A stretch of 64,000 nucleotides of DNA from an uncultured Rhodocyclaceae bacterium (GTDB lineage: Bacteria > Pseudomonadota > Gammaproteobacteria > Burkholderiales > Rhodocyclaceae). Position 1 is the first letter of the stretch; each line of letters opens with the position of its first letter. Below the pieces are notes generated by a model. The model was not told the DNA's origin. It did no database searches and saw nothing but the letters and a program-made list of their open reading frames with translations. The stretch spans positions 682,001 through 746,000 of the forward strand of contig CAJQTY010000001.1 of the NCBI GenBank assembly GCA_907163075.1. The letters are read 5' to 3'. Shown one piece after another: positions 1 through 64,000 of this stretch. The translations under genes were made by a program, and so were the position numbers.

Positions 1-170
1 CGGATGACCTTGCCGCCGCCGAATTTCACCTCCTCGCCGTAGATCGTGAAATCCTTTTCGACCTCGATGAACAGTTCGGTGTCGGCCAGGCGCAGACGGT
101 CGCCGACGCCGCCGGAGTGCGTCGGGCCGAACATTTCGACATAGGCCTGGCGGCTGATTTTCGTACTCAT
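1..170 (-). CDS. ureC: Urease subunit alpha, N-terminal part (cut by window edge)
   Basis: This is the amino-terminal part (about 56 residues) of the nickel-containing catalytic subunit of urease, which hydrolyses urea to ammonia and carbamate in the cytoplasm. The protein begins [17 protein letters not shown] and continues with [18 protein letters not shown], typical of UreC. The nickel ligands and the carbamylated lysine lie beyond the left edge. The ATG overlaps the ureB stop by one base (TAATG), which implies translational coupling. It is the last gene of the urt-ure operon visible here; accessory genes such as ureEFG are expected further left but cannot be seen. Confidence 0.95.
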
Positions 171-475
171 TAAAGCGCTCCCTGAATCAGTCCACGGAAG
201 CCATAAACCTTGCGTTCGCCGGCCAACGCAACCAGCTGCACGGTGCGCGTCTGGCCCGGCTCGAAGCGCACGGCGGTTCCGGCGGCAATATCGAGGCGAA
301 AACCGCGGGTCCTGGCGCGATCGAAGGCCAGCGCGGCGTTGGTTTCGAAGAAGTGGTAATGCGAGCCGACCTGGATCGGCCGGTCGCCGGTATTGGCGAC
401 CGTCAGCTCGATTTTTTCACGCCCGGCGTTGAGTTCAAGTTCGCCGGCTTCAACCAGCATTTCGCCTGGAATCAT
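170..475 (-). CDS. ureB: Urease subunit beta
   Basis: Small structural subunit of urease, 101 residues, the normal size for a separate UreB. It begins [20 protein letters not shown] and contains the family core [15 protein letters not shown] and [12 protein letters not shown]. UreB packs with UreA and UreC in the (ABC)3 holoenzyme and has no active-site residues of its own. It follows ureJ by 9 bases and its stop overlaps the ureC start. The order ureD-ureA-ureJ-ureB-ureC is a compact operon. Confidence 0.96.
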
Positions 476-484
476 GGCCAGTCC

Positions 485-1057
485 TCAGCTCACGGCAGCA
501 AGAAGCAGGCCGCCGCCGAACACGGCAACGAATTGCCCCAGGCCTTGCGCCAGGCGCGGGCGTTCCTTCAGGACGCAATGGGCGAAGGCCATGCCCGTGG
601 CGTGCAGCAGGATTGAACCGACGACCATGCCGGACAGCACGCCGCCGCCGGCCGCGAGTTCACCGCCATGCGCCAGGCCGTGAAAAACCGCAAAGCCGCC
701 GACGAGGGCCAGCGCCACCGAATTCGCCGGCTTGAACGGCAGCGTCAGCAGCGCGCCCAGCACCAGCACCGACGCGGCGACCAGCGGCTCCAGCGGCGGC
801 ACGCTCAGACCGTGCTGGCCAAGGACCGCGCCGGCTGCCAGCAGGGTCACGAAACAGAGTGGCGCCAGCCAGACCTGGCGCGCATGCAGCACGCTCCAGA
901 TACCGACGACAAGCATCGCCAGCAGGTGATCCAGCCCGAAAAACGGGTGGGCCAGGCCATCGAAAAAGCCGTGGCCAGCGTGCCCGGTATGCGCGAGGGC
1001 AGCCACCGGAAGGCCGAGCAGGACGACGGCGAGCAGATGCGAAGTGCGTTTTTCCAT
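485..1057 (-). CDS. ureJ: HupE/UreJ-family membrane protein
   Basis: A 190-residue integral membrane protein of the HupE/UreJ family, which is proposed to move nickel (or cobalt) for urease or hydrogenase. It starts with a cleavable-looking leader (MEKRTSHLLAVVLLGLPVAALA), followed by HTGHAGHGFFDG and the family motif HPFFGLDHLLAM. About six hydrophobic segments follow, and a late FHGLAHG histidine motif supports metal handling. It sits between ureA (15 bases upstream) and ureB (9 bases downstream), so co-expression with urease is almost certain. Nickel as substrate is inferred from context. Confidence 0.9.
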   Translation of the reverse strand: MEKRTSHLLAVVLLGLPVAALAHTGHAGHGFFDGLAHPFFGLDHLLAMLVVGIWSVLHARQVWLAPLCFVTLLAAGAVLGQHGLSVPPLEPLVAASVLVLGALLTLPFKPANSVALALVGGFAVFHGLAHGGELAAGGGVLSGMVVGSILLHATGMAFAHCVLKERPRLAQGLGQFVAVFGGGLLLAAVS

Positions 1058-1072
1058 TTCAGACTCCTTGGC

Positions 1073-1375
1073 TTAAATGATCGGGTGATGCACGGTCACC
1101 AGCTTGGTGCCGTCGGGAAAGGTGGCCTCGACCTGGATTTCCGGAATCATCTCCGGCACGCCCTCCATCACGTCGTAGCGGGTCAGTATCCGCGTTCCCT
1201 CGCTCATCAGTTCGGCAACGCTGCGGCCGTCGCGCGCGCCTTCCATGATCGCGCAACTGATCAGCGCCACGGCCTCGGGGTAGTTGAGTTTCAAACCCCG
1301 GGCCCGGCGCCGTTCGGCAAGCAGGCCAGCGGTGAAGATGAGCAGTTTGTCTTTTTCTCGGGGGGTGAGTTCCAT
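1073..1375 (-). CDS. ureA: Urease subunit gamma
   Basis: Smallest urease structural subunit, 100 residues as usual. The protein starts [20 protein letters not shown] and contains the conserved [19 protein letters not shown] and [19 protein letters not shown] segments. The frame stays open upstream to 1513, but the homology begins at the ATG at 1375, so that start is used. It follows ureD by 16 bases and precedes ureJ by 15. Confidence 0.96.
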
Positions 1376-1391
1376 GCGGTCTCCTGAAAGA

Positions 1392-2267
1392 TCAAGTGGC
1401 CCAGATGCGCGGCATGATGGCTGGCCGGCCGAGCAGCAGCGGCCGCAACACGGTCCACAGCGCGATGAACCAGTGGCGGGCCGCCTCGCTGCCATGTCCA
1501 AGATAGCGCGCAACGAGCAGGCCGGGAAGCGCGGTCACGCCGTGCTCGGCGCCGTCCACCGGCCGGCAGCGCCGGCAGGCCTCAAGCAGCGATGCGGCGC
1601 TGCCGCCAGGGGAAAGTGTCGCCAGCAGCGTGGCGCAGACCGACGCGCCGGCCCACCCCGCCGCGCTGTCCAGCAGCGGGTCGCCGCCGCCGATGCGGCC
1701 GCGTTCAAGCCACAGCACGTGCCCGTCGCGTTCGATACGCGTGTGCAGCCCGATGTGGCCATGCGCAAACCGTTCGCCGCAGGCGCGGCGTCCGAGGCAG
1801 AGAATTTCCCAGCCGAGATAGCGGCTGCCGGCGGCGAGCCGGACCCGCGTTTCCATGTGCGCCTGTGCGCCGTCGAAAATGATGCTTTCCTGCGGCAGCC
1901 ATTCCAGGATGGCGCCGTCGCCGACGCCAAAATCGAGGTGCTGCGAGGCTTCCGGCCCGCCGGAACGGTACCATTTGCCGGCGCCAGGGGTAGTCATCTG
2001 GGCATGAGCAGCCGCACCCACGTCAGCCGAAACATGCAGATGGTCGCCGCCGGCAATGCCCGACGGCGGATGCAGCAGAATCGCCTGGCAGACGCCCTCG
2101 CCTTCCGGGTAAAGCGCCTTTTGCACACGCAGCGGCCCGCGATGACGACGACCGGTCAGGCGCGTCGCCCCGTCCCGGGATGCGAACTCGAGCGCGAGTT
2201 CTGCTTCCCAGTGGGGCGCCTGCTGCAAGGTCGGGTCGATTGGAATCATCGGCTCATGATAAATCAA
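1392..2267 (-). CDS. ureD: Urease accessory protein UreD
   Basis: UreD (UreH) is the scaffold that binds apo-urease and, with UreF and UreG, delivers nickel and CO2 to the active site. The 291-residue product contains the hallmarks [30 protein letters not shown] and [11 protein letters not shown], followed by [14 protein letters not shown]. Its start overlaps the urtE stop (ATGA), linking uptake and processing genes translationally. A start at the internal Met of MIPIDP, six codons later, is also possible. Confidence 0.93.
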
Positions 2268-3037
2268 ACGGCCAGCGCTTCACGCACGCCATCCTTGTCC
2301 ATGTCGCAGCCGAGGCCGCGCATGATGATTTCACCACGTTCCATGAGCAGGTAATGATCGGCCAGATCGCGCGCGAAATCGTAGTATTGCTCGACCAGCA
2401 GAATGGCCACGCTGCCTGTCTCCGCCACTTTGCGGATGGCGTCCTTGACCTCCTCGCGCTCCTCGGCCGACCGGGTGGTGCTCGATTCGAGTCTTTGCCG
2501 ACCGGCGACGGTGCGGATGGCGTGCCCGATGTCCTTGATGATCGACGGCTGAATACCTTCGGTCGGTTCGTCGAGGATCAATATCTTCGGGTTCATGGCC
2601 AGGGCGCGGCCAATCGCCAGTTGCTGCTGCTGACCGCCCGAAAGATCGCCGCCGCGGCGTCGCAGCATGGTCCTGAGCACCGGGAACAGGTCGAAGACCA
2701 GATCTGGAATCCTGGAGCCGCGCGGCTGCGTGGCCAGCCCCATCAGCAGGTTTTCCTCGACCGTCAGCAGCGAGAATATCTCGCGCCCCTGCGGCACGTA
2801 GCCAATGCCCTGTCTGACACGCACATGCGGCGCGTCGTGGGTGATGTCGTTGCCGCAGAAGTGCATCGTTCCCTTGCGGGCAGGAATCAATCCCATCAGG
2901 CATTTCATCAGCGTCGTCTTGCCGACGCCATTACGGCCGAGCAGCGAAGTGACCTGCCCCATGGGCACGTCGAAACTGAGGTCGCGGAGAATGTGGCTGC
3001 CCCCGTAGTACTGGTTGAGGTTGGCGATTTTCAGCAT
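2264..3037 (-). CDS. urtE: Urea ABC transporter ATP-binding protein UrtE
   Basis: One of the two cytoplasmic ATPases of the UrtABCDE urea importer (branched-chain amino acid-type ABC family). Visible motifs are Walker A (GRNGVGKTT), the signature LSGGQQQQLAIGRA, Walker B with catalytic Glu (ILILDEPTEG) and the H-switch region. The family-specific tail ILLVEQYYDFARDLAD and DGVREALAV identify UrtE. At 257 residues it is about 25 longer than usual because of a charged insert (around RLESSTTRSAEEREEVKDA) between Walker B and the VEQ segment. It lies 87 bases after urtD and overlaps ureD. Confidence 0.94.
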   Translation of the reverse strand: MLKIANLNQYYGGSHILRDLSFDVPMGQVTSLLGRNGVGKTTLMKCLMGLIPARKGTMHFCGNDITHDAPHVRVRQGIGYVPQGREIFSLLTVEENLLMGLATQPRGSRIPDLVFDLFPVLRTMLRRRGGDLSGGQQQQLAIGRALAMNPKILILDEPTEGIQPSIIKDIGHAIRTVAGRQRLESSTTRSAEEREEVKDAIRKVAETGSVAILLVEQYYDFARDLADHYLLMERGEIIMRGLGCDMDKDGVREALAV

Positions 3038-3124
3038 TTTGGGGTCTCGCGGTTGGAGGGTTGCGGATAGGCCGGGTTGCGCACGTCAGGCGCGGAACCC
3101 GGCGCATCCAGGGGCGAAAATGTT

Positions 3125-3964
3125 TCAACGACCAAGATAGACCTCGACCACCCGTTGATCATTCTGCACACTATCCAGATCGCCCTCGGCGAGCACCGAT
3201 CCCTCGTGCAGCACCGAAACCTTGCCGCCCAGTTCCTTGATGAACGCCATGTCGTGTTCGACCACCACCAGCGAATGTTTTCCCGCCAGCGAAACGAAGA
3301 GTTCCGCCGTACGCATCGTCTCGTCGTCGGTCATTCCAGCCACCGGTTCGTCGAGCAGCAGCAGCTTTGGTTCCTGCATCAGCAGCATGCCGATCTCAAG
3401 CCATTGCTTCTGACCGTGCGAGAGCAGGCCGGCCGGCCGCTCGGCCTGCGTATCGAGCCGGATCTGGCGGAGCGTGTCGGCGATGCGGTCGCGCTCGTCG
3501 TCGCCCAGTTCGGCGAACAGGCTGGTGTAGGCGCCCTTGTCGGTTTTCATCGCCAGTTCGAGATTCTCGAAAACGCTGTGCTGCTCGAAAATCGTCGGTT
3601 TCTGGAACTTGCGGCCGATCCCGGCGTGCGCGATTTCAGGCTCGGAAAGATGTGTCAGGTCGATGCTCTGTCCGAAAAAGGCCGTACCCGAATCGGGGCG
3701 CGTCTTGCCGGTGATTACGTCCATCATCGTCGTCTTGCCGGCGCCGTTCGGGCCGATGATGCAGCGTAGTTCGCCGGCGTCGATGGCCAGGTTAAGTTTG
3801 TTGAGCGCCGTGAAACCATCGAAGCTGACCGTGATGTCCTCCAGGTAGAGGATGACGTTGTGCGACAGATCGAGGGTTCTCCGCTTGCCGGAGTAGCCGA
3901 CCCGATATTCCGGCGAGCACTTTTCCGGATCGATGCCGATGACCTTGCGCAGGAACTCCCTCAT
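3125..3964 (-). CDS. urtD: Urea ABC transporter ATP-binding protein UrtD
   Basis: Second ATPase of the urea importer, 279 residues. Walker A (GPNGAGKTT), signature LSHGQKQWLEIGM and Walker B LLLLDEPVAGM are all present. The UrtD-type N-terminus MREFLRKVIGIDPEK precedes the ATPase core. The frame is open far upstream, but homology starts at the ATG at 3964, which overlaps the urtC stop as ATGA. Together with UrtE it should form the heterodimeric ATPase under the UrtBC permease. Confidence 0.95.
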   Translation of the reverse strand: MREFLRKVIGIDPEKCSPEYRVGYSGKRRTLDLSHNVILYLEDITVSFDGFTALNKLNLAIDAGELRCIIGPNGAGKTTMMDVITGKTRPDSGTAFFGQSIDLTHLSEPEIAHAGIGRKFQKPTIFEQHSVFENLELAMKTDKGAYTSLFAELGDDERDRIADTLRQIRLDTQAERPAGLLSHGQKQWLEIGMLLMQEPKLLLLDEPVAGMTDDETMRTAELFVSLAGKHSLVVVEHDMAFIKELGGKVSVLHEGSVLAEGDLDSVQNDQRVVEVYLGR

Positions 3965-5073
3965 GCCCGCGCTCCCCGGGATTGCCGAAGTGTCTTCCAG
4001 AGTCCGACCAGGCCGTGCGGCAGCATCAGCGTGACGACGATGAACAGCAGGCCGAGGAAGAACAGCCAGTATTCGGGGAAGGAGACGGTGAACCAGCTCT
4101 TCGCCAGATTGACCGCAAACGCGCCGATGATCGGGCCGATCAGCGTGCCGCGACCGCCAACGGCGACCCAGATGGCGATTTCGATTGAATTGGCCGTGCT
4201 CATTTCCGACGGATTGATGATGCCCACCTGAGGCACGTAAAGCGCGCCGGCAATGGCGCACAGGACAGCCGAGAGAGTCCAGATGAAGAGCTTGTACCAG
4301 AGCGGGTTGTAGCCAATGAACATGACCCGCGACTCGGCATCGCGAATCGCCGTCAGCACGCGGCCGAATTTCGAAGCCACCAGCCAGCGCGCGAAGATCA
4401 GGGTCAGCGCCAGCATCAGCGCGCTCAGGCCAAACAGCACCAGCCGCGTGTTCGGCGAGGTGATGCTGTAACCGAGTATGCGCTTGAAGTCGGTAAAGCC
4501 GTTGTTGCCGCCGAAGCCGGTTTCGTTGCGGAAGAAGAGCAGCATCGCGGCGTAGGTCAGTGCCTGCGTGATGATCGAAAAATACACGCCCTTGATGCGC
4601 GAACGGAACGCGAAATAGCCAAAGACGAAGGCGACGAGGGCCGGAAACACGATGACCAGAAGCGCCACCCACCACAGGCTGTCGCTGCCGCTCCAGTACC
4701 AGGGCAGTTGCTTCCAGTCGAGAAAGACCATGAAATCCGGCAGGTCGCTCTGGTAGCTGCCGTCGCGGCCGATCTGGCGCATCAGGTACATGCCGAAGGC
4801 GTAGCCGCCAAGCGCGAAGAACAGCCCGTGGCCGAGCGACAGGATACCGCAGTAGCCCCAGATCAGGTCCATGGCCACGGCGACGATGGCGTAACACATG
4901 ATTTTGCCGAACAGGGTAATGGCGTAGGCCGAGACGTGGAAGACGCTGTCGGGCGCTACCGCCAGGTGCAACACCGGCACGGCCACCAGCGTCAGGGCAA
5001 GGAAAGTGGCGAGCGCCAGCCAGCTCTTGCGATCGAGTGCGGAGAGAATTCGAATTGTCATTGACTGGCGCAT
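3961..5073 (-). CDS. urtC: Urea ABC transporter permease UrtC
   Basis: Inner-membrane permease of the LivM/UrtC type, 370 residues with about ten hydrophobic segments. The conserved LSLGHGLFFALGGYAFGMYLM and the SRVMFIGYNP loop that contacts the ATPase are visible. I start at MRQSMTIRIL (5073); the second Met, four codons on, is equally possible. It begins 8 bases after urtB and overlaps urtD by four bases, so urtBCD translation is tightly coupled. Confidence 0.94.
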   Translation of the reverse strand: MRQSMTIRILSALDRKSWLALATFLALTLVAVPVLHLAVAPDSVFHVSAYAITLFGKIMCYAIVAVAMDLIWGYCGILSLGHGLFFALGGYAFGMYLMRQIGRDGSYQSDLPDFMVFLDWKQLPWYWSGSDSLWWVALLVIVFPALVAFVFGYFAFRSRIKGVYFSIITQALTYAAMLLFFRNETGFGGNNGFTDFKRILGYSITSPNTRLVLFGLSALMLALTLIFARWLVASKFGRVLTAIRDAESRVMFIGYNPLWYKLFIWTLSAVLCAIAGALYVPQVGIINPSEMSTANSIEIAIWVAVGGRGTLIGPIIGAFAVNLAKSWFTVSFPEYWLFFLGLLFIVVTLMLPHGLVGLWKTLRQSRGARA

Positions 5074-5081
5074 GGCGGGGC

Positions 5082-6659
5082 TCACTCGGCGAAGCGGCCC
5101 TTGAGGGCGAACAGACCCTGCGGACGTTTCTGGATGAATACGATGATGACGACGAGAACGACGATCTTGGCGATCACCGCGCCGGCCCAGCCTTCGAGCA
5201 GCTTGGCGAAGACGCCGAGGCCGAGCGCCGCCCACACGGCGCCAGCCAGCTGGCCGACCCCGCCCAGCACGACGACCATGAAGGCATCGACGATATAACC
5301 TTGCCCCATGTCCGGCCCGACGTTGGAGATTTGCGACAGGGCCAGTCCGCCCAGCCCGGCGATGCCGGCGCCGAGGGCGAAGGCCAGGGTGTCGATGCGC
5401 GCGGTCGGCACGCCGACACAGCCGGCCATGGCCCGGTTCTGCGTCACGGCACGGACGAACATGCCCAGGCGCGTCCTGTTCATCAGCACCCAGACCAGGC
5501 TGAGCACGAACAGGGCGAAACCGACGATGATGATGCGGTTCCACGGCAGCGTCAGGTTCGGCATCAGCTCGATGCCGCCCGACATCCAGGCCGGGTTGGC
5601 GACTTCGACGTTCTGCGCGCCGAACAGCGCGCGCGCCGACTGGATCAGGATCAGCGACAGTCCCCAGGTGGCGAGCAGGGTTTCCAGTGTACGGCCGTAA
5701 AGCCAGCGGATCACCGTGCGCTCCATGACGACGCCGACCAGCGCGGCGGCGAAGAAGGCGAGCGGAACTGCGGCCGGCAGATACCAGTCGATGGCGTCCG
5801 GAAAATAGGCGCGGAACAGGCTTTGCATGGCGTAAGCGGAGTAGGCGCCGACCATCAGCAACTCGCCGTGCGCCATGTTGATGATGCCCATCACGCCGTA
5901 GGTGATCGCCAGCCCGAGCGCACCGAGCAGCAGGATGCTGCCGAGCGAGAGGCCGGAGAAAACGCGGCCGAGGTTCTCGGTCAGCGCCATGCGCCCGTCG
6001 ATATCCTTGACCGCCGTGATCGCCGCGTAGCGCACCCTGGTGTTGGACTCGAGCGATTTGTCGGTGAGCGGCAGCAGCAGGCTCTTGACGGACGGCGACG
6101 AGGAACCGGCCAGCGCCTTGACCGCGGCAAGCCGGGCGCCGGGATCGCCGTTGGCCAGGTTCGCCTGCGCGTGGGCGAGCGTGAGCAAGTCCTTGATCCT
6201 GGCGTCGCTTTCCTTTTCCAGGGCGCGCGCCAGCAGCGGCGCCAGCTCCGGGCCAGCCTTGCTTTGCAGCTTTTGCGCCGACGCCAGGCGGACGCCGGCA
6301 TCGCTATCGAACAGCTTGAGCGCGGCCATGGCGTTGGCCAGCTCGCCGCGAATCCGGTTGTTGACGCTAATCGGCTCGGGGCTGTCCGGGGCCTTGAGCG
6401 GGACGCCGGTCACCGCGTCGAACGCCTGGTCGCCGTCGATCACGACAACTTTGCCGCCGGCCAGGAACAGGCTGTCCTCGTCCATCGCCTTGAACACGCG
6501 CAGCGCATCCGGGTCGGCCGCCTGCGTCAGAGCACTGATGGCGGCGACCTTGCGGCTGGAGTCTTCGTCGGCCAGCTGGCGCACCAGCGAAGCATCGAGC
6601 GCGGCACGCGCCGGCAGGCAGAAGACACAGAGCAGCATCACGAGCAAGGATTTGATCAT
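5082..6659 (-). CDS. urtB: Urea ABC transporter permease UrtB
   Basis: LivH-type permease of the urea importer. The 525-residue product has a signal peptide (MIKSLLVMLLCVFCLPARA), a periplasmic helical extension of about 200 residues (LDASLVRQLADEDSSRKVAA and repeats), then the membrane domain with YGVMGIINMAHGELLMVGAY. This long periplasmic head is typical of UrtB. The frame is open further upstream, but the signal peptide fixes the start at 6659. It is the first gene of the minus-strand urtBCDE-ure operon; urtA is about 10 kb away, beyond an oppositely oriented sensor island. Confidence 0.94.
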   Translation of the reverse strand: MIKSLLVMLLCVFCLPARAALDASLVRQLADEDSSRKVAAISALTQAADPDALRVFKAMDEDSLFLAGGKVVVIDGDQAFDAVTGVPLKAPDSPEPISVNNRIRGELANAMAALKLFDSDAGVRLASAQKLQSKAGPELAPLLARALEKESDARIKDLLTLAHAQANLANGDPGARLAAVKALAGSSSPSVKSLLLPLTDKSLESNTRVRYAAITAVKDIDGRMALTENLGRVFSGLSLGSILLLGALGLAITYGVMGIINMAHGELLMVGAYSAYAMQSLFRAYFPDAIDWYLPAAVPLAFFAAALVGVVMERTVIRWLYGRTLETLLATWGLSLILIQSARALFGAQNVEVANPAWMSGGIELMPNLTLPWNRIIIVGFALFVLSLVWVLMNRTRLGMFVRAVTQNRAMAGCVGVPTARIDTLAFALGAGIAGLGGLALSQISNVGPDMGQGYIVDAFMVVVLGGVGQLAGAVWAALGLGVFAKLLEGWAGAVIAKIVVLVVIIVFIQKRPQGLFALKGRFAE

Positions 6660-7028
6660 CGACAGTTCGTCCGCAGCATGGGCAAGGTGGTTTGTGGGCA
6701 AGGCACGCACAGGATACGGTGGCGCCCCGCGCACTGGAATACGGCGAATTACGTAGTCGGGACGAGCGCCAGGAGTTTTGCGAATGCTTGCCTCCTTCTC
6801 GCTTCGGCGCCAATTCACTTTGGCGCTGAAATAAAGCCCGCGGGACGCCCCTTGAATGACCTTGGGATTGATGCGATGGCACTGCCATTTCCGATGGCGC
6901 GAGAGTAGTAGTTTGCAGCCACTGGTGCCACAATGTAGCATTGCAGTCTGTGGGCCGCCGCGCGTCGGAGCAGAAAGCGTCGGCGATCAGCCGCACGCGG
7001 GACAACGATCAGATACAGGGTAGTCATC
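6660..7028. other. Divergent intergenic region urtB / TonB receptor
   Basis: About 370 bases between two divergent transcription units; it must hold promoters for the urtBCDE-ure operon (minus) and the receptor operon (plus). I found no convincing sigma-70 or sigma-54 promoter and no terminator. Frames open across it lack ribosome binding sites and recognisable products. Confidence 0.5.
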
Positions 7029-9125
7029 ATGCCTTCCATTGCAATCGGCCATTCGGGCGCGCGCATGTTGTACCTGACTGCGCTGGCCGTCGCCATCGTC
7101 GGGCAGCCGCTACTGGCGCTGGCGGAAGACACTCCGGGCGAGGCAAGCGCCCGCCTGATCGACCTGCAACAGATGCCGATCGGCCGTTTCGTCGATGCCG
7201 CGAGCCTGGAAGACCTCGCCAAGATGGTGGTGACCGAATCGAAGATATTGCAGGCGGCGGACAGCGTCACGCAGAAGATCGCCGTGCTGCACCGGAACGA
7301 TATCGAACGACTGCCCTGCCACAACTGCAACCTCACCGAGTTGTTGCGCTATACCTCCGGCCAGTTCGTCAACGTGCTGTCGCGCAACGACGCCAACTGG
7401 GGGTCTTACGCCGGACTCGGCCCCAAGTACAACAGCTATCTGCTCGACGGCTTGCCGATGGATTCCTTTATCGACTCGATGAGTCTCTCCACGGAGATCT
7501 TCGAGCGCATCGAGATCCACAAGGGACCGGCGTCGGTGCTCTATTCGAACTACCTGTCCATGGACTACGCCGGCAACGAGGCGCCGCTGGCGGGGACCAC
7601 CAACTTCGTGCTGCGCAAGCGGGTGGACGCGCCGCTGACCCGCTTCAGCGCCGGGGCAGGCACGTGGGGAACCTATGCCGGGCAGGCCTATCGCCAGGAT
7701 CGCGTCGGCAATTTCAGCTATTTCGTCGGCGGCAATACCGAGGTCTCCGACTACCGGCAGTTCGGCGCCCCCGATTCATGGTTGCAGACGCTCGATTCGC
7801 CGAACTACGGCAAGTCCCGCGTTTTTGCCAACTTGAACTACGACTTCGGACGGCCCGATCACAGCATGACGTTTTTTGTGCATCACACCGAACAAGACGG
7901 CGATTTCGGGCGCCCCAACCGCGATTTCGAGCATCGCTACAACACAATGAATTTCACCTACAACAACCGCTTCGCCGACGCCTGGCACCTGCAGTTCAAG
8001 ATCGGTGAGCGGGACTACGACCGCCAGTTCGCCAACGACAATTTCGACCAGGACAAATCCGCCGCCGGCACGGCGCTGACGACCACCGACCGCACGCGTC
8101 AGGAGATTCGCCCGATGGACCTGACGCTGAGCTATCTGCACGGCGATGATTCGCTGTTGACGGTCGGCATGGACTATCAGAGCGTGCACTACTCGGTGAC
8201 CAGCCGCAATGCCGCCGGCGTGGTCAGGCGCGAGAACGACGCCAACGCCGACTCGACCGGGTTCTTCCTGCAGGAGAAGGTGCATTGGAAGGACTGGATA
8301 TTTCGCGCCGGGGTGCGCCACACCACCATTGAACACGAATATGACGTGCTCGGCGGTACGCGACCGGCGGTCGACAAGGCGTCGTGGAGCAAGAACCTGT
8401 GGAGCCTGGGGGTGCGCTACAACGTGGACCCGCGCTTCGCGCTGTACGCCAACGCCGGTTCGAGTTTCATGGTGCCGGCGGCAAAGCAGATCGGCGGCAC
8501 GGTGAGTTCGCCGACGGCCAGCGGCCAACTGCCCAATCCCGGACTGAAGCCGGAAAGCGGACTTGGCCGCGATCTCGGCTTCGACTGGAAGCCGAACACG
8601 GCACTGAACCTGGGCGTCCGTCTGTTCAACAACAGCGTCGAGGATGCCATCGTCGAACGCGTCGCCGGAGCGACCCAGAGCATTTCCCAGAACGCCGGCA
8701 AGACCGACACCCACGGCATCGAACTCGATGTCTCCTACGCGGCGACGGAGAGCCTCTCCGGTTTCGCCAACCTGACGCTGAGCCATAGCCGCGTCAGCAG
8801 TCCTGATCCTGACCAGGACGGCGCCGCCATCCCGCTGGTGCCGGACAACGTCGCCAACCTTGGCGTCGCCGCCAAGCTGCCTGGCCAGATCACGGTGTTC
8901 GCCTACTACAACTGGATCGGACGCTATTACGACAGCGCTTCTCTGGCGCAACGCCAGGCCTACGGCAACTACGGCATCGCCAGTGTTCGCGTGGTCAAGT
9001 CGTTCGGCTCCGGACTTAAGCTCACGGTGGACTTGAACAATATCACCAACCGTCGCTACGACATGCCCTGGAGCTTTCGCGATCCGGGCTTCAACTTCTT
9101 CGCCAACCTGACGAAGGCATTCTGA
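7029..9125 (+). CDS. TonB-dependent outer-membrane receptor
   Basis: A 698-residue outer-membrane protein with signal peptide (ALAVAIVGQPLLALA), a plug domain (about residues 60-200: EDLAKMVVTESKI, NLTELLRYTSGQFVNV, LLDGLPMDSF, IEIHKGPASVLY) and a beta-barrel ending in ...FNFFANLTKAF with the usual terminal Phe. Two cysteines in LPCHNCNL within the plug may form a disulfide. The ligand cannot be read from sequence; siderophores or other complexed nutrients are the family norm. It is the first of a plus-strand group with a YfiR-like protein and hybrid kinases, which suggests a role in surface sensing or uptake-linked signalling. Confidence 0.88.
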   Translation: MPSIAIGHSGARMLYLTALAVAIVGQPLLALAEDTPGEASARLIDLQQMPIGRFVDAASLEDLAKMVVTESKILQAADSVTQKIAVLHRNDIERLPCHNCNLTELLRYTSGQFVNVLSRNDANWGSYAGLGPKYNSYLLDGLPMDSFIDSMSLSTEIFERIEIHKGPASVLYSNYLSMDYAGNEAPLAGTTNFVLRKRVDAPLTRFSAGAGTWGTYAGQAYRQDRVGNFSYFVGGNTEVSDYRQFGAPDSWLQTLDSPNYGKSRVFANLNYDFGRPDHSMTFFVHHTEQDGDFGRPNRDFEHRYNTMNFTYNNRFADAWHLQFKIGERDYDRQFANDNFDQDKSAAGTALTTTDRTRQEIRPMDLTLSYLHGDDSLLTVGMDYQSVHYSVTSRNAAGVVRRENDANADSTGFFLQEKVHWKDWIFRAGVRHTTIEHEYDVLGGTRPAVDKASWSKNLWSLGVRYNVDPRFALYANAGSSFMVPAAKQIGGTVSSPTASGQLPNPGLKPESGLGRDLGFDWKPNTALNLGVRLFNNSVEDAIVERVAGATQSISQNAGKTDTHGIELDVSYAATESLSGFANLTLSHSRVSSPDPDQDGAAIPLVPDNVANLGVAAKLPGQITVFAYYNWIGRYYDSASLAQRQAYGNYGIASVRVVKSFGSGLKLTVDLNNITNRRYDMPWSFRDPGFNFFANLTKAF

Positions 9126-9134
9126 GACGCGACA

Positions 9135-9692
9135 GTGAAGCCGACACCATCCACCGATTTCCGGTGCAGTTGCGCGTGCCTTCGCCGCGGAGTGACCCTG
9201 CTGCTGCCGCTCATCCTGTGGGCCGCGCTGGCATCGGCGGCGGAAAGCGACATAGAAGCCAAGGTCAAGGCCGCCTACCTGTTTCATCTGACCAAGTTCG
9301 TTGAGTGGCCGGCCTTGCCGCCGGACGCCCTGCGCATCTGTGTGATCGGGTCGCAGGCCGTCGGCAGCATACTGGGCGAACTGTCCAATCGCCAGGTGCA
9401 GGATCGCCCGTTGCGGGTCGAGGTCGTCGAGACAATAGGCGACCTGTCGCGTTGCCAGGTGCTTTTCATCGGGCGCAGCAACAAGTCGAGCGGAGAGCTG
9501 CTGAACAAGGTGCGCGGCGCCGGCGTGCTGACCATCAGCGACCAAGAGGATTTTGCCCGCGCCGGCGGCATGGTGAGCTTCTATTTCGATGGCGGCAAGC
9601 TTAAACTCGAAATCAATCAGGATGCGGCGCGCTCCGCCAATCTCAAGATCAGCTCGAAGCTGCTCGAACTGTCGCGCAAAGCGACACCGTAA
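9135..9692 (+). CDS. YfiR-family periplasmic protein (DUF4154)
   Basis: A 185-residue protein with an N-terminal signal/anchor (LLLPLILWAALASA) and the family pattern KVKAAYLFHLTKFVEWP, LRICVIGS, then VLTISDQEDFARAGGMVSFY and KLKLEINQDAARSANLKISS. In Pseudomonas, YfiR represses a membrane-bound diguanylate cyclase from the periplasm. Here the gene lies 9 bases after the TonB receptor and 9 bases before a membrane hybrid kinase, so it probably modulates that kinase's periplasmic input domain. That partnership is inference from position. Confidence 0.85.
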   Translation: MKPTPSTDFRCSCACLRRGVTLLLPLILWAALASAAESDIEAKVKAAYLFHLTKFVEWPALPPDALRICVIGSQAVGSILGELSNRQVQDRPLRVEVVETIGDLSRCQVLFIGRSNKSSGELLNKVRGAGVLTISDQEDFARAGGMVSFYFDGGKLKLEINQDAARSANLKISSKLLELSRKATP

Positions 9693-9701
9693 AACGAGTC
9701 G

Positions 9702-12700
9702 ATGATTATGCTCGGTGCAACCATCCGGCGCCAGCCGATCAAGGTCAAGCTTCTGCTGATCATCCTGACGTCGATCGTCGTCGCCCTGATCGTCGAGAGC
9801 GCCGGACTGATCGTCTACGAGCGGCTGCGCGCCCGCCAGGATCTGCTGCGCGACCTGAGTACGCTGGCCCGCATAATCGCCGACCGCAACACGGCGGCGC
9901 TCAGTTTCGACGACGCGAGCGCCGCCAGCGAAACACTGGAGGCGCTCAAGGCCAAGCCCGAGGTGACCGCCGCCGGCATTTACGCCATCGACGGCCCGAT
10001 CTTCGCCACCTACGAAAGCGGCCAGGAGCAGGCCTACGCCTTCCCCCCGGCCACCGGCAGCGCGCGGCGAACGGTCTTCGAGGGCGATTACGTGCATCTC
10101 GTCGAACCGGTGGTCATGGACGGCGTGACCATAGGCAACGTCTTCCTGCGTGCCAGTCTGCGCGAAGTAGACCGCCTGTGGCTCGACTTCCTGCTGTACG
10201 CCGCCTTGATCGGCGTGTGCACCGTCGTGATCACGCTGATCGTTGCCAACCGCCTGCAGCGGGTCGTTTCCGGACCGCTCGAACGGCTCACCGGCACCGT
10301 GCGCCAGATCACCGCCGGCAATGATTACAGCCTGCGCGCGCGGCTTGAAAACGAGGACGAGGTCGGCGATCTGGTCGGCGCCTTCAACGGCATGCTCGAC
10401 ACCATCGAAACACACAGCCGTGAGCTTGTGCGCGCCAACAGTTTGCTCGCGGAACGCGAAGAGCAGCTCCAGTCGATCAACGAGGACCTGGAGCGGCGTG
10501 TCGATGACCGTACCGCCGAATTGCAGGCGCTGTTCGATTCGGCCAGCGTCGGCATGGCGTTGCTGAAGAACCCTGTCATTCAGCGCGTTAACCGGAGCCT
10601 GGATGAAATGTTGGGCTATCCGCCCGGCGCGCTGCTCGGGCAATCGGCGCGGGTGTGGTTCGACCCCGAGATATGGGAGACGCTCAGCGCGGAAGTGCGG
10701 GCCACGCTGGAACGCGGCGAGACCGACGCGCGCGAGGTACCGATGCGGCGGCGCGACGGCAGCCAGTTGTGGGTTCATTTCGCCTTGCGCGCCATCGACG
10801 CCGCCGACCACGACAGGGGAGCGGTCGCCGTAATTCAGGACATCAGCCTGCAACGAACGGTCATCGCCGAAATGGCGCAGGCCAAGACGCTGGCGGAAGA
10901 CGCGACGCGCATGAAGTCCGAGTTCCTGGCCAACATGAGCCACGAAATCCGCACGCCGATGAACGCCATACTCGGCATGCTCTACCTGGCGCTCAGGAGG
11001 CCGATGTCGGACGAGTTGCGCAGTCGCCTGGGCAAGGCGCACGGCGCCGCGCAGTTGCTGCTCGGCATCGTCAACGACATTCTCGATTTTTCGAAGATCG
11101 AGGCCGGCAAGCTGGAACTCGAGCATGTGGAATTCAGTCTCGACGGCGTTCTTCAGCGTGTCGCCGATACCATCGGCGCGCAGGCCGAACGCAAGGGCCT
11201 CGAATTCCTGATCCGCCAGGATGTCGCCCTGCCCTCGACGCTGGTCGGGGACCCGCTGCGCGTGGGCCAGATTCTCCTCAATCTGTGCAGCAACGCCGTG
11301 AAATTCACCGAGCGCGGCGAAATCGAGGTCGCCGTCGAAAAACTCGAGTTCGGCGCCCGCAGCCTGGTGCTGCGGATCAGCGTCCGCGATTCCGGCATCG
11401 GCATGACTCCGGAATCGCAGGCGCTGCTCTTCGAGAAATTCACCCAGGCCGATCAGTCGACGACCCGGCGTTTCGGAGGAACGGGTCTGGGTCTGGCGAT
11501 CTGCAAGAATCTCGTCGAACTGATGGGCGGCCGTATCTGGATAGAGCACTCCACGCCGGGTGCCGGCACGATGATCAGCTGTAGCGTCCGCCTGGGGCTG
11601 ACGCAGCAAGCGCCGACGGTGCATCAGCAACTCGTCGACCAGGTCGGCCCGATGCTCGAAGGCGTCAAGATTCTGGTCGTCGACGACAACGAGACGTCGC
11701 GGGAAATCCTCGGTGGCATGCTGCGTGACTTCCAGGTCGACGTGTGCGCGGTGGACAGCGGCGCCGCGGCGCTCGCCACGCTCACCGACAACGCCGCCGT
11801 GTCATACGACCTGGCGCTGGTCGACTGGCGCATGCCGGGGATGAATGGCGACGAGCTGATCCGGCGCGTCAACGCCGATCAATCCATCGTTGCCAAACCC
11901 AAGCAGGTGCTCGTCAGTGCCCATGGGCGCGACGAAGTCATGCGGCTGGCCGACGCCGTCGGCGTCGATGGCTTCCTGCTCAAACCCGTTTCTCCGTCTG
12001 CGCTCCTCGATACAGTCTTGTCAACGCTGGGTCGCGGTCGCATCGTCTACCCTGGCATCAATCGCGCGCCGGGTCCGGCCGAGGATGTCACGAGCTACGG
12101 CTTCGCCGGCGCCCGCCTGCTGCTGGTCGAGGACAACGAAATCAACCGTGAATTCGCCAGCGAGCTGTTGCGCTCGATCGGTGTCGAGGTCGACGAGGCG
12201 GTCGACGGTGTCGAGGCCGTGAGCAAGGCACGAATCCACGCCTACGACGGCATCCTGATGGACGTCCAGATGCCGGTGATGGGCGGCCTTGAAGCGACGC
12301 AGCGCATCCGCGCCCTGGCGCACGAGCCGGGCTACGAATACCTGGCGCAGATGCCGATCATCGCCATGACCGCGCTGGCGATGGCGAGCGACGTCGAAAG
12401 CACGCGCGGCGCCGGCATGAACGATCACGTCACCAAGCCGATCGATCCGGAGACGCTGGTGCGGGTGCTCCACCACTGGATTCATCCGGCAGGAAAAGAC
12501 GGCGGCGGGCCGGTCGGCGCTCACGCCGCGCCCGTCGAGTCTGTCGCGGCACCGACGCCGCCCGCCGCGACGAAGACCGGCTACGTCGACGTCGACGAGG
12601 CCCTCGCCCGCATCGGCGGCAACCGCGCCCTTTACCTCCGCCTGCTGAGCCGCTTTCGCGACACTTACGGCGACGCGGCGGGCAAACTGCAACGCCTCGC

Positions 12701-12911
12701 CGCCGAACAGGGCGCCGACGCGGCCGAGGCATTTTGCCACAGCATGAAAGGCGTCTGCGGCAACGTCGGCGCCACGCCGCTCTACGCCGCCCTGGTCGTC
12801 CTCGACGCGCAACTGAAGGCTTCCCGATTGCCGGACGCGGACCAGATCGCGCACCTGGGCGAATTGCTGGCCGGTACCCTCGCCGAAATCGACAGTCTGC
12901 TCAAACGCTGA
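9702..12911 (+). CDS. Hybrid sensor histidine kinase (HAMP-PAS-HisKA-HATPase-REC-REC-HPt)
   Basis: A 1069-residue inner-membrane phosphorelay kinase. Order: TM1 (about 17-40), a CHASE8-like periplasmic domain, TM2 (about 165-185), HAMP, coiled coil, PAS (about 265-385), HisKA with phospho-His in [11 protein letters not shown] (H414), HATPase ([19 protein letters not shown]), receiver 1 (acceptor D708 in ALVDWRMPGM), receiver 2 (D854 in [11 protein letters not shown]) and a C-terminal HPt domain (H1013 in CHSMKGVCGN). All catalytic residues are present, so a full internal relay is possible. It follows the YfiR-like gene by 9 bases. No DNA-binding output is attached; the downstream regulator is unknown. 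Confidence 0.92.
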   Translation: MIMLGATIRRQPIKVKLLLIILTSIVVALIVESAGLIVYERLRARQDLLRDLSTLARIIADRNTAALSFDDASAASETLEALKAKPEVTAAGIYAIDGPIFATYESGQEQAYAFPPATGSARRTVFEGDYVHLVEPVVMDGVTIGNVFLRASLREVDRLWLDFLLYAALIGVCTVVITLIVANRLQRVVSGPLERLTGTVRQITAGNDYSLRARLENEDEVGDLVGAFNGMLDTIETHSRELVRANSLLAEREEQLQSINEDLERRVDDRTAELQALFDSASVGMALLKNPVIQRVNRSLDEMLGYPPGALLGQSARVWFDPEIWETLSAEVRATLERGETDAREVPMRRRDGSQLWVHFALRAIDAADHDRGAVAVIQDISLQRTVIAEMAQAKTLAEDATRMKSEFLANMSHEIRTPMNAILGMLYLALRRPMSDELRSRLGKAHGAAQLLLGIVNDILDFSKIEAGKLELEHVEFSLDGVLQRVADTIGAQAERKGLEFLIRQDVALPSTLVGDPLRVGQILLNLCSNAVKFTERGEIEVAVEKLEFGARSLVLRISVRDSGIGMTPESQALLFEKFTQADQSTTRRFGGTGLGLAICKNLVELMGGRIWIEHSTPGAGTMISCSVRLGLTQQAPTVHQQLVDQVGPMLEGVKILVVDDNETSREILGGMLRDFQVDVCAVDSGAAALATLTDNAAVSYDLALVDWRMPGMNGDELIRRVNADQSIVAKPKQVLVSAHGRDEVMRLADAVGVDGFLLKPVSPSALLDTVLSTLGRGRIVYPGINRAPGPAEDVTSYGFAGARLLLVEDNEINREFASELLRSIGVEVDEAVDGVEAVSKARIHAYDGILMDVQMPVMGGLEATQRIRALAHEPGYEYLAQMPIIAMTALAMASDVESTRGAGMNDHVTKPIDPETLVRVLHHWIHPAGKDGGGPVGAHAAPVESVAAPTPPAATKTGYVDVDEALARIGGNRALYLRLLSRFRDTYGDAAGKLQRLAAEQGADAAEAFCHSMKGVCGNVGATPLYAALVVLDAQLKASRLPDADQIAHLGELLAGTLAEIDSLLKR

Positions 12912-13090
12912 TCCGGCAAACACCGGTGGCGCGCGCTTTCAACACCGGGCGACGGAGAAATACATGGAACCGGTAAGCGGGTGATTCGCGGCTTTGCCCA
13001 GTCCCTTGTCGGATTGGTTGCCGCAATTCTCGGGACAGACGGCCGGGGAATAAACCCGCTTTTCCCAAGTGTTACCATTTCCAGTACAGT

Positions 13091-16000
13091 GTGTCGGGAA
13101 TTGATACGGTCGCCGGTATTCCAACCCTTGGGTCGCAGCCAGTGAACAGAAACCTTATCGACGAATTTTCGGGAAGCATGGTCGGCACCTGGAAAGCCAC
13201 GGCGGTGGTCGTGCTGGCCGGTGCCTTGTTGCTCGCGTGGAACCTGCGTGGCGACTACGAAAGCATTCGCGCGAATCAGTTCAGGGTACTGGAAGAAAGC
13301 GGCAGGCTCGCCGCCACCCGGATCAGTGGCGTATTGCGCAGCGTGGATGTCGGTCTGCAGTCGCTGGTTGCAGACCAGCTGGCCAAGCCCCGCCTTTCGG
13401 AACAGTTGATCACGCAGCGCCAGCGGGCTTTTCTCGAACAGTTTCCGGAAGTCAGGGCGGTCACTGCTATCGATCCGGAAGGAAATATTACGGCCTGGGA
13501 CAGCGTCGATATGTGGCAGGAACTGAAGGAGTCGCTCAGCGGCTTCAACGCGGCCCAGCGCGACTATTTCGCATTCCATCGCGATGCCACGCCGGGGCAG
13601 TATCACCACATATTCCGCTCCCGCCTCTTCCTCGGGATACTGAAGACGCACGTCGTCTCCTTCTCACGCGCCGTCCGCGACAAGGATGGCGAATTCCTCG
13701 GCGTCGTCTCCGCGACGATAACGCCCCGCGTGTTCGAGCCGGTGCTGCGGGAAATCATCGCCAACCCGCAGGTCGATGCGGCTGCCGTGCACAATCGGCA
13801 TGGCGATATTCTCTATCGCCTGCCGGACGCGGAAAAACATGTCGGAAAGAATGTGGTGAACGGCGAGGCATTCCAGAAATACCTGCGTTCGGACGAGAGT
13901 ATCACGCGCTATACGGGCGTCACGGTGACCGATAACGTGAAGCGTATCCTGGTATTCGCCAAGGTCGACGAGACCGATCTGGACGTCGGTGTTTCCCTCC
14001 GCTACGACCATGTGATCCAGGAGTGGCGCCGGATCGCCTTGCTGAAATGCCTGCTCTTCCTGGCTTTCGCCGCCTTGTCGATTGCCCTGACCCGGACCAT
14101 GAAGCGCCGCCAGGCAGTCTGGGCCGAATTGCGCGAGAGCGAGGGCAGGTTCCGCCTGATGGCATCTTCCGTCAAGGATTACGCCATCATCATGCTCGAT
14201 GAGGCAGGGCGCGTCACGAGCTGGAACGAGGGGGCGCAGCGCCTGACCGGCTATGAGGAAGGCGAAATCCTGGGCCGAGAATTCGCTTGTTTTTACTGTC
14301 CGGAGGATGCCGCGGCCGGGGTGCCGCGCCGGTTGCTGGCCGATGCCGCCGAGCAGGGACGCAGCGAGATCGAGGCCGTGCGGGTGCGCAAGGATGGCTC
14401 GGTGTTCTCCGCCGATGTCGTGATCACGACCCTGCGCGCGCACAACGGCGCCTTGAAGGGTTACGTCGAAATCGTTCGCGATATTTCCGAGCGCAAGGAG
14501 GCCGAGCAGGAACTGCATGCCCACCGCGATCACCTGGAAGCCCTGGTCGCCGACCGGACGGCCGAACTGCAGACCGCGAAAGAAGTGGCGGAGGTGGCCA
14601 ATGGTGCCAAGAGTGCCTTTCTCGCCAACATGAGCCACGAGATCCGCACGCCGATCAATGCCATCCTGGGCATGCTTTACCTTTCCCGCCAGGAGGCGAT
14701 GTCGGATCACCTGCGGGCGAGATTGACCAAGGCGCATGGCGCCGCGCAACTGCTGCTGGGCATCATCAACGACATTCTCGATTTTTCGAAGATCGAGGCC
14801 GGCAAACTGGAAATCGAGCAGGTCGAGTTCGAGCTCGATCCGGTCTTGCTGCGGCTTATCGACACGATCGGCATTCAGGCTGGCAACAAGCGGGTCGAGT
14901 TCCTTATCAGGCAGGATCGCGAGCTGCCGTCCAGGCTGATCGGTGATCCCTTGCGGCTCAGCCAGATAGTGTTGAATCTGTGCAGCAATGCGGTGAAGTT
15001 CACCGAGCATGGCGAGATCGAACTCGGCATCAGCCGAGGTGAAAGCCGGGACGGCAAGGTGGAAATCCGGATCGATGTCCGCGACAGCGGCATTGGCATG
15101 GCGCCCGAGGTTCAGGCGCGGCTGTTCGAGAAATTCACCCAGGCCGACCAGTCCACGACGCGACGCTTCGGTGGCACCGGGCTGGGGCTGGCCATTTGCA
15201 AGAACCTGGTCGAACTGATGGGCGGGCGGATCTGGATTTCGCGCTCGGAACTCGGCCAGGGCACGACCATCAGTTTGACGCTGGCACTGGGGCTACCCGC
15301 CGCCGTGACCAGTTGCGGCGAAGCATTGAAGTCACTGGTCGGCGATCGTTTTGCCGGTTCGCCGAAGGTGCTGCTGGTGACTGAAAACGTCAATCTGCGC
15401 CTGATGCTGGCCGATATCCTCGCTTTTGCCGGCATCGAGTCCAGCTTCGTGCCGGACTTCCAGATGGCGCAACGTATCGTCGAAGAAGCTGAAACCGGAG
15501 AAATTGCGGTCTGCATCGTTGACTGGAACTTGCTCATTGATGGCGGTCTGACGCAACTGCCGGGCAGCAGGAAGGATGGAACACGCTGGCTGCTACTGGC
15601 CTCGGGCAGCGATCTTGAAATGGTGGTCCAGGCCGGCGCCGATGGTATTCTCGTCAAGCCGGTGCTGGCCCCGGCCCTCTTCGATACCCTCTCCTTCCTG
15701 CTCGGGCGTGGGCGGATCCTGCAGCAGGAAGTGGAACGCTGGGTGGTCCCGACGCATCGGGGCGGCGGCCGGACATTCACCGGCGCGCATCTGTTGCTGG
15801 TCGAGGACAACGAAATCAATCGCGAATTTGCCGGAGAGCTGCTGCGTTCCTGGGGGCTGCGCGTCGACGAGGCGGTCGATGGCGCTCAGGCGGTGGCCAA
15901 GGCACAGGCAAGCAATTACGACGGGATCCTGATGGATGTCCAGATGCCGGTGATGGGCGGGCTGGATGCGACGCGCCACATTCGGGCGCTCGGGGGTCAG

Positions 16001-16576
16001 GCCGGCAACGAACGGCTGGCTGGCATACCGATCATCGCCATGACGGCGCTGGCGATGGCCGGCGATATCGATGAATGCCGCGCGGCTGGCATGAATGACC
16101 ATATATCCAAACCGATCGATCCGGAAAAACTGCTGGACAGGCTTGAATGCTGGATCAAGCCAGCCGCGCCGGGCGCTCAGCCACAGGCGATGGTCGAGAC
16201 GAGCCCGCCGAACGCGCCCGCCAAGGCAGCAGAAGCGCCTGCCGCCGACGCCCTCGACGTGGCGGCGGCGGTGCGCCGGGTGGGAGGCAATCGTGCGCTG
16301 TATTTGCGTCTGCTCAAGCGTTTTCGCGATACCTATCCCGATGCGCTGGCGGCCATGCAACAACTGGCGGCGATACAGGGGATGGCTGCGGCTGAAGCCT
16401 ACTGCCACAGCCTGAAGGGCGTCTGCGGCAATATCGGGGCCGATGGGCTGTACGCCGCCCTTGACCGCATGGACAAGGAGCTCAAGGCGGATCGCTGGCC
16501 GGACGAGGCTTTGCTGGATGAGCTTGGGCGCCAGCTGCGGGAAGTCTTCAGGGCGATCGAGAGCCTCGAGGGCTGA
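13091..16576 (+). CDS. Hybrid sensor histidine kinase (Cache-PAS-HisKA-HATPase-degenerate REC-REC-HPt)
   Basis: A paralogue of the preceding kinase, up to 1161 residues. Order: TM (about 33-52), a double-Cache-like periplasmic sensor ([20 protein letters not shown] onward), TM2, PAS (about 350-470), HisKA (H516 in [11 protein letters not shown]), HATPase, a receiver-like domain, a canonical receiver (D949) and HPt (H1106). The first receiver has LLVTENVN where the acidic pair should be, although VDW with the acceptor position and a LVKP lysine remain. The start is uncertain: GTG 13091, GTG 13142 or ATG 13178 are all in frame; the last still retains the first membrane segment. Confidence 0.9.
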
Positions 16577-16586
16577 ACGGAGAGAA

Positions 16587-16614
16587 CGAAAAAACGGGAG
16601 CCGAAGCTCCCGTT
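16587..16614 (-). terminator. Rho-independent terminator of urtA
   Basis: Read on the minus strand, an 8-bp stem (ACGGGAGC / GCTCCCGT) with a TTCG tetraloop is followed by a run of six T (A-tract 16589-16594 on the plus strand). It lies 25 bases beyond the urtA stop and shows that urtA is transcribed as its own unit. It may also block read-through from the converging kinase gene. Confidence 0.92.
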
Positions 16615-16639
16615 CCTGGCGACTGACAGATGACCCGGA

Positions 16640-17911
16640 TTACTTCATTTCCGGCTCGTCCTTCTTCGTGTCATTACCCGTGATGAACGGGCTCCACGGC
16701 TGGGCCCTGACCGGGCCGGGGGTCTTCCAGACGACGTTGAACTGGCCGTCGGCCTTGATTTCGCCAATGAATACCGACTTGTGCAGGTGGTGGTTCTTCT
16801 CGTCCATCTTCGACATGATGCCGCTCGGCGCCTTGAAGGTCTGGCCGGCCATGGCGGCGATGACCTTGTCGGTATCGGTCGACTTGGCCTTCTCGACGGC
16901 CTGCTTCCACATGTGGATACCGATGTAGGTAGCTTCCATCGGATCGTTCGTGACGACCTTGTCGGCGTTCGGCAGCTTGGCCTTCTTGGCCCAGTCGCGG
17001 TAGAGCTTCACGAACTTGTCGTTTTCCGGGTTCTTGAGCGACATGAAGTAGTTCCACGACGCCAAGTGGCCGACCAGCGGCTTGGTATCGACGCCGCGCA
17101 GTTCTTCCTCGCCGACCGAGAAGGCGACGACCGGCACATCGGTGGCCTTCAGGCCGGCATTGCCCAGTTCCTTGTAGAAGGGCACGTTGGAGTCGCCGTT
17201 GATAGTCGACACGACCGCCGTCTTCTTGCCTTCGGAGGCGAATTTCTTGATCTTGGCGATGATGGTCTGGTAATCGCTGTGGCCGAACGGCGTGTAGTCT
17301 TCCATGATGTCGGCGTCGGCCACGCCCTTGGATTTCAGGAAGGCGCGCAGGATCTTGTTGGTGGTGCGCGGATAGACGTAGTCGGTGCCGAGCAGCACGA
17401 AGCGCTTGGCTTCGCCGCCGTCCTTGGACATCAGGTACTCGACGGCCGGAATGGCTTGCTGGTTGGGCGCGGCGCCGGTGTAGAAGACGTTCTTTTCGAG
17501 TTCTTCACCCTCGTACTGGACCGGGTAGAAGAGCAGGCCATTGAGTTCCTTGTAGACCGGCAGCACCGACTTGCGGGAAACCGAAGTCCAGCAGCCGAAG
17601 GTGACAGCAACCTTGTCCTTGGTCAGCAGCTGGCGGGCCTTTTCGGCGAACAGCGGCCAGTTGGAAGCCGGGTCGACGACGACCGGCTCCAGCTTCTTGC
17701 CCATCACGCCGCCAGCCTTGTTGATTTCGTCGATGGTCATCAGCACGGTTTCCTTGAGCGCGGTCTCGGAAATGGCCATGGTGCCGGACAGGGAATGCAG
17801 CACGCCGATCTTGATGGTGTCGGCGGCATGGACCGAGAACGAAGCGAGGCCGACCGAGGCCAGGGCCGCGGAGAGCACGCTGGCCTTGATGAAGTTGCGT
17901 CGGGATTTCAT
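16640..17911 (-). CDS. urtA: Urea ABC transporter substrate-binding protein
   Basis: Periplasmic urea-binding protein of the UrtABCDE importer, 423 residues. A twin-arginine-like leader (MKSRRNFIKASVLSAALASV, cleavage near VHA) precedes the ligand-binding fold: IKIGVLHSLSGTMAISE, VVVDPASNWPLFAEKA, FYPVQYEGEE, NDPMEATYIGIHMWKQAVEKA. An AAGGAG ribosome site precedes the ATG. The gene has its own terminator but no linked permease; urtBCDE lie on the same strand 10 kb downstream of its stop. UrtA is often expressed in excess over the membrane subunits, which a separate unit would allow. Confidence 0.95.
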   Translation of the reverse strand: MKSRRNFIKASVLSAALASVGLASFSVHAADTIKIGVLHSLSGTMAISETALKETVLMTIDEINKAGGVMGKKLEPVVVDPASNWPLFAEKARQLLTKDKVAVTFGCWTSVSRKSVLPVYKELNGLLFYPVQYEGEELEKNVFYTGAAPNQQAIPAVEYLMSKDGGEAKRFVLLGTDYVYPRTTNKILRAFLKSKGVADADIMEDYTPFGHSDYQTIIAKIKKFASEGKKTAVVSTINGDSNVPFYKELGNAGLKATDVPVVAFSVGEEELRGVDTKPLVGHLASWNYFMSLKNPENDKFVKLYRDWAKKAKLPNADKVVTNDPMEATYIGIHMWKQAVEKAKSTDTDKVIAAMAGQTFKAPSGIMSKMDEKNHHLHKSVFIGEIKADGQFNVVWKTPGPVRAQPWSPFITGNDTKKDEPEMK

Positions 17912-18089
17912 GGTGAGGCTCCTTGAAAATTTGGCTGGAACTGCAACGCATGCTGCAGCGCAAGGCCAGATTAAGGAGCGCGGAGGTTTGGCGGAATACG
18001 TCAGATTGCGTAGGTGCGCCGACTGGCGACGAGTGACTGGTCAGCGCCGGAGGCGACGCGCGGCTCATCCGGCGCGCTGACCCCGAATG

Positions 18090-18536
18090 TTACCGCTCAC
18101 GAATATCGAGGGACTTGACGATCCATCGCTGTTGATCTTTTTCGAGCGTGACATTGCCCGCCAGGCCTTCCGGAGGATATCGGAAGCGGAGCGTGGCCCG
18201 CCCTTCGGAAAACTCCATCGCCATGACGTCGAGATAGGGCTCTTTCACCTTCACATCCGCAATGAACTGAACAGGCTGGCCAAATTTCGTCAATCGGATT
18301 CCTTCTTCGTACCATGGCCCTTTGATCATTCGCAAAGGGATACGGTCCGGAAGCACGTCGGCGTGGAAATACCGGTTCAGCTGATTCGAGTCGATCAACG
18401 CCTGCAGGATCTCCTGCTTGTCTTCCATTTGAACCCTCCTCTCGTTCCCGTCACCCGAACAGGCGACGAACGATATTCCCAACAGGATCAGGAATGACAA
18501 CCTCCTGATAGAGAGGTGCAGCAGTCTCAATGTCAA
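18090..18536 (-). CDS. Putative lipoprotein, candidate immunity partner
   Basis: A 148-residue protein with an N-terminal hydrophobic segment and lipobox (LLGISFVAC), so probably a lipoprotein facing the periplasm. The mature part (EDKQEILQALIDSNQLNRYF ... GNVTLEKDQQRWIVKSLDIR) resembles small alpha/beta NTF2-like folds, but I cannot assign a family. The best start is TTG at 18536, whose TTGA overlaps the stop of the metallopeptidase-like gene upstream, so the two are translationally coupled. That coupling makes an immunity or chaperone role for the toxin-like neighbour plausible; this is inference. No closer ATG fits. Confidence 0.6.
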   Translation of the reverse strand: MTLRLLHLSIRRLSFLILLGISFVACSGDGNERRVQMEDKQEILQALIDSNQLNRYFHADVLPDRIPLRMIKGPWYEEGIRLTKFGQPVQFIADVKVKEPYLDVMAMEFSEGRATLRFRYPPEGLAGNVTLEKDQQRWIVKSLDIRER

Positions 18537-18970
18537 TTGATCACCCGCCCATAAACGCGCCGCTCGAATTCCTCGCCTTCTTCGCCCGCCCTGTCCAAAC
18601 CATCCTTGTCGTCGCCCCAGTGGGCCAGTTCGTGCAGAAGAGTCACGCCCGCCAGATACACGTTGCCGCCGTTCCTGGTCTTTCTCACTCCCCGTCCGGC
18701 CTCGAAATCCGAAACCAGCTGGGTGTCGATTCGAATCTCGTTCGAACGGGCATCCGGCGTAAATTCACCATAAGCGCCGGCCAGATCCACAACCCGGACA
18801 TCGGGGCCCTCGTTCCACTTGAGTGCACGCTGAAGCGTGGCTCTGTCGAGCTGGCCGATTTCCTGCATGGCCTTGACGATGGACTTGTTGTCCATGATCC
18901 TGGGTATCGAAGTCCGCACATATCTGGCGAACTTCGGATAGCGTGTGATGTCGATATTCCGCATTTTCAT
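18533..18970 (-). CDS. Tox-MPTase3-like zincin metallopeptidase, stand-alone
   Basis: A 145-residue protein with the zinc-binding motif HELAHWGDD and a downstream acidic GEEGEEFERRVYG, preceded by YPKFARYVRTSIPRIMDNKSI and WNEGPDVRV. This layout matches, from memory, metallopeptidase toxin 3 (Tox-MPTase3), a domain usually found at the C-terminus of polymorphic toxins. Here it is free-standing, with no signal peptide or delivery domain. The ATG at 18970 has a strong GAGGAGG site seven bases upstream; an earlier in-frame start at 18994 has none. It is coupled to a lipoprotein gene and lies next to a two-partner secretion locus. The substrate is unknown. Confidence 0.72.
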   Translation of the reverse strand: MKMRNIDITRYPKFARYVRTSIPRIMDNKSIVKAMQEIGQLDRATLQRALKWNEGPDVRVVDLAGAYGEFTPDARSNEIRIDTQLVSDFEAGRGVRKTRNGGNVYLAGVTLLHELAHWGDDKDGLDRAGEEGEEFERRVYGRVIN

Positions 18971-19128
18971 TGTTTGCCTCCTCGTCACGCACAATCAATT
19001 CAGAATTCAATTTCAGTGTATGCAAGAATTCGCCACGGCGAAAGGTCGTCGACCAGGCGGCGGCGTCAACGTGCACCATTCCAACTGTAGCGCGCGATCC
19101 GCAAGCGCACTATCCACGAAACCCGGTA

Positions 19129-19156
19129 TTGCAATAGGACGCGCAGGCCCTAGAAT
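19129..19156 (+). promoter_or_regulatory. Predicted sigma-70 promoter for tpsB-tpsA
   Basis: TTGCAA (19129-19134), 16-base spacer, TAGAAT (19151-19156): both boxes match sigma-70 at four or more positions. Transcription would start near 19163, leaving a leader of about 48 bases before the tpsB ATG. Confidence 0.5.
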
Positions 19157-19210
19157 CAGGCCAGGAACCGACGTGGCGACGGTCACGGCATATCAAGGGA
19201 GCGGCCAACA

Positions 19211-20836
19211 ATGACGAACGCCCGAGTCAATCGCCTGCGCGCACTGCTGGCCGTTACGCTGACATCAGGCTACTTTGCCGCGGCGCAGGCACAAACCGCG
19301 GTCTTGACCCCGGCGCCGCTGGCGCATTTTGCCGTGCAGGCGGTGCGGGTCGAGGGCAACACCCTGCTGCCGGCCAGCGCGCTTGCCGCGATCGTTGCGC
19401 CGCTGGCAGGCGGCGAGCGGACGCTGGCCGATCTCCGGCGAACCGCGGCCATGGTGCAGGGCGCCTATCGCAAGGCCGGTTACGGAGGCGTCGTGGCTTT
19501 TGTCCCGGAGCAGGATCTGGCCGCCGGGTCCGTTGTCATCCGGGTTGCCGAGGGCAAACTCGCGCGCGTCAACATCTCCGGCAACCAGCGCTACGACGAA
19601 GCCAACATCCGCAACAGTCTACCCAATCTGCGGCAAGGCGAGACGCCGCTGGTACGTGCCATCGATCGTGATATTCAACTGGCCAACGAGAATCCGGCAA
19701 AACAGCTACGGGTTACCCTGACGGCCGGCGAGAAACCGGGCGATATCGACGCCAAGGTCGAGGTCAGCGAAGAGAATCCCGTGCGTTTTCTCGTCGGGCT
19801 GGACAATACCGGCAGCCCGGACACCGGCAACTACCGGCTGAGCGTCGGCGTGCAGCACGCCAACCTGTGGAATCTCGACCATGTCGGCGTCTTCCAGTAC
19901 CAGACCTCGCCCACCGACCCCGGCCTGGTACAGATCTACAGCCTCGGCTATCGGCTGCCGGTGTATGGGCAGTCGTCATCCATCGACGCCTACTTCGCGC
20001 ACTCCAGCGTCGATAACGGCACCACCGCCACCCCGGCCGGACCCCTCCAATTTACCGGCAAGGGCGACATCGTCAGCCTGCGGGCCAACCGCTATCTGCA
20101 GCGCCTTGGCGAATACGACCATCGCCTGACGCTCGGTCTGGACTGGCGGGCCTACGACAACCAGTGCTCGGTCGGTGACTTCGGCGCGGCCGGCTGCGGC
20201 ACGGCGGCGGCCAGCGTCACCTTGCTGCCGCTCAGCCTCGCCTACACCGCCCAGGTCCAGAGGCCCGACCTGTCGTGGGGTTATGTCGCGGCGCTCGCGG
20301 CCAATGTCGGCGGCAGCAGCCAGGCTGAATTCGACGCGGTGCGCCCGGGTGCCGAGCGGGATTACCGCGTGCTGCGCTTCTCCGCTTTCGTCAATCGCAC
20401 GCTGACGGCGGGCTTCGGCGTGCAGGCCCGGGTTTCGGCGCAGTACAGTCCGGACGCGCTCATCCCGGGCGAGCAATTCGGCGTCGGCGGCGCCAGCAGC
20501 GTGGTCGGCTACCGCGAACGGGAGCTTGCCGGCGACTACGGCTACTACGTCAACCTGGAAGGGCTGGGCCCCGATTTCGGCTCCGCCCTCAAGCTCGACG
20601 GCGCCAGCCTGCGGCCGCTCGTCTTCGCCGACTACGGGCGCGTCGCCAATCACCTCGGCACACTCTGCGCCGTCGGCAAGACGGGTTGCCCGATTTCGAG
20701 TGCCGGCGTCGGCGTCCGTTTCGCCATGGGCAAACGGGTCTCCGGCCGCCTCGACATCGGCTATGCCCTGCAGGACGGTATCCAGACGAGCGCCGGCAAG
20801 ACCCGTGGCAGCATCGCCCTGCTGTTCGCCTTTTGA
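19211..20836 (+). CDS. TpsB outer-membrane transporter (ShlB/FhaC/HecB family)
   Basis: A 541-residue Omp85-superfamily protein that exports a large partner exoprotein across the outer membrane. It has a signal peptide (cleavage near AQA), POTRA domains (FAVQAVRVEGNTLLPASAL; GKLARVNISGNQRYDEANIR) and a 16-strand-type barrel with the conserved VRFLVGLDNTGSPDTGNYR region, and it ends in aromatic IALLFAF. It is followed 30 bases later by its TpsA partner, forming a typical two-partner secretion operon. The export substrate is almost certainly the downstream 1700-residue protein. Confidence 0.93.
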   Translation: MTNARVNRLRALLAVTLTSGYFAAAQAQTAVLTPAPLAHFAVQAVRVEGNTLLPASALAAIVAPLAGGERTLADLRRTAAMVQGAYRKAGYGGVVAFVPEQDLAAGSVVIRVAEGKLARVNISGNQRYDEANIRNSLPNLRQGETPLVRAIDRDIQLANENPAKQLRVTLTAGEKPGDIDAKVEVSEENPVRFLVGLDNTGSPDTGNYRLSVGVQHANLWNLDHVGVFQYQTSPTDPGLVQIYSLGYRLPVYGQSSSIDAYFAHSSVDNGTTATPAGPLQFTGKGDIVSLRANRYLQRLGEYDHRLTLGLDWRAYDNQCSVGDFGAAGCGTAAASVTLLPLSLAYTAQVQRPDLSWGYVAALAANVGGSSQAEFDAVRPGAERDYRVLRFSAFVNRTLTAGFGVQARVSAQYSPDALIPGEQFGVGGASSVVGYRERELAGDYGYYVNLEGLGPDFGSALKLDGASLRPLVFADYGRVANHLGTLCAVGKTGCPISSAGVGVRFAMGKRVSGRLDIGYALQDGIQTSAGKTRGSIALLFAF

Positions 20837-20866
20837 GCCGTCAGATGGTCAGATGAGGAGTTATCG

Positions 20867-23800
20867 ATGAGCCATGCAGCGACGCGCCAGCCCTCCCCTC
20901 CGCAGCGGAGTACACGTTCCGCGGATATGTCGATGCCGTCACCGGCCCGCCAGCGCCCGGCGCGCTTCGCCCGGCCGCTGTTCGCCGCGCTTGCGCTGTG
21001 TTTCGTGCTCGATCCTTCCCTGCCGGCGCACGCCCAGTTGCCGACCGGCCCGGCCGTGGTGCACGGCACGGCCGCGATCGGTACCGCCGGCACGCAGATG
21101 ACGGTGACCAATAGCCCCAGCGCCATTCTCAACTGGCAGAGTTTCTCCATCGGCGCCCAGCACGGCGTGCGTTTCCAGCAGCAAAGCGCCGCCAGCAAGG
21201 TGCTCAACCGCGTCACCGGCAGCGATCCGTCGCAGATTCTCGGCAGCCTGAGCAGCAACGGCCAGGTCTGGCTGATCAACCCGCACGGCGTGCTGTTCGG
21301 CCAGAATGCCCGCATCGATGTGGCCGGGCTGGTGGCCTCGACGCTGGACATTTCCAATACCGACTTTCTGGCGAATCGCTTCAGCTTCGCCACCGCGGGC
21401 GGCGCCGTAGGCGGCGAAGTACTGAACCAGGGGGAGCTTCGCACCTCCTTCGGCGGCCGCGTGTGGCTGCTCGGCGAGCAGGTCCGCAATGAGGGGCTGA
21501 TCGCAAGCCCGGGCGGCAATATCGTGCTGGCGGCCGGCAAGAGCATCGAACTCATCGACTCGGGCATGCCTAACGTCATCGTGCGCGTCAGCGCGCCGGA
21601 GAACGAGACGGTGAACCTGGGTACGCTGGTCGCCGACGGCGGCAGCGTCGATCTGCACGGCGGCATCGTGAACCAGAACGGCATCGTCCGCGCCGACAGC
21701 GTCGGCAGCGACGCCCTCGGGCGGATCGTCCTCAAGGCCAGCCAGACCGTAAACCTGGGTGAGAGCAGCCAGACGCTGGCCGGGGGCAAACGGGGCGGCC
21801 GGGTGCTCGTGGAGGCCGGCGCGGGCAGCGCCATGGTCGCCGGCCGCGTCAGCGCCAGAGGCGAGAATGGCGCCGGCGGGCAGATCCATGTGCTCGGGCC
21901 GCAGGTTGGCGTGTTTGGCCAGGCCGTGCTCGATGCCTCCGGGGCCACCGGCGGCGGCGAGATCCTGGTTGGCGGCGACTACCAGGGCAGGAATCCGGCG
22001 CTGCGCAATGCGCGCGCGACCTTCATCGGCGCCGACGCCAGGCTTGCCGCCAATGCGCTGGCCGGCGGTAACGGCGGCCGCGTCATCGTCTGGTCCGACA
22101 AAGTGACCCGCGCTTATGGCACGCTCGCCGCCCGTGGCGGGCCGGCGTGGGGCAATGGCGGCTTCATCGAGACCTCGGGCGGCTGGCTCGACGCGCGGCC
22201 GATGCGCATCGACCTGGCGGCGCCGCGGGGAATCGCCGGCACCTGGCTTCTCGATCCGAACGACATTACCATCAGTAACCTGACGCCGCAGAACATCACG
22301 GGCGGCCCGGTGTTCACCTCGACCGACGACTCGGCCGTGGTCAATGCCGCGACCATCGAATCAATACTCAGCGCCGGTACGAACGTGATCATCCAGACCG
22401 GCACCAACGGCGCCAACACCCAGGATGGCAACATCACCGTCGACGCCAACGTTGTCGCGAACGGGGCCGCGCCCGGCTCGTTCACGTTGTCGGCGCACAA
22501 CAACATTGTAGTGAATCCCAATGTCGCCATCACGTCGACGTCCGGCCCGATGGAAGTCACTTTCATCTCGGATAGCGACGGCAACCTTAGCGGCGGAATT
22601 TCGATGCTTTCCGGCTCAAGCATTACCACCCGCGGCGGGAACATCGCATTCCGTGGCGGCGGAGCGGACGCTGCCGCCGTCGGTAGCCCCGGCAATGCGG
22701 GTATCGCCTTCTCCTTTGTGACCCTGGACGCCACTCTCGGCGGCGTCGGCGTCGTCGGCAGCGTCGGCGACGGAAACATCGACCTCAAGGGTATCGGATC
22801 GGATAGCGGGGGTGCAGGCGTGATCATCGCAAACACGTCGAGCCTCTTTGCCGACCGGATCGCCATCGATGGTTTGGCGAAGTCGACCGATAGCGGAATG
22901 ATGGGTGTTTACGTAACCAGCAATTCAGACTTGACCGCGCGGACCATCCAGATCTCGGGCAGTAGCGGGTCTATCCTGAATGGGGCGGGAATACTCATCA
23001 ATTCTAGTGCGGCACTGAGCGCTCTCGCTTCAATCGACCTCAACGGAACTGGCTTGAGCCGGGCCGGCGACGGCGTGCGCATCGAGTCCAATGCTTCGCT
23101 CGATGCCGACCGCATCGTTATCGATGGCTTCGCCCAGTCAACGGACCCTGGATGGGCAGGAGTTGTCTTGCAGAGCGGTGCCTTCCTGAGCGGCAGGGAC
23201 ATTCGAGTCTCCGGCCAAACCAACTCGATTGATAACGGCAGCCCGCTGGGCAAGTACTGGTCTACGCTTATCGACGCGTCGACGATTTACGCTTCGTCCG
23301 GCGGCAATCTCCTCATTCAGGGATTGGATGGCTACGTCGGGATTGACCGCGGTTCGCGCGTCGTGGCCGATGGAACAACGCCGATCACCATTGCGGCGAG
23401 GGTCCCCGATATCTTTCAAAGCGACATCGGTGAGCCGAGCGAGGACACCTATTCCGGAGACATCACGTTTCGCGGCGAATGGGTCATTCTCGACAACCGG
23501 GGCGAACCGGGTGGCGGACCGACAATACAGACATCCGGACAAGTCTCGTTCAGGCCGCTCGCCGACGTTGGCGACCTTGTCGTCGGGCTCGAGGCGGCGA
23601 CATTCGGATCGAGCATCAGCCAGATCCTGATCGGCGATGCGAACACGCGGGATCTTTATTTCCACAATTCGAACGGCCTGGATCCGTCCGCTGGCCCCAT
23701 TTCCGTCGATTCCCCGGTGACGTTCTCGGCCACCCGCAACACTTTCTTCGGTTACGCGCCGGCCGGCGCACCCGCCGCCTACCTCAATAGCGGCATCATC

Positions 23801-25969
23801 AGCAACGCGCCGGGCGATGCGATAACGGTGGTGACGGGCGTGTTCGACAACCGTGCCGGCGCGAACGCGCTGTCCGCGCCGGAAGGTCGCTGGCTGGTCT
23901 ACGCCGCCGATCCCGCCACCAGCAACGAGGGTTTCTCCGGCTACAACAAGCATTACGATCAGCCCTTCAGCGCCGGTAGCGCCCCGGCTTATGCCGACTC
24001 GGGCAACTGGTTCCTCTACAGCATCGCGCCCACGCTCGCGGTGACCCCTGGCGCGCAGTCGATCACTTACGGCGATGCCGTGCCGCCAATTTCGGCCGCC
24101 GACATCACCGGTTTCATCGACGGCGATTTGGCTGCCACGGGAGGCATCAGCGGCAGTGCGGCGTGGGCCGTCAGTGGCACGTCATCCGCTTCGGGAAATC
24201 TTGTCGCCGGCGCCCATGACGTGAGCTACACCAGCGGGCTCGCCAGCAACCTCGGCTACCGCTTTGCCGACAATGCCGCAAGCAACAGCGAACTGACGGT
24301 CAATGCCAGGCCCCTCGACGCCAGCCTCACCGGCACCGTGAGCAAAGTCTACGACGGCAGCACTGCGGCTCCGCTTGCCGCGCAGAACGTCAGCCTGTCC
24401 GGCCTGTACGCCGGCGACAACGTTGCTGCGTCATCGAGCGATGCGGCCTACGATAACAGGAACGTGGGTGTCGGCAAGACCGTGACGGTAAGCACCCTCG
24501 CCCTGACCGGCAGCGACGCCGCCAACTACTACTACCTCGGCTCCGCGACGCTCGCCGCCGACATCGGCACCATCACCCCGGCCACGCTGAGCTACGTCGC
24601 CGACCCGGCAACGCGCCAGGCGGGCCTGGCAGTGACCGGTCTGAGTGGCACGGTCGCCGGCTTCGTCGGCAGCGACACGGCGGCGAACGCCACGTCCGGA
24701 GTTCTTGCCTGGTGGACGCCGGCAACGACCCTCTCCCCGGCCGGCCGCTACGCGGTGAACGGCGACGGATTGAGCGCGGCCAACTATGTCTTCGTCCAGA
24801 GCCCCGGCAATGCCACGGCACTCACGCTTCAGATGTCGAACGAGGTCGAGGTAGACCTGCAAACGCTGCCAAAAATCTCGGTCAACACCCTTGATACGGG
24901 GTTGCAATTGGCGTTTCCCCGGCTCGATCCGGGCACCGGCAAACTGATCGATGCAACGTCCGCGCTGGCCCCCAGCTTCGCTCCGCTCGATCTTTCGTTC
25001 ATGAACCGCGACGAGATGCAGCAACTCCTTGATGACCGCGAGGAATTCAAGAAGAAGCTGTTCGCCGATGCCATCTACAAGCTTGAGCAGGATCCCAGCC
25101 TGGCCGACGTGCGCCCGTGCCAGAGCGCCGCCGACGCGAATTCCGGCCTGTGCATCCTGACCGCCGAACAGCGCGGCGCAGCCCAGGCGCAGACCGCGCC
25201 GAAGCAGATGCACAGGACAAAAATCGCCAGGCTGCCGCAGATCGAACGCAAGATTGCCGTGCTCATCGGCATCAACGACTACACCGACAAATCAATCCCG
25301 TCGCTGGAGAACGCCATACCGGATGCCGAGGTGGTGAGCGAATTGCTTGCCGCAAATCTGGGATACGAAGTGCGCGTGGTGAAGAACGCGACGAAGGTCG
25401 ATATCGTTCGCGCCTTGAACCAGTTATCCACCGAAGTCGGGCCGCGCGACAGCGTGATCATCTATTACGCCGGCCATGGCTACCAGCTCGAAAAATCAGG
25501 CGCCGGCTACTGGCTGCCGGCCGATTCGTCGCCGAAGGATCCGCTACGCTGGATGTCCAATACGGACGTGGCGAAGATGCTCTCGGGCATCGGCGCCAGC
25601 CAACTGGCGCTGATCTCCGACAGTTGCTACTCGGGCGCCTTCACGCGTGAGCAGAAAGTCGATATCGTCGCCAAGACGCTGGTTCCGGCCGAGGTTCTGA
25701 GCCGGCGCTCGGTGGTGGTGATGTCCTCCGGTGGCGACGAACCGGTGGCTGACGAAGGCAAGGGCGGCCACTCGATCTTTGCCTGGCACCTGATGCAGAA
25801 CATCCGCCAGGTTGATGACTGGCAGCCTGGCACGACCATCTTCGAGCAGGTGCAGCGCGACGTTCACAAGAGCTTCCCGCAAACGCCGCAATACGGTGCG
25901 GCGTCATCTGCGGGGCACCAGGGAGGGGACTACCTGTTCGAGTTCAGGCAGTTGGAGGATGTTCAGTGA
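20867..25969 (+). CDS. TpsA exoprotein with C-terminal caspase-like domain
   Basis: A 1700-residue two-partner secretion substrate. A long leader (cleavage near PAHA, about residue 56) is followed by the TPS/haemagglutination domain (NSPSAILNWQSFSIG, LNRVTGSDPSQILGSL, WLINPHGVLFGQNARIDVAGLVAST). A low-complexity repeat region and MBG-like immunoglobulin-type repeats (around ITYGDAVPP and VYDGSTAAPL) come next. The last 250 residues form a caspase/peptidase C14 domain: KIAVLIGINDYTD, catalytic His in YYAGHGYQ (H1537) and Cys in SDSCYSG (C1587). Both catalytic residues are intact, so proteolysis at the cell surface is plausible. An AGGAG site precedes the ATG. Confidence 0.9.
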   Translation: MSHAATRQPSPPQRSTRSADMSMPSPARQRPARFARPLFAALALCFVLDPSLPAHAQLPTGPAVVHGTAAIGTAGTQMTVTNSPSAILNWQSFSIGAQHGVRFQQQSAASKVLNRVTGSDPSQILGSLSSNGQVWLINPHGVLFGQNARIDVAGLVASTLDISNTDFLANRFSFATAGGAVGGEVLNQGELRTSFGGRVWLLGEQVRNEGLIASPGGNIVLAAGKSIELIDSGMPNVIVRVSAPENETVNLGTLVADGGSVDLHGGIVNQNGIVRADSVGSDALGRIVLKASQTVNLGESSQTLAGGKRGGRVLVEAGAGSAMVAGRVSARGENGAGGQIHVLGPQVGVFGQAVLDASGATGGGEILVGGDYQGRNPALRNARATFIGADARLAANALAGGNGGRVIVWSDKVTRAYGTLAARGGPAWGNGGFIETSGGWLDARPMRIDLAAPRGIAGTWLLDPNDITISNLTPQNITGGPVFTSTDDSAVVNAATIESILSAGTNVIIQTGTNGANTQDGNITVDANVVANGAAPGSFTLSAHNNIVVNPNVAITSTSGPMEVTFISDSDGNLSGGISMLSGSSITTRGGNIAFRGGGADAAAVGSPGNAGIAFSFVTLDATLGGVGVVGSVGDGNIDLKGIGSDSGGAGVIIANTSSLFADRIAIDGLAKSTDSGMMGVYVTSNSDLTARTIQISGSSGSILNGAGILINSSAALSALASIDLNGTGLSRAGDGVRIESNASLDADRIVIDGFAQSTDPGWAGVVLQSGAFLSGRDIRVSGQTNSIDNGSPLGKYWSTLIDASTIYASSGGNLLIQGLDGYVGIDRGSRVVADGTTPITIAARVPDIFQSDIGEPSEDTYSGDITFRGEWVILDNRGEPGGGPTIQTSGQVSFRPLADVGDLVVGLEAATFGSSISQILIGDANTRDLYFHNSNGLDPSAGPISVDSPVTFSATRNTFFGYAPAGAPAAYLNSGIISNAPGDAITVVTGVFDNRAGANALSAPEGRWLVYAADPATSNEGFSGYNKHYDQPFSAGSAPAYADSGNWFLYSIAPTLAVTPGAQSITYGDAVPPISAADITGFIDGDLAATGGISGSAAWAVSGTSSASGNLVAGAHDVSYTSGLASNLGYRFADNAASNSELTVNARPLDASLTGTVSKVYDGSTAAPLAAQNVSLSGLYAGDNVAASSSDAAYDNRNVGVGKTVTVSTLALTGSDAANYYYLGSATLAADIGTITPATLSYVADPATRQAGLAVTGLSGTVAGFVGSDTAANATSGVLAWWTPATTLSPAGRYAVNGDGLSAANYVFVQSPGNATALTLQMSNEVEVDLQTLPKISVNTLDTGLQLAFPRLDPGTGKLIDATSALAPSFAPLDLSFMNRDEMQQLLDDREEFKKKLFADAIYKLEQDPSLADVRPCQSAADANSGLCILTAEQRGAAQAQTAPKQMHRTKIARLPQIERKIAVLIGINDYTDKSIPSLENAIPDAEVVSELLAANLGYEVRVVKNATKVDIVRALNQLSTEVGPRDSVIIYYAGHGYQLEKSGAGYWLPADSSPKDPLRWMSNTDVAKMLSGIGASQLALISDSCYSGAFTREQKVDIVAKTLVPAEVLSRRSVVVMSSGGDEPVADEGKGGHSIFAWHLMQNIRQVDDWQPGTTIFEQVQRDVHKSFPQTPQYGAASSAGHQGGDYLFEFRQLEDVQ

Positions 25970-25994
25970 GCACGCGGCGCGCCCGCCGCCGTCC

Positions 25995-26777
25995 TCACTC
26001 CGGCGAACTAAGTTGCCGGGCGTAGGACTTGACCAGCGGCCACTGGCGGCGGCTCACCGGCAGCTTTTCCGGGATGCCGCGCAGCAGCGCCTGCCACTGG
26101 GTTTCGGCCTCCTCGTCGGCGTTCTTTTCGAAGCCGGCGATCGCGTCCCACGCCACCAGCGCGCTGCGATGCAGACGGATGAAGCGCTCGGAGAACTCTT
26201 CTTCGAGATGGTTCAGCGATTCGTCGAGCAGGTATTCCCGGCTCGCCGTGCGCGCGGTGACGTATTTGAGGTCGGCCTTGAGGTAGACAATGTCCTTCAG
26301 CGGGATGAGCAGCAGGCGTCCGCGCTCGTGGCAGGAGAGGTGCGTGCGCGCCGCCGGCTGGATTTGCGCCAGCACCTGCTGGGCCAGTGGCAGCCCGTTC
26401 TGCCGGACTTTGCGCAAGGCCGCCGCCAGCCGCTGCGCGCGCACCGGCTTCACCAGGTAGTCGATGGCATTGAGCTCGAAGGCCTGCACGGCATAGACGT
26501 CGTAGGCGGTGACGAAGACGATGGCCGGCGGATGCTCGCTGCGCGCAAGATGCCGCGCCAGTTCGATGCCGTCCATCGTCGGCATGCGGATATCGACCAG
26601 CGCCACATCGACCACGCGCCCTTCGATTGCCTCCAGCGCCAGCAGCCCGTTGGCCGCTTCCGCCACGACGCTGTTCGGCACCTCGGACGCGATGTCGGCG
26701 AGCAGGTCGCGCAGACGCGTGCGCGCTGGCGCCTCGTCGTCGACGATCATCACCGAAAGGGCTGGAGCGGTCGTCAA
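25995..26777 (-). CDS. algR: LytTR-family response regulator (AlgR-like)
   Basis: A 260-residue transcription factor: receiver domain at the N-terminus (MIVDDEAPARTRL, acceptor Asp in VDIRMPTMDG, Lys in YLVKPV) and a C-terminal LytTR DNA-binding domain (LLLIPLKDIVYLKADLKYVT, HRSALVAWDAI). The TTG at 26777 overlaps the kinase stop (TTGA), so I use it; the ATG at 26750 would trim nine residues. The product is the expected partner of the adjacent AlgZ-like kinase. Homologues control surface polysaccharide, pili or motility; targets here are unknown. Confidence 0.85.
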   Translation of the reverse strand: MTTAPALSVMIVDDEAPARTRLRDLLADIASEVPNSVVAEAANGLLALEAIEGRVVDVALVDIRMPTMDGIELARHLARSEHPPAIVFVTAYDVYAVQAFELNAIDYLVKPVRAQRLAAALRKVRQNGLPLAQQVLAQIQPAARTHLSCHERGRLLLIPLKDIVYLKADLKYVTARTASREYLLDESLNHLEEEFSERFIRLHRSALVAWDAIAGFEKNADEEAETQWQALLRGIPEKLPVSRRQWPLVKSYARQLSSPE

Positions 26778-27808
26778 GATGTCGTCCTCCGGCAGGGCAG
26801 GACGATGTGCACGTGGTACTCGCTGCGGCCGTTGGCGAGTTTCACCGCACCCGTTTCCAGCCGCGCCTCGAGGTCGTAATAGAGCGCCAGGCGCTCGCGG
26901 ATATTGGCCAGCGCCATGCGATTGCCGCCCTGCGGTTCGCGGCCGCCGCTGCAGGGATTGGCGAGGTCGATATGCAACTCGTCGCCCTTGCGGGCAAAAC
27001 GAATGCGCAGTGTGCCGGCCTCGTCCGATGGTTCGATGCCGTGGTACACCGCGTTTTCCAGCAGCGGCTGCAACATCAGCGGCGGCACCTTCAAATCGCC
27101 CGGCATCTCGGCAATATCCCACTCGACGTTGAGACGCTCGCCCAGGCGGAGCTTCTCGAGGTCGAGATACTGGCGACACAGGGCAATCTCGTCGGCCAGC
27201 GGCAGCAAATCGCGATGATCGCGCATCAGGGCGCGGAAAAGGTCGGCCAGTTCCTCGAGCGCCGTCTCGGCGCGCCTCGGCTCGGCGCGGATCAGCGAGA
27301 GCACGGCGTTCAGGCTGTTGAACAGGAAGTGCGGGCGAATCCGCGCCGTCAGCGCCTGCACGCGCGCCTCGGCCAGTGCCGGAGAAATGGCGCGGACGCG
27401 CAACGTAAAGTAGAAAAGCAGCGTGCCGGCCACCAGCGCGCCCAGCAAGGCGGCGCGCAACACGCGCTGCCAGCCGCCTTCATCGACGCCCATGAAACGC
27501 CAGAAATCGACAAACAGCGCCGCGGACAAGGCCGCCGGAAGAAGCACCGCCGCCTGCCCGAGCCGCAGCGGAAGCCGCCGCAGCACGTTGCCGGTCAGCG
27601 CCAGCAGCGCAAGGTTGAACAGCAGCAGCGGTTGCACCCAGGCGGCCATTTCCATGAAGCGCTGCAGCCAGTCGCCGATGCCGGCGCTGCGCACCAGCGC
27701 CGCCGCCAGCGCCAGCAGATTGACGCCGAGCAGGATGCGCAGCATGACGCCGAAATTACGAAAGTCCGGCAACGGCGAGCCGGCCAGGTTTTGCTTTATA
27801 CTCGGCAT
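26774..27808 (-). CDS. algZ: LytS/AlgZ-type sensor histidine kinase
   Basis: A membrane histidine kinase of the His_kinase (LytS/YehU/AlgZ) family, about 344 residues from the Met of MPSIKQN. It has the AlgZ-like start LPDFRNFGVMLRILLGVNLL, four hydrophobic segments, then the phospho-His motif RIRPHFLFNSLNAVLSLIR and an ATPase lid (LQPLLENAVYHGI, NRMALANIRERL). An upstream in-frame Met at 27871 would overlap the argH leader and is less likely. It is divergent from argH, and its stop overlaps the algR-like gene. Confidence 0.87.
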   Translation of the reverse strand: MPSIKQNLAGSPLPDFRNFGVMLRILLGVNLLALAAALVRSAGIGDWLQRFMEMAAWVQPLLLFNLALLALTGNVLRRLPLRLGQAAVLLPAALSAALFVDFWRFMGVDEGGWQRVLRAALLGALVAGTLLFYFTLRVRAISPALAEARVQALTARIRPHFLFNSLNAVLSLIRAEPRRAETALEELADLFRALMRDHRDLLPLADEIALCRQYLDLEKLRLGERLNVEWDIAEMPGDLKVPPLMLQPLLENAVYHGIEPSDEAGTLRIRFARKGDELHIDLANPCSGGREPQGGNRMALANIRERLALYYDLEARLETGAVKLANGRSEYHVHIVLPCRRTTS

Positions 27809-27903
27809 ATTATCGGCATGGCGCCTAAACGCTCGCAAACGGTTTGCAAACGGCTTCCACACAGGTCCCATCAGCCATTCTAGCCCACGAAATTGCTTTC
27901 ATC

Positions 27904-29301
27904 ATGACCTCTCCATTACCTTCCGAATCGTCGCAATATACCTGGGCCGGCCGTTTTTCCGAGCCGATGTCCGATCTCGTCAAACGCTACACCGCTTCCG
28001 TTGAGTTCGACAAGCGCATGTGGCCCCAGGACATCCGCGCTTCGCTCGCGCACGCCAGGATGCTGGCCCGGCAAGGCATCATCCCGGCGCAGGATCTGGC
28101 CGACATCGAACGCGGCATGGCGCAGATCGTTACCGAAATCGAGACCGGCCAGTTCGCCTGGTCGCTCGACCTCGAAGACGTCCACCTGAACATCGAAAAA
28201 CGCCTGACCAGCCTCGTCGGCGATGCCGGCAAGCGCCTGCACACCGGCCGCTCGCGCAACGACCAGGTGGCCACCGACATCCGCCTCTACCTGCGCGACG
28301 CGATCGACGGCATTCTCGATCTGCTCGGGCAGTTCCAGAACAATCTGCTCGATCTGGCCGAGCGCGAGGCAGCGACGCCGATGCCGGGCTTCACGCACCT
28401 GCAGGTAGCGCAGCCGATCACCTTTGGCCATCATCTGCTGGCCTGGTTCGAGATGACGCACCGCGACGCCGAACGTTTCGCCGACGTGCGCCGGCGCACC
28501 AACCGCCTGCCGCTTGGCGCCGCCGCGCTGGCCGGCACGACTTACCCGATCGACCGCGAGTTCGTCGCCGCCGAGCTCGGCTTTGACGGTGTCTGCGAAA
28601 ACTCGCTGGACGCTGTTTCCGACCGCGATTTCGCCATCGAATTCTGCGCCGCTAGCGCCCTGCTGATGATGCACTTCTCGCGCATGTCCGAAGAGCTGGT
28701 GCTGTGGATGAACCCGCGCTTCGGCTTCGTCAGCATTGCCGACCGCTTCTGTACCGGCAGTTCGATCATGCCGCAGAAAAAGAATCCCGACGTCCCTGAA
28801 CTCGCGCGCGGCAAGACCGGGCGCGTCTACGGCCACCTGACCGCGCTGTTAACGCTGATGAAAGGTCAGCCGCTGGCTTACAACAAGGACAACCAGGAAG
28901 ACAAGGAGCCGCTATTCGACGCCGTCGACACGGTGACCGACACCCTGCGCATTTATGCCGACATGATTTGCGGCATAAGCGCCCGCGCGGACAACATGCG
29001 CGACGCGCTGCGCCAGGGCTTCGCCACGGCCACCGACCTGGCCGACTACCTGACGCGCAAGGGCCTGCCCTTCCGTGACGCGCACGAAGCCGTCGGTCTC
29101 GCCGTGCGCCGCGCCGAGGAACTTGGCGTCGATCTGCCGCAACTGCCACTGGCCGAGTTGCAGACGTTTTCACCGCTCGTCGGCGACGACATTTTTTCCG
29201 TGCTCACCGTCGAGGGCTCGCTGGCGTCGCGCAAGCACATCGGCGGCACGGCACCCGAACAGGTGCGCGCGGCCATTGCGCGCGCGCGTTCCCGCCGGTG
29301 A
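27904..29301 (+). CDS. argH: Argininosuccinate lyase
   Basis: Cleaves argininosuccinate to arginine and fumarate, the last step of arginine synthesis, in the cytosol. The product is 465 residues (family about 460), with the signature [15 protein letters not shown] (catalytic Ser loop), the N-terminal [16 protein letters not shown] and [14 protein letters not shown] 20-codon in-frame upstream extension exists, but homology begins at the ATG at 27904. argH and algZ are commonly divergent in this group, as here. Confidence 0.96.
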
Positions 29302-29316
29302 AATCCGCCGCCTGAC

Positions 29317-30603
29317 ATGGACAGGATCGGCAAGTACGAACGGGTTCGTGAAATCGGCCGTGGCGCTACCGCGACGGTTTACCTGGGCAACGACCCGTTC
29401 GCCCGGCGCGAAGTGGCGATCAAGGTCGCCTTTCCGGAAATCCTGAAGAATCCCGAACGCGGCAAGCTGTACACGAACCTCTTCCTTAACGAGGCCTCGC
29501 TGGTCGGCAAGCTGCTGCACCCGCATATCGTGCAGATCTACGATGCCGTCGTCGCCGAGGATCTCTGCTACATCGTCATGGAATACGTTCCGGGCGGCAC
29601 GCTGGAAGAGTTCTCGACGCCGGACAAGCTGCTGCCCATCGAACGCGTCGTCGAAATCATCTTCAAGTGCACGCGGGCGCTCGACTTCGCCAACGGCATC
29701 GGGATCACCCACCGCGACATCAAGCCGGCCAATATCCTTTTTGCCGGCAGCAACCCGAACACCGGCGACATCAAGATTTCCGACTTCGGCGCCGCCATCA
29801 TCGACAACCCGGACCGCACGCAGGTTTCCGGTGTCGGCTCACCGGCCTACATGTCGCCGCAGCAGGTGCGCGAACTGCCGCTCGATCACCAGACGGACAT
29901 CTATTCGCTCGGCGTCGTGATGTACCAGTTGCTCACCGGCCATCTGCCATTCGAAGCGAGCACCAGCTACAACATCATCTACCAGATCATCAACACCGAG
30001 CCGACGCGGCCGTCGCTGCTGCGCAAGAAGATTCCCGGCGTGCTCGACGCCATCGTTACCCGCGCGATGCAGAAGGACACCAAGGACCGCTACCAGACCT
30101 GGGAAGAATTTTCCCACGATCTGGCACTGGCCTTCCGCAGCAAGCAACTGAAGGCGCCGAAGCGCGATTTTTCCGAATCGGAGAAATTCGACATCCTGCG
30201 CGAACTGCCGTTCTTTGCCGACTTCCCCGACACCGAGATATGGGAAGTGCTGGGGTTTTCACGCTGGAGCAGCGTGGCGACCGACGCGGCGGTCATGCGC
30301 GACGGCGACCAGGGCGATTTTTTCTGCTTTCTCGCCGAGGGCGAACTCAAGGTCACCAAGAACGGCCGGATCCTCAACCTGCTGACTCCCGGCGACTGCT
30401 TCGGCGAAATGGCCGTGATCAGCAAACACACGCAAACGCGCAGCGCCGACGTCGTGGCGCTGACCGACTCCAAGCTCCTCACCGTCAAGGGCGAAACGCT
30501 GCTGCGCGCCTCCGCCTCGTGCCGCATGCACTTCTACCAGTCCTTCCTCGAAGTGCTGACGAGCCGCCTCGAACTCGCCAACGCCCGGCTGGCCGCCGTC
30601 TAG
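29317..30603 (+). CDS. Ser/Thr protein kinase with C-terminal cyclic-nucleotide-binding-like domain
   Basis: A 428-residue Hanks-type kinase. N-terminal kinase domain (about 7-270): GRGATATVYLG glycine loop, AIKVAF lysine, HRDIKPANILF catalytic loop, SDFGAA for DFG, SPAYMSPQQV activation segment. The C-terminal 120 residues form a CAP-family effector fold (FFCFLAEGELKVTKNG, LTPGDCFGEMAVISKHTQTRSADV). The GEMAVIS phosphate-binding cassette is close to cNMP-binding proteins. No membrane segment, so cytosolic. It begins 15 bases after argH, probably in the same transcript. Targets are not evident. Confidence 0.9.
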   Translation: MDRIGKYERVREIGRGATATVYLGNDPFARREVAIKVAFPEILKNPERGKLYTNLFLNEASLVGKLLHPHIVQIYDAVVAEDLCYIVMEYVPGGTLEEFSTPDKLLPIERVVEIIFKCTRALDFANGIGITHRDIKPANILFAGSNPNTGDIKISDFGAAIIDNPDRTQVSGVGSPAYMSPQQVRELPLDHQTDIYSLGVVMYQLLTGHLPFEASTSYNIIYQIINTEPTRPSLLRKKIPGVLDAIVTRAMQKDTKDRYQTWEEFSHDLALAFRSKQLKAPKRDFSESEKFDILRELPFFADFPDTEIWEVLGFSRWSSVATDAAVMRDGDQGDFFCFLAEGELKVTKNGRILNLLTPGDCFGEMAVISKHTQTRSADVVALTDSKLLTVKGETLLRASASCRMHFYQSFLEVLTSRLELANARLAAV

Positions 30604-30790
30604 CTCATACCGCGGAAGGCGCTGCGCCGTTCCTTGCGCGTAGGGCCAGTTCGCCCGGAGTCTGGCCTAGGGCGGAAAAGCGCAGCGTCTTCCGCCATAT
30701 AAGCCCCATTCGGTGGATAACGCTACGCTCATCCGCCCTACGAAGCCGACCCTGCTTCGCTTTCAAATAAGCGTCATCAAGATCGCATCA
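30604..30790. repeat. Degenerate dispersed GC-rich repeat elements
   Basis: The gap after the kinase gene holds several inverted copies of a CGTAGGGCGGA / TCCGCCCTACG-type motif with AGCGCAGCGT-like arms (around 30640-30700 and 30710-30745). They resemble the short palindromic extragenic elements scattered through many proteobacterial genomes. They could form hairpins at the end of the argH-kinase transcript. No coding sequence is seen. Confidence 0.45.
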
Positions 30791-30795
30791 CTACC

Positions 30796-31338
30796 CTAGC
30801 GCGGCGAGCGCCCGCATGAAGGGGCAATCCCGCTCGGCCAGCGGTAGTCGGGCCGCTGGTAGGTGGTGCGCACAATGCCCGTCGTCGCGTCGAACAGCAC
30901 GTCGAAGAAGGCCAACTGGCCCCAGGGGTCACAGAAGCGCCACTCCCAGACCAGTTCATCGCGCCGCTCGAAATACTCCGTCCAATGTGGCTGTGGCGGG
31001 CCGATCACGCGCAGCACAGCCGCCTGGTCGCTCTTGCCGGCGACGATGCGCGCAAAGTGATTCATGTCGAGCACGGGTTCGATGCGCTCCAGGCGGCCAT
31101 CGGCGCCGATGTACGCCATGAACGTCTCGGCCCCCTCGGGTCCGCGCGGATAGGCCAGTTGCTGCCGCCCATCGGCGTCCTTCCAGTGCAGCGCCGGCTC
31201 GCCCATCGAGGCCACCACCTCGGGCAGGGTGGACACGCCCGGTTTGAGATTGCTGCCGCTATAACCGGCACAGGCTGATAGCAGCACTGCCAAACCGACC
31301 GGAATCATCTCTGTCAATACGCTGAATAGTCTCTTCAT
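30796..31338 (-). CDS. Putative outer-membrane lipoprotein (SmpA/BamE-like)
   Basis: A 180-residue predicted lipoprotein: leader MKRLFSVLTEMIPVGLAVLLSAC with lipobox LSAC, then a two-repeat fold (KPGVSTLPEVVASMGEPALHW and SDQAAVLRVIGPPQPHW) like the SmpA/OmlA/BamE-type domain. Such domains occur in outer-membrane assembly factors and beta-lactamase inhibitor-like proteins. It is too long to be BamE itself. It lies in a minus-strand series after the amidase gene; function unknown. Confidence 0.75.
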   Translation of the reverse strand: MKRLFSVLTEMIPVGLAVLLSACAGYSGSNLKPGVSTLPEVVASMGEPALHWKDADGRQQLAYPRGPEGAETFMAYIGADGRLERIEPVLDMNHFARIVAGKSDQAAVLRVIGPPQPHWTEYFERRDELVWEWRFCDPWGQLAFFDVLFDATTGIVRTTYQRPDYRWPSGIAPSCGRSPR

Positions 31339-31441
31339 ATCGATCTCACGATGGCAAATTCAAACTGCTATTCTTCCACACTCTTCCCTGCCGCGTTCTG
31401 GCGGCTCGACTGAATTTCGTAGGCGCACCCGATCGCGCGAT

Positions 31442-32212
31442 TCAGGGGCAACGCGCCTCGTCCACCTTCGACGGCATTCGGCCGGCGCAATAGTCGATCA
31501 CGGCGCCGGTAAGCGCAACGACGATACTTCTCTGATAGCTTGCGCTGCGCAGCAGCAATTCTTCACGCCGGTTGACGATCAAACCGGCTTCAAAGAGTAC
31601 CGCCGGCATCGTCGCTGACTTGAGCACGACCAGATCGTCGAAACGGTAGATGCCGAGTTGCTCGTCGATCAGATCCCTGCTTTCGCCCGGAATCTTTTCG
31701 GCGTGATGCAGGGTCGGAGCAAAGCAGCCCCTGTGCAATTGCGACCCCAGCAAGCGAGCGAATCGCAGACTGCCGGCCACATCGGGATTCTTCTCGGAAA
31801 CGAACAAGGAGTAGCCCTTGATATCGTCGGTGTACCGGTAGCTCACGCCCCGATATGACCAGGAGGACAGCAAATGAGGCTGGGCCGAGTCGTGGTGTAT
31901 CGACAGGAACAGTTGCGCCTTGCGCTCGTTCGCCAGTTGCGTACGCTCGATCAGCGGGATCGAGGCCTGCTTCCTGTTCGTAAGAAAGGCCTTCGCAAAA
32001 CCGGCCTTCCTGAGTGCTTCCAGCAGGCGCAGTGCCAGTTTTTCGTTGAACTGAACCTCGGGCATCCCGCGTGCGCTTAGCGCGCCAGGCTCGGCCCGGG
32101 TGTGTCCCGGATCGACAGCGATCAGGAAATCGCCTCGCTCGCAGGCCTGCACCGCGTCAATTTCAACGAGGCCCAACAGTAGGCAAACAAGGGCTGCGCG
32201 CGTCATGACCAT
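31442..32212 (-). CDS. N-acetylmuramoyl-L-alanine amidase (Amidase_3)
   Basis: A 256-residue periplasmic zinc amidase that cuts the peptide stem from peptidoglycan. A signal peptide (cleavage near VQA) precedes the amidase_3 fold: VDPGHTRAEPGALSARG (first zinc His), PEVQFNEKLA (zinc Glu), SIHHDSAQ (zinc His) and VLFEAGLI (catalytic Glu). There is no LysM or AMIN domain, so it is minimal. It starts 4 bases after the stop of the TIR-domain gene, so the two are very likely co-transcribed. Confidence 0.87.
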   Translation of the reverse strand: MVMTRAALVCLLLGLVEIDAVQACERGDFLIAVDPGHTRAEPGALSARGMPEVQFNEKLALRLLEALRKAGFAKAFLTNRKQASIPLIERTQLANERKAQLFLSIHHDSAQPHLLSSWSYRGVSYRYTDDIKGYSLFVSEKNPDVAGSLRFARLLGSQLHRGCFAPTLHHAEKIPGESRDLIDEQLGIYRFDDLVVLKSATMPAVLFEAGLIVNRREELLLRSASYQRSIVVALTGAVIDYCAGRMPSKVDEARCP

Positions 32213-32216
32213 CGCA

Positions 32217-33383
32217 TCAATTCGCGGCGCTCAAGACCTTCTGCCGTTGCGCCACGATGAGCAGATCTCCGTTCACCGGGCGCAGTCTTATCTCATCCCG
32301 GGCAGCGCCTGCCCTGCCGTCGGCACGGCCGGGATTGGCGACCCGGAAATTGACCGTGTATGAAACGAGCAGCGTGCCATCGCCTGATGTCCGGTCCACG
32401 ACGACGGCGCCGGCCAGGCGATTGTCAACCTGCGGCCAGCGCCGGTAGTAATTCTGTTTATCCTTGAGGATGAAATCCTTGCTCGCCGCCTTTTCATCGA
32501 AATAGTCAACCCGCTCGGCATAGAAGCGCAGCAGCGCCGCGGCGTTCGTGCCGTTCTGAACCGCAAGGTAGCGGCCGACAAAATCATTGACCTGCGCGTC
32601 GGAAATGAGCACGCTGCCGGGCACTTCCGCACGCGTGGCCACATCGGCCGGCACTGGAACACTGGCCGCAGCTGGCGCGGGGGCCTGCCCGGGAGGAACG
32701 GCAGGGGCCGCCGGGACGTTCATCGAAACCGGCCCAGCCTCATCTGACGGACCCTCCATGTTGGCAAACAGCGCATAGCCGCCGATAGCCAGAACGCCGG
32801 CTATCACCAACGCATAGACGATCCCCTTCGGAAAGGGCCGCTGCCCGCCGGTCGCCGGTTTGACGGAAGGCGCCGGGCTCGCCGCGGCGGTGAACACTTC
32901 CGGTTCCCGGCGCTGGGCGCGTACCGCCGGATCCGCTGGCCCGGCAACAGGGGTCGGCGCGGTTTCATCCACGCTGGCCCCGGGCTCCTCGGAAGGCAGT
33001 TCGTCCAGCGCCGTACAGAGCTGCCGGAAGGCGTCTTCAAAGTCACCCGTGAAATCGATGTACTGAAGACGCTTCAGTCGAAATGGAATGCTGCCCGAAT
33101 GCAGCCGTATCGGCAGGACCGTTTTATTTTCATCGAGCGCATAGGACACCTCGTCCAGCACGTTTTGCGATTTCGTGGCCGCCGGAGAGAGCACCACCAG
33201 AAGGCAACTGCTGGCCTGCAGGGCCTTTTCCACCTCATCGTCCCAACGCCCTCCCTTTGGAATGTCGAGCTGGTCGACCCAGACCTTTCTCCCCTCGCTG
33301 CGCAGTGCCTGCGCGACCTTGAGCACAAACTCCGAATCGCTGCGCGCGTAACTGAAAAAGACTCTGCGCCTGGCATCTGGCAT
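32217..33383 (-). CDS. TIR domain - transmembrane - NTF2-like protein
   Basis: A 388-residue protein with an N-terminal TIR domain (about 5-128: RVFFSYARSDSEFVLKVA, VWVDQLDIPKGGRWDDEVE with a candidate catalytic Glu at 50, CLLVVLSPAATKSQ), a Pro/Ala-rich linker, one membrane helix (187-207), and a C-terminal SnoaL/NTF2-like domain (about 262-385). The expected topology is cytoplasmic TIR and periplasmic NTF2-like domain. The ATG at 33383 has AGGAGG six bases upstream; the longer frame does not. Bacterial TIRs often degrade NAD+ in defence; here the gene is linked to a peptidoglycan amidase, so an envelope-sensing role is also possible. Confidence 0.83.
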   Translation of the reverse strand: MPDARRRVFFSYARSDSEFVLKVAQALRSEGRKVWVDQLDIPKGGRWDDEVEKALQASSCLLVVLSPAATKSQNVLDEVSYALDENKTVLPIRLHSGSIPFRLKRLQYIDFTGDFEDAFRQLCTALDELPSEEPGASVDETAPTPVAGPADPAVRAQRREPEVFTAAASPAPSVKPATGGQRPFPKGIVYALVIAGVLAIGGYALFANMEGPSDEAGPVSMNVPAAPAVPPGQAPAPAAASVPVPADVATRAEVPGSVLISDAQVNDFVGRYLAVQNGTNAAALLRFYAERVDYFDEKAASKDFILKDKQNYYRRWPQVDNRLAGAVVVDRTSGDGTLLVSYTVNFRVANPGRADGRAGAARDEIRLRPVNGDLLIVAQRQKVLSAAN

Positions 33384-33570
33384 ATGGCCTCCTGCTTGCG
33401 TCCGCGCGGGCTGGTCTTCAGCGCTAGCGCGAATTGGCTCCCGGATCGATCGCCGCCTGCTTCGCGGCACCCCGGCGACCGTCAGATTTCACCGCCGTCC
33501 CGTGACCGAAGCCGAACAACACTTCGGCCACGCCGGCGCGAGAAAGTGCCCGTGAAATGCATCAGGCCAG

Positions 33571-36195
33571 TTACTGGAAGCTGTCGTCGCGCACCAGTTC
33601 TCCGCTCGGCGGTGTCGTGAAGCTGCGGTTGCCGCCGCTTTCCCAGACGGTATTGCCGCTGCCGTCGCGCTTCACGTACTTGTACTCCAGGGGCGTCCCG
33701 GCGGGCAGCGAGACGGTCACGGTCCATACCGGGTAGTTGCCCGGCGACAGCTTGATGCCCGCGGCCGGGATCCAGTTGCTGAGCAGCGGGCTGCTGCCGA
33801 CCAGGTAGACATTTTCGCCGAACACGGTCGTCGCCCTGACATTGAAGCTGACTGTCGCCTGCGGCTGGTCGCAGGCATAGCGCTGGCAGACGACGGCCGG
33901 CGCGTCGCTGTGGCCCTGCCGCATGGCGGCGACCAGGTTGATGTACTCGCCCATGGCCCAGCTCAGCGGCTGCATCGACTTGGTCGCGCTGCCCACGGCG
34001 TAGAACGGCGGCGTGTCGGTCTGCCAGCCGGTGATATTGGCGCTGATGTTCCAGACCTGTTCGGGAATGAAACCGGCCGGCGAGGAGAAAGCCTTGAGCG
34101 CCGCGCGGTAGGGCTCGCCCTTGCTGCTGTCGCCGCTCCGGGCAATCTCGTAGATACCACGCTCGGCGGTGAAGATCGGCCACAGGCGACCGCGGCCGCT
34201 TCCGTCGTAATTGCGTCCGTCGTTGTATTCGCCGTAGCCGTCGTAGTTGTAGCGGAACCAGGCGTCGCCCTTGCCGGGGAGCGTCTGCTTGAGCAACGCG
34301 TCGTACTCGGGCAGGGTTTCGCGGATCGTCCAGTCATTCGCGCTCATCACCCCCATGCGCACCAGTTCGAGGAAACCGCCATCAACGATGTAGCGTTCGC
34401 CATGGGTGCCGACACCGTTGCCGAAGGTCAGGCTGACGTCATCGTTCGGGTCCTGGTTGGCGTTGATGCGGATGTAATACTTGCCGTTGCAGCCCGGGCA
34501 CTGGGTGTGGAAACCGGTCGTGGTAAAGGTCCAGTTGGCGACGTTGTTGCGCCACTCGTCGGCCTTCTGCAAATAGAAGCTGGCGGCGCCGGGGTCGCCG
34601 GCGGCATTGGCCAGGCTGGCGGCGCTGACCAAGCCGGCAATTTCCGCCGCGATGGTGGATGGCGAATAACCGCCCATCTCCTCCCAGCGTTCCTGCCCCG
34701 TCGCCGGGCCGTTGTGCGCCAGGAATTCGGCGGCCAGCTTGATCTTCGGCCACAGGTCGACGCGATTGAGCTTCCACGCCAGGATGATCGGCATCGCTGT
34801 TTCATCCATCTGTGTGCCGTTCCAGTAGAGCGTGGCGTCGACAAAGCTGTTCTGCGGGAAGCGGCCCGGACGCGAGTACGGGGCATCGCTGGTGCTCGTC
34901 TGCATCTGCCGGTTGAACAGGTAGTCGACCGCCTGGTTGGCCGAAGCGAGGTCGCCGGCAGCGATCAGGGCGCTGGCGAACTTGAACAGATCGCGCGACC
35001 AGATCAGGTGGTAGCCACCCGGATTGCCGTCGTTGCTGGTTTCGCCCCACGGCGAGCCGAGGCCGGCGATCATCGCTCCATTGCTCTTGTCCTGGATGCT
35101 TTTCAGGGTCATCGCCGCCAGATAGTACTGATCGTCGGCGAGGCCGTTCTGATTGTTCAGCCCCTGGGCATAGGCCACCCAGCCGTCGGTGTAGATGCGC
35201 TCCAGCGCGTCGAGGCTGCTGCCCAGCGTGGCGTTGGCGGTCGCCATCGCTTCCGCCTCGCTGCCGCCGAAGGCCAGCACCACGTCGAAGGAGATGCTGG
35301 TCGCGGCGCTACTGCCGGTATCGATCCAGCCCATCTGCGCGACGTTGCCGCCGTAGGCTCCGTCAAAGCGAAAATCCATGGTCTTGTCGCTGCTGCCGGC
35401 GAACAGATCGGTGAAGCCGTCGTTGCGCCCGACAAAACCGCTGGAAACCATCGGCTGGCCGCCCTGCACCTTCCACGGCAGCGACAGGGCCAGCGCCGAG
35501 GCCGTCGAATTCGGCTCCGAAGCGACCAGCATGACCCGGCTGCCGAGGGTCAGCGCGCGCGCATTGTCGGCGCCCTGAGCGGCGTCCTGGCGGCCGCTGC
35601 ACTGGTTGCTGGTGCCGCTGCCGGCGCCGGTGTTGTTGATCGCCGGGTTGTTGAGCAGGTAAAGGTTGTAGTTCTTTACCGTCTTGCCCGGCTCAAGGGT
35701 CTGGAAGGTGACGCGCTGGATCACGGCGTGGCGCACCGGATCGCTGAAAATCCGCTTGCTGATTCGCCATTTGCCGCTGTCGGCGGTGGTCACCACCTGC
35801 CACAGCATGGCGCGCTTGTTGACCTGGCTGGTTTCATGCTGCTTCTGCCGACGTTCCTCGTCGCCCCAGGTCTTACCGGCATCGGTGATCAGCAATTGCA
35901 GATCGACGTTCTGCACGCGGTCGAGCGTGGGGTAAAAAACCTCGGTCAGGATGCCCTCGGCGCCGGTGAAGTAAACCCGGGAGTCGCTGCTCGCCGACGT
36001 TCCCAGAAGATCCTTGGCCGCCGGCCCCCAGACCGAGGCATTGCCGGGCGGGCAAGGCGCATCCAGCGCCAGCGCCGGGAGCGCCCCGACGACGAGGCCG
36101 AACAGCATGGCGCGCGGGCGGATAAACGCCAGCAGCCCGTTGAGCACCGCCGGCCATGAGCCGGCACGCCGCAAAATTCCAAAGATCGGTTTCAT
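33571..36195 (-). CDS. Secreted glucoamylase, GH15 with C-terminal CBM20
   Basis: An 874-residue exported glucan 1,4-alpha-glucosidase releasing glucose from starch-like glucans. After the leader (cleavage near LALA) come a bacterial GH15 N-terminal beta-sandwich, an (alpha/alpha)6 catalytic barrel (GGYHLIWSRDLFKFA, candidate acid Glu in RWEEMGGYSPST, candidate base Glu in GFIPEQVWN), and a starch-binding CBM20 module (about 775-874: VYLVGSSPLLSNW, YKYVKRDGSGNTVWE). The ATG at 36195 has AGAGGTGA seven bases upstream. It may act with the cytosolic glycogen phosphorylase encoded 6 kb away, although they are not in one operon. Confidence 0.9.
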   Translation of the reverse strand: MKPIFGILRRAGSWPAVLNGLLAFIRPRAMLFGLVVGALPALALDAPCPPGNASVWGPAAKDLLGTSASSDSRVYFTGAEGILTEVFYPTLDRVQNVDLQLLITDAGKTWGDEERRQKQHETSQVNKRAMLWQVVTTADSGKWRISKRIFSDPVRHAVIQRVTFQTLEPGKTVKNYNLYLLNNPAINNTGAGSGTSNQCSGRQDAAQGADNARALTLGSRVMLVASEPNSTASALALSLPWKVQGGQPMVSSGFVGRNDGFTDLFAGSSDKTMDFRFDGAYGGNVAQMGWIDTGSSAATSISFDVVLAFGGSEAEAMATANATLGSSLDALERIYTDGWVAYAQGLNNQNGLADDQYYLAAMTLKSIQDKSNGAMIAGLGSPWGETSNDGNPGGYHLIWSRDLFKFASALIAAGDLASANQAVDYLFNRQMQTSTSDAPYSRPGRFPQNSFVDATLYWNGTQMDETAMPIILAWKLNRVDLWPKIKLAAEFLAHNGPATGQERWEEMGGYSPSTIAAEIAGLVSAASLANAAGDPGAASFYLQKADEWRNNVANWTFTTTGFHTQCPGCNGKYYIRINANQDPNDDVSLTFGNGVGTHGERYIVDGGFLELVRMGVMSANDWTIRETLPEYDALLKQTLPGKGDAWFRYNYDGYGEYNDGRNYDGSGRGRLWPIFTAERGIYEIARSGDSSKGEPYRAALKAFSSPAGFIPEQVWNISANITGWQTDTPPFYAVGSATKSMQPLSWAMGEYINLVAAMRQGHSDAPAVVCQRYACDQPQATVSFNVRATTVFGENVYLVGSSPLLSNWIPAAGIKLSPGNYPVWTVTVSLPAGTPLEYKYVKRDGSGNTVWESGGNRSFTTPPSGELVRDDSFQ

Positions 36196-36465
36196 ACAGG
36201 TCACCTCTGAATAGTTCAACATCGTGGCCGGATCAATAGTACTCCGGGTGTGGCAATCCCATTGAATATTATTCCGCGCGACTGTACAGCGTGCTTCACC
36301 GTCGGTGCAAACTGGCACCCGGCCTTGATACCTGCGGCATACAAACGACGGGCGGACGCTTCTCGCCATTTTCCACAAGGCATAACCGGAGTAGTATTGC
36401 CGAATAGACAGAAATGACTTGGCATACCAAACGGATCGAGCATCCTTGCGCAGGTAACCCCCAGC

Positions 36466-39400
36466 ATGGCTTCGACGGCCCTACCCCGGCACTCCCTTAA
36501 AACCAGGATTTCCCTGGCCACCCTGTCCATCTTCCTGCTAAGTCTCTGGTCGCTGTCTTTTTTCGCCAGCCGGATGTTGCGTCAGGACATGGAGCGCCTG
36601 CTCGGCGAGCAGCAGCTTTCGACCGTTACCTATTTGGCAGCGCAGATCAACAGCGAGTTGAAAGACCGCCTGGACGCGCTGGACCTGATCGCCCGCGCCA
36701 TCAATCCCGCCATGCTCGGCGATCCGCCCGCCCTGCAGCGTTTTCTCGATCAGCGTTTTGTCCTGCACAACCGGTTCAACTCGGGGGTCATGGCCTATCG
36801 GCCTGATGGCACCGCCGTTGCCGCGTCGCCGCTGGCACCGGAGCGGATCGGTGTCAATTACATGGACATGGATTACGTGCGCAACGCGCTCAAGGAAGGC
36901 AAAGCTACGATCGGCAAGCCGATGTCTGACGGGGTACTGCAGCCCGTCTCGTTTGCGCTGGCGGTGCCGATTCGCGACAGCCAGGGCCGGGTAATCGGCG
37001 TCCTGGCCGGAATCACCAGCCTGGTCCTGCCCAATTTCCTCGATAGAATCACCGAAAACCGTTACGGCAAGACCGGCGGCTATCTGCTGGTCGCACCGCA
37101 GCACCGGGTGATCATCACCGCAACCGAAACCAGCCGCGCCATGGCAGCCAGCCCGGCGCCCGGCGTGAACCCGATGATCGACCGCTTCCTCGATGGCCAT
37201 GAGGGTTCCGCGGTCTACGTCAATCCGCAGGGCGTCGAAGTCCTGCAGTCATCGCGAAACATTCCGGTTGCCGGCTGGTACGTGGCGGCAGCGCTGCCCG
37301 TCGCCGAAGCCTTCGCCCCCATCCGTGACATGCAACAGCGCATGCTGCTGGCGACGCTGGTGCTGACCCTGCTCGCCGGCGGTCTGATCTGGTGGATATT
37401 GCGCCGCCAGTTTTCGCCAATGCTGGCCGCCGTCGAAAGACTGGCCGCCATGTCGGATACCGGGCAGCCGCCGCAGCCCTTGCCGATTGCCGGTCAGGAC
37501 GAGATCGGCCATCTCATCGCCGGCTTCAATCGTCTGCTGGAAACCCTGGGGCGACGGGAAACGGCCTTGCGCGAAAGCGAAGAAAGCCTGGCCATTACAC
37601 TCAACTCCATCGGCGACGCCGTCATCGCCACCGATCTGGACGGACGGGTGACGCGCATGAACCCGATGGCCGAACGCCTGACCGGGCGGACACTGGCCGA
37701 GGCCCGCGGCGGCCGGCTGGCCGAGATCTTCCGCATTGTCGATCCCGACACGCGCGAGACAGCGACGGATCCGGTGCGCGAGGTGATCGCGCATGGCCAG
37801 GTCGTCGGCCTGGCCAATGGCACCCTGTTGCTGTCCGGCGACGGACAGGAATACCAGGTTGCCGACAGCGCCGCGCCGATCCGCAACGCCGCCGGCGAAG
37901 TCGTCGGCGTCGTGCTGGTGTTCAGCGATGTCACCGCCCACTACCGGATGGAAAAGGCGCTCCGCCAGGAACAGCAGTTTTCGCAATTGATTCTCGACAG
38001 GCTCCCGGGAATTTTTTACCTCTACACTTACCCCGAATGCCGCCTGGCGCTCTGGAACAAGCAGCATGAGGCCCTCCTTGGCTATACGGCCGCCGAGATG
38101 AAAGGCCGTCATGCGGCCGACTGGCATGTTCCGGAAGCACGCGAAGCCGTTATGAACACCATGCACACAGTCATGCGCAACGGCGAAAGCTCGATCGAAG
38201 CCTCGCTGGTCGCGAAGGACGGACGTCAGGTGCCGTTCGTCCTCAGCGGTGTCAGATTCGAGGCGCAGAATCGCTCCTATGTCATGGGGATCGGGACCGA
38301 CATCACTGAACGCAAGCAGGCCGAAGCCGAGCTCGAGCAACACCGCCACCACCTCGAAGCGCTGGTCAGCTCGCGCACCGCCGAACTGGAACGGGCCAAG
38401 GACGCGGCCGAAGGCGCCAGTCTGGCCAAGAGCGCCTTCCTGGCCAACATGAGCCACGAGATACGCACCCCGATGAACGCTATCCTCGGCATGGCCAGCA
38501 TCCTGCGGCGCGGCAACGTCAGCGCTGAGCAGGCCGAGCACCTGCGGCAGATCGAGACCGCCGGCAGGCACCTGCTCAAGGTCATCAACAGCATTCTCGA
38601 CCTGTCCAAGATCGAAGCCGGCAAGTTCGTCATGGAGGAAGCGCCGGTCGCCGTCGCCGGCCTGCTCGGCAATGTCCGCTCGATCCTGAACGAACGCGCC
38701 CGCGCCGCGGGCATCCTCCTGCACGTCGAATGCGCGCCCTTCCCGCCCAACCTGCAGGGCGACCCGACGCGCCTGCAGCAGGCGCTGCTCAACTACGCTG
38801 CCAACGCCCTGAAATTCACCGAGCGCGGCAGCGTCACCCTGCGCGCCGTCAAACAGCAGGAAAACGGCCAATCACTTTTGGTCCGCTTCGAAGTCCAGGA
38901 TACCGGCGTCGGCATCCCTGCCGAGATCCTGCCCCGACTGTTCAGCGCCTTTGAGCAGGCGGACAACTCGACCACCCGCAAATACGGCGGCACCGGGCTG
39001 GGCCTGGCAATCACCCGGCGGCTGGCCGAACTGATGGGCGGCGAGGTCGGCGTCGACAGCACGCCGGGGGTCGGTAGCACCTTCTGGTTCACGGCGCGCC
39101 TGAAGAAAAAGGACAGCCGCCCGGCGGCCATGCCGCCGGCGCCAACGATTGATGCCGAGCGGCGGCTCCGCCAGCGCCACCACGGGCGGCGGATCCTCTT
39201 CGTCGACGACGACCCGATGAATCTGGCCGTGGCGCAGTTCCTGCTGGTGGATTCCGGCCTGCAGGTCGATACGGCGGAAGACGGGGTACAGGCCGTTCGC
39301 CGGGCGCGTGAAACGTCGTATGCGCTGATCGTCATGGACATGCAGATGCCGGTTCTCGACGGCCTGGAAGCGACGCGACAGATTCGCCAGCTCCCAGGCT

Positions 39401-39561
39401 ACGCGCAAACGCCGATCCTGGCCATGACCGCCAATGTCTTCGCCGACGACAAGGCGCGCTGCGTGGCGGCCGGAATGAACGACTTCCTGTTCAAGCCGAT
39501 CGACCCCGAGCGCGTGTTTGAACGCCTGCTGGAGTGGCTCGACCGGAGCACATCGTCATAA
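36466..39561 (+). CDS. Hybrid sensor histidine kinase (Cache-HAMP-PAS-PAS-HisKA-HATPase-REC)
   Basis: A 1031-residue membrane kinase. TM1 (about 14-36), double-Cache periplasmic sensor (TYLAAQINSELKDRLDAL to about 285), TM2 (about 290-312), HAMP, two PAS domains (about 370-490 and 505-625), coiled coil, HisKA (H664 in [11 protein letters not shown]), HATPase (FEQADNSTTRKYGGTGLGL) and one receiver (D958 in VMDMQMPVLDG). There is no HPt. The PAS motifs NSIGDAVIATDLDGRV and RMNPMAERLTG are well conserved. A PAS-GGDEF fragment continues in the same reading frame directly after its stop codon. Confidence 0.92.
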   Translation: MASTALPRHSLKTRISLATLSIFLLSLWSLSFFASRMLRQDMERLLGEQQLSTVTYLAAQINSELKDRLDALDLIARAINPAMLGDPPALQRFLDQRFVLHNRFNSGVMAYRPDGTAVAASPLAPERIGVNYMDMDYVRNALKEGKATIGKPMSDGVLQPVSFALAVPIRDSQGRVIGVLAGITSLVLPNFLDRITENRYGKTGGYLLVAPQHRVIITATETSRAMAASPAPGVNPMIDRFLDGHEGSAVYVNPQGVEVLQSSRNIPVAGWYVAAALPVAEAFAPIRDMQQRMLLATLVLTLLAGGLIWWILRRQFSPMLAAVERLAAMSDTGQPPQPLPIAGQDEIGHLIAGFNRLLETLGRRETALRESEESLAITLNSIGDAVIATDLDGRVTRMNPMAERLTGRTLAEARGGRLAEIFRIVDPDTRETATDPVREVIAHGQVVGLANGTLLLSGDGQEYQVADSAAPIRNAAGEVVGVVLVFSDVTAHYRMEKALRQEQQFSQLILDRLPGIFYLYTYPECRLALWNKQHEALLGYTAAEMKGRHAADWHVPEAREAVMNTMHTVMRNGESSIEASLVAKDGRQVPFVLSGVRFEAQNRSYVMGIGTDITERKQAEAELEQHRHHLEALVSSRTAELERAKDAAEGASLAKSAFLANMSHEIRTPMNAILGMASILRRGNVSAEQAEHLRQIETAGRHLLKVINSILDLSKIEAGKFVMEEAPVAVAGLLGNVRSILNERARAAGILLHVECAPFPPNLQGDPTRLQQALLNYAANALKFTERGSVTLRAVKQQENGQSLLVRFEVQDTGVGIPAEILPRLFSAFEQADNSTTRKYGGTGLGLAITRRLAELMGGEVGVDSTPGVGSTFWFTARLKKKDSRPAAMPPAPTIDAERRLRQRHHGRRILFVDDDPMNLAVAQFLLVDSGLQVDTAEDGVQAVRRARETSYALIVMDMQMPVLDGLEATRQIRQLPGYAQTPILAMTANVFADDKARCVAAGMNDFLFKPIDPERVFERLLEWLDRSTSS

Positions 39562-39777
39562 GGTGCGATACGCGTTGCCGGCTACCACCGCATCTGCAGG
39601 AATATCGCCGAGCGCCGCGAAATGGCCGACCGGGTACGCCACCTGGCCTTTCATGACCCGCTCACACAACTGCCCAACCGCCGCCTGCTCATGGTGATGA
39701 CGGCAACAGCCGGAGACGACAATAAGGGTACATCGTCATGCAAAAGGCTTATCACCAATCATGATCAAGGCAATTGA
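39562..39777 (+). pseudogene. Remnant of a PAS-GGDEF protein
   Basis: In the frame of the preceding kinase and starting right after its stop, the DNA encodes GYHRICRNIAERREMADRV followed by RHLAFHDPLTQLPNRRLL. This is the classic PAS C-cap to GGDEF junction, after which the sequence decays and stops at 39775-39777. The GGDEF active site is missing, so the fragment cannot make c-di-GMP. A ten-base direct repeat (ACATCGTCAT) occurs in the kinase's last codons (39550-39559) and again at 39730-39739, exactly 60 codons apart. Confidence 0.72.
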
Positions 39778-39781
39778 TGAC

Positions 39782-39808
39782 TTTACACCTTATCACTTTG
39801 GTTATAAT
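39782..39808 (+). promoter_or_regulatory. Candidate sigma-70 promoter upstream of the diguanylate cyclase gene
   Basis: A perfect -10 box TATAAT (39803-39808) follows TTTACA (39782-39787) with a 15-base spacer, somewhat short. The surrounding 39750-39830 stretch is notably AT-rich for this genome. It would give a leader of about 190 bases for the gene at 40004. Confidence 0.35.
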
Positions 39809-40003
39809 CTTGAGCACCGCATTCGGTTTGGCTGATCAGACTCATCGACCTTTGGCAATGCTCAGTTTGGATAACATGCAAACAGGCCTGATATCGCCCA
39901 TGCGGCGGCGCAAGCAAGTAGCCCGCGTCATGCTCGCCTTGCATTTCATCAATTCCGGAAATTGCATTGGAGCGTTCTTCCCGATGTTCTCAAGTCCGCA
40001 CCA

Positions 40004-41518
40004 ATGAATCATCCGGTAAACCCTGCCGAAATCGCGCGGGAAGCGCTTAAGCGCTTGGCCGCGGGCAATCTGGCACCGACACCGGCGAATTATCAGGCGT
40101 ATTACAACGAGATCGCCAATCTTCCGATCAAGGCGCCTTTCCCCACGGCGCCCTTGCAGAACATCGCGGCGCTGCTCCCGGCCCATGGCGCGGCACAGGA
40201 CAAGGCGCTTGCAGACCTCGACGCGGCTATCACCGGGAATAGCTGGAAGGGTGTTGAGACGGCACTGCTCGAGTTCATCAATTTCGCGGCAAGCAAGAGC
40301 GTTGCGCAAGGCGCCGTCGAATCAGCCTTGCCTGCGGAATTTTTGCAGGCCCTGGCCGGTTTCATCGAAAGCACGTTGCCGGCGCTCGGCGACAAGAAGG
40401 AGCGCGGACCGAAAATAGCCGGCGAACTGGTGCAGGTGTTGCGCAAACCGCCGGTAAGTATTCAGCTGTTGCAGGACCTGCTGGCCAACGCGGGACCGCA
40501 AACGATGGTTTCAGCCGAGGAGCAAGGACAGATCAAAATTTCCTTGCTCAAACTGATGCACTTGATTCTCGAAAATATCGGCCAATTGACGCTGGACGAA
40601 AGCTGGCTGAAGGGACAGCTTGAGGGCATGCTGGCTGTCGTCGAGCCGCCGATCACGCTACGCCAGCTCCACGACATGGAGCAACGTCTGCGCGAGGTGA
40701 TCGTAAAACAGAGCGAGACACGGCGGCAATCGATCCAGGCGCGGGAAGACATCCGCAACATGCTGTCCGCCTTCGTCGAAAGCCTGGCGGTAATGAACGA
40801 CTCCAGCACGTCGTTTCAGCAAAAAATTGAAGATAGTGCCAACAAAATCAAGGTCGCCAGCAAAATAGAGGACCTGGGCTCGCTTCTGCAGGACGTCATT
40901 GAAGCCACACGCTCGATGTCGGAACGCACCTCCGAGGCCCGCCGTCATTTGAAGGGCATGCAGGAAAGAGTTGCGGAAACCGAGGCCATGCTCGCGCGCC
41001 TGCACGAGGAACTCGACTCCGTCAGTGCGCAGGCTCGCCACGACCCGTTGACCGATGCCCTGAACCGCAAGGGGCTGGATGATGCGCTCAGTCGCGAAAT
41101 CGCCAACCTCCAGCGGCGGAATGTGCCGCTGTCAGTTTGCATGCTCGACATCGACAACTTCAAAAAACTGAATGACCGCCTCGGGCACGAGGCCGGCGAC
41201 AAGGCGCTGATCCACCTGGCCAATGTCGCCCGCCATTGCATGCGTCCGACTGATACGCTGGCACGCTACGGGGGCGAGGAGTTCGTCATCCTGATGCCGG
41301 ATACCAAGCTTGTGCTTGGCATAGAAGTGATGGTCCGCCTGCAGCGCGAACTGACCCGGATGTTTTTCCTGTCGGGCAAGGAAAACGTCCTGATCACCTT
41401 CAGCGCCGGAGTGGCAGAGATTGGGAAGGAAGAAACCGGCATCGATGCCATCAATCGTGCCGATCAGGCCATGTACCTGGCCAAGCGTGCGGGCAAGAAC
41501 CGTGTGCTGGGAGCCTGA
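40004..41518 (+). CDS. GGDEF diguanylate cyclase with helical N-terminal region
   Basis: A 504-residue cytosolic protein. The first 330 residues are mainly helical (ALKRLAAGNLAPTPANYQAYYNEI, later a long coiled coil) with no membrane segment. The last 165 are a GGDEF domain: ARHDPLTDALNRKGL, DIDNFKKLNDRLGHEAGD and the active site RYGGEEFVIL. All nucleotide and metal-binding residues look intact, so c-di-GMP synthesis is expected. No RxxD inhibitory site is seen upstream of GGEEF. I use the ATG at 40004; a TTG at 39962 would add 14 poorly conserved residues. Confidence 0.88.
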   Translation: MNHPVNPAEIAREALKRLAAGNLAPTPANYQAYYNEIANLPIKAPFPTAPLQNIAALLPAHGAAQDKALADLDAAITGNSWKGVETALLEFINFAASKSVAQGAVESALPAEFLQALAGFIESTLPALGDKKERGPKIAGELVQVLRKPPVSIQLLQDLLANAGPQTMVSAEEQGQIKISLLKLMHLILENIGQLTLDESWLKGQLEGMLAVVEPPITLRQLHDMEQRLREVIVKQSETRRQSIQAREDIRNMLSAFVESLAVMNDSSTSFQQKIEDSANKIKVASKIEDLGSLLQDVIEATRSMSERTSEARRHLKGMQERVAETEAMLARLHEELDSVSAQARHDPLTDALNRKGLDDALSREIANLQRRNVPLSVCMLDIDNFKKLNDRLGHEAGDKALIHLANVARHCMRPTDTLARYGGEEFVILMPDTKLVLGIEVMVRLQRELTRMFFLSGKENVLITFSAGVAEIGKEETGIDAINRADQAMYLAKRAGKNRVLGA

Positions 41519-41846
41519 CGCAACACCCTGCGGCACGCCGCCGATCACCTGGGGCACAGCCGTCCGTGGACAACCGTGGCCGCGCCGTTCGACCTTGGCC
41601 GCGGGCCGCTTGCCGGCCGAACACGCGGCCACGGATCGATCAACCGTGATCGACCGATACAACCAGAAATTCCTGTTCTGGCACCCCACCCATTGTCCCG
41701 CTGGAAATTCTGTCGATCAGAATGATACCGGCTGGATTGCCCCGTACGCGCGCTCGACCTGCCGTCGGCACGAGCAAAAACCAAGCGATCGAATGGCACG
41801 GATACCGAGCGGCCACAAGAGCTATTCACTGTGAGAGGAGGGTTCA
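41519..41846. other. Intergenic region before glgP
   Basis: A 328-base non-coding stretch. It ends in a strong ribosome site (GAGAGGAGGG) seven bases before the glgP ATG. I see no clear promoter, terminator or repeat; small open frames on either strand lack ribosome sites. Confidence 0.4.
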
Positions 41847-44321
41847 ATGTCAACGCCAGATATCTACCCCGCTACCGGGCGTCACGCCGATACTGCCCAA
41901 ACCGATCCGCTGCGCGCCGAACTGGAACGGCATGTGATCTCGATGGTCGGCAACGATTTTCATCCGCCGCGCAAGGATACCTACTACCAGGGGCTGGCCT
42001 ACTGCGTGCGCTCGCGCCTGATCGAGCAATGGCTGCGGGCGCAGCGACTGTATTACGAGAAGCAGGCGAAGCGGGTCTACTACCTCTCCCTCGAATTTCT
42101 GCCCGGCCCGTTCCTGAAGAACTACATCATCAATCTCGAACAACAAAAGGCAGTTGCCGACGCACTCGAGAGCAGCGGTTTTTCGCTTGACGAACTGGCC
42201 GAGGAAGAGCGCGACCCGGGCCTTGGCAATGGCGGGCTGGGCCGGCTGGCTTCGTGCTTCATGGATTCGATGGCCTGCCTGGGCGTCCCCGGCCACGGTT
42301 ACGGCATCCGTTACGACTACGGCATCTTCACCCAGAAGATCGTCAATGGCTGGCAGGTCGAGGAGTGTGACAACTGGCTGATACATGGCAATCCATGGGA
42401 AATCGCGCGCCGCGGCTTTCCCTATACCGTAAATTTTTACGGTCGTTCGGAGCCCTACACCGACCACCAGGGCCGTTTCCTTTACCGCTGGTCCGATTGC
42501 GAGCACGTCAACGCGATGCCTTGCGACATCCTGATTCCGGGCTTTGGAACGGACGCCACGACGAACATGCGACTGTGGGCGGCGATTTCGAGCACCGACT
42601 TCAACCTCGCCTTCTTCAACAATGGCGACTATATCAAGGCCATGGAGGAAAAGGTTCTCAGCGAGAACATTACCAAGGTTCTCTATCCGAGTGACGAGCG
42701 GGAAGCGGGCAAGGAACTGCGCCTGAAACAGCAATACTTCTTCGTGGCGGCGACCTTCCAGGACATCATCCGGCGCTTCAAGAAGTCGCGCAGCCCGTTC
42801 TCGAACCTGCCCGAGACCGTTGCCATTCAGCTCAACGACACGCATCCCGCGATCAGCATCCCGGAACTCATGCGCATTCTCCTGGACGCCGAGTGTCTGG
42901 GCTGGGACGAGGCGTGGGATATCTGCGTCCGGACCTTCGCCTACACCAATCACACGGTCTTGCCGGAAGCGCTGGAGACATGGCCGGTCAGCCTGATGGA
43001 GCGCCTGCTACCGCGGCATATGCAGATCATCTACGAGATCAACCGGCGATTTCTCGATGAGGTGGCGCAACGCCATCCGGGCGACCTGGACTTACTCGGA
43101 CGCCTGTCGCTGATCGCCGAAGGCCACGAGAAACGGGTACGCATGGCGCACCTGGCGATTGTCGGCAGCCATTCGGTCAACGGGGTGGCGGCGCTGCACA
43201 CGCATATCCTGAAAACGCGCCTGTTCCGCGACTTCGACGCCTTTTTCCCGGGGCGCTTCCAGAACGTGACCAACGGCATCACGCAGCGTCGCTGGCTGCT
43301 TCAGGCCAATCCCGGCCTGGCGGCGCTGATCACCGACAGCATCGGGTCCGGCTGGATCCGTGACCTGACCCAGCTCAGAAAGCTCGAAGCCTTCACCGAG
43401 AACCCGGCTTTTCTTGCCGCCTGGCAAGAGAAGAAGACCGCAAACAAGCTCCGGCTGGCCATCCATATCCAGCAAAAGACCGGCATTGCGGTTGACCCGA
43501 ATACCCTCTTCGACATCCAGATCAAGCGTATCCACGAATACAAGCGCCAGGTCCTCAACGTCTTGCACGCGGTGACGGCTTACAACCGCATCAAGGACGC
43601 TCCGCAGCGACCGGTCGTGCCGCGCACCATCATCTTTGGCGGCAAGGCGGCGCCGGGCTACTTCATGGCCAAGCTGACGATCAAGCTGATCAACGCGGTG
43701 GCCGACAAGGTCAATCACGACCCGGACATGCAGGGCAAGCTGGCCGTCGTGTTCCTGCCAAACTACTGCGTCTCGCAGGCCGAGAAGGTCATGCCCGCGG
43801 CCGACCTGTCCGAGCAGATATCGACCGCCGGGATGGAAGCCTCGGGCACCGGCAACATGAAGTTCGCGCTTAACGGCGCGCTCACCATCGGCACGCTTGA
43901 CGGTGCCAACATCGAGATCCGGGAAGAGGTTGGCGCAGACAATTTCTTCCTCTTCGGTTTAACCAGCGAACAGATCGAAGCGGCCCGCGCCAACGGCCAT
44001 TTCCCCGGATACTACTACGACAACGACAGCGAACTGAGGCGTGTGCTCGACATGATCGGCGACGGAACATTCTCGCCCGGCCAGCCGGAGCTGTTCCTGC
44101 CGATCCGCAAGGCTCTGCTGGACTACGGCGATCACTACCTGGTAACGGCCGATTATCGGGCCTACGTTACGGCGCAGGAAGAAGTCGACCGCGTCTTTGT
44201 CGACCGCGACGAATGGACGCGGCGTTCGATCCTCAACGTCGCCCGCATGGGCAAGTTCTCGAGCGACCGCGCGATCCAGGAGTACGCGAAAAACATCTGG
44301 GGGATAAAGCTGGAGGGATGA
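41847..44321 (+). CDS. glgP: Glycogen/starch phosphorylase
   Basis: Phosphorolyses alpha-1,4-glucan ends to glucose-1-phosphate in the cytoplasm, using pyridoxal phosphate. The 824-residue length fits the family. Visible are the N-terminal YYLSLEFLPG (substrate and dimer region), DPGLGNGGLGRLASCF, IQLNDTHPAI, the FDIQIKRIHEYKRQ region and the PLP-binding EASGTGNMKFALNG with K672. The strong ribosome site suggests good expression. No other glycogen gene is nearby; it stands alone between signalling genes. Confidence 0.96.
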   Translation: MSTPDIYPATGRHADTAQTDPLRAELERHVISMVGNDFHPPRKDTYYQGLAYCVRSRLIEQWLRAQRLYYEKQAKRVYYLSLEFLPGPFLKNYIINLEQQKAVADALESSGFSLDELAEEERDPGLGNGGLGRLASCFMDSMACLGVPGHGYGIRYDYGIFTQKIVNGWQVEECDNWLIHGNPWEIARRGFPYTVNFYGRSEPYTDHQGRFLYRWSDCEHVNAMPCDILIPGFGTDATTNMRLWAAISSTDFNLAFFNNGDYIKAMEEKVLSENITKVLYPSDEREAGKELRLKQQYFFVAATFQDIIRRFKKSRSPFSNLPETVAIQLNDTHPAISIPELMRILLDAECLGWDEAWDICVRTFAYTNHTVLPEALETWPVSLMERLLPRHMQIIYEINRRFLDEVAQRHPGDLDLLGRLSLIAEGHEKRVRMAHLAIVGSHSVNGVAALHTHILKTRLFRDFDAFFPGRFQNVTNGITQRRWLLQANPGLAALITDSIGSGWIRDLTQLRKLEAFTENPAFLAAWQEKKTANKLRLAIHIQQKTGIAVDPNTLFDIQIKRIHEYKRQVLNVLHAVTAYNRIKDAPQRPVVPRTIIFGGKAAPGYFMAKLTIKLINAVADKVNHDPDMQGKLAVVFLPNYCVSQAEKVMPAADLSEQISTAGMEASGTGNMKFALNGALTIGTLDGANIEIREEVGADNFFLFGLTSEQIEAARANGHFPGYYYDNDSELRRVLDMIGDGTFSPGQPELFLPIRKALLDYGDHYLVTADYRAYVTAQEEVDRVFVDRDEWTRRSILNVARMGKFSSDRAIQEYAKNIWGIKLEG

Positions 44322-44534
44322 TTCCGCCGCTGCGGCCTGGTGCCGCTCACGTTCGGCCAGCCTTGCCGCGCCGCTCAGAAACACCCGATCCGGAGCTTAG
44401 TCGGCACCCGTCAAAAAGGAGGTGACATCCCGATCAGAAGTTAAATCAAACAAGTCAGGAACGCCACAAAGACATCGCCAGGACAGTATAGAATTTGCAA
44501 CAGCTTGCTAATCACCACACTGAGGAAACATAAC

Positions 44535-45863
44535 ATGTTCGGATCCGGCAAGAAGCATAAGGAACAGATCGCTCAAGCGCAACGCGAGTTGCAAGGACAG
44601 CGTGCCATCCTCGACGCGATCGATCGCTCAAATGCCCGCATTGAATTCAAGACCGACGGAACCATTGTCAGCGCCAACCGCAATTTTCTCGATGCGCTGG
44701 GCTATACCCTGGATGAGGTGAGCGGCAAGCACCACCGGATTTTTTGCGAACGCGAATTCTTCGACTCGCCCGACTACGCAAGCTTCTGGCAAAAACTGAA
44801 TCGCGGCGAGTTCATCTCTGGCCGCTTCAAGCGCATCAAGAAAAATGGCGACGCCATCTGGCTGGAGGCAAGCTACAACCCGATCCTCGACGCGGACCGC
44901 AAACTCGTTGGTATCATCAAGTTCGCCACGGACATCACCAGCCGTGTTCTCGAAGATCAGGACCGCGAAGCCCGCCTGAAGGCCATCGACCGTTCCATGG
45001 CGGTCATCGAATTCAACCTCGACGGTACCATCATCACCGCCAACGGCAACTTCCTGAAGGCCCTCGGCTACAACCTCGCCAGCATCCAGGGCAAACACCA
45101 CAGGATATTTTGCGACGCGGCACTGGTCGGCAGTCCCGAATACGCCGACCTCTGGCGTCGCCTTGGGCGCGGTGAAGTCATGTCGGGGCGCTTCCAGCGC
45201 CTTCGTTCGGACGGTTCCGCGGTCTGGTTGGAAGCCAGCTATAATCCGGTCCTCGATGCCGGCGGCAAACCCTACAAGGTGATCAAGTTCGCCGCCGACA
45301 TCACCCAGCAGATCGAACGGGTGCAAATCGAAATCCGCAATGCCGACGAAGCCCTGGAGATTTCCCGCGACAACGAAAGGCTGTCGGACCAGGGTGCCCG
45401 GGTGATCGAGGATGCCGTGAAAAAGATGCACGAGATCGCCGACTGTGCGCGTTCTGCCTCCGAAACCATCGAAGACCTCGGGCGCCAGTCGGCGCAGATC
45501 ACTTCCATCGTCCAGACCATCCGCGAAATTGCCGACCAGACCAACCTGCTGGCGCTCAACGCCGCTATCGAGGCGGCCCGGGCCGGCGAACAGGGCCGCG
45601 GCTTCGCCGTGGTGGCCGACGAAGTCAGGAAGCTGGCCGAGCGCACGAGCAGTTCCACCTCGGAAATCTCCGGCATGATCGACAAGGTGCAAACCGGCAC
45701 CAGATCGGCCGTGGCGAGCATGGGAACCACCCTCGAACAGGCCGGGCAGAGTGTCGATCTCGCCAACGAAGCCGCCAAGGCCATCGGCGCCATCCGCGAC
45801 GGCGCACGGCGCGTCGTCAATGTGGTCGAGGACGTCGGCCGCAATCTCAAATCCAGCGGCTGA
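44535..45863 (+). CDS. Soluble PAS-PAS methyl-accepting chemotaxis protein (Aer/BdlA-like)
   Basis: A 442-residue cytosolic transducer with no membrane segment: two PAS domains in tandem (about 25-135: [23 protein letters not shown]; about 148-258: [23 protein letters not shown]), followed by a short signalling domain with the hairpin tip [38 protein letters not shown]. The PAS pairs share GKHHRIFC and FxGRFxR motifs, as in BdlA-type redox or biofilm-dispersal sensors. There is no C-terminal CheR tether. An upstream in-frame start at 44505 is less likely than the ATG at 44535. Confidence 0.88.
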
Positions 45864-46194
45864 TAGTCAGTCGGGTTGGCTGTGGGAATCGAGGAAGAAT
45901 TTCCTGTCGACCCGTTCCGTCCAGATACGGAACACCTCTTTGACCCCGCGGATCGGCATAGGGAACCTCGCCGTCCATCGGGTTCTGGTGGAAAAATGTG
46001 GGCAATCGCGCCGGATGGCCACGCCTTCACACAGCGGCCCTCGATCGTGCAACTGCATCCACCGGAAATCCTCCTCGCGCCAGCGTAGCGGAATGTCGGA
46101 AAAGAATAGAACTCGGAAGGAGCGCATCGGCGCGCGCAGGCGAAATACCGCATCCGCGTGACGGCGGCGCACCATTGATCGCCCGGACGCTCAC
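45864..46194. other. Region between chemotaxis gene and MSCCGN gene
   Basis: A 330-base gap between convergent genes. On the minus strand a frame of 102 codons (45867-46175, Arg-rich, beginning MVRRRHADAVF) is open and starts 19 bases after the neighbouring gene. It has no clear ribosome site and no family I recognise, so I do not call it a gene. No terminator hairpin is evident. Confidence 0.35.
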
Positions 46195-46476
46195 CTACTG
46201 CGGTGCCGCGACCCTCTTCAAAAGCGGTACCGCCGCCATGCTGGCGGCGTCACGCCGATCCACCTCGAGCACAGTCATCGGAACGTCGAAGCGATAGGTG
46301 CGCTGCGAGAACATTCCACGCACGCGCAGGGCGGTCTTGCCGATGTACTGGAAATAGACCGCGTCCGCCACTGTCCGCCGCGCCATCTGCGCCGATGCTC
46401 CGGCGGCGGGGTACGCCTGTCCGGCCCGGCCGCGCGGCGCCGGGGGCACACGACTATTTCCGCAGCAACTCATCAT
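46195..46476 (-). CDS. Small conserved protein beginning MMSCCGN
   Basis: A 93-residue protein starting MMSCCGNSRVPPAP, a Cys-Cys N-terminus and Pro/Ala-rich linker, followed by a compact domain (AVYFQYIGKTALRVRGMFSQ, RYRFDV-like FSQRTYRFDVPMTVLEVD, RDAASMAAVPLLKRV). I recall similar short proteins with an YFEYxGxTxL pattern and a RDAASLA-VPxLRRV end, often of unknown function near phage-tail or surface genes. It overlaps the DUF1360-like gene by 23 bases, so they are probably translated together. No function can be assigned. Confidence 0.65.
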   Translation of the reverse strand: MMSCCGNSRVPPAPRGRAGQAYPAAGASAQMARRTVADAVYFQYIGKTALRVRGMFSQRTYRFDVPMTVLEVDRRDAASMAAVPLLKRVAAPQ

Positions 46477-46843
46477 CTTCCTCGTCCGCTGCCGCCGCCT
46501 CTTCTGAATAGATCGCCGGCAGGCCAAGGGCCTGTTCCCGCGCCAACAATCCGGCATGCAGGCGCTCGATGAGTATCGCGGCCGCCGACAGCGCAAGCCA
46601 CAGCAGAAGCCGCTCCGGCCAGTCGCGACCGACGAGCCACGCCGCCGGCGCGGCGACCCACAGGCTCAGGCAATAGGAACAGTCGAGCAGCCGTTTCCCG
46701 AACGACCCCTCGCCGAGACGGCCGTGCAGACGCGCGAACACGTCAAAGGGGCCATCCTCGGCATGCAGCAGGTGAGTCACACGCCACACCGCCAGCGCAG
46801 CGATGCAGAAGTAAAACCAGGACGTGCCGCTCGTCTGCTGCAT
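46454..46843 (-). CDS. DUF1360-family membrane protein
   Basis: A 129-residue protein with a WFYFCIAALAVWRVTHLLHAEDGPFD start and a CSYCLSLWVAAPAAWL segment with a CxxC motif, as in the DUF1360 family. It has two to three hydrophobic helices and an acidic tail (EEAAAADEEDDE). It starts 15 bases after the 739-residue gene and overlaps the following MSCCGN gene. The same CxxC appears in sporulation-associated members of the family, but function here is unknown. Confidence 0.72.
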   Translation of the reverse strand: MQQTSGTSWFYFCIAALAVWRVTHLLHAEDGPFDVFARLHGRLGEGSFGKRLLDCSYCLSLWVAAPAAWLVGRDWPERLLLWLALSAAAILIERLHAGLLAREQALGLPAIYSEEAAAADEEDDELLRK

Positions 46844-46858
46844 GCCGATATCGTCACC

Positions 46859-49078
46859 TTAAGCGCCGCGCTGAATGACCAGGTTGTACTGCAACGGACC
46901 GTAGCTGGCCGGGTACGTGGCGCTATGGCCATCGGTGCGCCGTACATTGGCGCTCAGGTTGATTGTAAAGCTGGACAGCGTTTCGCCGACTCCCAGCCAC
47001 GGGACACTCCCTGGCGGGTTGAGCTGGAGCGCGACATAGTCGTTCACATCCGCCACGGGATCGATGCCGAACAGCGTACCGAACGGATTTCCGCCCGGCG
47101 GCGGCACGGCAAGGTAGTTGAGCGCCAGGGTATGCCCCGTCAACAGGTCCTGCAGCTCGAAGCCCGGCGTATTGCACTTGGTGACGCTCAGGCTGTAGTC
47201 GGCCAGGAACCCCTGGCGCTGTACGGCCTTGAACTTCAGATCGAGCGTGGCATCGGCCAGCTGGCTTTCGGGGATGGTGAACAGCGGGCACGGGTTGGTC
47301 GTCGGGGTACCGATGGTCACGTCCTTGAAGTTCAGTTCCGGGCCAGTATGGTCGATATAGAGCCGGATCGTGTCCTGATACAGTGGCAACGAGGTGACCG
47401 GATTGTTCCACAGCGGGATCTGCTTGCCGTCCTGGCCGTAGGCCTTGAGACGGAACTCGACGCTGCCCGGCCCGCCCTGGTAGGAATACACCCAGCTCGG
47501 AATGATGGCCTTGATGAACCAGTCCGGGCCTGACCAGTCCATGTCGCCCTGGACGTTGTTATAGGACAGGACGTCCTGCTTGGCCGCGCCTTTGACGAGT
47601 TCCAGCGAGTGTATGAAGGGGCCGACCTTGGTTGCCACCCACTCGTTGACCGTGGTCTTCCAGTTGTCCAGCATCAGCGGTTGCTGGTAGATGCTCCAGC
47701 CGGTCCACACGCCGTCGGGCCGCCTGGCGCGACACTCGATGGTGTAATAGGGCACCTGGTCATACTTGCCGATACACGCGCTCATGCGCAACGTCGCCCA
47801 CCAGGCAGCCGAGTCGGTCTGCGGGATGTCGCTCTTGGACGTGTCGGTGCACGTGACGCGTCCGTCGGCATCGAGCGTCACCGTCGCGGGCTTGCCGACC
47901 GGAATGAAGCCGATGTGCGAGATCGGCCGGCCATGACAGCCGGTCGGGGTGTGCCAGTAGGTGGACGGGATGCAGATATTCAGGCGCTTGAGCAGCGGCA
48001 CATTCCAGTAGGGCGCGGTCTCGTACGGCGTACCTCCGGGCAGGGTGGCGCCGAGCACCTGCACGATCAGGTCGGGCATGGCTTCGACAACCTCGTTTTC
48101 ACCGAGCGCTACATCGGCATTGGTCTCGTCGATCAACTGAGCCAGGCTGCGTTTGAAACTGAAGATGTAATTTCCATTGCGGTCGGTGCTCGCCTGGCCA
48201 AGTTCTTCCCGGTTGCCGTCGCCGGTGAACACGCCGCCGCCAAGCTCGGTAAGAGTGCGGTCGTATTCCTGGAAGCGCAGCGCCGCATTGACCAGCGACT
48301 CGATTTGACAATTCCGGATGCCGACGTCGTGCAGCCGGCCGAGGGCAAGCTTGTCGAGTTGGACAAGTTCGCCGATCGGCTGCGCCAATTCGACCCTGCG
48401 CACCGGAACGCGGGTCGTTTCAGCGCCGGCCGCGCGCTCGGACGGCTCGACCCTCAGCACTTGCCCCATCTTGATCGGCGTATAGGTCGTGCCATGCAGC
48501 GGGATGAGCACCGGCTTGTACGCCTGCCCGCTGAGGAGAGCGGCCGGGAGTTCCGGCGGCGGATCGGGTAGCGGGATGCGCTGGGGCGGAATGCTTTGCG
48601 GATACAGCCGTTCGATCGCGTCGCGCAGGATCGAGAAGCGGCTGGCGTTGGCGAGTGCCAGGGGAGTCTCGATGTGAAGGTAACCCGGAGAACAGGGATT
48701 GTAGGCGCAGCCGCTGTAGCTGCTGACATGTCCATAGACCAGGAAATCGGTCTCGGTCACCGGCGTGGAGAAGGTCAGTACCAGGTCGTTGAAGTCCGTG
48801 TCGCCACCCCACACGTCGTTCGACTGGAGATCGAACTGGTACTGCCCGCCGACCTTGACCGGGAAGGTGATCTGGTATTCCGAGTCGGCCCACGACGAAC
48901 CGCCCGGGTCGCTCTGGATGCGGATGGACCAGGTGCTGCCGCTGACCGAAACCGGTGCGTGCGGCGCCACGTGGGCGCCATTGCCTTGCGTTGCTCCACT
49001 GATGACGAAACGTTGCGCGAAAGCGGCATTTTTTTCCTTGACCGCAACTGTCCAATTGCCGTGCATGATCAGAGGCAT
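46859..49078 (-). CDS. Large uncharacterised protein with DUF4114-like N-terminal module
   Basis: A 739-residue protein with no signal peptide. The N-terminal 130 residues form a beta-rich module ending in WGGDTDFNDLVLTFSTP, an Asp-rich motif reminiscent of calcium-binding DUF4114-like domains. A proline-rich segment (LPDPPPELPAALL) and a long beta/alpha region follow (NGNYIFSFKRSLAQLIDETN resembles a beta-sandwich repeat; several paired Cys such as NICIP and TGCHG). I do not recognise the whole protein. It leads a cassette with a DUF1360 protein and a small MSCCGN protein. A predicted promoter lies at 49307-49334. Confidence 0.7.
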   Translation of the reverse strand: MPLIMHGNWTVAVKEKNAAFAQRFVISGATQGNGAHVAPHAPVSVSGSTWSIRIQSDPGGSSWADSEYQITFPVKVGGQYQFDLQSNDVWGGDTDFNDLVLTFSTPVTETDFLVYGHVSSYSGCAYNPCSPGYLHIETPLALANASRFSILRDAIERLYPQSIPPQRIPLPDPPPELPAALLSGQAYKPVLIPLHGTTYTPIKMGQVLRVEPSERAAGAETTRVPVRRVELAQPIGELVQLDKLALGRLHDVGIRNCQIESLVNAALRFQEYDRTLTELGGGVFTGDGNREELGQASTDRNGNYIFSFKRSLAQLIDETNADVALGENEVVEAMPDLIVQVLGATLPGGTPYETAPYWNVPLLKRLNICIPSTYWHTPTGCHGRPISHIGFIPVGKPATVTLDADGRVTCTDTSKSDIPQTDSAAWWATLRMSACIGKYDQVPYYTIECRARRPDGVWTGWSIYQQPLMLDNWKTTVNEWVATKVGPFIHSLELVKGAAKQDVLSYNNVQGDMDWSGPDWFIKAIIPSWVYSYQGGPGSVEFRLKAYGQDGKQIPLWNNPVTSLPLYQDTIRLYIDHTGPELNFKDVTIGTPTTNPCPLFTIPESQLADATLDLKFKAVQRQGFLADYSLSVTKCNTPGFELQDLLTGHTLALNYLAVPPPGGNPFGTLFGIDPVADVNDYVALQLNPPGSVPWLGVGETLSSFTINLSANVRRTDGHSATYPASYGPLQYNLVIQRGA

Positions 49079-49606
49079 TTGTCACACTCCTTTCTGGCGT
49101 TGCATAGGGCAGACCACCTGCAAGTGGGGGGGAAAACCAGGATCCCAAATCAGGTATCTCTCTGGATCCCGCGCCACCAGCATTTTTCGGGGATTGCGCG
49201 GGGAGAACATGGCTTGCCGTTCGCCGACATCCGTCGTCGCCCGCCATGCACCGCTCGGTGCAGGCGAAGCCGCGAAGAAGCTCAACGTCGAAAGACAGGC
49301 CATTCCAGTGTAGACGACGATTGCCGGCGATCAAGCCCTTTCGCGTGAGCGAAGGCGTTTGAGCGAGGCTACGAAGAAAAGAAAACGGCGGCTTGAACAA
49401 GCCCGGACGGGCGCAATAAAGTGGTCGCGCAAGGCCCACGCTGGCGCCCGCAGCGATACGGGAGCGGATATACATTTGCCGCCTGGCGGCATTGCACTCG
49501 CGGACAATGATCGGCGGTCATCGCTGACGCCGGGGAAACCCGGTAACGGATCAGCCCAAGTGAGTACCGCGGGCCGCCACCTCGGCCAAACAGCGGCTCG
49601 CCTTGC
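49079..49606. other. Long leader region of the 739-residue gene
   Basis: A 528-base non-coding gap. The part from about 49300 to 49079 would be the 5' leader if the promoter at 49307-49334 is used. Several GC-rich hairpins are possible near 49530-49560 and 49590. I looked for a known riboswitch pattern and could not fit one. No supported gene on either strand. Confidence 0.4.
49307..49334 (-). promoter_or_regulatory. Predicted sigma-70 promoter for the 46195-49078 cassette
   Basis: On the minus strand TTGATC (49329-49334), a 16-base spacer and TACACT (49307-49312) form a reasonable sigma-70 promoter. Transcription would begin near 49300, about 220 bases before the 739-residue gene. Confidence 0.42.
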
Positions 49607-49607
49607 C

Positions 49608-49880
49608 TTAGCCCTGCAGGCAGGCTTCGAAGGCCGCCTCGGCATTACCTGGAAAGTTGTACCTGGCGAACAGGCGCTTCAACTGGATCGAACGGGTCCG
49701 CGCCGTGGCGGAGAACCAGATGCCAATCGATTTTCCATGGTTGACCAGCGTCGTGAAGGCATAGCGCCATTCACGCGCCTCCCCAAGCCGCTCTATGACT
49801 TCTTGTTCGTTCCCGATCAGGATGCCGGCACGTTTAAGCGATTGGATGAACTGGGCCGATTCTTGTTGGTTGGCGATCAT
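49608..49880 (-). CDS. Small hypothetical protein
   Basis: A 90-residue protein beginning MIANQQESAQFIQSLKRAG, predicted soluble, with GGAG six bases before the ATG. Composition is that of a real protein (FTTLVNHGKSIGIWFSATA, RLFARYNFPGNAEAAF), but I recognise no family. It stands alone between the cassette leader and dbpA. A longer frame on the opposite strand is interpreted as its shadow. Confidence 0.5.
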   Translation of the reverse strand: MIANQQESAQFIQSLKRAGILIGNEQEVIERLGEAREWRYAFTTLVNHGKSIGIWFSATARTRSIQLKRLFARYNFPGNAEAAFEACLQG

Positions 49881-50200
49881 TTTGGACTCCGCGAAATAGT
49901 ACTGCTCTGTCCTATAACGAGGCCCCTTGAGTTTAGTTGACCGGCCCTGCGTAAGGCTTTGCGGTCAGCGTGCGTCCGTGGCGGAAGGCGTTCGCCGGTG
50001 TCACGGGCATTGATGCTTTCGGCCCTGATTCCGCGGCAGTCCCTTGCCACCGGCGCCTCGTATTTAACGAGAAATACGGCAATCGTCATAGCGTCGTTCC
50101 CGCCAGGAGCAAGAAGAAGCCCGGCCAGCGCCGGAAGCACGCGGCTTGAATCAACCGACAAATCATGATTGCCAACGCATTCGCGCGATTGCCCGGCTCC
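49881..50200. other. Intergenic region between small ORF and dbpA
   Basis: About 320 bases without a supported gene. A 94-codon minus-strand frame (49877-50161) overlaps the neighbouring start, has no good ribosome site and no recognisable domain. No terminator of dbpA could be made out with confidence. Confidence 0.35.
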
Positions 50201-51649
50201 TTACTCCATGACCCTTACCTTCACGATCTTTCCCTTGACCTTTCCGAACGACAGCTTGCGCGCGGCTTCATGGGCGACATCGCGGGCCACGGCGACATAG
50301 GTCGATTGGTCGGTGACCGTGATCTTGCCGACCTCTTCGCGGGTAAATTTGCGCTCGCCGCCAGCCTCGCCGGTAAGTGCTCCCAGCACGTCGCCGGGGC
50401 GGATTTTCTCGCGGCGTCCGCCGAGAATCTGAAGCGTCGCCATCGGCGGCACCAGCGGTGAGTCGTTGCCGCTTTGCAGCGCGCCCAGGCCATGCCAGTC
50501 CGGCTCGCTGCCGGTCATCTGCGCGATGGCGGCAACGCGGCGGCGGTCCGCCGGGCTGCACAGGCTGAACGCCCAGCCGTCTTCGTCGGCACGGCCGGTA
50601 CGGCCGATGCGGTGGATGTAGATTTCCGGGTCCGGTGTGACGTCGACATTGATCACCGCTTCGAGTTGCGCAATGTCGAGACCGCGCGCCGCCACGTCGG
50701 TGGCCACCAGCACCGAGCAACTGCGATTGGCGAACTGGATCAGCACCTGGTCACGTTCGCGCTGTTCCAGGTCGCCGTGCAGGGTCAGCGCGTGGAAGCC
50801 CTGGGCATGCAGCACCTCAAGCAAGTCACGGCACTGCTGCCGGGTGTTGCAGAACGCGAGCGTGCTGACCGGGCGATAGTGCTTGAGCAGGATGGCGACG
50901 GCCGACAAACGCTCATCGTGCTTCACCTCGTAGAAGCGCTGGCGAATCTTGCCGCTCTCATGCTGCTCGAGCAGTTTGACTTCCTGCGGACGGCGCATGA
51001 ACTGACGCGCCAGTCGTTCGATTCCTTCCGGATAGGTGGCCGAGAACAGCAGGGTCTGGCGCCCCACCGGACAGTGCCCGGCGACGAAAGCGATGTCGTC
51101 GAAAAAGCCCATGTCGAGCATACGGTCGGCTTCGTCGAGCACCAGCGTGCTGAGCGCCTCGAGATTGAGACTGCGGCGTTCCAGGTGATCCATGATCCGC
51201 CCCGGCGTGCCGACGACGATGTGTGCCCCGTGTTCCAGGCTGTCGCGTTGCGGGCGCAGCGTCGACCCGCCGCACAGGGTAAGAATCTTGATGTTGTCCG
51301 CACTGCGCGCCAGACGGCGGATCTCCTGTGTCACCTGGTCGGCCAGTTCGCGCGCCGGACACAGGACCATGCCCTGCACCGCAAAGCGGCGCGGATTCAG
51401 ATTGGTGAGCAGCGTCAGGGCGAACGCCGCCGTCTTGCCGCTGCCGGTCTTCGCCTGCGCGATCAGGTCGTGGCCGGCCAGGGAAATCGGCAGGCTGGCC
51501 GCCTGGATGGGCGTCATCGTCAGGTAGTCGAGTTGCCGCAGCGTCGCCTGCAGGCGCGGTGACAGCGGCAGTTCGTTAAACGAGCCCGCGGCCGGGCTGA
51601 CGACGCCCGACCCGGTGGCGGAATCAGTGGGGGTGTTGGTTTTGATCAT
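50201..51649 (-). CDS. dbpA: ATP-dependent RNA helicase DbpA
   Basis: DEAD-box helicase that remodels 23S rRNA in late 50S subunit assembly. The 482-residue product shows the Q motif (MTPIQAASLP), AKTGSGKT, PARELA, GTPGR, DEAD (LDEADRML), SAT, the TDVAARGLD and HRIGRTGR motifs. The C-terminal 75 residues are the DbpA-specific RNA-binding domain (GDVLGALTGEAG, VGKITVTDQSTYVAV), which recognises 23S hairpin 92 in homologues. The ATG at 51649 is used; a TTG two codons earlier is possible. Confidence 0.93.
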   Translation of the reverse strand: MIKTNTPTDSATGSGVVSPAAGSFNELPLSPRLQATLRQLDYLTMTPIQAASLPISLAGHDLIAQAKTGSGKTAAFALTLLTNLNPRRFAVQGMVLCPARELADQVTQEIRRLARSADNIKILTLCGGSTLRPQRDSLEHGAHIVVGTPGRIMDHLERRSLNLEALSTLVLDEADRMLDMGFFDDIAFVAGHCPVGRQTLLFSATYPEGIERLARQFMRRPQEVKLLEQHESGKIRQRFYEVKHDERLSAVAILLKHYRPVSTLAFCNTRQQCRDLLEVLHAQGFHALTLHGDLEQRERDQVLIQFANRSCSVLVATDVAARGLDIAQLEAVINVDVTPDPEIYIHRIGRTGRADEDGWAFSLCSPADRRRVAAIAQMTGSEPDWHGLGALQSGNDSPLVPPMATLQILGGRREKIRPGDVLGALTGEAGGERKFTREEVGKITVTDQSTYVAVARDVAHEAARKLSFGKVKGKIVKVRVME

Positions 51650-51849
51650 AGGCAATTATCCCCGTCCGTGGAGCGCTCTGCCCGAATAAATGGCAGAAGT
51701 ACTTGGTAGCATTACCAAATCAGCCGATGAATGCAGAATCCGCGCGCTCGATCAACGACGAGCTCTCCGCCATGCGGCGCCTGCTCGCCCCGCCCATCCA
51801 CGACGTCAAATCGGTCGGATAGCGGTCAACCGGCGACAGCGCGCCGGCA

Positions 51850-52311
51850 TCATCGCTGGCAGACATCCACCCACTGGCCTTGCGTGACTTCAGCCATCTG
51901 CGCCGGACTGATACGCACCGCGCTGTGGATCGCGCCGGCGGCGGGCAGGACTTCATCAAAATCGAGCAGCGCCTTGTCGAGATAGACCGGCAGCGGCTGC
52001 GCCAGGCCGAACGGGCAGACGCCGCCGACCGGATGACCGGTCAGCTCGACCACTTCTTCGGCCGGCAGCATCTTGCCCTTGCCGAAAGTCTCCTTGAATT
52101 TCCGATGCTCGATGCGGCTATCGCCGCGCGCCACCAGAATGATGACACCGCCCCCATTCAGCCGGAAGGCGAGTGTCTTGGCGATGCGGCCGGGTTCCAC
52201 GCCATGCGCCTCGGCAGCGAGCGCCACGGTGGCGGTGCTCACATCCAGCTCGATGATCGGCAGGTCCAGATCGCGGACGGAAAAGAAGTCACGTACGGTT
52301 TGCAGAGTCAT
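51850..52311 (-). CDS. YbaK/EbsC-family aminoacyl-tRNA deacylase
   Basis: A 153-residue trans-editing enzyme family member that hydrolyses mischarged tRNAs (Cys- or Ala-tRNAPro type). Motifs: EAHGVEPGRIAKTLAF with the catalytic Lys, VARGDSRIEHRKFKE, and the GHPVGGVCPFG loop of YbaK-like proteins. The precise substrate cannot be stated. Its ATG lies only 13 bases after the tracrRNA terminator on the same strand, so any read-through from the tracrRNA promoter would transcribe this gene. Confidence 0.87.
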   Translation of the reverse strand: MTLQTVRDFFSVRDLDLPIIELDVSTATVALAAEAHGVEPGRIAKTLAFRLNGGGVIILVARGDSRIEHRKFKETFGKGKMLPAEEVVELTGHPVGGVCPFGLAQPLPVYLDKALLDFDEVLPAAGAIHSAVRISPAQMAEVTQGQWVDVCQR

Positions 52312-52329
52312 GGCGACCAGAATTGGAAA

Positions 52330-52354
52330 GGCCCGGCGGACAAGCCGTCGGGCC
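52330..52354 (-). terminator. tracrRNA 3' hairpin / terminator
   Basis: GGCCCG pairs with CGGGCC, then one mismatch and three more pairs (CGG/CCG) close a five-base CTTGT loop; on the minus strand it is followed by TTTCC. It is both the final stem-loop of the tracrRNA and a weak-U intrinsic terminator. Confidence 0.75.
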
Positions 52355-52415
52355 GGGTTCGGTCGTTACCCGAAGGTAACACCTTATTGCAGCAACGGCT
52401 CTCACCCCGGAAAGC

Positions 52416-52421
52416 TACAAT
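52416..52421 (+). promoter_or_regulatory. -10-like box inside the anti-repeat, facing cas9
   Basis: TACAAT on the plus strand is the anti-repeat's version of the TATAAT box in each CRISPR repeat. It points toward cas9 and would start transcription near 52428, 12 bases before the first cas9 ATG. No good -35 is present, so activity is a guess. Confidence 0.4.
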
Positions 52422-52427
52422 GACGAC

Positions 52428-52457
52428 ATTCTATGTCCTATGGGTGCCGCCATGCAA
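52428..52457 (-). promoter_or_regulatory. tracrRNA promoter overlapping the cas9 start
   Basis: On the minus strand TTGCAT (52452-52457), an 18-base spacer and TAGAAT (52428-52433) form a good sigma-70 promoter. Initiation about seven bases on (near 52421) would place the RNA 5' end exactly at the anti-repeat. The -35 box covers the second cas9 ATG (52452) and the spacer covers the first (52440). Confidence 0.65.
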
Positions 52458-55400
52458 AAGAAAAATCAAACCTATTTCCTCGGCCTGGACAACGGGATTG
52501 CATCGGTCGGCTGGTGCCTGCTGGGCGAGGATCGCATCATCGACCTTGGCGTCCGCGCTTTTGACAAGGCGGAAACGGCCAAGGAAGGCGATTCGCTCAA
52601 CCTTGTGCGCCGAAATGCACGACTGATGCGCCACCGCCTGCAAAACCGCGCCTGGCGCCTGATCAAGGTAGCCAGAACACTCAAGCGCCATGGCGTTGTC
52701 GCCGACAAGACGCTTTTTCTCCCGACCCATCCGTTTTCACAATCGCTCTGGCAACTGCGCGTAGAAGCGCTGGATCGCTTGCTCAACCCCGAAGAGTGGG
52801 CGCGGGTCATCTACCACCTGTGCAAACACAGGGGCTTTCACTGGATCAGCCGTGCCGAGGAAGAAAAGGCAGACAACGACAAGGCGGGAGAAGGCGGCAA
52901 GGTCAAGAAAGGACTCGAAGGCAGCAAAAAGCGCATGGCCGAAAAACAATACCGCAGCGCTGCCGAAATGGTGCTGGCCGAGTTCCCGGAGGCACAGCGT
53001 AACAAGGCCGGCGACTACGGCAAAGCGCTGTCGCGCGTCATGCTTGGCGACGAACTCGCCTTGTTGTTCAAACGCCAGCGCGAATTCGGTAACCCACATG
53101 CAGGGACCGGACTGGAAGGCGAAATTCTGGGCCATGGTGACCGCAAGAGTGGTTTCTTCTGGGCGCAGAAGCCGGCGCTATCCGGCAGTCAACTGCTGGG
53201 AATGTTGGGCAAATGCACGTTCGAGAAGGGTGAATACCGTGCCTCAAAAGCCAGTTTCACTGCCGAACGCCATGTCTGGCTGACACGACTGAACAACTTG
53301 CGCATAGTGTCCGATGGCGTCACCCGCCCCTTGAACGATCAGGAACGGCAACTGGCCCTGCCCTTGCCGTACAAGCAGGCCGGCGATTTCAAGTACGAAC
53401 AACTCCGCGCAGCCTTGGTCAAATCCGGCCGCCTGCCCGATTCATTCCGCTTTGCCGGTCTGATTTACCCCAGCGCTGCGCAACAGGAAAGTGGAAAGGC
53501 CAAAGACCCCGAAACAGCCGTCCTTTGCAAGCTGCCCGGCTGGCAGGGCCTGCGGAAAAAACTGAAGGAGCATGGCCTTGAAACCGAATGGCGCGGCATG
53601 GCGGGAGCGGCCATCAATGGCCAGCCCGGTGTGCTCGACAACATCGCATGGGTTCTGAGCGTATTCAAGGATTCGGACGAAGTCGAACGCGAACTGCGGA
53701 CCCTTGACCTGCCCGGCGGGGAAAAAGCGGTTCAGGCGTTGCTCGAACTCAGCTTTGACAAATTCCACGCGCTCTCGCTCAAGGCGCTTTGCCGCATCGT
53801 TCCGTTGATGGAAGAAGGCCTGCGCTACGACGAAGCGGTTGCCGAAATCCCTGAATACGGGCATCACAGTCAGTTGAACGCAGCTGGTGATGAAAAGCAG
53901 AGGTATTTGCCGCCCTTCTACACCGGACGCGACAAAAAAGGCCGGATGCTGTTTGATGAAGACATGGGTGTTCCGCGCAACCCGGTCGTCCTCCGTTCGC
54001 TCAATCAGGCAAGGAAAGTAGTCAACGCCATCATCAAAAAATACGGCCCGCCCACTGCAGTGCACATTGAAATGGCGCGCGACCTTTCGCGGCCCCTGGA
54101 CGAGCGGCGGAGCATTGAGAAAGAGCAGGGCGAATACCGCGATCGAAACGAAATTGTCAGGGGAAAATTCATCGAGCTTTTTGGCTTCGAGCCAAAAGGT
54201 CGTGAATTCGAGAAATACCGCCTGTACGAAGAACAATGCGGAAAGTGCGCCTATTCCGGCACCGGACTGGACATCTACCGTGTCATCCACGACAAGACAT
54301 ACGCTGAAATCGACCACGCCCTGCCCTATTCACGCAGCTACGACGACAGCAAGAACAACAAGGTACTGGTGTTTGCCAAGGAAAATCGCGACAAAGGAAA
54401 CCTCACGCCCTATGAATACCTGGACGGCAAGAACGACAGTGCCCGCTGGCATAACTTTGTCGCCTTTGTCGAAAACAACAAGGCCTACCGCCTCGCAAAA
54501 CGTAGCCGGCTGCTCAGAAAGGATTTCGGAATCAAGGAAGCCGAAGAATTCCGTGATCGCAACCTTTACGACACACGTTACATCTGCCGCTTCTTCAAGA
54601 GCTACGTCGAACGCAATCTGCGGCTAGCGGACGAGAGCGATGCGAAACGTTGCGTTGTGGTCAGCGGTCAGCTCACCGCCTTCCTGCGTGCCCGCTGGGG
54701 ATTGCTAAAAGTGAGGAGCGACAACGACCGCCACCACGCGCTCGACGCCGCCGTGATCGCCGCGTGCAGTCGCGGCATGGTCAAGCGCTTGTCCGACTAT
54801 TCACGGTGCAAGGAGCTGGAAAAAGTCCGCGAAGGCTTCGTTGATCTGGAAACCGGCGAGATCATCAATCCGGCCATGTTCCAGAAATTGCACGAACACT
54901 TTCCGGAACCGTGGCCGCATTTCCGCCATGAACTCGAAGCGCGGTTGAAAATCGACGATCCGGCGCTGCTACGCAGCGAAGTTGAATGGCTGGGGACCTA
55001 TCCGGCAGAAGCGCTCGAAACGCTGCGGCCGTTGTTCGTTTCTCGCGCGGTACAACGACGCGGAAGTAATCCGATCCACGAAGAGACGATACGCTCGGCA
55101 AAACGCATTGATGAAAACAAGAGCTTTGTCCGGACACCCATTCAGAAATTGAAACTCGCCGATCTTGACCACATTGTCGGAGCAACTTTCTCACATAACC
55201 ACAAACTCATCGCGCTGTTGCGCGAGCGCTTGACTCTCCACGGCGATGACGGAAAGAAGGCCTTCGCAGAGCCGGTGTTCAAACCCTCGTCATCCGAAAC
55301 TCGCGGACCGGAAGTCAAAAAAGTCAAGATCATATCGACCCAAAAAGGAGGAATGCATGTGCGCGGCGGGATCGCCGAATTGGGGCCCATGCACCATGTA

Positions 55401-55745
55401 GACGTCTATCACGACCAAAAACGGTATCTTATAAAACCCGCCTACATAGCCAATGACCAAGTACGAATCAACGTTGACAAATTACCCGAAGAAGCCGAGT
55501 TTTGCTTTTCGCTGATCAAGAACGAGTATGTAGAAATCTCGCTGGGAACGACGGTTTACTCAGGGTACTTCGTGATGTATGAAAGCGACGGAAGGCTCAC
55601 CCTTCGCGCTCACGACCAACCGATACCTGACAAGAGTCACTTTCGCAGGTCGATATCATCCGCCTCGGCAATACGCAAATTCCACGTTGACATCCTCGGC
55701 AACGTTTTCCCCGCGCCTATGGAGCCCCGCCGTGGGCTGGCGTAG
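52440..55745 (+). CDS. cas9: CRISPR-associated endonuclease Cas9, type II-C
   Basis: RNA-guided double-strand DNA nuclease, 1101 residues, close in size to Neisseria Cas9 (1082). RuvC-I (YFLGLDNGIASVGW, D17), Arg-rich bridge helix (RRNARLMRHRLQNRAWRL), recognition lobe, RuvC-II (HIEMARDLS, E544), HNH (EIDHALPYSRS, D625 and H626; N649), RuvC-III (NDRHHALDAAV, H766 and D769), and a C-terminal PAM-interacting region. All nuclease residues are intact. An HNH zinc-ribbon-like pair (ECxxC in QCGKCAYSG) is seen. Two starts are possible (52440, 52452); neither has a strong ribosome site. The stop overlaps cas1 by 14 bases. The PAM cannot be read from sequence. Confidence 0.96.
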   Translation: MGAAMQKKNQTYFLGLDNGIASVGWCLLGEDRIIDLGVRAFDKAETAKEGDSLNLVRRNARLMRHRLQNRAWRLIKVARTLKRHGVVADKTLFLPTHPFSQSLWQLRVEALDRLLNPEEWARVIYHLCKHRGFHWISRAEEEKADNDKAGEGGKVKKGLEGSKKRMAEKQYRSAAEMVLAEFPEAQRNKAGDYGKALSRVMLGDELALLFKRQREFGNPHAGTGLEGEILGHGDRKSGFFWAQKPALSGSQLLGMLGKCTFEKGEYRASKASFTAERHVWLTRLNNLRIVSDGVTRPLNDQERQLALPLPYKQAGDFKYEQLRAALVKSGRLPDSFRFAGLIYPSAAQQESGKAKDPETAVLCKLPGWQGLRKKLKEHGLETEWRGMAGAAINGQPGVLDNIAWVLSVFKDSDEVERELRTLDLPGGEKAVQALLELSFDKFHALSLKALCRIVPLMEEGLRYDEAVAEIPEYGHHSQLNAAGDEKQRYLPPFYTGRDKKGRMLFDEDMGVPRNPVVLRSLNQARKVVNAIIKKYGPPTAVHIEMARDLSRPLDERRSIEKEQGEYRDRNEIVRGKFIELFGFEPKGREFEKYRLYEEQCGKCAYSGTGLDIYRVIHDKTYAEIDHALPYSRSYDDSKNNKVLVFAKENRDKGNLTPYEYLDGKNDSARWHNFVAFVENNKAYRLAKRSRLLRKDFGIKEAEEFRDRNLYDTRYICRFFKSYVERNLRLADESDAKRCVVVSGQLTAFLRARWGLLKVRSDNDRHHALDAAVIAACSRGMVKRLSDYSRCKELEKVREGFVDLETGEIINPAMFQKLHEHFPEPWPHFRHELEARLKIDDPALLRSEVEWLGTYPAEALETLRPLFVSRAVQRRGSNPIHEETIRSAKRIDENKSFVRTPIQKLKLADLDHIVGATFSHNHKLIALLRERLTLHGDDGKKAFAEPVFKPSSSETRGPEVKKVKIISTQKGGMHVRGGIAELGPMHHVDVYHDQKRYLIKPAYIANDQVRINVDKLPEEAEFCFSLIKNEYVEISLGTTVYSGYFVMYESDGRLTLRAHDQPIPDKSHFRRSISSASAIRKFHVDILGNVFPAPMEPRRGLA

Positions 55746-56634
55746 CGTCATGATCTCCCGTCCGGCGAGACTGCGGCGGGAGCATTTCTCGCTGGCCATC
55801 GAGCAGGAGCAGACGGCGTATGTTCCCTTCGAGGACATTGCCGTGATCGTCCTCAATCACCGCGAGATCAATCTTTCGCATCCGGTGCTTTCCGCTTGCG
55901 CGGAGTACGGTATCAGCCTGTTCTCCACCGGCGACAATCATCAGCCGAGCGGCGTTTTCCTGCCCTTCCTGCGTCATTCGCGCACCAATCGGCTGCTGCG
56001 TCTTCAACTCCACATCTCCCGTCCGTTGGCCAAGCAGGCCTGGGCAAGCATCGTCCGGCGCAAGATCGAGAATCAGGCTGGCTGCCTGCGCCTTGCCGGA
56101 TGCAAAGGTGTGGATCGGCTCGAATCCTACGCCCGTCGAGTCCGATCTGGCGACCCCGAAAACTTGGAAGGCCAGGCCGCCGCATTCTATTTCGTGCAGT
56201 TATACGGTTCAGGCTTTCATCGCGCCGAGGAACGCTGGGTTAATGCCGCGCTTGACTACGGCTACGCCGTGCTGCGTGGAGCCATCGCGCGCGGTCTGGT
56301 GGCACACGGTCTGCACCCGACTGTCGGCCTGTTTCACGATAGCGAACAGAACGCCTTTAACCTCGCTGACGATCTAATCGAACCTTTCCGCCCAATCGTC
56401 GATCTCCATGCCAGACAGAATGCGCCCGCCACGGAAGGCGGCCTGACGCCGACCGACAAGGCCGCGCTGGTCGAGCTGCTCAACATCGACGTCGGCATGC
56501 CGCAAGGCCGAATGTCGGTCCTTTCTGCTGTCGAATACGCCGTAGAGAGCTTGGCGCGGCTGTTCGAGACAGACGACAGCGCCCTCGAACTTCCTGTTCT
56601 GATTGGATTACAGCCGCACCGCCTGGAGTGCTGA
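55732..56634 (+). CDS. cas1: CRISPR integrase Cas1, type II-C
   Basis: Metal-dependent integrase that inserts new spacers with Cas2. The 300-residue product starts at GTG 55732 (MGWRSVMISRPARLRREHFS), preceded by GGAG seven bases upstream; this matches the start of Neisseria Cas1. Catalytic Glu in NLEGQAAAFYF (E146), His in VGLFHDSEQN (H202) and the NLADDLIEPFRPIVD acidic motif are present. The first 14 bases overlap the end of cas9. An ATG at 55750 is an alternative but would lose conserved residues. Confidence 0.94.
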   Translation: MGWRSVMISRPARLRREHFSLAIEQEQTAYVPFEDIAVIVLNHREINLSHPVLSACAEYGISLFSTGDNHQPSGVFLPFLRHSRTNRLLRLQLHISRPLAKQAWASIVRRKIENQAGCLRLAGCKGVDRLESYARRVRSGDPENLEGQAAAFYFVQLYGSGFHRAEERWVNAALDYGYAVLRGAIARGLVAHGLHPTVGLFHDSEQNAFNLADDLIEPFRPIVDLHARQNAPATEGGLTPTDKAALVELLNIDVGMPQGRMSVLSAVEYAVESLARLFETDDSALELPVLIGLQPHRLEC

Positions 56635-56637
56635 ATT

Positions 56638-56970
56638 TTGGGCCATGAGACACGCCGCTTCATGAGACTGCTCGTTTTTTTCGATCTTCCAATGGTCACC
56701 AAAGCCGAAAAGCGCGCCTATGTCCAGTTTCGGCGTTTTCTGCTAAACGACGGCTACGACATGATTCAGTGGTCAGTTTATGGGCGTTTGCTCAATGGCA
56801 CGGACGCGCAGGAAAAGCACCTTGCACGCCTTGCGGATTCATTGCCGCCGGCAGGATCCGTGCGCTGCATGACTGTCACTGAAAAACAGTTCGCAGGAAT
56901 CCGATTGCTTGTCGGCATGCCGCTTTTTCAGGAAAAAAAGGTTACCGCCGCGCAAATGTTGCTCTTCTGA
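56638..56970 (+). CDS. cas2: CRISPR-associated Cas2, type II-C
   Basis: Structural partner of Cas1 in spacer integration; 110 residues with the ferredoxin-like fold (MRLLVFFDLPMVTKAEKRAYVQF, QWSVYGRLLNG, VRCMTVTEKQFAGIRLLVG). I use TTG 56638, with GGAG nine bases upstream and four bases after the cas1 stop, because Neisseria Cas2 has a similar short N-terminal tail before MRxxVFFDLP. ATG 56662 would give 102 residues. There is no csn2 or cas4, as expected for subtype II-C. Confidence 0.93.
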   Translation: MGHETRRFMRLLVFFDLPMVTKAEKRAYVQFRRFLLNDGYDMIQWSVYGRLLNGTDAQEKHLARLADSLPPAGSVRCMTVTEKQFAGIRLLVGMPLFQEKKVTAAQMLLF

Positions 56971-56985
56971 AACCGGAATTTGAAG

Positions 56986-57022
56986 AAAAAATCCCCGCAC
57001 AACCAAGGCTGAGCAGGGATTT
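56986..57022 (-). terminator. Minus-strand terminator ending the crRNA transcript
   Basis: On the minus strand a ten-base stem (AAATCCCTGC / GCGGGGATTT, one G-T pair) with a 14-base loop is followed by TTTTTT. It lies 12 bases beyond the last repeat in the crRNA direction and before cas2, so it would stop pre-crRNA transcription running antisense into cas2-cas1-cas9. Confidence 0.82.
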
Positions 57023-57033
57023 CGGCGTTTCCA

Positions 57034-60000
57034 GATTATAGCTTTCCGGGGTGAGAGAGGGAGCTACAACTTCTTGGCCAGCCGACCGGCTACGACTTCG
57101 GATTATAGCTTTCCGGGGTGAGAGAGGGAGCTACAACTTGATCTGTGGTTCCCCGACGTCTCCGTCAGATTATAGCTTTCCGGGGTGAGAGAGGGAGCTA
57201 CAACCTCACGATAAATCGATCGGCGATGCTCTCGGATTATAGCTTTCCGGGGTGAGAGAGGGAGCTACAACTGCGTCCGCTACGCCTCTAGCTGATCCGG
57301 CGATTATAGCTTTCCGGGGTGAGAGAGGGAGCTACAACGTTGATCTGGTTCGCCGTGCAGCACTGGCCGATTATAGCTTTCCGGGGTGAGAGAGGGAGCT
57401 ACAACTGAAGGAATACGGGAGGTCCTTCCTGCAGGGATTATAGCTTTCCGGGGTGAGAGAGGGAGCTACAACAGCCAATAGCCATGGAAGCATGGCGATG
57501 AGGATTATAGCTTTCCGGGGTGAGAGAGGGAGCTACAACAGCGATTTCGTCGCTAGTCGAGCAGGGCACGATTATAGCTTTCCGGGGTGAGAGAGGGAGC
57601 TACAACTGGAGCGCATCAAGAAGCAGCGGCCCCATGGATTATAGCTTTCCGGGGTGAGAGAGGGAGCTACAACCCTGGGCGGACGGCTCTGACCTCCTGG
57701 CGGGATTATAGCTTTCCGGGGTGAGAGAGGGAGCTACAACGCTACAGCTATCGGTTTTCAACGCTGCGCAGATTATAGCTTTCCGGGGTGAGAGAGGGAG
57801 CTACAACACCCTGCGAGCTGCTGCTCGATGGCGCGACGATTATAGCTTTCCGGGGTGAGAGAGGGAGCTACAACGTCTTGCCTGGTCTTTGCCGCCTTCA
57901 CCGCGATTATAGCTTTCCGGGGTGAGAGAGGGAGCTACAACTGACGCCGTGTATCGCTGTTACGGGACGGCGATTATAGCTTTCCGGGGTGAGAGAGGGA
58001 GCTACAACGACCGGGTTTGAGCTGAAAGATATTGACGCGATTATAGCTTTCCGGGGTGAGAGAGGGAGCTACAACTCCGCCGCCTGCGCTACCGCCGCAA
58101 GGGCGGATTATAGCTTTCCGGGGTGAGAGAGGGAGCTACAACGTGGGATGTGCGAATCCGCTACACCGACGGGATTATAGCTTTCCGGGGTGAGAGAGGG
58201 AGCTACAACTGCCCCGTGCTGGCGTTCCACAGTCCGAGGGATTATAGCTTTCCGGGGTGAGAGAGGGAGCTACAACCTCGCCGGACTCCTCCTCTCCGCC
58301 ATCTTCGATTATAGCTTTCCGGGGTGAGAGAGGGAGCTACAACTGGTCAGATGCGCTTGATGATTTCGACAGCGATTATAGCTTTCCGGGGTGAGAGAGG
58401 GAGCTACAACCCTGAAGCGCGCCGATGCGGATATCAGCGGGATTATAGCTTTCCGGGGTGAGAGAGGGAGCTACAACATGCTCTCGACGATTCCAGCGGG
58501 CTTGTCTGATTATAGCTTTCCGGGGTGAGAGAGGGAGCTACAACCACCAGGGCGGCGGCATCCTCGGCGGTGATGATTATAGCTTTCCGGGGTGAGAGAG
58601 GGAGCTACAACTCCTTATTGAGGATGGTGCCGACGCCAACGGATTATAGCTTTCCGGGGTGAGAGAGGGAGCTACAACTGCCCCGTGCTGGCGTTCCACA
58701 GTCCGAGGGATTATAGCTTTCCGGGGTGAGAGAGGGAGCTACAACCTCGCCGGACTCCTCCTCTCCGCCATCTTCGATTATAGCTTTCCGGGGTGAGAGA
58801 GGGAGCTACAACATGCTCTCGACGATTCCAGCGGGCTTGTCGGATTATAGCTTTCCGGGGTGAGAGAGGGAGCTACAACCACCAGGGCGGCGGCATCCTC
58901 GGCGGTGATGATTATAGCTTTCCGGGGTGAGAGAGGGAGCTACAACTCCTTATTGAGGATGGTGCCGACGCCAACGGATTATAGCTTTCCGGGGTGAGAG
59001 AGGGAGCTACAACGCCCCCGGTCGTGGCCATCTTGCCAAGTGTGATTATAGCTTTCCGGGGTGAGAGAGGGAGCTACAACATACGTTGCGGCGGGCCGAA
59101 CCTGACCCTGGATTATAGCTTTCCGGGGTGAGAGAGGGAGCTACAACAGCGCAAGCGCGGCGTCCCTGTCGAGCCGAGATTATAGCTTTCCGGGGTGAGA
59201 GAGGGAGCTACAACGCAATCAGCATCAACGTAGCGTCAAAATTTGATTATAGCTTTCCGGGGTGAGAGAGGGAGCTACAACGCTATAGCCGCCGAGGCCC
59301 AATCGACGATCGATTATAGCTTTCCGGGGTGAGAGAGGGAGCTACAACGCGGGCAGGCGTACAACCTTGGCCGCTCATGATTATAGCTTTCCGGGGTGAG
59401 AGAGGGAGCTACAACCACGGCAGTAACTGTTCGCTGTACCGAGGCGATTATAGCTTTCCGGGGTGAGAGAGGGAGCTACAACCCTTCGTCGTTGATTTCG
59501 ACGCCCATGCGCGATTATAGCTTTCCGGGGTGAGAGAGGGAGCTACAACCTTCAGTCCCTTGCTTCAGTACAGCCACTTGATTATAGCTTTCCGGGGTGA
59601 GAGAGGGAGCTACAACTATAGATTCGCGCTGGACATTGCTCGGCACGATTATAGCTTTCCGGGGTGAGAGAGGGAGCTACAACATTTTGACGACCTGCTG
59701 TACCTCGCGGTCAGATTATAGCTTTCCGGGGTGAGAGAGGGAGCTACAACGTCCGTCGTCAGCGGCACCAAAGCCCTGCAGATTATAGCTTTCCGGGGTG
59801 AGAGAGGGAGCTACAACGTTCGCGCCAGTCGGCGAGTTCGGTTAGGGGATTATAGCTTTCCGGGGTGAGAGAGGGAGCTACAACGTCGGTCGAGACGGTG
59901 CAGTTCCAGGCCTTGATTATAGCTTTCCGGGGTGAGAGAGGGAGCTACAACCTTGGCACGTAATGAACGGCACACCGCTGGGATTATAGCTTTCCGGGGT

Positions 60001-60755
60001 GAGAGAGGGAGCTACAACGGACAGCGCACGCCTGGGTGCTTCCCGCTAGATTATAGCTTTCCGGGGTGAGAGAGGGAGCTACAACCGACCTCGAAGCCGT
60101 TAACTACAGCAGCGCGATTATAGCTTTCCGGGGTGAGAGAGGGAGCTACAACTGGAAAGAACTAAAGGCGCAAGTGAAAAAGATTACAGCTTTCCGGGGT
60201 GAGAGAGGGAGCTACAACTCTTTCGATCTTCACCGACACAGTTATGGTGATTATAGCTTTCCGGGGTGAGAGAGGGAGCTACAACGACGCCGACGCAGGT
60301 TGCTGCAGCAATTGCGATTATAGCTTTCCGGGGTGAGAGAGGGAGCTACAACCGCCTTCCTCATCGGCATTGATCAGGTCATGATTATAGCTTTCCGGGG
60401 TGAGAGAGGGAGCTACAACTTCCTCAACGCATGTTACAGCGCTGCACTGGATTATAGTTTTCCGGGGTGAGAGAGGGAGCTACAACCCTGGGCGGACGGC
60501 TCGGACCTCCTGGCGGCGATTATAGCTTTCCGGGGTGAGAGACGGAGCTACAACTGTGGAAGGGACATGCCCGACATGCGCGCGGATTATAGCTTTCCGG
60601 GGTGAGAGAGGGAGCTACAACGCGCACCTCATCTGGCGTCCACTCGCGCTCGATTATAGCTTTCCGGGGTGAGAGAGGGAGCTACAACTGTATGCAAAAT
60701 CGTGCTCGTGTGGTTCCCGATTATAGCTCTCCTGCCTCACGGGATATACGGCAAC
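57034..60755 (-). CRISPR. CRISPR array, 55 full repeats plus one degenerate
   Basis: A regular 67-base unit: 37-base repeat (plus strand GATTATAGCTTTCCGGGG..., ending GGGAGCTACAAC) and mostly 30-base spacers. Full repeats start at 57034 and end with the one at 60652-60688; a diverged 56th copy lies at 60719-60755. The crRNA-sense strand is minus, where the repeat starts GTTGTAGCTCCC as in Neisseria. Spacer 47 is 29 bases and spacer 52 is 31. Variant repeats occur at 60182 (GATTACAGC), 60450 (ATAGTTTTCC) and 60518 (GAGACGGAG). Spacers 18-24 and 25-29 contain duplicated members. Nearly every repeat carries TATAAT near its 3' end on the crRNA strand. Confidence 0.98.
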
Positions 60756-61663
60756 TCGATTTCGTCGCTGCGGCGGACGCCAGCGGTCATGTTGCGGCAC
60801 AGGGCGATAAACTCGCGCATGCCGGCGGTCTGGAATTTCCGCTTGTGCCAGAGAAACTGAAAATGCCGAAGCAGATCGAGTTCCGGCGTTTCGATCGGCA
60901 CCAGGCTACCGCGCCGGAACGCTTCGCGTAGCGCCAGACGCGAGATGCAGCCGATGCCGAGGCCGAACTCGACCGCCCGCTTGATGGCTTCGGTGTGTTC
61001 CAGTTCGAGCCGAACCTTGAGGCCGGCATGATGGTGGCGCAGGGCCTGATCCAGCGTTTCGCGCGTTCCCGATCCTGGTTCGCGCACGATCCAGTGTTCG
61101 TGCGCAAGTTCGGCCAGCGTCGCCGTACCCTTGCCGGCGAGGGCGTGGGTCGGCGCACAGAAGACCACCAGTTCGTCTTCCAGCCACGGCTCGACGACCA
61201 GGTCGGGATGCTGGCAATGGCCTTCGATCAGCCCCAGATCGAGATCGTAGCGGGCGATCTGGTCGATGATCGTCGCCGTGTTGTGCACCTGCAACTGGGC
61301 CGAACTTTCGGGATGCCGCGTGAGATAGTCGGCGACGATCAGCGTCGCCAGGTAGTTGCCGATGGTCAGCGTGGCGCCGATACGCAAGCGGCCGAAACCG
61401 GCACGCCCTTCGAGCACCGTTTCGATGGCCTCGGCCCGCTCGATCAACTCGACCGCCTGCGGCAATAGCGATTGCCCGAGTTCGTTCAGGCGCAGGGTCT
61501 TGCCCAGACGGTCGAAGAGTTGCGTATCGTAGAGCCGCTCCAGTTCGCCGAGCGCGGTGCTGGTCGCCGACTGCGACAGCGACAGCGCTTCGGCGGCACG
61601 CGAAACGCTCTCCTGGCGCGCGACCTCGACAAAGATCGCCATTTGACGCAGGCTGAATCTCAT
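60737..61663 (-). CDS. finR: LysR-type regulator, FinR-like
   Basis: A 308-residue LysR-family regulator: N-terminal winged helix (MRFSLRQMAIFVEVARQESVSRAAEALSLSQSATSTALGELE) and a C-terminal effector domain (LRIGATLTIGNYLATLIVADYL, WIVREPGSGTRETLDQAL). It is divergent from fpr, the arrangement of Pseudomonas finR-fpr, where FinR activates fpr under oxidative or sulfite-type stress. The assignment rests on this context and the family. Its start codon sits in a palindrome suited to autoregulation. Its stop lies inside the degenerate terminal CRISPR repeat. Confidence 0.85.
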   Translation of the reverse strand: MRFSLRQMAIFVEVARQESVSRAAEALSLSQSATSTALGELERLYDTQLFDRLGKTLRLNELGQSLLPQAVELIERAEAIETVLEGRAGFGRLRIGATLTIGNYLATLIVADYLTRHPESSAQLQVHNTATIIDQIARYDLDLGLIEGHCQHPDLVVEPWLEDELVVFCAPTHALAGKGTATLAELAHEHWIVREPGSGTRETLDQALRHHHAGLKVRLELEHTEAIKRAVEFGLGIGCISRLALREAFRRGSLVPIETPELDLLRHFQFLWHKRKFQTAGMREFIALCRNMTAGVRRSDEIELPYIP

Positions 61664-61680
61664 ATCTATTCCATAGATAT
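61662..61680. promoter_or_regulatory. Palindromic operator at the lysR start
   Basis: Perfect inverted repeat ATATCTAT-TCC-ATAGATAT overlapping the lysR start codon (complement of 61661-61663). Suited to negative autoregulation by the LysR protein. Confidence 0.55.
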
Positions 61681-61694
61681 TTAATATCTAAATA

Positions 61695-61709
61695 ATCTGT
61701 TTTACAGAT
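61695..61709. promoter_or_regulatory. LysR box in the lysR-fpr intergenic region
   Basis: Inverted repeat ATCTGT-TTT-ACAGAT with T-N11-A character, in a strongly AT-rich stretch (61662-61735). It lies about 55 bases upstream of the fpr ATG, in a position where a LysR activator would act. Confidence 0.55.
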
Positions 61710-61762
61710 ATATTAATACGGAATAGGATTCTCTACATCCTAATTCGCCGAGAAACAGGCTC

Positions 61763-62539
61763 ATGAGCACACTTTCCACGCAACGCGTCCTTTCCGTCCA
61801 TCACTGGAACGACAACCTCTTCAGCTTCCGCACGACGCGCGACAGCGGGCTGCGCTTCATCAACGGCCAGTTCGTGATGCTTGGTCTGGAACAGGAAGGC
61901 CGTCCGCTGACCCGCGCCTACAGCATCGCCAGCGCCAACCACGATGAATTCCTGGAATTCTTCAGCATCAAGGTGCCAAACGGCCCGCTGACCTCGAAGC
62001 TGCAGCACCTGTCGGTCGGCGATGCCGTCGTCGTCAGCCGCAAGCCGACCGGTACGCTGGTGCTGCGCGACCTGAAGCCGGGGAAGAATCTCTACATGCT
62101 GGCCACCGGCACGGGCCTGGCGCCCTTTATCAGCCTGATCCAGGACCCGGAAAGCTATGAGCGCTTCGACAAGGTGGTGCTGGTGCACGGCGTGCGCACG
62201 GTGAGCGAACTGGCGTATCGCGACTTCATCACGCGCGAACTCCCGAACCACGAGTACTTTGCCGACCTGGTGCGCGACAAGCTGGTCTATTACCCGACCG
62301 TTACCCGCGAGCCGTTCCCGAACCGGGGCCGGATCACTCACCTGGTCGACAGCGGCAAGCTGTTTGCCGATATCGGCCTGCCCGAGTTCGACCCGGCGCA
62401 CGACCGCGTCATGATCTGCGGCAGCCCGGCGATGATCAAGGATTGCTGCACGCTGCTCGATCGGCGCGGCTTCAAAATCTCGCCGCACATCGGGGCAATG
62501 GGCGATTACGTCATCGAACGCGCTTTCGTCGAGAAGTAG
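61763..62539 (+). CDS. fpr: Ferredoxin--NADP+ reductase
   Basis: FAD enzyme exchanging electrons between NADPH and ferredoxin/flavodoxin, 258 residues (bacterial Fpr size). FAD-binding RAYSIASANH (RxYS motif), NADP-binding GTGLAPFISLIQDP, MICGSPAMIKD and the C-terminal GDYVIERAFVEK ending in the family's VEK are all visible. It is divergent from the LysR-type regulator and ends in a strong terminator. Expected to work in oxidative-stress defence and Fe-S cluster chemistry. Confidence 0.95.
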   Translation: MSTLSTQRVLSVHHWNDNLFSFRTTRDSGLRFINGQFVMLGLEQEGRPLTRAYSIASANHDEFLEFFSIKVPNGPLTSKLQHLSVGDAVVVSRKPTGTLVLRDLKPGKNLYMLATGTGLAPFISLIQDPESYERFDKVVLVHGVRTVSELAYRDFITRELPNHEYFADLVRDKLVYYPTVTREPFPNRGRITHLVDSGKLFADIGLPEFDPAHDRVMICGSPAMIKDCCTLLDRRGFKISPHIGAMGDYVIERAFVEK

Positions 62540-62562
62540 TCCGGTTAGAATGGCGGCACTTG

Positions 62563-62602
62563 AAACGGGTTTTGCCTGACATCAGGTATAACCCGTTTTT
62601 TT
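62563..62602 (+). terminator. Rho-independent terminator of fpr
   Basis: Stem AAACGGGTT (62563-62571) / AACCCGTTT (62590-62598) with an inner CCTGA/TCAGG helix, followed by a run of T to 62602. It ends the fpr unit 23 bases after its stop. Confidence 0.9.
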
Positions 62603-62620
62603 CCGGAGCCATCGCCGCCC

Positions 62621-62896
62621 ATGGGCAGGATCATCGAAGTTCGCCTCCCGAAATACCCCGAATGCTGGGAATCCTGCGGCAATTGCGCCAGCGGCGCGGT
62701 GCTCGTCGATGATGTACTGGTGCTGCCAGGTGACAGCGTCGAACGCGACGACACGCTGATCGTGCTGGAAACCGGCAAGGTCGCCGTCGACATCCCGGCG
62801 CCGGAATCGGGAACCGTCGTCGAGTTGTTCGTTGCCGCGGGCGACCCGGTTCTCGAACGCCAGGTCATCATGACAATTGAACTGCGCGAGGGCTGA
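62621..62896 (+). CDS. Stand-alone lipoyl/biotinyl-like domain protein
   Basis: A 91-residue protein consisting only of a flattened beta-barrel lipoyl-type domain: GDSVERDDTLIVLETGKVAVDIPAPESGTVVELFVAAGDPV. The ETGK turn provides the Lys at the usual attachment site. An N-terminal CWESCGNC motif adds three cysteines not typical of E2 domains. It may be a carrier for lipoate, or an unmodified protein; the partner enzyme is not in the window. It lies between the fpr terminator and an ACT-domain gene. Confidence 0.8.
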   Translation: MGRIIEVRLPKYPECWESCGNCASGAVLVDDVLVLPGDSVERDDTLIVLETGKVAVDIPAPESGTVVELFVAAGDPVLERQVIMTIELREG

Positions 62897-62948
62897 TCGC
62901 GACAGTTTCCGAGTGTAAAATGGCGCATTACCCTGCCAGGAGCGCCCC

Positions 62949-63485
62949 ATGAGCATCACGCACAATGCTTCACTCGTTCTGACCGTCATCGGCGATGACA
63001 AACCGGGCCTCGTTGAACGACTGGCCACCGCCATCAGTCAGCACCAGGGCAATTGGCTGGAGTCGTCGATGTCGCACCTTTCGGGCAAATTCGCCGGCAT
63101 CGTGTGCGTCAGTGTTCCCGAGTCCGAACTGGCCGCGCTAAGCGCCACGCTCGCCGCACTGCCCGGCCTGCGCGTCACGTCCGAGGCGTCAGCCGCCGTC
63201 GAATCGAAGGCCGGCAGCCGGCGCCTGAAGCTCTCGCTGGTCGGCCACGACCGTATCGGCATCGTGCGCGAGGTCTCGCAGGTGCTCGCCCGCCATGCGA
63301 TCAACGTCGAGGACCTGAGCACGCACACCGCCAGCGCGCCGATGTCGGCCGAGATCCTTTTCCATGCCACGGCCGAGTTGACCGCCTCGCCGACACTCGA
63401 CGCGCGCGCGCTGACGTCAGACCTGGAGCAGATATCGAACGACCTAATGGTCGACATCACCCTGGACGAAACCATCCGCACCTGA
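62949..63485 (+). CDS. ACT-domain protein (GcvR-like)
   Basis: A 178-residue protein with two tandem ACT domains (SLVLTVIGDDKPGLVERLATAIS and RLKLSLVGHDRIGIVREVSQVLARHAINVEDLSTHT). This is the layout of GcvR, the glycine-cleavage repressor accessory, and of related amino-acid-sensing regulators. Ligand glycine is only suggested by homology. A ribosome site (CAGGAGCG) precedes the ATG. It is near a lipoyl-like protein, which is suggestive because glycine cleavage uses a lipoylated carrier. Confidence 0.83.
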   Translation: MSITHNASLVLTVIGDDKPGLVERLATAISQHQGNWLESSMSHLSGKFAGIVCVSVPESELAALSATLAALPGLRVTSEASAAVESKAGSRRLKLSLVGHDRIGIVREVSQVLARHAINVEDLSTHTASAPMSAEILFHATAELTASPTLDARALTSDLEQISNDLMVDITLDETIRT

Positions 63486-63530
63486 CGCGATGCATCCGCA
63501 TTCACGTCGCCAAGGCCCGGCGCATTCCCG

Positions 63531-64000
63531 ATGAAGCGCTTCCGCTCGATCAATGACAGGGCGAAGCTGATGGTCGTCCTCTGTCTGCTGCTCGGCGCCG
63601 GATTCCTGGCGACGACACTGGTCAGTTACTATGTTTCGCGCAACGTCCTGCGTCAATCGATCATCACCACCGAACTGCCGCTGACGTCGGATAACGTCTA
63701 TTCCGAAATCCAGAAGGACCTGATCCGGCCGATCCTGATCTCCTCGATGATGGCGCACGACACCTTCCTGCGCGACTGGGCGCTCGCCGGCGAAGGCGAC
63801 GTCGACCAGATGACGCGCTACCTCAAGGAAATCGCGTCGCGCTACGGCACCGTGACGAGTTTTTTCGTTTCGGAGCATAGCCGGGCCTACTATTCGGTCA
63901 ACGGCATCGTCAAGTCGGTGCGCGAGGACGTGGCGCGCGACGCCTGGTACTTCCGTGTGCGCGACATGAACGAACCCTACGAGATCAACGTCGACCCGGA
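63531..64000 (+). CDS. Membrane sensor protein, N-terminal part (cut by window edge)
   Basis: The first 156 residues of a protein with a TM segment (AKLMVVLCLLLGAGFLATTLVSYYV) followed by a periplasmic Cache-like sensor (RQSIITTELPLTSDNVYSEIQKDLIRPILISSMMAHDTFLRDWAL). This start is characteristic of sensor diguanylate cyclases and related kinases in this lineage, but the output domain lies outside the window. It begins 45 bases after the ACT-domain gene. Confidence 0.8.
   Translation, partial: MKRFRSINDRAKLMVVLCLLLGAGFLATTLVSYYVSRNVLRQSIITTELPLTSDNVYSEIQKDLIRPILISSMMAHDTFLRDWALAGEGDVDQMTRYLKEIASRYGTVTSFFVSEHSRAYYSVNGIVKSVREDVARDAWYFRVRDMNEPYEINVDP

What the first reader, a model, noticed from the sequence alone, without database searches (positions are those of the whole stretch)
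52386..52457. tracrRNA promoter and cas9 start share the same 40 bases, with an anti-repeat box facing cas9
Seen: the minus-strand tracrRNA promoter (-35 at 52452-52457, -10 at 52428-52433) covers both candidate cas9 ATGs, and the anti-repeat carries TACAAT (52416-52421) on the plus strand pointing at cas9. Known: type II-C loci often keep tracrRNA next to cas9, and repeats in Neisseria contain promoters. Inference: polymerases for the two transcripts would collide or exclude each other, so tracrRNA and Cas9 levels could be reciprocally set, and cas9 may be driven by a fossil repeat promoter.
Basis: partly seen in the sequence, partly recalled or inferred. Interest (0 to 1): 0.72.

Follow-up and report, generated by a model that had tools for sequence, protein, structure and literature searches.

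The report
tracrRNA promoter inside cas9's start
In this bacterium and many relatives, the DNA that switches on a CRISPR helper RNA lies on top of the start of the cas9 gene, so the two may not be able to switch on at once; where cas9's own switch lies is still unproven.

Summary
A type II-C locus (cas9, cas1, cas2, 55 repeats) has an anti-repeat at 52387-52421 beside cas9. The minus-strand tracrRNA -10 (TAGAAT, 52433-52428) has a counterpart in 69 of 72 non-redundant anti-repeat loci (shuffled mean 8.0, maximum 15); a TTG-type -35 at 17 or 18 nt lies in 56 of 72 (shuffled mean 0.4, maximum 4). That -35 falls on cas9's start codon (TTGCAT = ATGCAA at 52452) or on codons 3-4, so the overlap is a conserved trait of this lineage. 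Five Neisseria-like loci instead have 126-131 nt between anti-repeat core and cas9 start. The plus-strand TACAAT is real and, in the window's subgroup, the best plus-strand -10 in 9 of 11 loci; but only 1 of 61 other loci has it, and each base also has a tracrRNA-side explanation. 'Fossil repeat promoter drives cas9' is plausible, unproven. The geometry predicts divergent, mutually exclusive starts 7 bp apart, not collision. In a sister group a candidate cas9 -10 abuts the tracrRNA terminator, which would make the cas9 leader antisense to tracrRNA. A new variant of a known kind.

The parts
52440..55745 (+). cas9 (type II-C); likely real start is ATG 52452 (MQKKNQ...), 52440 is an in-frame upstream ATG
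   Evidence: NCBIfam TIGR01865 E 8.5e-202; ATGCAA at 41 nt from the anti-repeat core in 10 of 11 A1 loci, ATACAA in the eleventh, L037
52387..52421 (-). anti-repeat of tracrRNA; 52421 is the likely tracrRNA +1 (A on the minus strand)
   Evidence: inverted repeat with array repeats; cofold with repeat -53.7 kcal/mol; +1 inferred by spacing
52320..52421 (-). tracrRNA gene: anti-repeat, second hairpin about 52364-52379, terminator-like hairpin 52330-52354 with only a short T run
   Evidence: hairpin alignment, fold; the consensus terminator scan lists none here
52428..52433 (-). tracrRNA -10 TAGAAT
   Evidence: counterpart in 69 of 72 loci against at most 15 in shuffles
52452..52457 (-). tracrRNA -35 TTGCAT = reverse complement of cas9 start codon plus Gln (ATGCAA)
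   Evidence: 3 of 6 to consensus, but TTG kept at 17 or 18 nt in 56 of 72 loci; codon 2 is CAA in 10 of 10 scored A1 loci
52416..52421 (+). TACAAT: candidate cas9 -10, counterpart of the repeat's terminal TATAAT; predicted start about 52428, 24-nt leader
   Evidence: top-3 plus-strand site in 11 of 11 A1 loci; absent in groups B and C
55609..56634 (+). cas1 (type II); start chosen by me within ORF 55579-56634
   Evidence: TIGR03639 E 2e-78
56638..56970 (+). cas2
   Evidence: TIGR01573 E 8.4e-20
57035..60688 (-). CRISPR array, 55 repeats of 36 nt (52 identical), crRNA strand inferred to be minus; repeat 3' end GCTATAAT
   Evidence: Rfam RF01344 hits on the minus strand; repeat count
51850..52311 (-). 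YbaK/EbsC-like gene next to the tracrRNA gene; its direction leaves cas9 no co-directional neighbour just upstream
   Evidence: TIGR00011 E 4.9e-18, below its curated cut-off

Best explanation
The window holds a compact type II-C control region. A sigma-70-type tracrRNA promoter reads leftward from inside the cas9 start: its -35 is written by the cas9 start codon and second codon, its -10 lies in the cas9 leader (conservation shown; firing inferred; about 0.9). cas9 is most likely transcribed rightward from the anti-repeat's own plus-strand -10, TACAAT, a leftover of the CRISPR repeat from which the anti-repeat derives, starting near 52428 (inferred; about 0.4). The two boxes form an inverted pair, TACAAT-N6-ATTCTA, in which each start base is the other's -7 base, so only one open complex can form at a time; tracrRNA and cas9 transcription would exclude each other at initiation and diverge, without collision or antisense overlap (inferred from geometry).
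For: Promoter half: -10 in 69 of 72 loci and TTG -35 at 17 or 18 nt in 56 of 72, against shuffled maxima of 15 and 4. The -35 lies on ATGCAA in A1 and on codons 3-4 in B, where codon 3 ends in C in 23 of 24 and codon 4 begins with AA in 23 of 24 scored loci. cas9 codon 2 is CAA in 10 of 10 scored A1 loci although CAA is 52 of 134 Gln codons in the stretches held. Core-to-start distance is at most 75 nt in 59 of 70 loci with a cas9 match. cas9 half: no co-directional gene just upstream in the window; TACAAT is the best plus-strand site in 9 of 11 A1 loci and in the top 3 of 11 of 11; TACAATG is invariant in A1 while the bases between it and the -10 vary; in the 24 nt left of the tracrRNA hairpin A1 has no -10 scoring 5 or more (0 of 11); the repeat ends in TA[C/T]AAT in 19 of 20 loci whose repeat the script caught; in C. 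jejuni, mapped starts lie in each spacer behind a repeat end resembling an extended -10 (PMC3656092, passages read).
Against: No transcript data. Every base of TACAATG can be kept for tracrRNA reasons. The plus box has no -35 and no TGn. It is lost in 3 of 5 same-genus loci and in groups B and C. In a wider scan (about 260 nt left of the core) stronger plus sites lie further left in two A1 loci: L009 (TAGTAT, with two more above TACAAT, which ranks fourth) and L030 (TTGACA-16-TGAACT, TACAAT second). The -35 TTGCAT matches only 3 of 6; 16 of 72 loci lack TTG at 17 or 18 nt, including 8 of 15 in group C. Related loci are not independent counts. CAA at codon 2 may reflect the usual A-rich gene start, and C-ending codons are common in group B genes (GAC 767 of 1113 Asp, GGC 852 of 1328 Gly codons). 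In two loci without a cas9 match the evidence splits: L090 keeps the minus promoter and lacks the plus box, L110 has TACAAT and no minus -10. The -10/-35 matrices are E. coli frequencies from memory.
Confidence: 0.4

Rival explanations
1. TACAAT is only a by-product of anti-repeat pairing and of the tracrRNA start site. cas9 is transcribed from further left, through the tracrRNA gene, so its leader is antisense to tracrRNA. This looks likely in part of sister group B, where a TAnAAT/CATAAT box abuts the tracrRNA terminator hairpin.
For: Group B: a -10 scoring at least 5 within 24 nt left of the hairpin in 15 of 28 (14 of them 8-12 nt from it, L057 at 24), against 0 of 11 (A1) and 0 of 15 (C); Mann-Whitney p 2.6e-5, not corrected for relatedness. 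Four have TTGCnn-17-CATAAT (L021, L028, L051, L112). Constraints on TACAATG are fully explained by tracrRNA needs. L009 and L030 in A1 have stronger plus sites left of the tracrRNA gene.
Against: In the window and A1 the best -10 in the 24 nt left of the hairpin is chance-like (median shuffle P 0.43). In the window the space left of the terminator is the start of a minus-strand gene. Within B the top plus-strand site lies elsewhere in 17 of 28 loci.
Confidence: 0.25
2. The tracrRNA -10 itself works in both directions (a symmetric bidirectional promoter, starts 18 bp apart), so cas9 starts near 52439 with a leader of about 12 nt.
For: In group C the base left of the -10 complement is T in 15 of 15 loci, making TATTnTA (T in 2 of 11 in A1, 2 of 28 in B); the symmetric site is in the top 3 plus-strand sites in 11 of 15 C loci. 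The 18-bp arrangement is an established bacterial type (PMC10268837 passages).
Against: In the window the plus-strand hexamer is CATTCT; the site's median rank in A1 is 10 (rank 0 = best). In C a TATTGT in the tracrRNA body ranks as well (top 3 in 12 of 15).
Confidence: 0.15
3. Ordinary compaction: whichever promoter cas9 uses, the overlap has no regulatory meaning; both promoters are weak and rarely compete. This does not exclude the other readings of where cas9 starts.
For: For five E. coli bidirectional promoters basal firing was too low for competition (PMC12825309, abstract and Discussion read). The window's boxes are weak by consensus.
Against: Spacing is held constant (41 nt in 11 of 11 A1 loci) and the boxes survive divergence of the bases between them; this shows function of the boxes, not competition.
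Confidence: 0.4

Closest known systems
Type II-C locus of Neisseria meningitidis / Pasteurella multocida type
   Same: tracrRNA near the cas genes, array read against the cas operon (PMC3936727, passages); repeat-derived anti-repeat with a -10-like end
   Different: In five Neisseria-like loci seen here (L064-L067, L071; family f44, the name is my inference from recalled sequence) the anti-repeat core is 126-131 nt from the cas9 start; four of them have TTGACA or TTGACT at 17 nt from TAGAAT, outside cas9. For N. meningitidis a separate cas9 promoter is drawn (legend in PMC13431127 section read)
Repeat-borne crRNA promoters of Campylobacter jejuni
   Different: Here the candidate is a repeat-derived anti-repeat that would drive a cas gene; the C. 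jejuni box resembles an extended -10 (GGTAAAAT), here there is no TGn (PMC3656092)
Bidirectional (symmetric) bacterial promoters
   Same: Two opposed -10 boxes sharing bases, starts 7-25 bp apart, RNA polymerase can engage one orientation at a time (PMC10268837, PMC12825309)
   Different: Here the pair links a guide-RNA cofactor to its own nuclease, and one box is constrained by RNA pairing; the A1 spacing (7 bp) is at the lower limit
tracr-L repression of Pcas in type II-A (S. pyogenes)
   Same: tracrRNA-linked control of cas expression
   Different: There Cas9 guided by tracr-L binds Pcas (PMC11417352, passages); here promoter geometry only, no guide sequence was sought or shown

Membership tests
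Type II-C CRISPR-Cas | cas9, cas1, cas2 only, no csn2 or cas4 in the operon | tested here: met
   cas9, cas1, cas2 by NCBIfam; they run directly into the array with no further gene between. Flanking ORFs outside were not scanned
Type II-C CRISPR-Cas | tracrRNA with anti-repeat near the locus | tested here: met
   anti-repeat 52387-52421, cofold with repeat -53.7 kcal/mol
Sigma-70-type tracrRNA promoter | -10 and -35 at 16-18 nt spacing, conserved | tested here: met
   69 of 72 and 56 of 72 loci; the window's own -35 is weak (3 of 6)
Repeat-borne promoter acting on cas9 | transcript starting 7 nt right of TACAAT | not testable with these tools
   needs 5'-end mapping
Repeat-borne promoter acting on cas9 | box kept in relatives that keep the same arrangement | tested here: inconclusive
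   A1 11 of 11 (11 of 13 with L055 and L090), B 0 of 28, C 0 of 15; constraint confounded with tracrRNA
Bidirectional promoter (18-bp type) | A at -11 and T at -7 on both strands over one -10, here also asked: T at -12 on both strands | tested here: inconclusive
   -11A and -7T coincide in the window, but -12 on the plus strand is C (CATTCT); group C has T in 15 of 15

The most novel reading that the evidence does not exclude
cas9 in this lineage has no dedicated promoter but has been re-equipped at least three ways around one fixed tracrRNA module: the repeat relic (A1), the symmetric reverse of the tracrRNA -10 (C), or a box at the tracrRNA terminator (B), which would give cas9 mRNA a leader that is a full antisense of tracrRNA and carries a crRNA-repeat mimic, a possible RNase III or Cas9 feedback target.
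Probability: 0.25. Interest if true: 0.7.

Novelty: new variant of a known kind. Interest (0 to 1): 0.5.

Why it matters
If the overlap acts as a switch, the ratio of Cas9 to its RNA cofactor is set by competition for one stretch of DNA, with no regulator protein. It also offers a case in which a CRISPR repeat relic may have become the promoter of a cas gene, and natural variants (A1, B, C, Neisseria-like) that would let this be tested with simple reporters. For Cas9 mining, it warns that the first codons of some cas9 genes may also carry the tracrRNA promoter, so trimming or recoding them may silence tracrRNA.

Tried and rejected
Collision of the two polymerases: rejected for the window, because the inferred starts diverge. 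cas9 start at 52440: rejected as the likely start; 52452 is kept as ATGCAA. A plus -10 next to the terminator in the window's group: not found (0 of 11 in 24 nt), though two A1 loci have stronger sites further left. Read-through from an upstream gene: unlikely, the gene just upstream is on the minus strand. Treating loss of TACAAT in group B (TACAAT to CACAAC) as selection against a promoter: rejected, because T1 and T6 are just the bases that can change while keeping G-U pairs with the repeat. Codon tests were kept as weak support only. The search for related loci in genome contigs gave one distant relative (33%, L001), not used. A further -10-like TATTGT in the tracrRNA body ranks high in B and C, set by tracrRNA sequence; it cannot be excluded as a cas9 promoter there. 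Literature: the listings showed no title or abstract start describing this overlap; three lists were capped (20 of 64, 20 of 137, 12 of 61) and the key Neisseria paper (PMC3694421) is not held, so absence from print is not established.

Rows dropped: from 72 anti-repeat loci, groups A1 (11), C (15) and B (28) leave 18 out: L055 and L090 from A1; L038, L039, L052 from B; L011, L023, L056, L060, L062, L064-L068, L071, L074, L110 from the rest. I drew the groups from sequence features before the tree; A1 was drawn partly on the look of the region that holds TACAAT, so its 11 of 11 is not a blind count. In the tree (65 rows) the ten A1 loci present (L043 is not in it) are not one clade by Cas9: six lie in the window's 31-row fork, L035-L037 and L047 elsewhere (some of these placings are flagged as long branches). 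A1 is a shared upstream module and its loci are not independent. Codon test: 10 of 11 A1 loci (L037 lacks ATG there) and 24 of 28 B loci (those with an ORF found). In the distance count the script printed 60 of 70; one of these (L052, projected at -607) is an artefact of a partial match, so I give 59 of 70.

Full report
What is there. The window carries a type II-C CRISPR-Cas locus: cas9 (52440 or 52452 to 55745, plus), cas1, cas2 and an array of 55 repeats of 36 nt at 57035-60688. The Rfam repeat model lies on the minus strand, so crRNAs are inferred to be read right to left. Left of cas9, at 52387-52421, is an anti-repeat (83-86% complementary to repeats over the 35-nt arms listed), followed leftward by two hairpins, the second terminator-like (52330-52354), though the consensus terminator scan lists none. 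The repeat and this anti-repeat cofold at -53.7 kcal/mol. This is a tracrRNA gene read leftward, away from cas9. The gene to its left (51850-52311, YbaK-like, below its curated cut-off) is also on the minus strand, so cas9 has no co-directional neighbour just upstream and probably needs a promoter in or near the tracrRNA gene.

The observation. The boxes are as described. Alone they are weak: no site in 52200-52600 reaches 9 of 12, and the -35 TTGCAT matches 3 of 6. I therefore compared relatives. Cas9 relatives occur in 57 of 297 family genomes and 45 of 399 order genomes, some shared with the first set; an anti-repeat pattern occurs in 59 of 395 family genomes. After fetching more regions there were 72 anti-repeat loci, non-redundant over the first 60 nt downstream.

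The tracrRNA promoter is conserved. A minus-strand -10 lies 15-20 nt right of the CCCCGG core in 69 of 72 loci (shuffled mean 8.0, maximum 15); a -35 with TTG at 17 or 18 nt in 56 of 72 (shuffled mean 0.4, maximum 4). The 16 loci without that TTG include 8 of 15 in group C. cas9's projected start lies within 75 nt of the core in 59 of the 70 loci with a cas9 match. In the window's subgroup A1 the -35 is the reverse complement of start codon plus Gln (ATGCAA), at 18 nt; in most of group B it falls on codons 3-4 at 17 nt. Codon use fits a double burden: CAA at codon 2 in 10 of 10 scored A1 loci against 52 of 134 elsewhere in the stretches held; codon 3 ends in C in 23 of 24 scored B loci. Relatedness, the A-rich start of genes and a general liking for C-ending codons weaken this. 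The conserved ATGCAA also says that 52452, not 52440, is the likely start. Overlap is not universal: Neisseria-like loci L064-L067 and L071 have 126-131 nt between core and start, and in same-genus L038 the distance is 864 nt.

Where does cas9 start? Three patterns appear. In A1 (11 loci) the anti-repeat's plus strand reads TACAAT in 11 of 11, the top plus-strand site in 9 and in the top three in 11; in a wider scan it is first in 9, second in L030 and fourth in L009, where stronger sites lie left of the tracrRNA gene. In group C (15) that box is gone (0 of 15), but the base left of the tracrRNA -10 complement is T in 15 of 15, making TATTnTA, the symmetric form known from bidirectional promoters (PMC10268837, passages). 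In group B (28) the anti-repeat box is gone too (0 of 28), and a -10 scoring at least 5 lies within 24 nt left of the tracrRNA terminator hairpin in 15 of 28, 14 of them abutting it at 8-12 nt (0 of 26 in A1 and C). If the B box works, the cas9 leader is antisense to the whole tracrRNA. These patterns suggest, but do not show, that cas9 found its promoter in different ways. Against it: the top plus-strand site is none of the named places in 2 of 11 A1, 6 of 15 C and 15 of 28 B loci, and a -10-like TATTGT in the tracrRNA body is in the top three in 12 of 15 C and 20 of 28 B loci, so hexamer ranks alone cannot decide.

The fossil promoter. For it: repeats end in TA[C/T]AAT in 19 of 20 loci whose repeat the script caught, and the window's anti-repeat shares 23 identical nt with the repeat 3' half of six relatives; in C. 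jejuni starts were mapped in each spacer behind a repeat end resembling an extended -10 (PMC3656092, passages). Against it: TACAA pairs with the repeat, the last T is tracrRNA +1 and the next G is its -1, so tracrRNA alone could keep TACAATG; there is no -35 and no TGn; outside A1 only 1 of 61 loci has TACAAT (L110, without a cas9 match); and only 2 of 5 same-genus loci keep it while all 5 keep the minus -10. I give it about 0.4 for the window.

Mechanism. In A1 the two boxes form TACAAT-N6-ATTCTA, an inverted pair (perfect in L009: TACAATGACAATATTGTA). With +1 seven bases beyond each box, the tracrRNA +1 is the plus -7 and the plus +1 is the tracrRNA -7. Both complexes cannot be open at once; the transcripts diverge, so exclusion, not collision, is the prediction. 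Work on five E. coli bidirectional promoters found no competition at basal strength and competition once one direction is activated (PMC12825309, abstract and Discussion); reciprocal control here would thus need a strong promoter. This is inference.

Known and new. tracrRNA position and direction vary within II-C (PMC3936727, passages), and repeat promoters and bidirectional promoters are known. The new part is the conserved placing of the tracrRNA promoter on the cas9 start codon and the three-way pattern of candidate cas9 promoters. The listings of my literature searches showed no description of it, but some lists were capped and the main Neisseria transcript paper is not held.

Noticed in passing
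L047, L049, L050, L051 (genomes G258, G252, G184, G225): The tracrRNA and cas9-start module is of the usual type while the rest of Cas9 is far diverged (longest matches 38-39% identical, open frames 933-1549 aa), as if Cas9 were exchanged behind a kept start.
   Followed up: partly
L090 (G153): The anti-repeat, tracrRNA promoter and ATGCAA start are present but no match to the Cas9 N-terminal 240 residues follows in 1,100 nt; the frame stops after 51 codons.
   Followed up: partly
L038 (same genus, G052): The anti-repeat core lies 864 nt from the projected cas9 start, so the compact overlap is broken there while the minus -10 is kept.
   Followed up: no
window 60715-60745: A degenerate repeat (GATTATAGCTCTCC...) follows the last full repeat at the array's right end.
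   Followed up: no
window 52420-52422: The plus TACAATG makes an out-of-frame ATG 32 nt before the cas9 start; G after TACAAT is kept in 11 of 11 A1 loci, but the frame stops early in some (L009, L043).
   Followed up: partly
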